Positions 1 to 34,665 of a stretch of 34,665 bases of DNA are shown piece by piece; the first letter of the stretch is position 1; each line of letters opens with the position of its first letter. The stretch comes from a virus. The notes under the pieces are model-generated. The model saw nothing but the letters and a program-made list of their open reading frames with translations. It had not been told where the DNA came from and did not search any database. The translations under genes and the position numbers were made by a program. The stretch lies in the IMG/VR virus record IMGVR_UViG_3300046777_001145, positions 1 to 34,665 of that record; one strand, given 5' to 3'.

Positions 1-1159
1 CGTTATTGATGTCGCGGTCGGCCTGCTCATTGCTGACCCCGAGCTTTGCAGCGTCTGGCACGACGGCCACCTTGACGACAGGCTGCGCGGCGCGGGTCTG
101 ACCCAGTGAACGAGTTACCTTGTTGTTCGCATCCGCGAGGTTCTTTGTAGATTCAGCCGCGGCGTTGATGGGCGCGGTGATCTGGTTGTACCTGTCGATG
201 CTTTTCCCGATCTCTGTGTTTAGATCCTTTGTCCGCCCAAGCAGCGCGTTCACGACCTGCTCCTGCTTTCTCACGGCGTCACTTGCCGCCACTATGTCCC
301 ACGTGTCCACGGTCGCCGCAAGGCCGACAATCCTCTGCGGTGCCGCCTTTGCGGTCGCGAGTTGATCTTTTAATTTTGCCAGAAGCGTCTGCTGCTCGCT
401 TAATTGTACGTTGGTCGCGCCGATTTGTTGCTCAAAGCCTTTGATGATGGCACTCTGGATGATGGCATCTTTGTACGCGGTGACGGCGGTCGTCAGTCCT
501 GTGACTTTGCCCTTTTCAATATCTAAATTCCCGAAATAATCTTTACTGATTTTTTTTAGGTCATTGAGCGCATTATTCCGCTCGAGATAACTTTTCGTCT
601 GGTCCTGCACAATCCCGACAAGCGCGTCAATCTTTGCCAGTTGCCCGGCTGCGCCCGCTGTCTCCTCCGCGACTATCTGCTGTGATGTCCGCAGCTCCTC
701 ATTAAACTTTTCGTAAGACTTTGCCGCCTTTGCTGTCTCCGCTGCCAGTTGGGTATTGTTGGCCGTCAACGCATCAATCGCAGTCCCAAGACTGCCATAT
801 TTCTGCACGGCGACAGTGATAGCAGACGACACTAAAGAAAAGCCAAGTAGGAGCCCCGTAGGCCCTAACAATGACGAGCCGAGTGCTTTAAGCGCACCAC
901 CCACGCCGCCGCTTTCTTTCCCAAGTTGTTGAAGTGATTGTACTAATGGCTCAATATTGTTTTGAATAGCTATAAATCCAAAAGGCGCATCAGATGCGAC
1001 ACGCCCCAGGTTGAATATCGATTGCCCCGCTCTATCCGATGATATTTTTAGCGGCTTCGTCGCCTGTTCAAGCTCTTTGATGGATTTCTCGGCCTTAACA
1101 ATGCCGCGCTCAAGTGGAGCTATATCTACCCCGGCCGTTATTTTAAGCGTTGCGTCCAT
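1..1159 (-). CDS. Tape measure protein, N-terminal part (runs off the left end)
   Basis: The open frame starts at ATG 1159 (MDATLKITAGVDIAPLERG) and stays open to position 1, giving 386 residues. It is rich in Ala, Gln and Lys with long predicted helices (about 130-330) and a Gly/Leu-rich hydrophobic stretch at about 90-115 (GGALKALGSSLLGPTGLLLG), as expected for a siphovirus tape measure that fixes tail length and occupies the tail tube. It directly follows the G/GT chaperone genes (17-nt overlap), the canonical place for this gene. The C-terminal part is the frame at the right end of the window; joining through the shared terminal CGTT keeps the frame and would give 567 residues, short for the family. 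Function is inferred from position and composition. Confidence 0.85.
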   Translation of the reverse strand, partial: MDATLKITAGVDIAPLERGIVKAEKSIKELEQATKPLKISSDRAGQSIFNLGRVASDAPFGFIAIQNNIEPLVQSLQQLGKESGGVGGALKALGSSLLGPTGLLLGFSLVSSAITVAVQKYGSLGTAIDALTANNTQLAAETAKAAKSYEKFNEELRTSQQIVAEETAGAAGQLAKIDALVGIVQDQTKSYLERNNALNDLKKISKDYFGNLDIEKGKVTGLTTAVTAYKDAIIQSAIIKGFEQQIGATNVQLSEQQTLLAKLKDQLATAKAAPQRIVGLAATVDTWDIVAASDAVRKQEQVVNALLGRTKDLNTEIGKSIDRYNQITAPINAAAESTKNLADANNKVTRSLGQTRAAQPVVKVAVVPDAAKLGVSNEQADRDINN

Positions 1160-1813
1160 CGTTCTCTTGTCTTAACTTTTCAAAAATTGCCGCTATCTCA
1201 TCCTCGTTCATTTGTCCCTTGAACTCATCTCCTGGCAGTTGCCAAAGGTCCTCCGGCGTTTTTGGGCTTTTTTTCGGGTCTCCCCACATTTTAGCCATCA
1301 TGAACATAAGTAAGCGCGTTTGCCGGTATTGGTTGACGACCCTGTCAGCATACCCCGATATTATCAGGCTCACCTCCCGGAACGTCATCGCATCGTACCC
1401 GCTCGCCCCTATTTCTCCGGTGACATAGGCGCGGAGGTCGTCCCATCCGTTGCTGTTGGTAAGGTCGAACTTTTTTTTTCGTCCTGCTCCGCATCCTGCT
1501 CCGCCGCGCCCTTAATAACCCGGCTATTATAAAACGTCTCTGCAATCCTTTGGAATACCTCCGTGTTAGTCACATTCTCATCCACCCAGTCGCAAACATC
1601 CTCAAATGTGAAATCAGGATCCTCGCGCTTGACGTAGCAGTTGTTGAACAGACCCCAGTACACAATGACCGGTATTAGCGCGACATCAACATTCTGCCCA
1701 AGTTGCAAGCCTAATTTTTGGCTTTCAAGCGTTATCTGTTGCACGGCAAGCATGCCGAACTTTAGCCCGCGCTTTTTACCCAGTGCTTCGACCTGGATAT
1801 ATCCGTTAGTCAT
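1143..1813 (-). CDS. Tail assembly chaperone, long form (GT-like) made by -1 frameshift
   Basis: Inferred frameshift product. Frame 0 from ATG 1813 reaches GAA AAA AAA AGT (1480-1469); a -1 slip on the 9-A run re-reads one A and continues AAG TTC GAC CTT without a stop into the frame containing MTFREVSLIISGYADR, ending at 1143. The fusion would be 223 residues: about 114 shared with the short form plus 109 from the downstream frame. Siphoviruses commonly make a G and a GT chaperone this way; both coat the tape measure before tail tube polymerisation. Position between tail tube and tape measure genes fits. The downstream frame could also be translated alone from ATG 1388 (81 residues), but its openness up to the slippery run favours the fusion. 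Confidence 0.8.
1409..1813 (-). CDS. Tail assembly chaperone, short form (G-like)
   Basis: A 134-residue protein (MTNGYIQVEALGKKRGLKFG) ending 13 nt or so after a polar tail (AEQDAEQDEKKSSTLPTATDG). The first 100 residues look helical and globular; the last 30 are disordered. It lies just downstream of the tail tube gene and upstream of the tape measure, the standard site of the gpG-type chaperone. It contains the slippery A run at codons 112-114 that lets part of the ribosomes make the longer GT form. Family membership is inferred from position, size and the frameshift arrangement, not from a diagnostic motif. Confidence 0.75.
   Translation of the reverse strand: MTNGYIQVEALGKKRGLKFGMLAVQQITLESQKLGLQLGQNVDVALIPVIVYWGLFNNCYVKREDPDFTFEDVCDWVDENVTNTEVFQRIAETFYNSRVIKGAAEQDAEQDEKKSSTLPTATDGTTSAPMSPEK
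1471..1479 (-). promoter_or_regulatory. Programmed -1 frameshift slippery run (A9)
   Basis: On the coding strand the sequence is G-A9-G, read GAA AAA AAA AGT in frame 0. The A_AAA_AAA core is a strong -1 slippery heptamer. The -1 frame downstream is open for 109 codons and holds a protein-like sequence, while the 0 frame stops after 20 more codons. A long A run is also an assembly or sequencing error hot spot, but the conserved gene order makes programmed slippage the better explanation. Confidence 0.8.
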
Positions 1814-1825
1814 ATGTTTGGTTTG

Positions 1826-2266
1826 TTAGGAGGTCACGATGATGGTGCCAGTAGATTGCAGCGTTCCGCTGAAATTCAAATAACTGCCACCAGATGCGTC
1901 CTGATTCAGCGTCAGATCCGTGAAATACGCCTCCGATTCATGGTAATAAATCGTACCCGTTGATGCTCCGCTGATTGTCGGATTGCGAAACCTGACCTTT
2001 ACCTTTGTGCCGTTTTTAATGGCCGTAGCGCAGTCCACATATGATGCAAACCCGGCGGCCGGAGCGGTCTCACAAATTGCGTCAAAGTCAAAGGTGAACC
2101 CGGCAGGGCCGACGCTTGTCAGCTTCCCGCAGTTGGTTTCTTCTTCGCTAACTGACGTTGATGTGTTCACGGATGATGTGCGCAGGCAGACCAGGGCCTT
2201 GTACGCTGAACCGGCACCGGTGAAGTCGATGTCGATGTTTTGGAGATTGCCAGCAATGTAAGCCAT
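1826..2266 (-). CDS. Major tail tube protein
   Basis: A 146-residue, Gly/Thr/Ser-rich, beta-strand-type protein (MAYIAGNLQNIDIDFTGAGS) with few charges and a C-terminus of alternating small and hydrophobic residues (FSGTLQSTGTIIVTS). It matches the pattern of small Bacteroidota phage tail tube proteins (YKALVCLRTSS, ETNCGKLTSVGP, NGTKVKVRFRNP). Its position between the tail terminator-like gene and the G/GT chaperones is that of the tube subunit. Two or more Cys residues are present (VCLRT, TNCGK, DAICET, YVDCAT), unusual but seen in this group. A second, unrelated-looking tube-fold protein is encoded at 31425-32102. Confidence 0.8.
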   Translation of the reverse strand: MAYIAGNLQNIDIDFTGAGSAYKALVCLRTSSVNTSTSVSEEETNCGKLTSVGPAGFTFDFDAICETAPAAGFASYVDCATAIKNGTKVKVRFRNPTISGASTGTIYYHESEAYFTDLTLNQDASGGSYLNFSGTLQSTGTIIVTS

Positions 2267-2692
2267 TTACTTCTGTATTAAGGATTGTGAAAAACGTATT
2301 AATTTTCTAACAATGAAATAAGATCCATCCTGTTCCGTCAGGTAGTTGGCTGATTCCAAAGTTACATTCAAAAATTGATAATTTGCATTTGTCGGCGCGG
2401 ATGTTGGAATTGTCAACACGGCGTTCTGAACTACCTCGGCGATATCGTCCACTGTATCGAGGTCGATCTGCTTGTATTGTTTGACCACCACGTCCAAAGT
2501 GATGACCCCAGTGTGGACGAAAAGTTGATTGTTTCCCTCCTGGTCATAGTCGATTGCGTTGATATAAACATACCTGTCAGGCGTCGTCACTATGGGCATA
2601 TTGTCGTACACCGTCACCGGCATCCCGCCGTATGTGATGCCAGACAATGCCGCCATGTACGCGTCCCTCAATGCTCTACCCGGATTTTTCAT
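2267..2692 (-). CDS. Tail terminator / tail completion protein (DUF3168-like)
   Basis: A 141-residue protein (MKNPGRALRDAYMAALSG) with an N-terminal helix followed by beta strands. The pattern of an N-terminal helical segment, a VYDNMP turn, then YVYINAIDYDQEGN and a variable beta half resembles the DUF3168/gpU-type tail terminators that cap the tail tube and join it to the head. It overlaps the gp10-like gene by 17 nt and abuts the tail tube gene, the usual neighbourhood. Call rests on gene order and fold-like pattern. Confidence 0.65.
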   Translation of the reverse strand: MKNPGRALRDAYMAALSGITYGGMPVTVYDNMPIVTTPDRYVYINAIDYDQEGNNQLFVHTGVITLDVVVKQYKQIDLDTVDDIAEVVQNAVLTIPTSAPTNANYQFLNVTLESANYLTEQDGSYFIVRKLIRFSQSLIQK

Positions 2693-3212
2693 CCATTGCT
2701 CTTTTTATGTCCTTTACAATCTGCCTGGCGTTTGATAGAAACGCAGGATACAAAAATGGCTGCGGCCTTATGCCCTCTTTCATGATTTTCCGCGCGATCA
2801 GATAAGCATGATTCTTTGAACCCTTGCCCTTTTCGATATAACCCTTTTTCAGCCCCCATTCATGTATGGCCTTGACCATGCCCTTAAAATTGCCTTTTTT
2901 TGGTCGCGCTTTGACCGCTGCCGCAATGTCTCGAAGATCTGCGGGTATCGTTGTTTTTCCCCTCGTCCCAAACTCAATATAAGGCGCATGATACGCATTT
3001 GCTGCCACCTCCCAGCGCAGATGTCCGACCTTTGCGTGTTGGATGCTTTGCCGAATGCCGGACAAGTAAATGGGTGCCCGCTTTTTTGCGTCTCCCTCTA
3101 TCTTTATCACCCCCGCCTGCAGCGCAATGTCAATCTCCTCCGTCAGTTCGTTCTCCACGTCCCGTAATTGGTTGAGCGCCTTTTGCACCCCGACCAATTT
3201 GAAATTAATCAT
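2676..3212 (-). CDS. HK97 gp10-like neck/tail completion protein
   Basis: A 178-residue basic protein (MINFKLVGVQKALNQLRDVE). It has the HK97-gp10 family signature: an N-terminal helix with the pattern of that family, a segment with APIYLSGIRQSI, then AYHAPYIEFGTRGK (the Y-x-x-Y-x-E-x-G-T motif, about residues 73-86), and a C-terminal QPFLYPAF segment near residue 150. An insert of about 50 residues (KARPKKGNFKGMVKAIHEWG) between the two motifs occurs in many members. It sits between the connector and the tail terminator; start overlaps the upstream stop by 4 nt. Confidence 0.85.
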   Translation of the reverse strand: MINFKLVGVQKALNQLRDVENELTEEIDIALQAGVIKIEGDAKKRAPIYLSGIRQSIQHAKVGHLRWEVAANAYHAPYIEFGTRGKTTIPADLRDIAAAVKARPKKGNFKGMVKAIHEWGLKKGYIEKGKGSKNHAYLIARKIMKEGIRPQPFLYPAFLSNARQIVKDIKRAMDEKSG

Positions 3213-3712
3213 ATCACGATCCTTTTATACCATATGCTTGCCAGCTCCGGGAAACTGGTCAGGCTGGCCGTCTCATTGCTTAACTCGATGCCCCTGTTCT
3301 GATATGACCATGCGACAATTCTTTTCAGGTCGTTAAGGATATCATCCGGCACCGTTGTGTACCCGCACTGGTAAAGTATCTCATGCACGCCTGGCGAATA
3401 CACCTCAATGCTGTCCCCGTATTGCTTGTATGTCACGCAATCACCCTCATTTGTAACGGACAAAATCCCAGTCACGGGGCCGGGCAATGTGTAAAGGTCC
3501 ATTGGTGCCATGTCCACGGTCAGCTTGATGGTCTTTTTGCCAAGTTGCAGGCCCGTATAATTCTCCAGCCAAAGGCGGGCGTTTTTGCATAGTGACGCGA
3601 TTAATGCGTCATCATCGCTGAATGATATTTTCATCGCCGCCTTCGCCGCCGCGGTCGTCAGCGGTTCGGTCGAAAGGTCTGTCTGAATTTCTTTTGCTAT
3701 CAATAAATTCAT
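3209..3712 (-). CDS. Head-tail connector (gp6-like)
   Basis: A 167-residue protein (MNLLIAKEIQTDLSTEPLTT). Residues about 15-60 show the gp6-like connector pattern: EPLTTAAAKAAMKISFSDDD, followed by LIASLCKNARLWLENYTGLQL, which is the conserved pair of helices with the family-typical ENYTG. The rest is beta-rich and ends with a helix (LKRIVAWSYQNRG). This ring protein binds the portal and leads to the tail. It overlaps the GT4 glycosyltransferase gene by 4 nt, so the connector is now transcribed behind the accessory island rather than right behind the capsid gene. Confidence 0.85.
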   Translation of the reverse strand: MNLLIAKEIQTDLSTEPLTTAAAKAAMKISFSDDDALIASLCKNARLWLENYTGLQLGKKTIKLTVDMAPMDLYTLPGPVTGILSVTNEGDCVTYKQYGDSIEVYSPGVHEILYQCGYTTVPDDILNDLKRIVAWSYQNRGIELSNETASLTSFPELASIWYKRIVI

Positions 3713-4695
3713 CGGTATTCTTTCTGTGCTTTGTAAATGAAATCCTCGATTTTTTGCAGTCCCCCCAATGGGTCGAGCTCGATGGCCCGCTCCTTTGCTT
3801 TCTTTGATGCTGCGGAGTATGCTTTTCTTTCATCGAGCTTTTTTATCGCCTTTACCCAGTCCTCTACCTTGTCCCGGTCCTGTATATAAATCCCCGCTTC
3901 GCCACAATTTTCAAGCAGCCCCGGCGTGCTCGAGCATATCACCGGGATCCCGCTCGCCATCGCCTCCGTCGCAGTCCGTCCCCAGCTTTCGTATTTGCTC
4001 GGCATTATCAGGATGCGTGTCTTTTCATAGACTTTCCTGATGTCCTCCTGCTTTTCCCACACCTCGACATTCGGCGGCTGGTCGATGTGCTGCCCTATCG
4101 AGGCGGGCTCGGAATACGATCCTTTAACCCCAATGAATTTTTTATCCGGCATTGCCTTTGCAATCTCTCGCAAAATATGCCCGCCCTTGTTATGGTCGAG
4201 ATTAATGAGCGTAATATACTCACTTTTGGCCGGGTCAGGGTTGCAGTTGTACACACGATAATCACATGCCGGAGGTACAACGATTGAATCGTGCCTATAA
4301 TTTAGTTTTTTGGCTGCCCATTCCGAATTATAAACTATGTACTGCGGCTTTTCCGCATCGACGATACAGTCGTATTTGTGCGTGTTGTGAATGAGATGCA
4401 CGACGGGCAGCTTGAATATTTTTGCCGTGCCTATCGTCCACTCGCTGTAATCCAAATGTGTGAACACAACGTCCGACGCATTGAACAAGTTGGTGATGAA
4501 TGTCGGGTCTGACGGGAACACATCAATGCCGTCATAGATGTAATGCTCCGTGATCTTGTAATGATTTGCCTGATGCAGCAGGACCTTAATAGTGTGCCCT
4601 TTGCCTGAAAGATACTTGTTAATGGCATGGAGCATAAACTCCGCGCCGCATAGATGCTTAGGCGGGTAAAGATGGACCGAGCAAAGTATGTTCAT
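3709..4695 (-). CDS. Glycosyltransferase family 4 (GT-B fold)
   Basis: A 328-residue enzyme (MNILCSVHLYPPKHLCGAE). The N-terminal half carries the acceptor-side GT4 hallmark YPPKHLCGAEFMLHAI (about 10-25); the C-terminal half has the donor-binding site PSKYESWGRTATEAMASGIP (about 231-250), the E-x7-E element of GT4, followed by VICSSTPGLLENCG. It likely moves a sugar from a nucleotide-sugar donor to an unknown acceptor in the cytoplasm. No signal peptide or membrane segment. Last gene of the island; overlaps the DUF3310 gene and the connector gene. The acceptor (virion protein, LPS or DNA) cannot be told from sequence. Confidence 0.9.
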   Translation of the reverse strand: MNILCSVHLYPPKHLCGAEFMLHAINKYLSGKGHTIKVLLHQANHYKITEHYIYDGIDVFPSDPTFITNLFNASDVVFTHLDYSEWTIGTAKIFKLPVVHLIHNTHKYDCIVDAEKPQYIVYNSEWAAKKLNYRHDSIVVPPACDYRVYNCNPDPAKSEYITLINLDHNKGGHILREIAKAMPDKKFIGVKGSYSEPASIGQHIDQPPNVEVWEKQEDIRKVYEKTRILIMPSKYESWGRTATEAMASGIPVICSSTPGLLENCGEAGIYIQDRDKVEDWVKAIKKLDERKAYSAASKKAKERAIELDPLGGLQKIEDFIYKAQKEYR

Positions 4696-4897
4696 GGTAT
4701 TCGAGTTCGATTAATATATCAAGATAATGCCGCGCTTTTTTCAAGTCCTCAAGTCCATTCTTAAACTTATGGCGCATGATGTACTTTATGATGTTCCCCT
4801 CGATGTATGGCAGCCCGTTGGCATGAATAAATTCAATCGGTTGGATCTTCCATTGCTTGTAATGCTGACCGCCCTCCTGCGTCTCTAACGCGCTCAT
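4658..4897 (-). CDS. DUF3310 family protein
   Basis: The 79-residue product from ATG 4897 (MSALETQEGGQHYKQWKIQP) overlaps the stop of the fucosyltransferase gene in an ATGA, which decides this start over upstream in-frame candidates. GGQHYKQW followed by IQPIEFIHANGLPYIEGNIIKYIMRH and KARHYLDILIE is the DUF3310 pattern, a small helical family common in phages and described in some phages as a nucleotide-kinase-like or DNA metabolism protein; its real role is unsettled. It is out of place here, between two glycosyltransferases, and overlaps the next gene by 38 nt. Confidence 0.85.
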   Translation of the reverse strand: MSALETQEGGQHYKQWKIQPIEFIHANGLPYIEGNIIKYIMRHKFKNGLEDLKKARHYLDILIELEYHEHTLLGPSLPA

Positions 4898-5637
4898 ACG
4901 ACTATCCATTTGTCTGGATAAATGTCTTTGGTCTCCAAATGCGCCGCTGCGGGCCCGAACCATTGGCGAGGCGCGACCACTTGCCCGCCTGCCAGCCATG
5001 CAGCCCACCATGAGAATGTACTATTAGCGATGATGTGGTTAGCGCATTTTTTCATCAACCGAAAATCCTCATAAGTCGTTCCGTTCTGAAAAACATCATG
5101 CCCGCCCATAAACTGCCCCAGGATCTCCTTTGCCTTGACGATATCATCCGAAAAAATCATGTAGGGCCCCTTTAGGTGCTTCATCGCCTCGGCATAGTAC
5201 CATTTGCTGCAAATAGGGTGATACTCGCCTCCATAATCCCCGCACCTGATATGTACAGCCGTGTATGGCAGTGGCTCGCTCTCGTCCTTCAATGTGAACA
5301 GGCGGCGGATATAGTCCGCGCAGTGAATAAAATACTTTTCGCTTTGCATGTGCCCGACATATGACCACCCATCCGGATGATTCAATCCTTGCCAGCCCCA
5401 GGCAATGTGGTAATCGGCCATGTCTTTGTCAAGTCGTTTAATAGTTTCCCAATACGGAAACCACCGTCCGACATTGATATCTTCCTTACTCCCGAACCGC
5501 GCTGCTGCGTCATGGTTCACCCATTGCGGAAAAGCATAGTCGTATCCGTTCGCCTTTGCGATCCCGATCGTGCTGGCCACTTGAAAGAGCTGATTTGCAA
5601 AACGGCCGTATCGTCCAAGGTTGGCGAATGTTACCAT
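4894..5637 (-). CDS. Alpha-1,2-fucosyltransferase-like glycosyltransferase (GT11)
   Basis: A 247-residue protein (MVTFANLGRYGRFANQLFQ). GT11 motifs in order: GRFANQLFQ (11-19, acceptor-end motif of the family), the donor-binding HIRCGDY (129-135; usual H-x-R-R-x-D-Y with Cys in place of the second Arg), and NSTFSWWAAWL (205-215). GT11 enzymes transfer fucose from GDP-fucose in alpha-1,2 linkage. It is shorter than most family members (about 280-300). It starts 7 nt inside the methyltransferase gene and ends in an ATGA with DUF3310. GDP-fucose would have to come from the host since no synthesis genes are present. Confidence 0.85.
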   Translation of the reverse strand: MVTFANLGRYGRFANQLFQVASTIGIAKANGYDYAFPQWVNHDAAARFGSKEDINVGRWFPYWETIKRLDKDMADYHIAWGWQGLNHPDGWSYVGHMQSEKYFIHCADYIRRLFTLKDESEPLPYTAVHIRCGDYGGEYHPICSKWYYAEAMKHLKGPYMIFSDDIVKAKEILGQFMGGHDVFQNGTTYEDFRLMKKCANHIIANSTFSWWAAWLAGGQVVAPRQWFGPAAAHLETKDIYPDKWIVV

Positions 5638-6239
5638 AACACTAACTGACTTTTATAATCTTTATACCTTTTTTCCTGTGCTTGCCAATAATCATAATCC
5701 AATTCATACCCAGTAAATTCCATATTGTGCTTGTCGGCTGCAATCCGCGAAGACCCACTCCCTACATGTGTATCCAATATTTTCATCCCTGGTTCCGCGT
5801 AGTTAGTAAAAATCCAGTCGTAAAGTTTTACAGGTTTTTGCGTTGGGTGTATCCTATCAGGTTGATTTGGAGATGACTTATAAATTCTAGTACCTCCATA
5901 ATTTACCCAAGCATACTCACACTCCGCAAAGTCTCTTCCATACATTGTTTCGCCTTTGTCCCATATTGCAAAATATTGGCTTTGTGGCAAAGGAAAATAA
6001 TTACCGCCCCAAATTATTTGATTTTTAGATACTCTAAATAATATATCAAAATACATTTGATTAGGTATATTATTATCCCAATTTTTATTTTTATCAAAAG
6101 TTGATCTTTTTCGCCCGCCCATATTCATACCGCATACATCTATCCCATACGGCGGATCCACAACGGCTAAATCGAAATAATTATCCGGATATTCAGCCAT
6201 GCCGATCATGCAGTCCATATTATGCACAATGTTTACCAT
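5631..6239 (-). CDS. DNA methyltransferase (N6-adenine/N4-cytosine class, beta order)
   Basis: A 202-residue protein (MVNIVHNMDCMIGMAEYPDN). DPPYGID at 28-34 is catalytic motif IV; HPTQKP (131-136) and DTHVGSGSS (156-164, SAM-binding motif I) follow, so motif IV precedes motif I as in beta-class enzymes. DPPY fits adenine-N6 or cytosine-N4 methylation; the base cannot be fixed from this alone. No restriction endonuclease partner is nearby, so it is an orphan enzyme, perhaps for restriction evasion. The gene is visibly richer in A and T than its neighbours, suggesting separate acquisition, yet it overlaps both flanking glycosyltransferase genes by 7 nt. Confidence 0.9.
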   Translation of the reverse strand: MVNIVHNMDCMIGMAEYPDNYFDLAVVDPPYGIDVCGMNMGGRKRSTFDKNKNWDNNIPNQMYFDILFRVSKNQIIWGGNYFPLPQSQYFAIWDKGETMYGRDFAECEYAWVNYGGTRIYKSSPNQPDRIHPTQKPVKLYDWIFTNYAEPGMKILDTHVGSGSSRIAADKHNMEFTGYELDYDYWQAQEKRYKDYKSQLVLW

Positions 6240-6922
6240 TCCTCATTCCTTTTCCTATGATGGTGAAAGATGACCGGGTATGTGTCCATGTATGTACCCT
6301 TGTCGTAAATAAATGCCCCGTCGTTATACATCGCTGGCCACCAGTGTAATTTCAATCCATGCCATTGTTGTAAACAGGTGAGGATGGCCTGATCGTGCCT
6401 GTGCTCCTGAAACTCCGGGAACTGGTCCACCTTTAGCACATCATTGATAAAGTTTGGCATCTGTGACCATAACAGCCACTCGCGCACAAAGTTACGCGAG
6501 AACTTTGTCGCTTTGATGACGATGGCCGACGCCTGCGCCTGCAATTTGTCCAGGGCGAACATGCGAACGTACACCTCGCGCTTGCACCAGTGGACATGAC
6601 GGTAATGGTTGCCGAAAATCATGATGTCCTGGTCCATTGCGTCAACGAGGTGTTGAATATTATCTACGACTTCGACCCCTGCGTCGATATAAAGCAACAC
6701 ATCATTCTCATCCATGTTGGAAAGGCACTGATCGATGATGTACGGTTTCCATAGCCAGTATCCCGCTCCGCGAGGATGGTTCAACGTGTCAAAGTTTTGC
6801 AGATAGAACTCCGATGATATTTCGGCATGGATCGGCGTCGCCCCGAACTTCTGCGCGGACCTTAATGCAAGATCCCTGCTTCTGCTCATGTTATCGCTCG
6901 CGTATGTCGTGACGTATATCAT
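6233..6922 (-). CDS. Glycosyltransferase, GT-A type
   Basis: A 229-residue protein (MIYVTTYASDNMSRSRDLAL). PRGAGYWLWKP at 50-60 and LLYIDAGVE at 76-84 are the recognisable features: the first is typical of a bacterial GT-A family acting in polysaccharide synthesis, the second stands in the place of the metal-binding DxD motif (here D80-A-G). The end of the protein has clustered His residues (VIFHHHRKRNEEW). No membrane segment. It overlaps the preceding GT25 gene by 4 nt and the methyltransferase by 7 nt. Sugar and acceptor unknown. Confidence 0.75.
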   Translation of the reverse strand: MIYVTTYASDNMSRSRDLALRSAQKFGATPIHAEISSEFYLQNFDTLNHPRGAGYWLWKPYIIDQCLSNMDENDVLLYIDAGVEVVDNIQHLVDAMDQDIMIFGNHYRHVHWCKREVYVRMFALDKLQAQASAIVIKATKFSRNFVREWLLWSQMPNFINDVLKVDQFPEFQEHRHDQAILTCLQQWHGLKLHWWPAMYNDGAFIYDKGTYMDTYPVIFHHHRKRNEEW

Positions 6923-7530
6923 ATCAATTCACGAAGATAATCTTCAGACGCTGTAAATGTATCGGTATAATCGACATTCCTATCCCAAAGGTCCGAGCGG
7001 GTCGGACGCTGGAAAGACAAAAACGGGTATGTCACAAATGCGCTATAAAATGGCAATATAGTGTCAGAAAGAAAAGTGTCGTACATGATGCCCTCCTGAT
7101 ACATCTCAATGATGCTGGCGGCCATGTCGGCAGTGTACGCGACGGCGTGCGTAGTATATGCGGCCGTGACGCGGAAAATGTTATCAGTGACTTTTGTCGG
7201 CGCCGGATGATCCGGGTATGGTCTTAGGTTCGCGCCGAAATAAATGATGTCCCATCCTTTGGGCATCTCCGCCATGATCTCATCTAGCCTGTCCATGTGC
7301 CTAAATGTGGCGTCATCTTCAAACAGGATGGCGGTCTCTTTGCCGCTTTCTACAAAGTCCCGCAGCATAGCGATCTGGGACTTGTTAAAACTTGCATGCG
7401 GACTTTCGTCCTCTATGGCATAAAACCATTTGAAACTAAAATTCGCCCCCTGCTCAAATAGGTAACGGCGATCCACCCTGGCGCGTTGCGTCAAGACGGC
7501 AATGTGATCAAAATGGTCGTTAAAGTTCAT
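6919..7530 (-). CDS. Glycosyltransferase family 25
   Basis: A 203-residue protein (MNFNDHFDHIAVLTQRARVD). GT25 features: the N-terminal strand with the R-x-x-R segment, FYAIED (36-41), LRDFVESGKETAILFEDDA (56-74) holding the EDD metal-binding motif at 71-73, and KGWDIIYFGA (91-100). GT25 enzymes add galactose or glucose to LPS cores and, in eukaryotes, to collagen. First gene of the island; its ATG is only about 14 nt beyond the terminator-like hairpin that follows the capsid gene, leaving no room for a promoter between them. Confidence 0.85.
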   Translation of the reverse strand: MNFNDHFDHIAVLTQRARVDRRYLFEQGANFSFKWFYAIEDESPHASFNKSQIAMLRDFVESGKETAILFEDDATFRHMDRLDEIMAEMPKGWDIIYFGANLRPYPDHPAPTKVTDNIFRVTAAYTTHAVAYTADMAASIIEMYQEGIMYDTFLSDTILPFYSAFVTYPFLSFQRPTRSDLWDRNVDYTDTFTASEDYLRELI

Positions 7531-7543
7531 GGTTTGCGAAATG

Positions 7544-7580
7544 AAAAAAGGGAGCCGCCCGGCGCGACCCCCCTTTTTTT
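7544..7580 (-). terminator. Rho-independent terminator (possibly bidirectional) after the capsid gene
   Basis: Downstream of the capsid stop, the minus strand reads AAAAAAAGGGGGG then CGCC-rich loop then GGCTCCCTTTTTT. The arms pair A6-GGG with CCC-T6 and continue inward with a G bulge (GTCGC with GCGGC). The 3' T6 makes it a terminator for leftward transcription. All connector, tail and island genes lie beyond it, so it probably acts as a partial terminator that lowers their level relative to capsid. Confidence 0.8.
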
Positions 7581-7584
7581 AGAA

Positions 7585-8733
7585 TTATGCAGATGTACCG
7601 GTCGTGCCGTACACAGCAGCCTTCGGCTGGAACGAGAGGAGCTCGATCCGGGCCTCGGCGCGGTAGGTGACGAGGTTCTTGATGAAGTCGCTCTGATCAA
7701 ACTCGGTGCTGCGAACTTGCAGGCCGGAAGCCTGTGCAGTTGCAAATGCATCGGTGTTCAGAACGTAGAACCTGCTTCCAGTTACCTGGCTGTGCGGAAC
7801 AACAGGAATACCATTAATGCGGATACGGCCGTCGGCATCTACTGCAACGGATGCAGGTACGCCAAAGTTTGACGGCTTTGTCAGCAGCAGGGTGCTCCAT
7901 GCGGCCCATGTGGTCAGGATCAGGTTCGGCATGCCGAGACCCAGGTCGCCATGCTGCGCTACACCGGCGATCATCTTCGAAACGGTCAGCGTCTCGGAGG
8001 TTGACAGCGCGGTGCTGTTGGTGGCGATGGTGTTCAGGTACCTTGTATTGACAGCCCTATTCCAGTCCTCAATGAGGGACTGCGAAAGGTAGGACTGGAG
8101 GAAAGGCAGATCCTGGAGCATCTGACGGGACACTTTCACGTAACCAGCGATAAAGGGAACGCTCACGTTCACCATTGTCACATCGTAGTCGATCTGTGCC
8201 TTGTCATTGCCTTCGGTCTGTGCGCCGAAAGATCCTTCACCGACAGGGCTGTTGCCGCGGGGGAAAGTCACGTTACCGGTAGCGGTCGGAACAATCCGGA
8301 ATACATCGTAAAGGTGCGGATTGTAGAACGACCTCATGATCGGGTTCGGAACGTAACTGATCTGGCTGGTGCCGGTCAGGTTGTCGGTCAGGTTCATCGT
8401 GCCGACGATTTTCATCGCGGAGAATGCCTGCTCGGACTTCATCTTCTCGTGATTTTCAGCCACGATCTCGTTAACAGCGTTCTTAAGGTAGTCGCTGTTG
8501 GTCCATCCTGCCTTTTCCACCTGTGCGGCTTTAAGCTTGCCGTTTGAAGCCACAAGGCTGTCCACCTTTGCTTTCAGTTCGGCGATGCTCTCGCCTTTCT
8601 TTGCGGCATCTTCGTTAAGTTGTGCAACGTCTGCAGCGACCTTGCTGTCAAGTCGAGCTACCTCTGCGGTGAGCTCCTCTTTGTGGCCCTTGAGTTTCGG
8701 GTCAAGTGCCTCCATGATGTCTTTAACTTCCAT
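7585..8733 (-). CDS. Major capsid protein (HK97 fold)
   Basis: A 382-residue protein (MEVKDIMEALDPKLKGHKEE). Residues 1-75 form a charged coiled coil (delta/scaffold-like domain) with many Lys, Glu and Ala, expected to be removed by the prohead protease. From about residue 110 the sequence matches the HK97 capsid family: a loop with NPIMRSFYNPHLYDVFRIV, then VTFPRGNS, QIDYDVTMVNVSVPFIAGYVKVSRQ (N-arm, E-loop and spine helix region), and FLQSYLSQSLIEDWNR. It follows the protease gene immediately and is itself followed by a strong hairpin. Start upstream is A/T-rich without Shine-Dalgarno. Confidence 0.93.
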   Translation of the reverse strand: MEVKDIMEALDPKLKGHKEELTAEVARLDSKVAADVAQLNEDAAKKGESIAELKAKVDSLVASNGKLKAAQVEKAGWTNSDYLKNAVNEIVAENHEKMKSEQAFSAMKIVGTMNLTDNLTGTSQISYVPNPIMRSFYNPHLYDVFRIVPTATGNVTFPRGNSPVGEGSFGAQTEGNDKAQIDYDVTMVNVSVPFIAGYVKVSRQMLQDLPFLQSYLSQSLIEDWNRAVNTRYLNTIATNSTALSTSETLTVSKMIAGVAQHGDLGLGMPNLILTTWAAWSTLLLTKPSNFGVPASVAVDADGRIRINGIPVVPHSQVTGSRFYVLNTDAFATAQASGLQVRSTEFDQSDFIKNLVTYRAEARIELLSFQPKAAVYGTTGTSA

Positions 8734-8734
8734 C

Positions 8735-9562
8735 TTAGAAATGTTTGTGAATTAATAATTGAATTGCCTGCTTAACCTTATCGTCCTCGGCCTTTGGCTG
8801 CTCGACGGGTGCCTCAACGACTGCCCTGGCGCTACTCATGTCCTCGATAAGTTGGTTAAGCTGTTTTATCTCAAGCAGCAGCAGCTCGATTGTCTCGTCT
8901 GTTGCGTCTGTTGATTTTACGAATTTCTCGAGCTTCTTTAATCGCTCTATCCGGTTGTGCATGTCATGCCCTTTCATACCAAGCAAAGGCGTGTATTCAT
9001 TTGCGCCCCATGACGTCAGGCTCGACCCCTCGAACAGTTTGATGTCAAGCAGCTCGTTTGCGCTATCTCCTTTCTGCTCTTTTATCACGTTGAACCCGAT
9101 GCTGTGTTCTTTCACGAGATCGCTCTCGACCATTTTGATAAAGTCCTGCCCCAGGTTGTGCTTTCCGATCTGGCTCTCGTAATAAAGGCCATAAGCATCT
9201 TCTTTGAGGTCCATAATCTTGCCCAAAGGCTGACGAGGGTCATGGTTCAGCAGGTGCTTGATGCGTCCTTTCGGAAACCATTCGTTTATGCTTTTCTGAA
9301 ACGCGCCCGGTCGGATGATGTCGCCGTCGCTATCTTTTATGTTGAATGCAGAAAAGTAACCGGTCACAATGCCTTTCTTTGCATCGACATCTTTTACCTC
9401 CTGCTGCAATCGTTTGTATCCGTATATCATTCTCTTATTTTTTGAACTTTCTTCCGCTGCCAAATAAGCCACATATGCGCGTTCGGCGGCGGGTTTGCTG
9501 GTGTACATGCAAGGCCCGTCGCCTATCCTATATTTCCCATCTCCGCACGCGTATATCGGCAT
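8735..9562 (-). CDS. Prohead protease (HK97 family, U35) with N- and C-terminal extensions
   Basis: A 275-residue protein. Residues 1-38 (MPIYACGDGKYRIGDGPCMY) form a small Cys-containing extension seen in Bacteroidota phages. The protease core spans about 45-200: GYFSAFNIKDSDGDIIRPGAF, LLNHDPRQPLG with the catalytic His107, and KEHSIGFNV with the catalytic Ser154. The C-terminal 75 residues are a charged helix (RIERLKKLEKFVKSTDATDE) that may act as internal scaffold. The enzyme matures the capsid by cutting the coiled-coil domain of the capsid protein encoded just downstream. Confidence 0.92.
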   Translation of the reverse strand: MPIYACGDGKYRIGDGPCMYTSKPAAERAYVAYLAAEESSKNKRMIYGYKRLQQEVKDVDAKKGIVTGYFSAFNIKDSDGDIIRPGAFQKSINEWFPKGRIKHLLNHDPRQPLGKIMDLKEDAYGLYYESQIGKHNLGQDFIKMVESDLVKEHSIGFNVIKEQKGDSANELLDIKLFEGSSLTSWGANEYTPLLGMKGHDMHNRIERLKKLEKFVKSTDATDETIELLLLEIKQLNQLIEDMSSARAVVEAPVEQPKAEDDKVKQAIQLLIHKHF

Positions 9563-9564
9563 GT

Positions 9565-10374
9565 TTATCGTTTTACAAGTCGTCCCCTTTCATCTCTTTT
9601 CGGCGTGAACGCTACCACACATCGGCAATTAATCGTGAATGATGCCGGAGCGTTTGGATCGCCTGGCTGCGCTGCGACCGCTGTGATGCCTTTCAGTCCT
9701 GTCTGTTCAAAGTTGGCGTCCATCTCCCTCACTTGTCCGTCCATCGCCCAGTGATCGAACTCGTCTTTTTTACTGAACCGGCGTGTCAGCTTATCGTTCC
9801 CCGCCACCCATTCTTTCGTCAGTACCGTCCGGCTTTTTGCCGCCGCCTCCATCGCCCCGACATTTGATGCTCTTCCGACTTCCGTCCTTGCGATAGTCAA
9901 TGCTCGCGGGTATTGCACGATGTAACTGTTGGCAATGTTCAGCGCGATTTCCCGATAGCTTAACTGCTGTTCCTCGCCCTGCGTGATGATTTTAAGCAGC
10001 TCCTGTTTAGTCGTGTCATCCATCCGCGTAACGAGGTCCAGCGCGTGCCGTCCCAAAATGTTCACAATGCGCTGAATAATGTCAGCGTTAAAAAACACGT
10101 CCTTTCGCTCCTGTATCTGCAAAGATCTATTTACGTTTATCGCGAATTGCAGGCCGACCTTTTTGTAAATGTCCATGATGAGCTTTATAAACTCATCGTT
10201 AAACATGGGCATTTTGCTCCATGCCGCCTGAAACCCGATACTGTCCGCCTCTTTCACCAGTGCGTCCACCTGACGCTTAATCAATGCCTGTATCTTTTTC
10301 GCATATCCGACCTCATGCTTGCGCATCTGTCGGCCCGCCGCTAACCAGTATTTCCTCCGCTCTGCGAAATTCAT
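9565..10374 (-). CDS. Phage head morphogenesis protein (Mu F / SPP1 gp7 type)
   Basis: A 269-residue protein (MNFAERRKYWLAAGRQMRKH). The helical N-terminal half is followed by the Mu F core: ARTEVGRASNVGAMEAA (162-178), the KEWVAGNDKLTRR segment (187-199), H208, and the NCRCVVAF terminus motif (249-256). These proteins are minor capsid components found between portal and protease and may act during packaging or early ejection. Position is canonical. It overlaps the small upstream gene in another frame by about 62 nt; an internal ATG at 10326 is the alternative start, but the N-terminus given is usual for the family. Confidence 0.9.
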   Translation of the reverse strand: MNFAERRKYWLAAGRQMRKHEVGYAKKIQALIKRQVDALVKEADSIGFQAAWSKMPMFNDEFIKLIMDIYKKVGLQFAINVNRSLQIQERKDVFFNADIIQRIVNILGRHALDLVTRMDDTTKQELLKIITQGEEQQLSYREIALNIANSYIVQYPRALTIARTEVGRASNVGAMEAAAKSRTVLTKEWVAGNDKLTRRFSKKDEFDHWAMDGQVREMDANFEQTGLKGITAVAAQPGDPNAPASFTINCRCVVAFTPKRDERGRLVKR

Positions 10375-10501
10375 CTATTAATCTTTGTCTGTAACTTTCT
10401 CTCGCCGCATCCCTCATCCTTGCCTCCGTTAAACATGACCATTCGCTCGGTAATCGCGGAAATCGTTTTCTGACCAGCTGATTAATGTGTTCAATGTCCA
10501 C
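10313..10501 (-). CDS. Small hypothetical protein between portal and Mu F gene
   Basis: The frame from GTG 10501 gives 62 residues (MDIEHINQLVRKRFPRLPSE), charged and helical. It overlaps the preceding small gene by 73 nt and the Mu F gene by 62 nt in different frames, which weakens the case. An alternative start is ATG 10417, which would give 34 residues (MRDAARESYRQRLIDEFRRA) and lies just after the preceding stop with GGAGG 6 nt upstream, a rare Shine-Dalgarno-like site in this genome. No function recognised. Confidence 0.45.
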   Translation of the reverse strand: MDIEHINQLVRKRFPRLPSEWSCLTEARMRDAARESYRQRLIDEFRRAEEILVSGGPTDAQA

Positions 10502-10608
10502 GGATCTTCACCTTTAACATATGTCACTATTTCCCGGACCACCTGCCCCTTGACAATGACGTGATAATGCACCACATCGTCAGATCGATATATCACCGTC
10601 AGCTCCAT
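10429..10608 (-). CDS. Small hypothetical protein
   Basis: 59 residues from ATG 10608 (MELTVIYRSDDVVHYHVIVK), which overlaps the portal gene end by 29 nt. The first 40 residues look like alternating beta strands (VIYRSDD, YHVIVKGQVVREIVTYV); the rest is polar. No recognised family. A longer frame from 10635 uses an earlier ATG deep inside the portal gene and is less likely. Confidence 0.5.
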   Translation of the reverse strand: MELTVIYRSDDVVHYHVIVKGQVVREIVTYVKGEDPWTLNTLISWSENDFRDYRANGHV

Positions 10609-11989
10609 CGCTGTACCCCATATCCATGCCCGCATCCTCCAAAGGTATCAACCCCTGTGCCACATAGCTCATGTCGTATGCTCCGCCCCGCGGCTCGTAG
10701 TTCATCGCGATCCTCTTTTCGTCCATCGTCAGCCAGTTGGCATTAACAAGGCCCGCGACCATTTTCTCGAGATCCCTTTGCAGCTCCGGCAATGCCGTAA
10801 TGTCAAAGTCAATGAACACGCCAGGCTCATTCATTCGCGGGACCAGCCACCGGTTCAGTTCGTCACGCAGCTGGGCGCACATGGGTACAATGGTGTTCGT
10901 AACAAGATCGCGCAATGCGTTCTGATAGTTGTTATCCGCCATGTTGTCCGGGCTGAACAAAACCACCGGCATGCCAAATACCCGGCACCATTGCTGGAGC
11001 GAGAACTGCATCGTTTCAATCAGAGCCATCTCCCTATTACTCAATCCAAACGAGAGGTAGTCCCACGGCGTTTGTAGCATCGCCACCTGACCGGCGCGCT
11101 CGTTGTTGTTGATCCTGTCTGCCAGGGCCCTCTGCATCTGCGCGGCCTGCGTTTCTGTAACTTGTGGCAATGTGCTTCCGACTGCTTTCGGCACCAGTGC
11201 GCCCTTCGCCCCTCCGTTCGCCATTTGATTCGCGGCGGCTTTTTGCGCCTCGATGCCCATTAAGTAAGTGTTCCACGCGGCCCGAATAGGTGACACGCCT
11301 CGGAGATGCTCACGCGTAACGCTGTCGAACTTTGGCGTCCAGCTTTTCCACTGCATGACGTCGTCTTTCTCCAAATACTGCGAGCCGACGCCGACCTGTA
11401 ACTCCCATCCAGCCACGCCGTAAAGGTCATTCTTATCTGGCAGGAGGCCCATATACTGCGATGGCATGATGAACATCTCGACGAACTCGCCGTCAGTGTC
11501 TCCATCATTGCCCCACACAAAGCCCTCGCCGGTAAGAAAACGAAACCCGAAAAGTTGCTCGAAAAATTGGTCCTGGCCCTGATATCCGTTCGGACGCTTG
11601 AGCAATGCCGCGACTTTTGAATTGTCGGCGATCATGCTCTCGTCATAGGCGTTTTTGCGCTCAATCATCGCGCGCTCCAGTGCGCCTGGATGGCCGACCC
11701 CTTTGGTCAGTTGCTTGTAACGCTCAAGCGATAGCGCGGCCTTTCGACCCTCGTTCTTCCGGTAAACGTACCACGGAATACTTGCCGCTTTCCGGGAAAG
11801 GAATGAAACGATTGCGTAAACGTCGCTATTGTTATCGTATGCTGATGTGTATTTCTGCGCGTCGAATTGAGACAGGACCGCTGACGCGTTGATGGGCATC
11901 ACCTGATTCGGCTGATTCGGGCTGAAACCCTTACGCCGAAGATATGAATCGATTAACCGGTCAAATATCGCCATTACATGACGCCCCAT
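10580..11989 (-). CDS. Portal protein
   Basis: A 469-residue protein (MGRHVMAIFDRLIDSYLRRK; ATG 11974 giving MAIFDRLID is a possible shorter start). HK97-type portal features: an N-terminal helix, VYAIVSFLSRKAASIPWYVYRK (about 55-77), LLKRPNGYQGQDQFFEQLFGFRFLTGEGFVW (about 118-150), RGVSPIRAAWNTYLMGIEAQ, and a C-terminal wing with FIDFDITALPELQRDLEKMV. The dodecameric portal is the DNA entry and exit channel. It overlaps the large terminase stop by 16 nt. Confidence 0.92.
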   Translation of the reverse strand: MGRHVMAIFDRLIDSYLRRKGFSPNQPNQVMPINASAVLSQFDAQKYTSAYDNNSDVYAIVSFLSRKAASIPWYVYRKNEGRKAALSLERYKQLTKGVGHPGALERAMIERKNAYDESMIADNSKVAALLKRPNGYQGQDQFFEQLFGFRFLTGEGFVWGNDGDTDGEFVEMFIMPSQYMGLLPDKNDLYGVAGWELQVGVGSQYLEKDDVMQWKSWTPKFDSVTREHLRGVSPIRAAWNTYLMGIEAQKAAANQMANGGAKGALVPKAVGSTLPQVTETQAAQMQRALADRINNNERAGQVAMLQTPWDYLSFGLSNREMALIETMQFSLQQWCRVFGMPVVLFSPDNMADNNYQNALRDLVTNTIVPMCAQLRDELNRWLVPRMNEPGVFIDFDITALPELQRDLEKMVAGLVNANWLTMDEKRIAMNYEPRGGAYDMSYVAQGLIPLEDAGMDMGYSDGADGDISI

Positions 11990-13134
11990 GTCAGGGCTGG
12001 CTGTTTTAATTTCGTGAACACCGCGTAACGCATTGCATCCACGATGTGATCGTTCAGCTTCACTGGTTCCTTATCGATGACCGTTCCGTCTTTGTCGGTT
12101 TTCCATTTGTAGGACTTCAATTCCTGCATCAAATTTACGCTACTTCCGTGAACAAAAAGCGGGAGGCTTTTCACCTTCATAATGCCCGCATACACATCTT
12201 TGTCAGCAGGCTTCACATTCCATCCGCATCTGTGTAACTCCTCAATACTTTTCGGTTCCGCCGCATCGCAAAAAATTTCATCTCCAGGCGCAATGCCAAG
12301 CGATGGCATAAGGTCAGCAAGGTCATTCGTTGTCAGGTTTGACTGGTAAAGCAATTCCTTGACATAAAGCGCATTATCGTAAAGTTTCACCTTGACGATG
12401 GCGGTCGGATTTCGGTAACCAAAGTCGAGGCCGTAAAACGTTTCGCCCTCCGGCATCTGTTCGCATATCCGCCAATGTGTGTAAATCTGCTCCTGACTGG
12501 CTCCGCGTTCGCCGAGGCCGTACACCTTCCACATCATCGGGTCCGCGTCGCGGTAGCTTTCAATGACGCCGCGTTGCATGTCAGACAGGAATGGGTTATC
12601 CCTGTATGTGCTGACCACCTTGACCGCCTTGTCGCCGTCCGCAATGTGGTACGCGTAGCAGTCAAAATCGGCCGGGTTCAGGTCAGTGATGACCTTAAAC
12701 GTCGTCCGCATGTCGAGCTGGTCAAAGAGCGGTTTGCTGATCAGGTTCGCCTCATTCACGAAAAGAATATCCCGTGCCGGACCCCTTGCCCTGCCCGGAT
12801 CTTCCAGCCCTACGAACTCGATGTAGGAGCGGTTCTCGAATGTGTACACCTGGTCCGTCTTGTTGTGCTGCGCCTCGCTGTACCATTGCCACCCGTTCAT
12901 GATTTCCATAAAATCGCGGAACGCGCCACGTTTCAAGTGCGGTAGCGAATGTGACACGACTGAAATCTTTGTCCCCGGATTATTGTCGGCCCAGTATATC
13001 AGGGCCTGCAAAATCCCGAATGTCTTGCCGCTTCGCGCGCCGCCTTCATGGCAGATGTAACGCCTGTCGAAATGTAAAAGAGCTTTAACCGTTCTGGCCA
13101 TCGGCTTCGTCGCCGTCACTTTGATCATCTCCAT
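11974..13134 (-). CDS. Terminase large subunit
   Basis: A 386-residue packaging ATPase/nuclease. Walker A is GGARSGKT (31-38), Walker B ILFVNE (123-128) with catalytic Glu128, coupling motif TDLNPAD (150-156). The nuclease half has acidic residues at D237 (YGLDFGY), D290 (IFCDAAEPK) and D362/D366 (NDHIVDAMRY), the RNase H-like set. Several in-frame ATGs (13134, 13128, 13101) are possible; the first overlaps the small subunit gene by 50 nt. It cuts and pumps genome concatemers into the prohead through the portal encoded next. Confidence 0.95.
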   Translation of the reverse strand: MEMIKVTATKPMARTVKALLHFDRRYICHEGGARSGKTFGILQALIYWADNNPGTKISVVSHSLPHLKRGAFRDFMEIMNGWQWYSEAQHNKTDQVYTFENRSYIEFVGLEDPGRARGPARDILFVNEANLISKPLFDQLDMRTTFKVITDLNPADFDCYAYHIADGDKAVKVVSTYRDNPFLSDMQRGVIESYRDADPMMWKVYGLGERGASQEQIYTHWRICEQMPEGETFYGLDFGYRNPTAIVKVKLYDNALYVKELLYQSNLTTNDLADLMPSLGIAPGDEIFCDAAEPKSIEELHRCGWNVKPADKDVYAGIMKVKSLPLFVHGSSVNLMQELKSYKWKTDKDGTVIDKEPVKLNDHIVDAMRYAVFTKLKQPALTWGVM

Positions 13135-13483
13135 CTGTGCCGATGTATAACGCTATGCCCGGCTTGGGCACGTTGATTGTTTGGTTCACTTTTTGGGTAT
13201 TCAGTCGCTCGAGCTCGCTGTCGTTGCTTATGAGCTTAAACTCAGCAATTTGCAGCGTAGCGTTGTCTGAATTGCGCCAGTTACGGCGCATCTTTTTCTT
13301 AATCGCAATTTTTTGCTGCTCAATCGCCTCTTTTATTTCGTTCACCTCGTTCAAACCGAGCGCGTAAAATGTGGTTTTACCGCATGGCATAAACAGCACA
13401 ACCTCCTCAAGCGTCACGCATTCCTCGGCTTTTATCACCTCGAGCGCACGGTGTAACATCTCGTCTTTGTCAAATGCCGCCAT
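13085..13483 (-). CDS. Terminase small subunit
   Basis: A 132-residue protein (MAAFDKDEMLHRALEVIKAE). Residues 15-50 look like a helix-turn-helix (CVTLEEVVLFMPCGKTTFYA), followed by a helical region KEAIEQQKIAIKKKMRRNWR and NSDNATLQIAEFKLIS, the pattern seen in Bacteroidota phage small terminases. The acidic tail (DGDDQSDGDEADGQ) may contact the large subunit. It precedes and overlaps the large subunit gene, and a 43-bp inverted repeat lies just upstream of its start. Confidence 0.85.
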   Translation of the reverse strand: MAAFDKDEMLHRALEVIKAEECVTLEEVVLFMPCGKTTFYALGLNEVNEIKEAIEQQKIAIKKKMRRNWRNSDNATLQIAEFKLISNDSELERLNTQKVNQTINVPKPGIALYIGTDGDDQSDGDEADGQNG

Positions 13484-13492
13484 ATCGGACCA

Positions 13493-13535
13493 AATTAGTC
13501 AACATTGTCAACATGCAGCAACAATGTGGCTAATT
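13493..13535. repeat. Interrupted inverted repeat upstream of the terminase genes
   Basis: AATTAG and ACATTGT (13493-13508) are mirrored by ACAATGT and CTAATT (13521-13535) around a 12-nt loop; TCAACA is also repeated directly (13499-13504, 13508-13513). It fills the 50-nt gap between the DnaA-like gene and the small terminase. There is no T run, so it is not a terminator. It may be an operator or a small terminase binding site (cos/pac); a poor TAATTTG box lies close to the start codon on the minus strand. Confidence 0.55.
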
Positions 13536-13950
13536 AGTGGATTTCGATTTTTGGATAGGCTGCTTTGATGTGGTCAACCAGCTCGCTCTTATCGACATAC
13601 CCGGGCACCAGCATAGTGACGACCTTGTCAGTCTCCTCAAGTATCACGGTCATCCGTTCGTCACCCATGATGTCCTGCCAGCGCATCAGCGTGACGGTAT
13701 CGTTCACGGCGATCAGGTTGTTAATCGTTTCGAGCCCGTTGATGATCGTGCTGTGATCTTTTGTAAAAAGGTCCGCAATACGCACCAAAGTGTACCCGAA
13801 ATAATCTCTCATGATCTTCCAGGCGAATTGTCTGGCGAGGACATTGTCACGTTTCCGGCACTTGTGAAAAATGTCATCAACCTGACACATCTCGCTGACA
13901 ATTTCGACCACTGTTTTTTCGTTTTGTAACATGTTTATTTTTTTTATCAA
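13534..13950 (-). CDS. Stand-alone DnaA domain IV-like replication protein
   Basis: A 138-residue protein; ATG 13950 (MIKKINMLQNEKTVVEIVSE) or ATG 13932 are both possible starts. Residues about 30-80 match the DNA-binding domain IV of DnaA: KRDNVLARQFAWKIMRDYFGYTLVRIADLF followed by the signature DHSTIINGLETI (usual D-H-S/T-T-V/I-x-x-A/G). The AAA+ domains of DnaA are absent, so it would bind origin DNA without ATP-driven melting. It lies right next to an AT-rich repeat cluster and the primase-helicase gene, which suggests it is the origin-binding initiator or recruits the host machinery. Confidence 0.8.
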   Translation of the reverse strand: MIKKINMLQNEKTVVEIVSEMCQVDDIFHKCRKRDNVLARQFAWKIMRDYFGYTLVRIADLFTKDHSTIINGLETINNLIAVNDTVTLMRWQDIMGDERMTVILEETDKVVTMLVPGYVDKSELVDHIKAAYPKIEIH

Positions 13951-13958
13951 TTTGTGAT

Positions 13959-14067
13959 TCTGCCATTAAAACCATTAAATGTCTAACCCCTTATATATAT
14001 ATACCTATATTATTTACTTTTTATTTACTTATTAATTATTATGAATTTTAATGGTTTTAATGGCAGA
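13959..14067. repeat. 21-bp perfect inverted repeat flanking an AT-rich core
   Basis: The left arm 13959-13979 (TCTGCCATTAAAACCATTAAA) and the right arm 14047-14067 are exact reverse complements, 67 bp apart. Each arm itself contains two direct CCATTAAA units. The spacer is almost pure A+T. A third small palindrome, CTGCCAT/ATGGCAG, lies at 14133-14153. Confidence 0.9.
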
Positions 14068-14290
14068 TGCCTTGTAACTTGTTGTAATTCAATAACTTGC
14101 AGTCGCCATTAAAAAATATTTCTTCATGGCTGCTGCCATTAAATTGATGGCAGATTTTTCAAAACGGAAGATAGTCATTAGGTAAATTACTAATATGTTG
14201 TTCCTCTAAACCTGATTCTGCCATTAAATTTTCCGCGCTGCCATTAACTTTTTCCCTTTTCGACCATTGATTAATCTCGTTGATGGCAGC
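13959..14290. other. Putative replication origin: TGCCATTAAA iterons and AT-rich segment
   Basis: This region, partly the 208-bp gap between two replication genes and partly the end of the primase gene, holds many copies of TGCCATTAAA on both strands: 13961, 13971 (ACCATTAAA), 14047-14067 (two inverted copies), 14105 (GCCATTAAA), 14134, 14147 (inverted ATGGCAGA), 14219, 14239 and 14282 (inverted). A 21-bp perfect inverted repeat (13959-13979 with 14047-14067) flanks an AT-rich stretch (TTATATATATATACC, 13990 to about 14041) suited to unwinding. Neighbouring DnaA-IV and primase-helicase genes support an origin. Confidence 0.75.
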
Positions 14291-16789
14291 AATTTTTACC
14301 TCAAAAAATCGCCCGTTTTTGTCCCTTTCTTTGATATAATTATACCCTGATTTTTGCAGGAAAAAAGACAATTTCCTGCCGAAAAACTTATCCAATATTT
14401 TCGCCGAGTATGCCTTTTGGCAGTACCCCCATAACTTTTGAGAGTATATTTTTATACTCTCTCCAGTATGCTGAAAACACGAAACAAGCGTCTCCCCGCT
14501 GCCAATTTTAACACCAAATGGCTCCAGTTTTTCCTCAAAAATCCGATGGCTAACGGACCCAGCAGCGCATTCAAAAGCGTTCTCCATGACCTCGATAAGG
14601 TAGCCCGGAACAAGCGTTGATATCAGCCTGCGCTCCATTTTTTGCTTAATGTCAATGTTCTCATACTTGATGATGCCATCCCGCAGGTACATCTGGATGC
14701 ACTCGATTGCAAAATTGTAAACGGCTAATTTTTCCTTTTCCGGCCATTCATCGCTAAAAAAATCAGGCCCTTTGAACACATCCTGAAAGCGATATGTCGC
14801 GCTAAATACCTTTTTTATGGCCATAACAATAAACCTGTCTTTGTCGCTGTCACTCTCCAGCGGCGGCAAGTAATTAGTCGTAATGAGCAGTTTAGGCGAC
14901 AATTTGTAAGGTATCACGAACGAGGTCTTTCCTTTCATCTCCACGGTGAAATCATCCGTAATAAAGTTGTAAAACTGCTGCATCAATATCTGTGCGGTCG
15001 GGTCGTTGATGTAAAATATATCCGTCTTGACACCCACCCGCTGCATCTTGAACTGACTATCCGACTTGTAAACCTTGCCGTCCTGCTCGACAGTGTTCCG
15101 CATGTATTTGACGAACTGCCCGATGAGGCCCTTACCTGACCGCCCCCTCGCTTCCTCCTGGTCCTCGACATCTTCAATAATCATCAGGGCCTTTGCAAAT
15201 GACTTCTTTTTGTAGCTATGTAAAATGTATCCGAGGCAGCTCTTAATAAAATCCGTTGCCTTTTCGTCAATGCTGACGATATCAATAAAGTCCGAGAAAT
15301 CCCCCAGGCTTGAGGTCTTTTTGTAATCGATATCTTTAATGTCCGACGCGAAAATGTGCCCGTGCAAGTCCTGGTACCTATGCAGTTTGACCTGGTTTTT
15401 TGTGATTTCGACAATCCCATTGTTAAAAAACATGTACGATCTGTCATCCTTATCCCGCAACATCTCCCCGTCAAATACCGGCAACACGGTCAGGTACGAC
15501 ATGATGCGAGGCATAAAGGTGACAAGGATCCGCTGGGCTGACGCATCCGGGTACGACCGGCGCACCTCCTCCATGTACTCCCGATGAACGTCGGCCTCCT
15601 CCACATCATAAATAACATTATCCACAACCTTCACAATTTTCACAGGGCTGTCATTCCCGTCAGCCAGGCGAAACCATTTGTACCCCGCATTAATCGCCCA
15701 TTCCTGCACCCCCATAATCTCAAGCCGATACGTCAGGCTTCCGTCGCGGTTCGGCGTCGCATAGACCATCGGCGTCTTTTCAGGCAGCTCAATTTTATAA
15801 TCTGCCGATACCTCGATAACCTTTTGATAAGTCAGCTCCCAGTTCCTGTCATTCAGGTAATACAGGACCATGTACGGCGACAACCATGACGCCAGCCCAT
15901 CACTGTTGTTGATAGATGGCAATTTAACACCCTGGTCATCGGTGTAAACGGACAGGCGTTTCTTTTCGTAATAATAGGCCGCGCTGCGTATCTTTTTTTC
16001 ATGCTCGGCCTTACCCGGCCTAAACATCTCTATGAATTTACCATGATCCCCGCGCCCCTCTCTGGGCCTGTCAATCGTCTTTTGATTGTATGACCATCCC
16101 AGCGAAACAAGCAGCTCCGGGATAAACATCTCCTCAATATCGGTATCAAACTTTTTCAGGACCGCCTCATATTTGACCGGCGGCGACGGGTACCTGGATG
16201 CGCTATATTTCTTCAATCCCCCACTTTGCGTGATAGTGTTCCCCGTGAAACTATTGAGCGTGTAGGCCGCCTCAATAAGTTGCATGACTTCCTCAAACTC
16301 AAGTGTCTCGACCTCCGTCAGCGACTTTTGTATAAACGTGTAACCATTGGTAGGCGCACAATAAGTGATGCCATTAAAATTGCCGCGTAATGCCACCAGC
16401 TCGCGCCCCTGTTCATTGGCAGCAATGGCGTGAATTTTGGGCTTTGTAGGACAAAAGAAATAGACATGATACCCACCGGACCGGGTCCGTTCAATGACCA
16501 GTCGCGCGTAAAGCTCCGGGATGATAAGTTTCCTCCACCGGTCAAAAAGCGGGACGCCTCCGTTATGCTTCTCGTCAAAGTCAAGTGCCAAGAGCGTCGG
16601 GTTCGCCTCACCCATGATGACGGCAAGGCCATTGTAGCCCTTTGATATCCAAGCCCTGTGCTCCTCTTCCGACAACCCTGTTGCAAACTTCGAGCGGTAT
16701 TCATGTATGTGATAAATGTCCGTGCCGACGGACTTCACGGGCATGACTTTGATGTCTGCATCCTGCAGTTCAATAATGTGGTCGATCAT
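14159..16789 (-). CDS. Bifunctional primase (AEP/prim-pol) and D5-like superfamily 3 helicase
   Basis: An 876-residue replication enzyme. The N-terminal domain (about 1-180) is an archaeo-eukaryotic primase/polymerase: LLALDFDEKH with metal-binding D70 and D72, and SGGYHVYF with His108. A middle region (200-430) is a linker with primase-C features. The C-terminal helicase carries a D5/SF3-type Walker A (GRSGKGLIG, about 549-557), Walker B (DIFYINDP, 590-597) and a downstream sensor segment (LLITTNYLPP). It would prime and unwind at the adjacent origin. The last residues (SNLPNDYLPF) recall the acidic-PF tips that bind SSB partners. The gene end carries several origin iterons. Confidence 0.92.
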   Translation of the reverse strand: MIDHIIELQDADIKVMPVKSVGTDIYHIHEYRSKFATGLSEEEHRAWISKGYNGLAVIMGEANPTLLALDFDEKHNGGVPLFDRWRKLIIPELYARLVIERTRSGGYHVYFFCPTKPKIHAIAANEQGRELVALRGNFNGITYCAPTNGYTFIQKSLTEVETLEFEEVMQLIEAAYTLNSFTGNTITQSGGLKKYSASRYPSPPVKYEAVLKKFDTDIEEMFIPELLVSLGWSYNQKTIDRPREGRGDHGKFIEMFRPGKAEHEKKIRSAAYYYEKKRLSVYTDDQGVKLPSINNSDGLASWLSPYMVLYYLNDRNWELTYQKVIEVSADYKIELPEKTPMVYATPNRDGSLTYRLEIMGVQEWAINAGYKWFRLADGNDSPVKIVKVVDNVIYDVEEADVHREYMEEVRRSYPDASAQRILVTFMPRIMSYLTVLPVFDGEMLRDKDDRSYMFFNNGIVEITKNQVKLHRYQDLHGHIFASDIKDIDYKKTSSLGDFSDFIDIVSIDEKATDFIKSCLGYILHSYKKKSFAKALMIIEDVEDQEEARGRSGKGLIGQFVKYMRNTVEQDGKVYKSDSQFKMQRVGVKTDIFYINDPTAQILMQQFYNFITDDFTVEMKGKTSFVIPYKLSPKLLITTNYLPPLESDSDKDRFIVMAIKKVFSATYRFQDVFKGPDFFSDEWPEKEKLAVYNFAIECIQMYLRDGIIKYENIDIKQKMERRLISTLVPGYLIEVMENAFECAAGSVSHRIFEEKLEPFGVKIGSGETLVSCFQHTGESIKIYSQKLWGYCQKAYSAKILDKFFGRKLSFFLQKSGYNYIKERDKNGRFFEVKIAAINEINQWSKREKVNGSAENLMAESGLEEQHISNLPNDYLPF

Positions 16790-16794
16790 GGTCG

Positions 16795-17067
16795 TTATTT
16801 TTTAGGGAAGTTACTGACTATTGTCTGTGGGAGATTGTGCACGTAGTGCTTTTCATTTGATCGGGTCTGACATTCTTTAATAATCCCATCGCGGACCATT
16901 GTATCAAAAACGCGGTAGCCCTCCACCTTTTCACCGAGCTGGGCCGCCAGTGCTTCAATATATCCGGCAATGTAGGGAGCCGACAAGCATTCCTTGTCAG
17001 TCCAGATAATCCCAGCCAATAACTTGTTGTGCATGCGGAGCAACCGCTGAATTTTCTCTGATTCCAT
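16795..17067 (-). CDS. Hypothetical protein, small helical
   Basis: A 90-residue basic protein (MESEKIQRLLRMHNKLLAGI). It has helices with a winged-helix-like C-terminal half (GYRVFDTMVRDGIIKECQTR), which could be DNA binding, but no family is recognised. The start at 17067 overlaps the VRR-NUC gene by 71 nt; ATG 17034 (MHNKLLAG) is an alternative with less overlap. It ends 5 nt before the primase gene, so it belongs to the same replication operon. Confidence 0.65.
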   Translation of the reverse strand: MESEKIQRLLRMHNKLLAGIIWTDKECLSAPYIAGYIEALAAQLGEKVEGYRVFDTMVRDGIIKECQTRSNEKHYVHNLPQTIVSNFPKK

Positions 17068-17311
17068 CTATATTAATTTTGGTCATGACGTATGTTTGTA
17101 TGCCAGCCGCTGCGAGCTGTGCGTGACGGACGAGCTGTAAAGGCCTGGGCTTCTCTCCTGGGCGTTTTACCTCGATGTATATGGTGCGCCCTGCCTTGTG
17201 GCAAATAAGGTCAGGGATGCCGTTCTTATTCGTTTGCATGAGCTTAATGACGTACCAACCATCTGCCTCAAGCAGGTTAATAATACCGCGCTGTATTTTG
17301 GATTCGAACAT
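16997..17311 (-). CDS. VRR-NUC domain nuclease
   Basis: The 104-residue protein from ATG 17311 (MFESKIQRGIINLLEADGWY). It is a minimal PD-(D/E)xK enzyme of the VRR-NUC type: Glu3 in the first helix, NKNGIPDLIC (29-38) with the acidic Asp34, IYIEVKRPGEK (44-54) with Glu47 and Lys49, and a Gln at about 59 (PLQL). Small phage VRR-NUC proteins are proposed to cut branched DNA such as Holliday junctions. A longer frame from 17371 runs through a hairpin and is rejected as the start. It lies just downstream of the tRNA-like gene. Confidence 0.9.
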   Translation of the reverse strand: MFESKIQRGIINLLEADGWYVIKLMQTNKNGIPDLICHKAGRTIYIEVKRPGEKPRPLQLVRHAQLAAAGIQTYVMTKINIDGIRENSAVAPHAQQVIGWDYLD

Positions 17312-17327
17312 AAAAAATGTAAAGTGA

Positions 17328-17356
17328 ATTAAAAGAACAGGGGTAGAAACCCCCGT
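17328..17356 (-). terminator. Hairpin with T-rich tail between tRNA-like gene and nuclease gene
   Basis: On the minus strand ACGGGGG and CCCCTGT (17337-17356) pair as a 7-bp stem with one G-T pair around a 6-nt loop, followed by TCTTTTAATT. The T tract is short and interrupted, so it is a weak terminator or RNA-processing/stabilising element. It comes after the tRNA-like gene and before the VRR-NUC start. Confidence 0.55.
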
Positions 17357-17387
17357 CCGTAATAAACCCAATTATGCAAAAAAACAG

Positions 17388-17456
17388 TGTCGGGAGCGGG
17401 ATTCGAACCCGCATCTCCCATACGGTTATGGGGCGTTATCTTTACGCTACCCCGAC
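17388..17456 (-). tRNA. tRNA-like gene, anticodon not assignable
   Basis: The 69-nt sequence folds as a cloverleaf: 7-bp acceptor GTCGGGG/TCCCGAC, T-A at 8-9, 4-bp D stem GCGT/ACGC, 5-bp anticodon stem CCCAT/ATGGG, and a textbook T arm GCGGG-TTCGAAT-CCCGC, then A as discriminator. No CCA is encoded. The D loop is AAAGATA, lacking the GG needed to dock with the T loop, and the anticodon loop is only 6 nt (AACCGT) with no U before a triplet. It may be a decayed or unusual tRNA, or a mimic. Located in the early region between small genes. Confidence 0.65.
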
Positions 17457-17507
17457 AAATAACCCCAGCGCGTAGAAACGCACCGGGTGCATATTACCAA
17501 CCAACCA

Positions 17508-17735
17508 CTAATCTTCTTCTTTGTATATTTCGTTGTAGTATAACGATTCGTGTTTTATTTCTGACATACCTTCCGAATGTAGAAGTGCATTCATTTTTCC
17601 TGCATGAAACGCATCTTCTATCTGCTCCTTCTCCATTGCTATGGCTTTATGATATTCACTTATGGGCAATTTCTTAAAATAACCCTGTTCAACCAATGTA
17701 TCAAAAACCCATTCTACTGCTGTCTGTTGTGCCAT
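17508..17735 (-). CDS. Small conserved Bacteroidota phage protein
   Basis: A 75-residue protein from ATG 17735 (MAQQTAVEWVFDTLVEQGYF). The pattern QQTAVEWVFDTLV, AIAMEKEQIEDAFHAGKM and a C-terminal YYNEIY segment is familiar from small early genes of Bacteroidota phages and prophages, whose function is unknown. An in-frame start at 17777 would add a tail overlapping the upstream gene. It directly precedes the tRNA-like gene. Confidence 0.75.
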   Translation of the reverse strand: MAQQTAVEWVFDTLVEQGYFKKLPISEYHKAIAMEKEQIEDAFHAGKMNALLHSEGMSEIKHESLYYNEIYKEED

Positions 17736-17736
17736 G

Positions 17737-17946
17737 TTATTTGTTTTGATGTTTTCCCCCATGCTCGCATACCCCATTCTGCCCGCTTATCCTTTTGTAA
17801 TGAAACTGTGCTGATTCACATGCCTTCCGCTCAATCCACGTCCAGAAAGTATCCAATGCAGATTCTACTTTTTGGCACATACTGCATGCTGCTGCCGATT
17901 GTATTAGGCTAAATGCGATGACGAGGCTGATGATGTACTTTTTCAT
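17737..17946 (-). CDS. Small exported Cys-containing protein
   Basis: A 69-residue protein starting MKKYIISLVIAFSLIQSAAAC: a basic start, hydrophobic core and a SAAAC end, i.e. a Sec signal with a lipobox-like Cys21 or an ordinary cleavage before it. The mature part has four or five Cys (CSMCQ, KACES, GVCEH), so it may be disulfide-bonded in the periplasm or anchored as a lipoprotein. Early-expressed exported phage proteins can act in superinfection exclusion, but nothing here shows that. Its ATG overlaps the upstream stop (ATGA). Confidence 0.7.
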   Translation of the reverse strand: MKKYIISLVIAFSLIQSAAACSMCQKVESALDTFWTWIERKACESAQFHYKRISGQNGVCEHGGKHQNK

Positions 17947-18086
17947 AATTGGTTTTTTTTACGTTTTTTATCCCTGGCTCTTTTAATCCAAGTTTTAATG
18001 GATAGTGAAATGATAAGGATCGCCGCGATAATGAATAGATCAAGCGGATTAAAACTGTTCGGTACTTCTGTTAATACTGCTATCAT
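17943..18086 (-). CDS. Small single-pass membrane protein
   Basis: A 47-residue protein found by direct reading (MIAVLTEVPNSFNPLDLFII). The middle (LDLFIIAAILIISLSI) is one membrane helix, followed by a strongly basic cytoplasmic tail (KRARDKKRKKNQL). It starts 2 nt after the preceding stop and ends in ATGA with the next gene, so it is part of the operon. Function unknown. Confidence 0.65.
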   Translation of the reverse strand: MIAVLTEVPNSFNPLDLFIIAAILIISLSIKTWIKRARDKKRKKNQL

Positions 18087-18087
18087 T

Positions 18088-18303
18088 TTAGAAATCAATT
18101 TTAAGTCGGATACTTTTTATGGTTCCTGTTTTTAGATGTATAACCTTCAAACGATCCATCTCGTTAAAATATTGCAAAGGCTGGTCTTTATATTTTTGCA
18201 CCACATGCGCCGATAGCGCATCCAGCGTCATAACGCCGGAGAGCTCAACGCCTTCAAGCGTCACTGACAACATTTGGTACATGTCCGTGTCCTGATAGTT
18301 CAT
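18088..18303 (-). CDS. Hypothetical protein
   Basis: A 71-residue protein from ATG 18303 (MNYQDTDMYQMLSVTLEGVE), preferred over the upstream 18378 ATG, whose first 25 residues lie across the end of the helicase gene. Regular alternation of strands and helices (VTLEGVELSG, LSAHVVQKYKD, KTGTIKSIRL). No family recognised. Confidence 0.6.
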   Translation of the reverse strand: MNYQDTDMYQMLSVTLEGVELSGVMTLDALSAHVVQKYKDQPLQYFNEMDRLKVIHLKTGTIKSIRLKIDF

Positions 18304-18328
18304 TTTTTTTGGTTTAATTATTTCAATG

Positions 18329-19588
18329 TTAAAAATGTGCAAGAGTTTCGTCGGCCATATCTTTTTTAAAATGGTCAAGGGTATAATCTTTCTTTTTCAG
18401 TACCCGAAGGTATATTTTTTCCTCGATGCCCCCGGCTGCAAAGATCCAATACACTTTCGCCGGCCGGTCCCGATCCTTTGACTGCATTCGGGCCCGCGCC
18501 TGCCAGTAACTTACGGCCGAAAAGTCGATGTTCATCATGATTAGGGCGTCCGCCGCGCTTAAATTAATGCCCTCGCGCCCGCTTTGTATTTGGGAAATGT
18601 AGACTACATTCTTATCGGTAGCGTTGAAAATCTCTGGCGTTCCTGCTATCCTACCAGCAAAATGATGTAACAAATGATCCCGTTCTGCAATAAACTTGTA
18701 AAATATGGCGATTTTTTGTCCGGCAAATCTTTCCTTTATAAATTTTACTTTTGTATCATCAATGACGATTCCTATCCGCTCCGGCTCGTCCAGTATCACC
18801 GTGCCGCTGTACACCTGATGTAGCTTGCCCATGAGCTTGACGGCCGTGTCCGCGATAATTGTGCTCTTCTTTCCAACATACACGTTGTCATACTTTAGGC
18901 GTTTGGCTATCTCATACGTCTGCGCCGCCATCTCAACCGTCAATACTACCTCCTCCACGACCTGCTCAAACCCCGCCTCCTCTTGCGTAAAACTGATAAA
19001 CAAGTGTCCACAGACGGCTTTTATGTCCTCGTTCCGCGCATGAGTGTAATCATTGACCTCTTTGTTGTAAAGGTACTTTTTAGTGACATCGACATAATTC
19101 TTCGCCCATCGGTAGAAATTGGTCTCCGGGAACGGGTTATCAGAAGATATCCAAAATTGATGATAAATCTGCGACCAGCTTTCTGGCGTCGGCGTGCCAG
19201 ATAAATAAATGACGGGCTTTATTCCTACGATAGTCTTGAGTAACTTTGCCCGCTTGTTTGGCAACGGAAACTGTCCGAGCCCATGCGCTTCATCGCAGAC
19301 GATAAGATCAAACTTGTCCCCGTCAATCTGATGCAGCTTGTCGTAATTGATGACATTGATGGCGAACGTTACCGGCAAGGCTAAATAATCCCTCTCGATG
19401 CTGCTGATTGCCTTTTTCTTCGTTACAAACAGGACCTTCTGCGCCCCGTGTTCCTGGGCGATACTTAACGCCGTCGCTGTCTTGCCCGTCCGCACCTCCA
19501 TCGCGAGGTAAACCATGCCAAATTCTTTCAGCATGGCCACCCCGCGGCGGACGATGTCGAGCTGGTAATCACGCAGCTCCATTCGCAT
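18329..19588 (-). CDS. SNF2/DEAH-type DNA helicase
   Basis: About 419 residues from ATG 19588 (MRMELRDYQLDIVRRGVAML); ATG 19582 is equally possible. The Q-motif-like LRDYQ start, motif I MEVRTGKTATAL (Walker A form xRTGKT typical of SNF2-like phage helicases), motif II CDEAH (about 98-102), motif III LSGTPTP (about 129-135), and motif VI-type QARARMQ near residue 363 preceded by QSGREGINLSAAD. It probably remodels or unwinds DNA during replication or recombination with the upstream RecB-like nuclease and SSB-like protein. Start overlaps the previous gene by 20 nt. Confidence 0.92.
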   Translation of the reverse strand: MRMELRDYQLDIVRRGVAMLKEFGMVYLAMEVRTGKTATALSIAQEHGAQKVLFVTKKKAISSIERDYLALPVTFAINVINYDKLHQIDGDKFDLIVCDEAHGLGQFPLPNKRAKLLKTIVGIKPVIYLSGTPTPESWSQIYHQFWISSDNPFPETNFYRWAKNYVDVTKKYLYNKEVNDYTHARNEDIKAVCGHLFISFTQEEAGFEQVVEEVVLTVEMAAQTYEIAKRLKYDNVYVGKKSTIIADTAVKLMGKLHQVYSGTVILDEPERIGIVIDDTKVKFIKERFAGQKIAIFYKFIAERDHLLHHFAGRIAGTPEIFNATDKNVVYISQIQSGREGINLSAADALIMMNIDFSAVSYWQARARMQSKDRDRPAKVYWIFAAGGIEEKIYLRVLKKKDYTLDHFKKDMADETLAHF

Positions 19589-20060
19589 CTGTTTTAATTG
19601 CCAGCTTATCGGTGTATGTGTTGACCCAGTGATTGACTTCCCAATCAATCATGTCCTTTGTCAGCCGATAATGCTTGACGGATTCAAGATCCGACAGCCT
19701 GTCCCCTGCCTTTTCATACGACCAGGCGAGTATCGCGCGCTTGTCGCGGTCGGGCTCCTGGGCGATCCTTTGTAGTGCCCGGCGCATGGCGTGATACAGC
19801 AGATTAATGTTCACAAGGCGGTTCGTATCCTCATCCCTGACGGACAAGTCGTGCCAGATAACAAGGTCGTACTGGCTTTCTTTCATGGCCGAGTGATATA
19901 TGCCGTGAATGTCCCATGTGAGAATGTCGTCATCGCCCTCAATCGTACCTGCCAAACACTTCGGCGAGGCGTTATAACGGGTCAGGTTCTGAACTGTCTT
20001 TCCTGTGCGTGTGCGGACTTCCTGTCCGCGCTCCCACGCTTCGATACTAAATGGTGTCAT
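19569..20060 (-). CDS. Hypothetical protein of the early operon
   Basis: A 163-residue protein from ATG 20060 (MTPFSIEAWERGQEVRTRTG). The N-terminal 60 residues have the pattern G-x-E-V-x-T-R-x-G-K-x-V followed by GTIEGDDDILTWDIHG, a short beta domain common in Bacteroidota phage early proteins of unknown function. The C-terminal half is helical and charged. The longer frame from 20171 overlaps the neighbouring gene and is unlikely. It overlaps the helicase start. Confidence 0.7.
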   Translation of the reverse strand: MTPFSIEAWERGQEVRTRTGKTVQNLTRYNASPKCLAGTIEGDDDILTWDIHGIYHSAMKESQYDLVIWHDLSVRDEDTNRLVNINLLYHAMRRALQRIAQEPDRDKRAILAWSYEKAGDRLSDLESVKHYRLTKDMIDWEVNHWVNTYTDKLAIKTDANGAA

Positions 20061-20232
20061 TGTTTTGGTATTTTGCGATGTTAGTAAATACTTCGTTGAT
20101 GAACGTTTCGGCTGACTTGTCGATCGTAACGTTCTCGCCGTCGGTGCCAATGCACTCGCTGACGTATTCAATTAATGTGTCGATAAGGTCGTCCTTTGAG
20201 ATGGTGACGATGCCGTCTGAATTGATGGTCAT
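20047..20232 (-). CDS. Small acidic hypothetical protein
   Basis: 61 residues (MTINSDGIVTISKDDLIDTL), acidic, with helix-forming segments (DTLIEYVSECIGT, AETFINEVFTNIAKYQ). It overlaps the genes on both sides by 4 and 14 nt, as expected in this compact operon. No family recognised. Confidence 0.6.
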   Translation of the reverse strand: MTINSDGIVTISKDDLIDTLIEYVSECIGTDGENVTIDKSAETFINEVFTNIAKYQNNDTI

Positions 20233-20978
20233 GGTGTAGGTTTTTTATGTGTTAATTGATAAGTTGCTTGCCTCGGCTTTGCGTCAGCGTTCTGCGCTTG
20301 CCATAATTGTTGAGTGATCAGAAACAGGGCCATGTCGTCGGTGGTGTTGTCCTTTGTAATAAGCTGCCATCCTATGCCCTGCAATGCCCCCTTTTTGCCC
20401 TCTGTGCGGGTCTTGCTGTTCAGCCATAGTATTGCCACCTGGTCCACCTCAATGCCCGCCACGCGGTGCAGGAGCGTCCTGTACGCTGCGAGCTGCAACC
20501 AGTAGGATGCGTGCAGGTTGTTGGAGGTCTTGATGTCCATAAGCGTCGTAACGCCCCCGATCTCCACGACCCGATCAATGGTCCCGGCGTAGCCAACCCC
20601 GTCATGGATGTAATTTTGCTCGCTCAAGATGATTCGCGGATGGCATCGCTGTGTAAATTCGACATATCGCTCAAACATCGCCCATTCACTCATCCGGTAG
20701 CCGATCTCGCCGGATTCGGTCAGCAGGCTGACTTCCAGTCCCGCATCATATGCTTCGGTCAGCTTGTGGACAGTCGTGCCACGGCGGCCCGCATCGTCGC
20801 GGACCGCGTCGGCGTTTTCTCCCTGCGATTTCAGCCAGGCGAAAAAAGCGGCGTCCTTTGGATACGCCTCCAAAATTGTTGTCACGGAGGGAACAAAGCC
20901 CCCGGACGGGGTACGGTAAAAACGGGCGTCAAGAAATGTCAGTTGCTTACTGCTGGTGTCGATGATGTAGTTGCTCAT
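20229..20978 (-). CDS. RecB/Cas4-like PD-(D/E)xK exonuclease
   Basis: A 249-residue protein (MSNYIIDTSSKQLTFLDARF). The nuclease core has GRRGTTVHKL (64-73, with the conserved His71), E120, GYAGTIDRV (129-137) with Asp135, LMDIKTSN (146-153) with Asp148 and Lys150, and the QLAAY motif (162-166) of RecB-family nucleases. It likely resects DNA for recombination, acting with the SSB-like and helicase proteins of the same operon. Cas4 homologues share this fold but no CRISPR genes or iron-sulfur Cys set are present. Confidence 0.88.
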   Translation of the reverse strand: MSNYIIDTSSKQLTFLDARFYRTPSGGFVPSVTTILEAYPKDAAFFAWLKSQGENADAVRDDAGRRGTTVHKLTEAYDAGLEVSLLTESGEIGYRMSEWAMFERYVEFTQRCHPRIILSEQNYIHDGVGYAGTIDRVVEIGGVTTLMDIKTSNNLHASYWLQLAAYRTLLHRVAGIEVDQVAILWLNSKTRTEGKKGALQGIGWQLITKDNTTDDMALFLITQQLWQAQNADAKPRQATYQLTHKKPTP

Positions 20979-21187
20979 GGCTGTTTGGTTTTGTTAAGTT
21001 CTTCAATTAGTGCATCGGCAAGTTTAACTGCTATTTGGGCGTGCCCTTCATTTGATATCCATGCTTTATCAGTTGTTATCAATGCCTGAAATGCTTTTGC
21101 TGCGAAATATTCTCGTACGGTCAGTCCTGGTTGAAAAGGTATATCAGGATCGGTTAAAGGAAATGCTGAATCGTTTGATTTTGTCAT
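20975..21187 (-). CDS. Small conserved phage protein
   Basis: 70 residues (MTKSNDSAFPLTDPDIPFQP). The motif GLTVREYFAAKAFQALI is very common in short phage early proteins, whose function is unknown. It overlaps the nuclease start by 4 nt (ATGA-like arrangement) and follows a terminator-like hairpin. Confidence 0.75.
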   Translation of the reverse strand: MTKSNDSAFPLTDPDIPFQPGLTVREYFAAKAFQALITTDKAWISNEGHAQIAVKLADALIEELNKTKQP

Positions 21188-21206
21188 GTTTTTGCTTTGA
21201 CGTGTT

Positions 21207-21237
21207 AAAAATTACCCGCACCTTATGCGCGGCGGGT
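21207..21237 (-). terminator. Terminator-like hairpin after the SSB-like gene
   Basis: In the 80-nt gap, minus-strand ACCCGC (21237-21232) pairs with GCGGGT (21219-21214) around a 12-nt loop and is followed by AATTTTT. It is compact and could end or attenuate transcription of the first early genes before the nuclease/helicase operon. Confidence 0.55.
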
Positions 21238-21267
21238 CTGCGGTCTGTAACCATCCGATGGTATATC

Positions 21268-21867
21268 TTAAAACGGGATCCCGTCATCATCCAGCAGCTC
21301 GGCACCGATGGCAAGGGTCCCCGTTGCTTTCAGCGTGTTGCTGTATTCAGCGATCATCTTCTCAAAGTACTCCAGTTGCTCACTGTCGTCCCAGGTCTCC
21401 TTTCCTTTGACCTTGATTTTCTTCATCGGTGGCAGGTCGCCGGGGTTGTCCTTTGTAAACGCCCATTTGATGCCTTTATTGCCCTGCGATAAAATTATCG
21501 AGGTACGCCTAACCCCGTCCTTCTCCTGTATCTTTGGTATCAGCAACAAAGGCTGGTCAAGTGCGACGTTAGGCAATGCCCGCAGGAAAGCACTGGCCGG
21601 GCTGCTTGACAATTTAATCTGCAGCTGGTAACTGTCCACCTGGTCATTGATTGTAATGAGCAGCTCCTTGCCATAGTTGCCCTCTCGTGTTGCAAGGCCC
21701 GTCATTACGCCCTCCACGCTGTCATAAAGTTCCTCATGGATAAGCTTGCCGGAGCCCTCGATGACCCGACTTTTAGATGTCGCTGTCGGCTCCTGTACGC
21801 GCCGCGCGATTTTCCCGTTTTGGATAGACAGGTAAATCGTACCGCCCCCCGATGTTTTAAGTCCCAT
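21268..21867 (-). CDS. SSB-like single-strand DNA-binding protein
   Basis: A 199-residue protein (MGLKTSGGGTIYLSIQNGKI). Alternating beta strands in the first 150 residues are compatible with an OB fold (TIYLSIQNGKIARRV, GNYGKELLITINDQVDSYQL). The C-terminus is acidic and ends LLDDDGIPF, close to the DDDIPF tip by which bacterial SSB recruits partners. Together with nuclease and helicase neighbours this points to an SSB function analogous to other phage SSBs; the fold itself is inferred. Confidence 0.7.
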   Translation of the reverse strand: MGLKTSGGGTIYLSIQNGKIARRVQEPTATSKSRVIEGSGKLIHEELYDSVEGVMTGLATREGNYGKELLITINDQVDSYQLQIKLSSSPASAFLRALPNVALDQPLLLIPKIQEKDGVRRTSIILSQGNKGIKWAFTKDNPGDLPPMKKIKVKGKETWDDSEQLEYFEKMIAEYSNTLKATGTLAIGAELLDDDGIPF

Positions 21868-21887
21868 TGTTTTGATTTTTATGTTTG

Positions 21888-22172
21888 TTAATTAAGTCCT
21901 TCGTTCTCCATGCTGGCGTCGATCAGTTGCCTGACATGCCTGTCGATCTCTGACGGACTGACGTAACCCTCCCAGCGGCGTCGGAACAGATGAATGACGC
22001 GGTCCTGGTCATCAGGCGTCAGCAGCGGGAGATCGCGGAGGCAATACAGAAAGTCATCGCGGAATTTCTCCAGGATCGGCCCGCGTTCGTTATTGCGCTC
22101 CATTACAAAGGCCATAAACATGATGGATGCCAAGATAAGGCCGATGGTAAGTATAAGATCAAGGATATTCAT
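21888..22172 (-). CDS. Membrane-anchored hypothetical protein
   Basis: 94 residues from ATG 22172 (MNILDLILTIGLILASIMFM). One N-terminal membrane helix (about 5-24) is followed by a charged soluble domain (PLLTPDDQDRVIHLFRRRWE). A longer frame begins at GTG 22223, but its start lies in another tiny frame. No family recognised; exported or inner-membrane early protein. Confidence 0.65.
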   Translation of the reverse strand: MNILDLILTIGLILASIMFMAFVMERNNERGPILEKFRDDFLYCLRDLPLLTPDDQDRVIHLFRRRWEGYVSPSEIDRHVRQLIDASMENEGLN

Positions 22173-22183
22173 ATGGCGTCGTT

Positions 22184-22261
22184 TTAGTACATGCAGCTGT
22201 CTGCGCAGCAAAAAATAATACACATTATTATAAACAGGATGGTGTTAAGTACTTTTCTCAT
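22184..22261 (-). CDS. Tiny hydrophobic peptide (25 residues)
   Basis: ATG 22261 overlaps the HTH gene stop (ATGA), giving MRKVLNTILFIIMCIIFCCA then a short tail ending DSCMY, with stop at 22184. It is almost wholly a membrane or signal-like segment with Cys residues near the end (lipobox-like IIFCC). The translational coupling supports it, but the length means chance cannot be excluded. Confidence 0.45.
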   Translation of the reverse strand: MRKVLNTILFIIMCIIFCCADSCMY

Positions 22262-22482
22262 GCTTCGTGATTTAAGTCGTCAAGGATAGCGTCCACCACT
22301 TTCTCCTTTGTTGTGTAAAACTCGACAATCATGTCAAGTACACGCTGGGAACACGTGCCTGTCTGGAATGCCTTGTAGATAAGTACCCGGGAAACGTCAT
22401 TGCTTTCCGCAATCAGCCGAGCGTCGCCCCGCATGCGAAGGCGGTTAATTTTTTCGAGCAGTTCTGTTGTGATCTGTGCCAT
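22258..22482 (-). CDS. Putative helix-turn-helix DNA-binding regulator
   Basis: 74 residues (MAQITTELLEKINRLRMRGD). Residues about 20-55 (RLIAESNDVSRVLIYKAFQT) read as a helix-turn-helix in which NDVSRVLIYKAF is the recognition helix. It is second in the early operon, about 180 nt downstream of the promoter, suitable for an autoregulator binding the repeat at 22756-22774. Regulatory role inferred. Confidence 0.7.
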   Translation of the reverse strand: MAQITTELLEKINRLRMRGDARLIAESNDVSRVLIYKAFQTGTCSQRVLDMIVEFYTTKEKVVDAILDDLNHEA

Positions 22483-22494
22483 TTTTGTTTGTTT

Positions 22495-22665
22495 TTATTT
22501 TACGATACGAAGAGATACGATTTTGGCAAAATTATTTTGACGGGAAATGCGCCTTGCATATTGGAGCGCTTCGTTGCGATTCCTTGCTTGAATGTGCAAA
22601 GTCTCAAAGCTGTCAGCGTAAAAGTTTGTAGTCTGATGATCGATGACGAGACGATAATTTTTCAT
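22495..22665 (-). CDS. Small hypothetical protein, first early gene
   Basis: A 56-residue protein not in long-ORF lists, from ATG 22665 (MKNYRLVIDHQTTNFYADSF). It is basic with the segment HIQARNRNEALQYARRISRQ. It lies directly behind the early promoter and 12 nt before the HTH gene. No family recognised. The frame opposite it on the plus strand has no support from neighbours. Confidence 0.6.
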   Translation of the reverse strand: MKNYRLVIDHQTTNFYADSFETLHIQARNRNEALQYARRISRQNNFAKIVSLRIVK

Positions 22666-22689
22666 GATTTTTGTTTTTTTGCGTTATTG

Positions 22690-22727
22690 ATATATCGAAA
22701 GTAAAACGTTTGTAAACACGAACCAAA
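22690..22727 (-). promoter_or_regulatory. Bacteroidota-type promoter for the early region
   Basis: On the minus strand the -33 element TTTG (22727-22724) is 20 nt from TACTTTCG (22703-22696), one mismatch from the Bacteroidota -7 consensus TAnnTTTG. Expected start is about 22690, leaving a leader of some 25 nt before the ATG at 22665. A small palindrome, GTTT-GT-AAAC (22708-22717), sits in the spacer and could bind a regulator. Confidence 0.65.
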
Positions 22728-22755
22728 TATTTTATTTACTTTTTTTATCAATATC

Positions 22756-22774
22756 TTTGCAACATGGTTGCAAA
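22756..22774. repeat. Perfect 8-bp inverted repeat, possible operator
   Basis: TTTGCAAC-ATG-GTTGCAAA, with 8-bp arms and 3-nt spacer. It lies between the lysis terminator (its right end touches the T tract) and the -33 box, the only long non-coding junction outside the origin. Such symmetry is typical of a homodimer binding site, possibly for the HTH protein of the same operon. Confidence 0.6.
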
Positions 22775-22802
22775 AAAAGCCCCGGCCTAAAAAAGCCAGG
22801 GC
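22772..22802 (-). terminator. Rho-independent terminator after the lysis genes
   Basis: Minus strand GCCCTGGC (22802-22795) pairs with GCCGGGGC (22786-22779), eight pairs with one G-T, around a TTTTTTAG loop, then T7. It stands 30 nt past the endolysin stop and ends the late transcript just before the early promoter. Confidence 0.85.
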
Positions 22803-22831
22803 GTCAAACCAAAACTAACGGAACCATGAAA

Positions 22832-23302
22832 CTATTTTAATTCAAAGTGCATGCCGTCCAATTTATTTGTCCAGTCGGCCCCACACTCGAAACCGTGCTT
22901 TCTCCAAATATCCAAAAACGGCTCGCTCCATTGCACATATTTCGCGCGCAATGCCGCCCTGTTTGCCGCGTTGACACTGACGAGCGGGTTCCATGTTGCG
23001 TTGAGGTCAATCGCCAAGCCCCATGAGTGCCTTGATAGCATCGTCCGGGATCCCCGCTGATACCTCACATTATAGCACCCGTCCCATGTCTTAATCTCCC
23101 GATGCAGTCCTGTGGTAATCAGCTCGTCCATGACCTTGCCAAATGGTGCCTGCAAAATTTTGTTCATGTAGATTTTAACCGGTAACGCCTTAATCTTTCC
23201 CCTCCATCGCATCGTGTCCACGGTTTTCATGTACTTAGTCTCAAATGCCACACGGTCCGTCATCGGGTTGCCATAGACCGCTATGAGCTGCATTTGGTTC
23301 AT
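22832..23302 (-). CDS. Endolysin: M15-family peptidase (VanY/L-Ala-D-Glu type)
   Basis: A 156-residue protein (MNQMQLIAVYGNPMTDRVAF). The M15 zinc site is visible: SRHSWGLAIDLN (90-101) with His92 and Asp99, and MHFEL at 151-155 with His152 and Glu154 nearby. Enzymes of this kind cut peptidoglycan stem peptides; small forms without a wall-binding domain are typical endolysins of Gram-negative hosts. There is no signal peptide, so release depends on the holin. Last gene of the late operon. Confidence 0.92.
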   Translation of the reverse strand: MNQMQLIAVYGNPMTDRVAFETKYMKTVDTMRWRGKIKALPVKIYMNKILQAPFGKVMDELITTGLHREIKTWDGCYNVRYQRGSRTMLSRHSWGLAIDLNATWNPLVSVNAANRAALRAKYVQWSEPFLDIWRKHGFECGADWTNKLDGMHFELK

Positions 23303-23508
23303 AGGCTTTTTAATATTTTCATTTGCAATTTGTAGATAAGCCTATAAGCAGCCCCCACGACCTTAATTCTATCTTCATCCATTGTATCGTATAATGTCCC
23401 CGGCTGATCAATCACCTCATTAATGACCATTATCTGATTCTCAATCAGATCGCGCAGCTCGGCCTGTTCATTAATTTTCTCCAGTGTTATGACATTATCA
23501 TCGCTCAT
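23299..23508 (-). CDS. Hypothetical protein, small helical
   Basis: 69 residues (MSDDNVITLEKINEQAELRD), acidic N-terminus and coiled-coil-like helix (ENQIMVINEVIDQ, YRLIYKLQMKIL). It overlaps the phosphoesterase and endolysin genes by 4 nt each. Function unknown; could be a lysis regulator but nothing shows it. Confidence 0.6.
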   Translation of the reverse strand: MSDDNVITLEKINEQAELRDLIENQIMVINEVIDQPGTLYDTMDEDRIKVVGAAYRLIYKLQMKILKSL

Positions 23509-24494
23509 AAAACTTGTCCTTTGTGGATGCGGTAATTTCTTACATGAAAGTTCATGTTATCAATATCAACAACGGCGAACCCGTGATTCCATTTGTTGAT
23601 TGGTAGATACCCCGGATTAAGCTGACAAAGGCACCCGGTCGAGTACGTTGTCGTAATCTCGCCGTTCATGTTGCTTTCGGTATGCTCTGACGTCTGGTGG
23701 TTGTGGCCCTGCATCGCGCTTACCTTGCCGCGCAGGAACAGGCCCCTGGCGATGTTCACTGGGCTGAATATCGACCCGCCGAACTCGTGCCCGTGCAATA
23801 CATTGAGATGCCCGAGCTTTATGATGCGCTTATCGCCAATAAACTCGATACCATTTGCACGGGCTTTAATGATGTTTTCCAGTTTGAACTCCTCAACTCC
23901 GTCCAGCTCACCGGCCTTCATCCATAAAAAGTGATCGTAACGTTCCTCATGATTGCCGGACTTGAAATATATTTTCGCAGTTGGAAATATCTTCTGCACC
24001 GCCTCAAAGAATTGCTTAAACGCCAGCAGCTCATGGGCGAATGATCGCGCTTTTGGGTCTTTGGCGAACCGGCTCAATTTAAAAAAGTCAATCGTGTCGC
24101 CATTCAAAAGTACCGCATCCGGTTGTTCATTCTCTGCAAAAGTAAAACACGCAGTAAGCGCGTCGATAGAATGATAAGGGATATGAATATCGGATAGGAC
24201 AAGGACGCGCTTTGCATTTAATTGATAAGGTTCATAAATAATGTCATCGCTTTCAGGGATCGCGTAAGGGTTGCGCGGCCGGTCTGGCAAATGGTTTGTA
24301 TGCGCGTAATGGTCTTTCTTGCCCGTCTTGCCCTCGATGTATCTTAACGCACTACGCGCGTACTCCAGGTCTGCAAATGATTCCTTATTCTCATGGTACA
24401 TTATCCGCGCCAGTTTCAGCGTCGGCATGTCCCACCCGTATCGTTTCCTGTACTCCCTTGCCTTGTCTGCCCTCGGACTAGTTTTACCATTCAT
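23505..24494 (-). CDS. Calcineurin-like metallophosphoesterase
   Basis: A 329-residue protein (MNGKTSPRADKAREYRKRYG). The metal-binding set is complete: DIHIP (102-106), NGDTID (131-136), GNHEERYD (180-187), HGHEFGG (234-240) and GHNH (263-266). The N-terminal 90 residues are helical and charged, possibly DNA-binding. Enzymes of this fold hydrolyse phosphodiesters or phosphomonoesters; substrate is unknown here. Odd position between spanin and endolysin, though such genes occur in late regions of Bacteroidota phages. Confidence 0.9.
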   Translation of the reverse strand: MNGKTSPRADKAREYRKRYGWDMPTLKLARIMYHENKESFADLEYARSALRYIEGKTGKKDHYAHTNHLPDRPRNPYAIPESDDIIYEPYQLNAKRVLVLSDIHIPYHSIDALTACFTFAENEQPDAVLLNGDTIDFFKLSRFAKDPKARSFAHELLAFKQFFEAVQKIFPTAKIYFKSGNHEERYDHFLWMKAGELDGVEEFKLENIIKARANGIEFIGDKRIIKLGHLNVLHGHEFGGSIFSPVNIARGLFLRGKVSAMQGHNHQTSEHTESNMNGEITTTYSTGCLCQLNPGYLPINKWNHGFAVVDIDNMNFHVRNYRIHKGQVL

Positions 24495-24952
24495 CTAAAT
24501 CCCTTTTTTAACATCATCCCCGCAGTTATGCCAAGGGCAGCAGCAAGACCACTCAACCACCATACCTTTCTGCGACCCTCCTTCTCCATCTGCATAATCT
24601 GCCCCTCCAGGGTATGCTTCTCCTTTTGTAATGTTTTGGCAAGGCGGTCATCCACATATTTCAGTTTCACGGTGTCAACTATCCTGACCTCTTTTGTTAC
24701 CTCCCGCCATTTGGTTTTAGTTATCCGGATTGTATCCTTAAACCTAATGGTATCCGTCTCATAATAAATATGCAGGGTCGTATCATAAATGGTTAAGGTA
24801 TCCCCCGGCACATACAATGTGTCCAATGGCATCGGGTTGTTTAGTATCCATTCCGCAATGGCTGCATCTATCTGCTGTTTCTCCCGTAACGCCTTTTTTA
24901 CAGGATTACAAGCAAAAGCGACAATGAGCAGTATGATAAAGAGATACCTCAT
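24491..24952 (-). CDS. Putative u-spanin (lipoprotein plus C-terminal membrane helix)
   Basis: A 153-residue protein. The N-terminus MRYLFIILLIVAFAC carries a lipoprotein signal ending at Cys15 (VAFAC; imperfect lipobox), so the mature protein would be anchored in the outer membrane. The middle is beta-rich with repeated DT/T-I strands (TLYVPGDTLTIYDTTLHIYY), then a coiled coil (LAKTLQKEKHTLEGQIMQME), and the C-terminus has one membrane helix (VWWLSGLAAALGITAGMML). That is the plan of single-chain spanins such as T1 gp11. It overlaps the holin stop by 4 nt. Confidence 0.75.
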   Translation of the reverse strand: MRYLFIILLIVAFACNPVKKALREKQQIDAAIAEWILNNPMPLDTLYVPGDTLTIYDTTLHIYYETDTIRFKDTIRITKTKWREVTKEVRIVDTVKLKYVDDRLAKTLQKEKHTLEGQIMQMEKEGRRKVWWLSGLAAALGITAGMMLKKGFR

Positions 24953-25332
24953 TTTTTCAATTCCTCAAGAGAGAGCGTACCATTTACAAGGTCGCTTGTT
25001 TTCTTCCGTGAAAGCATGGAATATATTAGCGGAAGAATGGACATAACAATACCCAGGATACTCTCAAGTTTTTCAGGAGACAGGCTACCACGGGCAACAA
25101 GCAGACCACCGAAACCAATGATGGCCGACCTTAGGAACGATTGCAGCATCTCGATGCCTACCGTCTTATCAAATATGCCCCAAATAACCGATACCCCGGC
25201 CATTGTTACACCGACAACCATCTGCCAGATGGACTGGTCGATTACAGACCCGAAAAGATTCTTACCAAGCAGGAAAATTCCGAACGATGTTAAGAATGTC
25301 CGTAAAAGGGACATCAATGTTTCTTTATTCAT
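24949..25332 (-). CDS. Putative holin
   Basis: A 127-residue protein from ATG 25332 (MNKETLMSLLRTFLTSFGIF), chosen because it forms ATGA with the upstream stop; a longer frame starts upstream in another gene. Three or four hydrophobic helices are visible (SFGIFLLGKNLFG, WQMVVGVTMAGVSVIWGIF, SAIIGFGGLLVA, ILGIVMSILPLIYSML), with a charged C-terminus (RKKTSDLVNG). It sits between fibre genes and the spanin, in the expected lysis order. The family is not identified by a motif. Confidence 0.7.
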   Translation of the reverse strand: MNKETLMSLLRTFLTSFGIFLLGKNLFGSVIDQSIWQMVVGVTMAGVSVIWGIFDKTVGIEMLQSFLRSAIIGFGGLLVARGSLSPEKLESILGIVMSILPLIYSMLSRKKTSDLVNGTLSLEELKK

Positions 25333-25490
25333 TTTTCTTCGGTTTCGATTTCTGGAATAGATTTTTCTCGTATAGCCTTCTGTACTTCCGCTATCTGCGC
25401 ATTGATGCTTTGCAGTTCCCTTTGCCATGCTTCCACCATTGCGAGTGCATCATAGGCTTTTGCTTTCAGTTCCATCAATTTTTCGTTCAT
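25329..25490 (-). CDS. Small coiled-coil protein
   Basis: 53 residues from ATG 25490 (MNEKLMELKAKAYDALAMVE), a heptad-like helix (AWQRELQSINAQIAEVQKAI) and a Glu-rich end. It overlaps the gene upstream and the holin gene in ATGA junctions, supporting translation. Possibly a lysis or tail-fibre accessory protein; function unknown. Confidence 0.7.
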   Translation of the reverse strand: MNEKLMELKAKAYDALAMVEAWQRELQSINAQIAEVQKAIREKSIPEIETEEK

Positions 25491-25738
25491 GCTATTGGTT
25501 TTAGGTTAAGTGCTGCTGCTACTATCTCATAGGCTTTGACATTCGTGCCATCCCAAGCAAGGTAGTCCGACCCACCAAGATCGACATATCCACTCGCCAC
25601 TTGTTCGTTATCCTTCGTGAACAATCGATAGGCGAACTTTGCCCGTGTTTCCATATCGTCAAACTCGCTATGAATGACCAATTCCACGGCTGATTTTTTG
25701 ACGCCGTCTTTCCAAACTAATACAGATTGTATTTCCAT
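25487..25738 (-). CDS. Small hypothetical protein following the tail fibre
   Basis: 83 residues from ATG 25738 (MEIQSVLVWKDGVKKSAVEL). Small alpha/beta protein: FDDMETRAKFAYRLFTKDNE and YVDLGGSDYLAWDGTN. It follows the fibre gene by 11 nt and has the size of a fibre assembly chaperone or tip protein, but no family is recognised. The upstream start (a TTG) is less likely. Confidence 0.65.
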   Translation of the reverse strand: MEIQSVLVWKDGVKKSAVELVIHSEFDDMETRAKFAYRLFTKDNEQVASGYVDLGGSDYLAWDGTNVKAYEIVAAALNLKPIA

Positions 25739-25748
25739 TGTTTCTATT

Positions 25749-28253
25749 TTAAGCAAGTAACCCGTTATTGCGAAGTGCTTTAACTATTTGATTCAAAGTG
25801 TAGCCATCAAAAGTTGATGCATCGTTAACTGCCGTACCTGTATTCGCTGCGAATGTTGCCGCTGCCACTCCTGTTGTTTGCTGATATAGTTTAATCACCG
25901 CACCGCCTTCCGTTCTGACATGAAGTGCAGCATTACCAGCAGTTATATCATTCGCATATATCTGCACCACATCGGTCGGTGATGTTGTCGGTGCCGTTCC
26001 GTTTACGATACCGATAACCCTTGCTGCTGATGTACCAAACGTTGTAGTACCCACCCCCACATTACCACTACTTGTAGCAAAATACGCATCCGTTGTGTTG
26101 CGGAGGGTGCCGGAGATGTCTAACTTGTAAGAATTATTATTTGTTCCAATAGAAACGGCACCACCCGTGAAAAATCGTGTTATCGGAGTTGAGCCTGTCG
26201 TGGTTGAAAATATCGTAAAATCATTGGCACCGATGTTCAATGTTCCTAAGCCTTGATACCCCTGTGAATTATCGGTAGTGCCGAACATCGTTAACGCTAA
26301 CGAACCGCTATTGCTGCGAATGTTAAAACCAGCATTTTGGGAAGCTGTTGCATTGCGTAGCGCAAATGTCGCCGCTGCTGCATTGTGATATATGCTAAAC
26401 TCGCTTTGCGGACTCGCTGCCTGATCTCCGAAAGAAAATCCACCAACAACGCTAAGTTTTTTTTGTGGACTTGTGGTGCCAATGCCTAAACTACCTGAGG
26501 AATCAAATCTTGCCCACTCGGTGGTATTCCCGGTAAACAATAAACTTCCACCACTTGCAACATCTATTGCTAACCATGTATATCCCGTTCCGTCAAATGG
26601 CGTTCTTATCCTTCCGGCCAAAACACCATATGCATTAATCGCTAATTGTCCCCCCGTTCCGTTTGTATCGAATAAAACTGACCCGGCGACATCTAACAAA
26701 TAATTAGTAGTAACACTTGTCTTACCAATTCCAACGCCTCCCGAACTCGTAGCAAAATATGCTGATGTTGTATTGCGAAGAGTGCCGGAGATGTCGAGGT
26801 TATAGGTGTTGTTAGTATTGCCGATGGAGACATTGCCGCCTGCGTTGATGCGTATCCTTTCCGTTCCATTTGTTCCGAATAACATCGCTTGGTTCTCGTA
26901 GTTCCATACGTAAGCAATGTTATTGGATATTTGTAACTGAAAACCATCATTTGTCAAAACTCCACTCGTATCATTTTGCAAAGCAAGTGTTGGTACATTC
27001 GTGCCGCCATACACACGCAAATAAGCGTTATTAATAACAGTTGTACCGATAGATACCCCTCCACTACTCGTAGCGAAATATGCTGATGTTGTGTTGCGAA
27101 GTGTACCGCTGACATCTAACCCATACGCAGGAGATGCGGTATTAATGCCCAGCCTGTTATTAGTCGCATCCCAAAAAAGATTATTACTTCCCGTTACCGT
27201 TGACGTTCCGCTGAAGTATGTCACTTGCCCACTTGTCCCCGTCCCTGTTACAGGGTTGGTAAGTGTTGCCTGTTTGCCATTAAGTTGTGTTTGAATGGCA
27301 CTCGTTACGCCGTCCAAATACCCGAACTCCGTATTGCTAACTACTCCCGTTCCTATCTTCGCAGCATCTATTCCCGTTGGTAAGTCCGCTGCCTGTATCG
27401 TACTATCCACCCATACCGTGCCGTTATAACGGAGATACTCGCCACTTACAGGCGTTGGTGCTGATACATTATGCAATTCGTCAAGTTCGTACCCGTTGTC
27501 AACCTTGACGTATATCTTTCCGTTATTTTGGTGTGCGTAGATTACAAACCCCAAGATGACCGTGTGAATGGGTGCTGACGGCTTGACATTGGTTATGACG
27601 CCCGATGTTGTGCCGGACAAGTATAACGTGTCACCATCTGCCCATGTCTCCCCTTGTAGGCTTCCCGTTGTGTTGATGTTTGCAATGGTTCCACTCGTGA
27701 CGATGAAACCTTCCTGATTGTTGCCAATATCTTCTGCGACAAGTCCAATAGTGTCCTTACTATTCGCATCATTATCCGCACGGGCAAGACTGACCTGTAA
27801 CCGCTGACCCTGTGCGCCTATTATTTTTACAGCACGGTATGCAGCACGAGTAAGGTTTCCCCCTGTGCCATTAACTGCTCTTAACACTTGCTTTTGACCG
27901 ATGGGTAGGTTAACACTTGCACCTTTGAGCATCAAGTCAAGGGTTCCCTCCGTGTCGTTCCACACCATACTTCCTGCCCCTGTTGGTGCGTTGGTCGGTG
28001 TCGTGTCAAACTCTATATTTCCCGTCAATAGACCGAACTCGCCTAAGTTGACGTCTTGTGTTGCGCCTGTGTAGGGCACACCCGCTACATCTGATGCCCA
28101 AGCGACATCATAATCGGTTGCGCTATTTTTCTTTAATACTTGATTGGCAGTACCACCGGGAGGGATCCCGACGGCATCGCTTATCGTGACAGTTATTTCG
28201 TCAGGCACGACCGACACCAGCACATCGCTTTCATTTACAGTTACATTGTTCAT
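25749..28253 (-). CDS. Large tail fibre/receptor-binding-type protein with repeats
   Basis: An 834-residue, Gly/Thr/Asn/Ser-rich protein. The first 70 residues (ESDVLVSVVPDEITVTISDA) include IPPGGTANQVLKKNSA, a frequent N-terminal phage fibre module. Then come three variants of the repeat LDVSGTLRNTTSAYFATSSG with GVSIGTT-type ends (about residues 378, 485, 710), interspersed with receptor-like variable stretches. The end (TVNDASTFDGYTLNQIVKAL) is the common capping motif of these fibres. It probably forms a trimeric beta-helical fibre binding the host. The DNA has matching direct repeats. Confidence 0.85.
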   Translation of the reverse strand: MNNVTVNESDVLVSVVPDEITVTISDAVGIPPGGTANQVLKKNSATDYDVAWASDVAGVPYTGATQDVNLGEFGLLTGNIEFDTTPTNAPTGAGSMVWNDTEGTLDLMLKGASVNLPIGQKQVLRAVNGTGGNLTRAAYRAVKIIGAQGQRLQVSLARADNDANSKDTIGLVAEDIGNNQEGFIVTSGTIANINTTGSLQGETWADGDTLYLSGTTSGVITNVKPSAPIHTVILGFVIYAHQNNGKIYVKVDNGYELDELHNVSAPTPVSGEYLRYNGTVWVDSTIQAADLPTGIDAAKIGTGVVSNTEFGYLDGVTSAIQTQLNGKQATLTNPVTGTGTSGQVTYFSGTSTVTGSNNLFWDATNNRLGINTASPAYGLDVSGTLRNTTSAYFATSSGGVSIGTTVINNAYLRVYGGTNVPTLALQNDTSGVLTNDGFQLQISNNIAYVWNYENQAMLFGTNGTERIRINAGGNVSIGNTNNTYNLDISGTLRNTTSAYFATSSGGVGIGKTSVTTNYLLDVAGSVLFDTNGTGGQLAINAYGVLAGRIRTPFDGTGYTWLAIDVASGGSLLFTGNTTEWARFDSSGSLGIGTTSPQKKLSVVGGFSFGDQAASPQSEFSIYHNAAAATFALRNATASQNAGFNIRSNSGSLALTMFGTTDNSQGYQGLGTLNIGANDFTIFSTTTGSTPITRFFTGGAVSIGTNNNSYKLDISGTLRNTTDAYFATSSGNVGVGTTTFGTSAARVIGIVNGTAPTTSPTDVVQIYANDITAGNAALHVRTEGGAVIKLYQQTTGVAAATFAANTGTAVNDASTFDGYTLNQIVKALRNNGLLA
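26065..27120. repeat. Three ~56-60-bp direct DNA repeats inside the fibre gene
   Basis: Copies at 26065-26123, 26745-26800 and 27061-27120 share GTAGC-AAATA-GC then TTGT-TTGCG-AG-GT-CC and end ATGTC-A or ACATC. They encode the LDxSGTLRNTTxAYFATSS units. Third-codon variation shows age, yet similarity is high enough for recombination between copies, a means of shortening or reshuffling the fibre. Confidence 0.75.
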
Positions 28254-28588
28254 GTCGTGATATCTTTTATAACTGTGAACGCCCCCCTGATATATGTTGA
28301 TACTACCCCGCTGGTGAATGCCGCCTGAAGATCGTAGTAATATGACCCGCAGTTATCAATCGTGACCACTTTACTGATCGTGATGATATTGTTACCGGCC
28401 CCTCCGACAGTCAGTCCATCGCCTTCTGTAAGCGTCAGTAACACATCTCCGTCCGCTTTTGTACGCACCTCCATCTTTACCGCCGCCGTAGCGAGGCTGA
28501 TGGCCGCCCCGTTCTCATCCGTGATGGTGATTGTGTAGGTCATTGTATCGTTACGATACGCTTCAATATTGAAAATGCCCGGTATCAT
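28250..28588 (-). CDS. BppU N-terminal-like baseplate/fibre protein
   Basis: A 112-residue beta-sandwich protein (MIPGIFNIEAYRNDTMTYTI). The pattern YRNDTMTYTITITDENGAAISLATAAVKMEVRT matches the N-terminal domain of phage baseplate upper proteins, which attach receptor-binding proteins to the tail. It sits immediately before the large fibre and overlaps it by 4 nt, consistent with an adaptor role. Confidence 0.7.
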   Translation of the reverse strand: MIPGIFNIEAYRNDTMTYTITITDENGAAISLATAAVKMEVRTKADGDVLLTLTEGDGLTVGGAGNNIITISKVVTIDNCGSYYYDLQAAFTSGVVSTYIRGAFTVIKDITT

Positions 28589-29052
28589 ACTCGTTTTATT
28601 TTTATCTCGATGTCATGCGGAGCGATCTTATTGCCGCCGAAATATGGCTGCAATAAGTACCCGATCCGGCAAGGTTTGAGAGGTATTGTTAATCTTGTGG
28701 TCCAGTTGAAAACAAGCGTCCAAAACGGACCGCTGCCATCTATCTGATATATCAATTTTTCTCCGATGTTCACCCATCCGATATGTCGGCTGTCCCTTAC
28801 CCCGTATGCGTACCAATATGCCAGTATCTCTATCTGACCCATATCCTCCACCCATCGCCACCCGTACCGGACGCTATTCTTATGGTGATGCGGAAATTGC
28901 CCGATGCCGAACAATTTGTTTATGTCGCTCTGGTCCTCGCCCACATTGTACCGGCAGCTGTCCGTGAACTCAACCTCATAGCGTAACGCCTTGCAATCGA
29001 ATAGTACCTCAGGCATCCGAACCGGTGCATGTGTGCCTTTCTTTATTATCAC
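28585..29052 (-). CDS. Hypothetical tail/fibre-region protein
   Basis: A 155-residue protein (MIIKKGTHAPVRMPEVLFDC) rich in aromatic residues and His: FPHHHKNSVRYGWRWVEDMG then GQIEILAYWYAYGVR, then a beta region (IGEKLIYQIDGSGPFWTLVF). The pattern is known from Bacteroidota phage tail regions; I do not recognise a function. The cluster H-H-H-K at about 57-60 and the W-rich motif suggest carbohydrate or metal binding but this is a guess. Confidence 0.6.
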   Translation of the reverse strand: MIIKKGTHAPVRMPEVLFDCKALRYEVEFTDSCRYNVGEDQSDINKLFGIGQFPHHHKNSVRYGWRWVEDMGQIEILAYWYAYGVRDSRHIGWVNIGEKLIYQIDGSGPFWTLVFNWTTRLTIPLKPCRIGYLLQPYFGGNKIAPHDIEIKIKRV

Positions 29053-29273
29053 TTGTCCTGCTTTTGGTTCATCGTGATCTCTATCTGTGTCAGCTTATCC
29101 ATGATGCGGTCCAGTTTCGCATAAATCTCATCGTCTTGCTTCTCAACGGACCCGAGGCGCAGATCGAGCTCTTTAAGTTTTACCTGCATATCGGTATATA
29201 TTTTAAACAAGCCCCCGGCGAAAAGAATTGACTGAATTATTACCGTAAAAATCCAAAAAGAGTTTTGCGTCAT
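29049..29273 (-). CDS. Small membrane protein with coiled coil
   Basis: 74 residues (MTQNSFWIFTVIIQSILFAG). One N-terminal membrane helix (WIFTVIIQSILFAGGLF) followed by a long amphipathic coiled coil (MQVKLKELDLRLGSVEKQDD). Overlaps the neighbours by 4 nt. Type is similar to small holin-like or lysis accessory proteins, but its site among fibre genes leaves its role open. Confidence 0.6.
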   Translation of the reverse strand: MTQNSFWIFTVIIQSILFAGGLFKIYTDMQVKLKELDLRLGSVEKQDDEIYAKLDRIMDKLTQIEITMNQKQDK

Positions 29274-29461
29274 CTCATCTGCTTTGTTGCCTCATTATAA
29301 ATTTTTGCCCGTAATCCCTCCGATTTCTTCGCCGGCAATTCTCCTAAGGCGTCGAATATCATTTGCACCTCCTCCGGCGTGAACTCAAGTTTTATGACTT
29401 TCGTCTGCTGCCCGTTGAAAGATGTCAGTGTAACAAAAATAACCAATAATAATTTACGCAT
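29270..29461 (-). CDS. Small exported protein
   Basis: 63 residues (MRKLLLVIFVTLTSFNGQQT). The first 15 residues are a short Sec-type signal or membrane anchor; the mature part has KLEFTPEEVQMIFDALGELP and is helical. It directly follows the signal-bearing fibre gene (stop and start adjacent). Function unknown; coupled genes with signals suggest a periplasm or surface-exposed activity. Confidence 0.6.
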   Translation of the reverse strand: MRKLLLVIFVTLTSFNGQQTKVIKLEFTPEEVQMIFDALGELPAKKSEGLRAKIYNEATKQMR

Positions 29462-29462
29462 C

Positions 29463-30608
29463 TTAATAAGTTGCTGCTAATACCTTATACTTTACTCCGT
29501 CCACTTCGACTTGAAGGTAGCCCGTTGCTGATGGCGCAGGACCATCCGCGTAGTATGACCCGATCTTCCACGGCGCAGCTGTGCCGTCCGTGGGTGCAGC
29601 CGTGGTTACGGTGCCGGATAATATCGTGTTCCCGCTCACTTGCAGCACATACGCGCCGAGGTCGGAGGTCGTGCCGATAAGAAACTCGCCGTCACCTTTT
29701 ATACGCGCCCTATTTGAGCTGTTGGTTACAAAGTTTATGATTCCGTTGGCGAGATTATTCACCTCAAGATCGCTGCCGGAATAGGCTATATAAGCCTTTT
29801 GCACGTCACTGACTTTGTATGCGAGGAACGCCTGGCTGGTGCCGTTGATCTCAATTACACCGCGCCCGGATGCCGCATAGTATATACTGCCGGTACCCAC
29901 TCCGAGATCCCCCTTAAAAAATGCTGCGCCGCCGCTGGATATCTTCAGCCGCTCGTTGCCTCCTCCCGACAAAAAATAAAGATTGCTTTCGGCCCTCATC
30001 GCGAAATCACCGCCCGCGCCGACCCCGACGGCCGTGCCGTTGCCGATATACCCCGCCACTGTTGCCCCTGAATACTTATATGATGTAAGCAGCGAACCTG
30101 TTGATGATTGAAATATGGCGGGCTCGCTTGTTGCGAGGGCCCTGATAGTTCCCGCCACATCAAGTACATGCGCCGGCGTTGTGGTGTTAATGCCTATGAA
30201 TCCAGCTGATTGATATATCCGCGATGTATCTATCGTTGTTGATCCCGTCCACCTTGTCATGTAGTTTGCCACGCCCCCCGATAGCGACGCACCGGACGAC
30301 GCAATGTCCGACCACCTTGCCGCCGCGCTGTCCCAGTATTGGAACTTGTTCTTTTGGCGGGAGAATATCAGCAGCCCGTTGCGCTTTGTCGATGAGATAC
30401 TTGCCGTATCCGCCACCATTGGCGGCATGAATCCTTTAGTCGCGCCATATCGCGGCCCTACCGAGAGATAGGCGGCCGTATCGGTGAACGTGTTGCGGCC
30501 GACGGACATTTGGTACCGAAAAATGTAGTCCGGCACCGGGTTGATCTGCTGCGCCGATGCCGTCACGCCAAAAACAATAAATGACAATACCCCGATAATC
30601 TTTTTCAT
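29463..30608 (-). CDS. Fibre-like protein with an N-terminal signal peptide
   Basis: A 381-residue protein (MKKIIGVLSFIVFGVTASAQ): basic start, hydrophobic core and an AxA-type cleavage site near residue 19, i.e. a clear Sec signal. Mature part: an N-terminal module with KFQYWDSAAARWSDIASSG, then LDVAGTIRALATSEPAIFQS and further LDVxG/GIGT-type fibre repeats, and a C-terminal VEVDGVKYKVLAATY cap. Fibre repeats of this type occur in phage tails and in host surface proteins. Its export signal is unusual for a virion protein, so it may have been captured from a host or act at the cell surface. No Cys at the cleavage site. Confidence 0.8.
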   Translation of the reverse strand: MKKIIGVLSFIVFGVTASAQQINPVPDYIFRYQMSVGRNTFTDTAAYLSVGPRYGATKGFMPPMVADTASISSTKRNGLLIFSRQKNKFQYWDSAAARWSDIASSGASLSGGVANYMTRWTGSTTIDTSRIYQSAGFIGINTTTPAHVLDVAGTIRALATSEPAIFQSSTGSLLTSYKYSGATVAGYIGNGTAVGVGAGGDFAMRAESNLYFLSGGGNERLKISSGGAAFFKGDLGVGTGSIYYAASGRGVIEINGTSQAFLAYKVSDVQKAYIAYSGSDLEVNNLANGIINFVTNSSNRARIKGDGEFLIGTTSDLGAYVLQVSGNTILSGTVTTAAPTDGTAAPWKIGSYYADGPAPSATGYLQVEVDGVKYKVLAATY

Positions 30609-31435
30609 TTGCTAAACACTTTTATAATTTCCCCAATTCCTAAATCTGCATCGAAATATATCTTCTGCTCTGCTTCGCTTACGACACACGTATTGTCTGC
30701 CACATTCGCCGCGCTTGATACTCCGCTGATGTCTGTCGTATCTTCCAGCGTTTCGGCGTATGTTATGCCTGTCAGCGGTTCAAAATTATAAGATTGAACG
30801 CTGCCGCTGATTGGCGTTAAATTCCCATAAGCATAAGAGATAGATATGGCCGGCAATGTCGGCGCGGAGGTTGTGGAACTATCAGAATAGATGATATATT
30901 TCACATTGTCAATGGTGCAGAAATATCCGCTTTTCCATTTTTGTTGACCAATGTAAATTTTTAAATCCTTTGCCGGGTCGCTTATCTCCACTTGCAGGCG
31001 GTTAGTCGATACATTTGTGACTGTTGTCGTGAACCCGCTCCATGTCGCTGCGTTGATAGCACTTACAAGCCCGTTCCTGACATCATTGGCGTCATCCCCC
31101 GCAATGACTGTATATTTTGCAATCACGTTGTTATCGTAAAATGAATATGTCCGGCCGACAGTCACCGTGCTGCCAATTTCGTACACCGTGATGCGTGTCG
31201 CCCCTACGCTTTGGGTGATGATGTTAATATACTCGTTTGCGCTCAAGCTTGTACGCTTGACCCCGTACCATTGGTATTCATACACATCCACCTCCAGCGT
31301 GCCAGCCTGAAAATTACTACTATGCTTGACTCCTATCCCGTTACGGTCAATGATGACAACATCTGCCGCCACTATACCAGGTGCGGCAATCCACGGGTTA
31401 ACAGCATCATTAATATATGTCCGGCTATGATACAT
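30605..31435 (-). CDS. Tail fibre/tip protein with repeated RNGIG modules
   Basis: A 276-residue beta-rich protein (MYHSRTYINDAVNPWIAAPG). The N-terminal stretch AADVVIIDRNGIGVK and LSANEYINIITQS resemble the C-terminal part of the neighbouring upstream protein (VDILDVRRNGIGLQ, LGADEYIKVIYVS). The C-terminus (IYFDADLGIGEIIKVFSK) looks like a third, weaker copy. The middle is unassigned. Likely part of the tail tip, with a signal-bearing fibre gene next. It overlaps its upstream neighbour by 11 nt. Confidence 0.6.
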   Translation of the reverse strand: MYHSRTYINDAVNPWIAAPGIVAADVVIIDRNGIGVKHSSNFQAGTLEVDVYEYQWYGVKRTSLSANEYINIITQSVGATRITVYEIGSTVTVGRTYSFYDNNVIAKYTVIAGDDANDVRNGLVSAINAATWSGFTTTVTNVSTNRLQVEISDPAKDLKIYIGQQKWKSGYFCTIDNVKYIIYSDSSTTSAPTLPAISISYAYGNLTPISGSVQSYNFEPLTGITYAETLEDTTDISGVSSAANVADNTCVVSEAEQKIYFDADLGIGEIIKVFSK

Positions 31436-32102
31436 AAATTACTTTGATGTATTCGTCAGCCCCTAACGCGAACCCGAACTCAAGCGACCCGGACCCACTT
31501 GTAAATTTCACCTGCGATCCCGTCGGCGTTCCGACGGTTATGACCTGCAGTCCTATGCCGTTACGGCGAACGTCCAATATATCCACACCGATAAGGACAG
31601 AATTACTGATAGTTGTCTCGCCACCAGTTGCTGTGAAATCATAACTATCTACGTCAGTGAGTGGCGCGCTGGTGCTTGTCTGCTCAAATGACGGGTCGCC
31701 GTTCATGGTCAGCTGAAAACTGAAATTGGAAAGCTGGCCGGCAGCCCCTGACAAATTAAGTTCGTCGATAAGGCAAGGCACCTCATAGGTCTTTGTATTG
31801 CCCTGCGGATCGGTGACGGTGTACTTCGTCAATATTATCGTCTGGCTGTTAAGATAGTCGAGCAAATCAAAAAATGAGTTTTTCCCGCTATCGGGCACGA
31901 CCTTAGTGATGCCTGTGCCGGAGATGGTGCCGGTGATGCGCCCATAGATATAACTGCGCCACTTGCCGGATGTATAAGGTGCCAGTTCGATCTTGTCGGA
32001 GGTCGTCGTGATGGATACATCGCGCGCGCATGCGAGCGGGTAGTAATTGCTACCCAGCTTCAGGAACAGCACAATGTTATCACCTTTTACCGCGTCTGCC
32101 AT
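31425..32102 (-). CDS. Second tail tube-like protein with C-terminal fibre module
   Basis: A 225-residue protein. Residues 1-135 (MADAVKGDNIVLFLKLGSNY) follow the TP901-1-like major tail protein pattern: G-D-N-I-V-L-F-L, an ACARDVSITTTSDKIEL strand pair, a basic WRSYIYGRITGTISG turn, and FSFQLTMNGDPSFEQ near the end. A C-terminal module of about 60 residues adds the RNGIG/ADEYIKVIY motif also present in the next protein. It starts at the tail-tip protein's stop (TAATG). It may form a tail-tip ring instead of the tube, since the canonical tube gene is at 1826-2266. Confidence 0.7.
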   Translation of the reverse strand: MADAVKGDNIVLFLKLGSNYYPLACARDVSITTTSDKIELAPYTSGKWRSYIYGRITGTISGTGITKVVPDSGKNSFFDLLDYLNSQTIILTKYTVTDPQGNTKTYEVPCLIDELNLSGAAGQLSNFSFQLTMNGDPSFEQTSTSAPLTDVDSYDFTATGGETTISNSVLIGVDILDVRRNGIGLQVITVGTPTGSQVKFTSGSGSLEFGFALGADEYIKVIYVS

Positions 32103-34117
32103 TATTGATAATAAAAGTCGAATGAATGTGTATCCAAATCCCCGGGCACCTCTTCAGATGTATCCTCGTCATATATCTCGATCAACTCCGCGGACCAGAC
32201 GCATGACATGAAATCAATCTCCTTCAAGTTGGTTATACCAAATGTTTTTTTCGGCGCGTCGTCCACGAAGTTAATTGTATTGACCAGCCCGATCGGATAG
32301 TCTGTCCCGCTTCTTTCCCACACTAGCCCAAAAAAGTTGGCTTCAAGTTTTGTCTTATACGTCCTGTTCACCTCCCATTTTGCAATGGCATGATGCCGCT
32401 TGAATGTGTACCGCTCTGTATTGTATCGGCGGCGGTACCAGTTGTCACCCGTCAACGTGAACCCGTCACTTTGGTAGATTGCGCCCTTGTAGATATTTGT
32501 CTCGGCGTCGTCCAGATATATCGTCTCGTCGTACTTTTTCGCGTAGTCGTTCGATATTGTGTACCTGTCGTAATCGCCTTTTATAATGCTGCGGCGCAGG
32601 TTTTGAATTGACGGCTTTACATTAAATGTCAAGTCCTTGACGTATCGGTAAAGCGCGCCGAGATTCGAGTAATCATGTACAAGGTACACATGTATATACC
32701 CCGCTACCGGCGTGCCGCCAAGTGCCTCGCTGCTGAACTCCTCCCACTCAACACCGCTGGCGGACCGCGCCACGGTGCAGGCAGGTATCAGTGACCATGA
32801 GGTGATCTCGCTCCATGCCCTACTCGCGCTGTTGTACCCGTATGTTTTGCTGTCGTTTCCGAACAGGAACACAAAGGCCACCACATCGGCGGCGGCGGTT
32901 ATATTGGCATCATTGCGGTGCTGGAACCCGATCTCTATGTAATCATTGTCCTGCACATAGACCTCACACGACTTCATCCAGCTGTCAGTCGTAGGCTGCG
33001 GGACAAGTGCGACGAAATCATCGTCCGGCAGGTTTTGGTTTGTGCTTGCATACCGCCGCCACCTTTCAAGATTGTCCGTGATAGTGGTCGGCGTGTTCGG
33101 CGTTGCACCTTTCTCCCACGTCCAGTCATCGACGCTGAATGCGTCAAACTCGACCCCCAAAATGCTGAATTCGCGCAGCTTTGTGCCGGCCTGAAAACTT
33201 TCATTGCAAACGACTTGCGCGAACTTCTCCCAATTATAGTTAATTGTCGTCGTCTTTGACGGCTTTAGGATGGTCTTGAGCATGGCCGGCGCAATCGGAA
33301 CTATCTTCTCATTAACCCCTACCTCCGCGGTGTAGCGGGTTGATATTCCCGACCGGGATCCTATCGTCGGCTTGTTATTGATAAAGCCCGTCAGGTTGGA
33401 CGCCAGCGGGATGAAATTCTCTTCCACTCTCACTATCCACCATTCACCGAGGTACTGGAATAAAGTCTGCGACCATGCCCGGTTGATCTTCTCCAAAACC
33501 GTGTAACTGTCGTCGTATTCATTTATTGCACGCTCAAACGTGCGAGCATCGACCTTGCATTGATCGAGGCCCGTATTGGTGCCCGTGCCTGTCATGGATG
33601 TGTGGAACAGGTTAGATATGACCCGGCAATATAAAAAGTTGCTTACAGCCTTTTGCGCGGCGTACTGGATGAGAGCGAACGGCGTGAAAGTCCCGACAAG
33701 CTGCGCGCCATTGTCAGACAAAGGCACGTTTTTGAGACGTCCGATGCCCTCGTCCGCTCGCAGTGTTAATATATGATTCTGCGCGATCCAAGTTTCTTGT
33801 AGATCGTCCTGCGATAGATAGCCCTGCCAATAATTGGTCCATGTGCCAAAGTCAAAGGACACGGTGATATCATCATCGTTGTCCGTGATGAAATCCTCCA
33901 GCTTAACGCCGCCCTGTGATGCCAATATCTCAATCGTTGCCTGTTGAGGTCTGACGGGCTTGAAATAGTCGCTATCGCTGTTGAACTCCTGCAATACGAA
34001 CGGCCGCTCACCGCCGTACAACGTGATGGGCTCATCGTCGTAGTCGGGGAAATTAAAATTCACTACGCAATCGTAACCCTGCGCATTATTAAATTTTAAT
34101 TTGAACTTTACACCCAT
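32102..34117 (-). CDS. Putative tail-tip/baseplate structural protein
   Basis: A 671-residue, beta-rich protein (MGVKFKLKFNNAQGYDCVVN), with many Asp, Tyr and Trp. The start YDDEPITLYGGERPFVLQEF and YFKPVRPQQATIEI resemble N-terminal halves of Bacteroidota phage tail proteins that follow the tape measure. Later segments, WIAQNHILTLRADEGIGRLK and TNYWQGYLSQDDLQETW, look like hub-type domains. Position right after the tape measure (TAATG overlap) suggests a distal tail or hub protein. Function is from gene order. Confidence 0.65.
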   Translation of the reverse strand: MGVKFKLKFNNAQGYDCVVNFNFPDYDDEPITLYGGERPFVLQEFNSDSDYFKPVRPQQATIEILASQGGVKLEDFITDNDDDITVSFDFGTWTNYWQGYLSQDDLQETWIAQNHILTLRADEGIGRLKNVPLSDNGAQLVGTFTPFALIQYAAQKAVSNFLYCRVISNLFHTSMTGTGTNTGLDQCKVDARTFERAINEYDDSYTVLEKINRAWSQTLFQYLGEWWIVRVEENFIPLASNLTGFINNKPTIGSRSGISTRYTAEVGVNEKIVPIAPAMLKTILKPSKTTTINYNWEKFAQVVCNESFQAGTKLREFSILGVEFDAFSVDDWTWEKGATPNTPTTITDNLERWRRYASTNQNLPDDDFVALVPQPTTDSWMKSCEVYVQDNDYIEIGFQHRNDANITAAADVVAFVFLFGNDSKTYGYNSASRAWSEITSWSLIPACTVARSASGVEWEEFSSEALGGTPVAGYIHVYLVHDYSNLGALYRYVKDLTFNVKPSIQNLRRSIIKGDYDRYTISNDYAKKYDETIYLDDAETNIYKGAIYQSDGFTLTGDNWYRRRYNTERYTFKRHHAIAKWEVNRTYKTKLEANFFGLVWERSGTDYPIGLVNTINFVDDAPKKTFGITNLKEIDFMSCVWSAELIEIYDEDTSEEVPGDLDTHSFDFYYQ

Positions 34118-34665
34118 TACCCAGCCCTCCCAATTCGTGAATTAGCATTATTTAAAACCCCGACGAGGTCCGGCCCGCGTTGAACGAAAACAACCTGACC
34201 GGCTAATTGTAACCCTCCTGGTCCCATGTTGCCGCCGCCGAATGTGGGTGCGGAGCTGCGGCCAAGTTGGAACAGCGACCCGATGCCAGACCCGCCGCCA
34301 CCAAGCAGTCCTTTGAACAATGACCCAAATGATGCGGCCCCCGCGGCCGTACCGCCTGATATCAATGTCAGAACCCCGGCAAGGATAGCGGCCTTTGCTA
34401 TCGTCGCGACAAGTTGAATAATGAGTCTTTTCAATGCGCCGCCAAGTGCCTGAAAAACATTCTGCCCGTTCTCAAGTGCTCCAAAAACAGCATCCACGGC
34501 GGGTGCTACGATTCCGTTGAGTGTTGCCGCCAGTGTGTTTAGTTGCTCCGCGCTAAATGTGTCTTTTATCTTTGCCTTGAAAGCGTCAAAGGTTGCAAGC
34601 GCGGTCGCTGGTATCGTAGGAACGATGGGCACCTGTACGACCGGGTTCGCCAGTTTGAACGCGTT
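34117..34665 (-). CDS. Tape measure protein, C-terminal part (enters from the right end)
   Basis: The frame is open from position 34665 (AAC GCG TTC AAA CTG) to TAA at 34119-34117, giving 182 residues. Features: NVFQALGGALKRLIIQLVAT and IAKAAILAGVLTLISGGTAA form hydrophobic helices, then a Gly-rich segment (GLLGGGGSGIGSLFQLG) and a hydrophilic end, the usual end of a tape measure. A GTG at 34632 is a false internal start; the true gene begins at 1159 on the other end. Merging the terminal CGTT overlap restores the reading frame. Confidence 0.85.
   Translation of the reverse strand, partial: NAFKLANPVVQVPIVPTIPATALATFDAFKAKIKDTFSAEQLNTLAATLNGIVAPAVDAVFGALENGQNVFQALGGALKRLIIQLVATIAKAAILAGVLTLISGGTAAGAASFGSLFKGLLGGGGSGIGSLFQLGRSSAPTFGGGNMGPGGLQLAGQVVFVQRGPDLVGVLNNANSRIGRAG

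Follow-up and report, generated by a model that had tools for sequence, protein, structure and literature searches.

We detected a cassette of six genes, four of them encoding predicted glycosyltransferases (GTs), between the capsid and connector genes of the virus record IMGVR_UViG_3300046777_001145, whose whole stretch of 34,665 bases is the window analysed here. Comparison with related contigs indicates that this cassette is a long-kept part of the particle-building operon and not an accessory island, as the preliminary description had it. That a cytoplasmic cassette in a late operon assembles a short glycan on a protein of the virion, one of the readings offered in that description, is in our judgement the best explanation and somewhat probable.

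Layout of the cassette and identity of its enzymes

The head module of the window is of the HK97 type and runs on the minus strand in the order terminase, portal, MuF, prohead protease, capsid, cassette, connector, gp10-like protein, tail terminator and major tail protein; its capsid, prohead protease and connector all pass the Pfam/PHROGs cut-off. An ORF check returned the six overlapping minus-strand reading frames where they had originally been placed. The features are as follows:

7585 to 8733, minus strand: major capsid protein, HK97 type, upstream neighbour (PF05065, 5.7e-14)
7544 to 7580, minus strand: terminator-like hairpin between the capsid gene and the cassette (dG -21.9)
6919 to 7530, minus strand: GT25-like glycosyltransferase, 203 aa, first cassette gene (EDD motif, COLGALT1 profile and Foldseek)
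6233 to 6922, minus strand: GT-A-fold glycosyltransferase of an unnamed family, 229 aa (invariant motifs and predicted GT-A fold)
6228 to 6239: ATGGTAAACATT, which with ATGGTAACATT flanks the inserted methyltransferase
5631 to 6239, minus strand: predicted N6/N4 adenine/cytosine DNA methyltransferase, 202 aa (PF01555, DPPYG), apparently a late insert
5627 to 5637, minus strand: copy of ATGGTAACATT at the GT11 start (from comparison with the junction in the sibling L009)
4894 to 5637, minus strand: GT11 (fucosyltransferase-type) glycosyltransferase, 247 aa (PF01531, invariant motifs)
4658 to 4897, minus strand: DUF3310 small protein, 79 aa (PF11753), an optional passenger
3709 to 4695, minus strand: GT4 glycosyltransferase, 328 aa (PF13692/PF00534), the invariant core of the cassette
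3209 to 3712, minus strand: gp6-like head-tail connector, downstream neighbour (PF05135, 2.6e-7)

From GT25 to the connector, successive genes overlap by 4, 7, 7, 4, 38 and 4 nt, the last being the GT4-connector overlap, and a 54-nt gap separates the capsid gene from GT25. In keeping with the earlier account, the four GTs of the cassette have no membrane partners and look soluble: in a hydrophobicity scan, no strong hydrophobic segment was found in any cassette protein (maximum KD19 <=1.09 in the GTs), and a transmembrane segment is not likely in any of the six. No near DNA match to the window was found among phage records.

The gene identities first proposed held by Pfam for GT4, GT11, the methyltransferase and DUF3310, whereas those of GT25 and the GT-A protein could be upheld only via profile or structure. 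GT4 matches PF13692 at 9.7e-17 (62 bits, cut-off 27) and PF00534 at 1.8e-15, and its E-x7-E motif (E236 and E244) is invariant among relatives, which together point to CAZy family GT4 (GT-B fold). For GT11, PF01531 was matched at 3.6e-19 (69.6 bits, cut-off 23.9) and phrog_2644 at 3e-50, and the motifs HxRxGDY and NS--S (H129, R131, G133, D134, Y135, N205, S206, S209) are invariant in relatives; domain and motifs argue for membership of CAZy GT11, with alpha-1,2-fucosyl transfer from GDP-Fuc as the predicted activity. The DUF3310 protein matches PF11753 at 2.5e-15. The N6_N4_Mtase domain PF01555 (1.1e-10, 42.3 bits against a cut-off of 26.7), the DPPYG motif and SAM motifs identify a predicted N6/N4 DNA methyltransferase.

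When a single GT25-like sequence was searched, the GT25 model was absent from the Pfam matches at E <=1. A profile of 15 relatives matched COLGALT1 (collagen galactosyltransferase) and mimivirus R655 at 2e-6, the EDD motif is invariant in relatives, and the structure model (pLDDT 95) resembles COLGALT1 in Foldseek with a TM score of 0.68-0.73, so that the protein has a predicted COLGALT1-like fold with the acidic motif of GT25. Pfam, PHROGs and PDB profile searches with the GT-A protein gave no sequence-family match, and PDB sequence-profile searches with GT-A and GT11 returned nothing useful. The GT-A model (pLDDT 92.9) matched LARGE1, LgtC and glycogenin in Foldseek with probability 1.00 and TM scores of 0.43-0.60, and relatives share the invariant motifs YxD(A/S)GVE, WCK, QAS, EHR-DQ and WWPA; we are confident that the product of 6233 to 6922 has a predicted GT-A fold with a conserved acidic motif. 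In a structure comparison, both models, GT25 and GT-A, resemble the capsid-glycan enzyme A064R of PBCV-1.

Inheritance of the cassette with the head genes

Relatives were collected by searches with capsid, GT25, GT-A, GT4, protease and one distant capsid (up to 80 loci each); they are metagenome contigs with genes from simple ORF calls. The sets found by capsid and by protease, which were not chosen by a GT and have some contigs in common, carried GT4 in 16 of 16 and 23 of 23 distinct intact capsid-connector contigs, respectively, among the matches listed. Over all sets, GT4 was present in 65 of 72 distinct capsid-connector intervals among the matches listed, and in all 65 it was the last recognised cassette gene ahead of the connector. 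Among 147 distinct GT4s, the connector came next in 135 of the 135 family members with a visible downstream gene, 11 ran off the contig, and one, from Streptomyces phage TurkishDelight, fell outside the family. The commonest GT4-connector overlap was 4 nt (19 of 62), and one pattern scan found GT4 relatives encoded in at least 592 viral stretches.

The composition of the cassette varies from a minimal methyltransferase and GT4 to GT25-GTA-methyltransferase-GT11-GT4. The order GT25-GTA-[X]-GT11-GT4, where X is usually a SAM methyltransferase, is kept across capsids down to 26% identity, and the same four-GT set occurs in many IMG/VR contigs, so it is not the new case it had been taken for. Seven intervals have no cassette, namely those of Flavobacterium phage 11b, Cellulophaga phages phi10:1 and phi17:1, the Chitinophagaceae MAG contig L214 and the IMG/VR contigs L215, L218 and L227. 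The cultured Flavobacteriia phages thus confirm that the cassette splits a capsid-connector order that exists without it. The preliminary description had also asked whether relatives lack the island with a clean junction: these seven lack it, and in phi17:1 the junction is clean; the relatives found by capsid or protease with an intact capsid-connector interval all carry GT4.

The GTs had dN/dS values of 0.02-0.09 against siblings at dS 0.3-0.9 (GT25 about 0.06), whereas terminase, portal, protease, capsid and connector ranged over 0.005-0.05 and gp10 over 0.08-0.10; these values amount in effect to two comparisons, since L002, L003 and L004 yield the same values in the full-length genes they share, as do L005 and L009. 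They indicate that strong purifying selection acts on the GT genes. The Spearman correlation of GT4 distances was 0.85 with those of portal and 0.87 with those of protease, no weaker than that of capsid with portal (0.85). GT25 and GT-A distances track the head genes less closely than GT4, which suggests that the outer enzymes have been exchanged more. On the capsid tree, which has long branches and an uncertain root, the cassette label changed at least 2 times, against 6.8 when shuffled. Invariant motifs, low dN/dS and recurrent order together point to more than a chance assembly.

Of the cassette genes, the DNA methyltransferase alone looks recently acquired, and the DNA METHYLTRANSFERASE appears to be a newcomer. 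It is missing in the siblings L002, L003, L004 and L009, where GT-A and GT11 are joined directly, stop overlapping start; relative to this exact empty site the window has about 602 nt extra, flanked by the two short sequences listed above. The gene has a GC content of 36.5% against 48-55%; in the neighbouring GT25, GTA, GT11 and GT4 the GC content is 48-51% and the GC3 0.57-0.66, against its GC3 of 0.33. A 75%-identical copy occupies the same slot in L013, so either the slot was filled on several occasions or the siblings lost the gene. SAM methyltransferases lie beside the GTs in 43 of the 65 relatives' cassettes among the matches listed, and these are of the small-molecule type (Methyltransf_23/25, FkbM and an unassigned SAM-methyltransferase-like group). 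DUF3310 is rare: among the matches listed, just 2 of the 65 cassettes in intact capsid-connector intervals encode it.

Post-capsid hairpins comparable to that of the window occur in 40 of 65 cassette relatives and 6 of 7 cassette-less ones, against 1 of 360 control windows. Where the cassette is absent, the hairpin is followed closely by the connector gene; the cassette, placed between hairpin and connector, is therefore probably read with the connector, and both are probably transcribed below the level of the capsid gene. No integrase or other lysogeny gene was seen among the window proteins scanned, and lysis genes are present, which argues against lysogenic conversion.

The host is probably a member of the Bacteroidota, judging from the closest cultured capsids, mostly of Cellulophaga and Flavobacterium phages, and from a 48%-identical terminase on a Chitinophagaceae MAG contig. 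That contig also encodes a 30%-identical capsid and has no cassette; it was the only match in a scan of a genome collection, in which no prophage with the cassette was found. No close GT4 (E <=1e-30) was found in 395 genomes of the phylum of this MAG.

Virion, envelope or DNA as the site of glycosylation

We propose that siphovirus-type phages of one large clade, probably infecting Bacteroidota, carry a late-expressed glycan-assembly cassette in their head operon. Read-through past the post-capsid hairpin would yield soluble enzymes together with the connector, and these would draw on host nucleotide sugars in the cytoplasm. The invariant GT4 probably sets the key linkage, either priming or first, GT25 and GT-A would lengthen the glycan, GT11 would attach a 6-deoxyhexose, for instance fucose, and the cap would be provided in many relatives by a SAM methyltransferase. 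In the window, the foreign DNA methyltransferase occupies the usual methyltransferase slot and is probably an unrelated anti-restriction gene. Late expression, virion acceptor, order of steps and sugars are what we infer from gene content and arrangement; the acceptor would most likely be capsid, neck or tail tube, and position, gene overlap, co-inheritance and the lack of lysogeny and membrane genes favour an acceptor in the virion. The fixed position could also stem from late dosage instead of a virion substrate.

Ten capsid columns hold a conserved serine or threonine in cassette phages; of these, S168 alone sets them apart consistently from the seven cassette-less sequences compared first. 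Residue 168 is S/T in nearly all cassette phages and mostly otherwise elsewhere, with exceptions both ways (L118 and L231). This pattern follows the clade, and S168 may be considered a weak lead as acceptor. No Ser/Thr tail specific to cassette phages was found at the capsid C-termini, and a collagen-like acceptor for GT25 was rejected, as no run of at least four G-X-Y repeats occurs in the window proteins.

It is possible, if rather unlikely, that the targets of the enzymes are surface polysaccharides of the host (LPS core or O-unit intermediates), altered in the cytoplasm at a late stage of infection; progeny would thereby avoid re-adsorbing to debris, or superinfection would be blocked. GT4, GT11 and GT25 are also families of LPS enzymes, and lipid-linked intermediates can be substrates of soluble GTs. 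Homologues of the GT-A protein occur in Bacteroidia polysaccharide clusters with a flippase. In the host-class genome L334, such a homologue adjoins genes for GDP-mannose dehydratase (GDP-fucose pathway), an epimerase family member and a flippase-type protein, which suggests that the donors are available in such hosts and that the enzymes probably came from there. Lipid-linked host glycans are therefore plausible acceptors, and LPS modification has been proposed as one role of the GT of Cellulophaga phage phi18:1 (PMC11946311). On the other hand, the cassette was always seen between capsid and connector and has been passed on together with the head genes, and membrane partners are absent from it, as are visible lysogeny genes from the window; all of this fits a virion substrate better.

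An insertion-tolerant capsid-connector site might instead have gathered unrelated enzymes without a joint function, i.e., the GTs on one side and the methyltransferase and DUF3310, for DNA protection and nucleotide metabolism, on the other. The clean late insertion of the DNA methyltransferase, the rarity of DUF3310 and the small homing-endonuclease-like and unknown ORFs in some relatives would fit such mixed cargo, but a GT4 that is never missing and a GT order kept to 26% capsid identity are not expected of chance cargo, and we consider this explanation improbable.

DNA glucosylation is a familiar activity of phage GTs, and a DNA methyltransferase adjoins the GTs here. That the GTs glycosylate modified bases in phage DNA is nevertheless very improbable, in agreement with the preliminary description: siblings without the recently inserted methyltransferase still keep the GTs, and no hydroxymethylase, base hydroxylase, TET/JBP-like, thymidylate-synthase-like or base-hypermodification kinase gene was found among the window proteins scanned, which comprised all but some small ORFs. 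A chimera with a host LPS cluster, named there as a possible artefact, is excluded by the same order in dozens of independent contigs and metagenomes.

Relation to known systems and significance

Soluble viral GTs acting on a capsid are known from PBCV-1, whose enzymes have no transmembrane domains, are cytoplasmic, act on the major capsid protein and include GT-A, GT4 and a predicted methyltransferase domain; its capsid glycan contains fucose and a methylated cap, and the virus expresses its GTs early and makes its own GDP-fucose (PMC5408694). The window likewise encodes soluble GTs including GT-A and GT4. Unlike PBCV-1, it has no nucleotide-sugar genes that we could see and no glycan-type methyltransferase, its genes lie in the head operon, and the system is known from genes alone. 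Mycobacteriophages are likewise tailed phages with their own GTs, and both their capsid and their tail-tube subunits are reported to bear glycans (cited in PMC12619734 and PMC10877033). They infect other hosts, and the passages of PMC12619734 and PMC10877033 that deal with these glycans do not describe a fixed order of several GTs and a methyltransferase at the capsid-connector junction.

Among Cellulophaga phages, phi18:1 has a GT in its structural module (PMC11946311), and phi17:1, like the window, has a methyltransferase and a GT inside the head module. The phi17:1 enzyme differs in family (TOD1-like) and slot (MuF to protease), and its capsid-connector junction is clean. Together with sets of other families in L224 (capsid to connector) and L326 (beside the terminase), phi17:1 indicates that GT and methyltransferase pairs recur in the head region. 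The gp20 protein of Streptomyces phage TurkishDelight is also GT4-like (30.7% identity) and encoded downstream of capsid and upstream of tail genes, but is a single long GT from another phage lineage, and a gene for a membrane protein lies close by. The gtr cassettes of serotype conversion are phage-borne sets of membrane GTs with a flippase and a bactoprenol GT; the cassette of the window has neither a membrane flippase nor a bactoprenol GT.

We tentatively extend the virion reading: in a large uncultivated clade, GT4 would be a fixed head-module gene whose product acts on a protein of the capsid or neck in all virions. Glycosylation would then be constitutive in the assembly of these tailed phages, and the type of outer glycan would depend on GTs and methyltransferases that can be exchanged. 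The fixed-order GT set is, in addition, a source of compact soluble glycosyltransferases. If the virion reading is true, a widespread environmental phage lineage makes sugar-coated particles by default, which would affect virion persistence, surface binding and evasion of recognition, and GTs annotated as 'auxiliary' in virome surveys would become structural-module genes.

Capsid residue 168 and the hairpin beside the glycosyltransferase cassette

7544-7580, minus strand: terminator-like hairpin, 3' of the capsid gene
near 8230-8232: codon of capsid residue S168

The glycosyltransferase (GT) cassette lies between the hairpin on one side and the connector on the other, and the hairpin is also present in cassette-less relatives. 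Almost every capsid from a cassette-bearing phage has S or T at residue 168, and most of those from cassette-less phages have A, N, G or D there, with two relatives (L118 and L231) as exceptions to this pattern. From these sequence comparisons, S168 is a candidate acceptor, or it may be a mere clade marker.

Other features of the window

1826-2266: first of two matches to phrog_1407, a family of major tail proteins
13534-13950: DnaA C-terminal DNA-binding domain, carried by a small protein that adjoins the packaging genes
17387-17456: tRNA-like call in which no anticodon can be read
25749-28253: large fibre-like protein
31425-32102: second phrog_1407 match, in a separate protein

The GC3 of the fibre-like protein gene (0.41 versus ~0.6 elsewhere in the window) suggests, on compositional grounds, that it was acquired by exchange.

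Glycosyltransferases in other phage-associated loci

L224:5882-8234: GT2-like protein, TOD1-like GT, SAM methyltransferase and an unknown, in the capsid-to-connector slot
L326:4230-8238: GTs, FkbM-like protein, GT-A homologue and SAM methyltransferase, immediately upstream of a terminase

Distant homologues of the GT-A protein (28-37%) are encoded by viral contigs L127-L133 (22-143 kb). The bacterial contig L326 carries another phage-associated glycan gene set, possibly part of a prophage. L224 represents another phage lineage, and its gene set, which differs from the window cassette, has apparently occupied the same capsid-connector slot independently.
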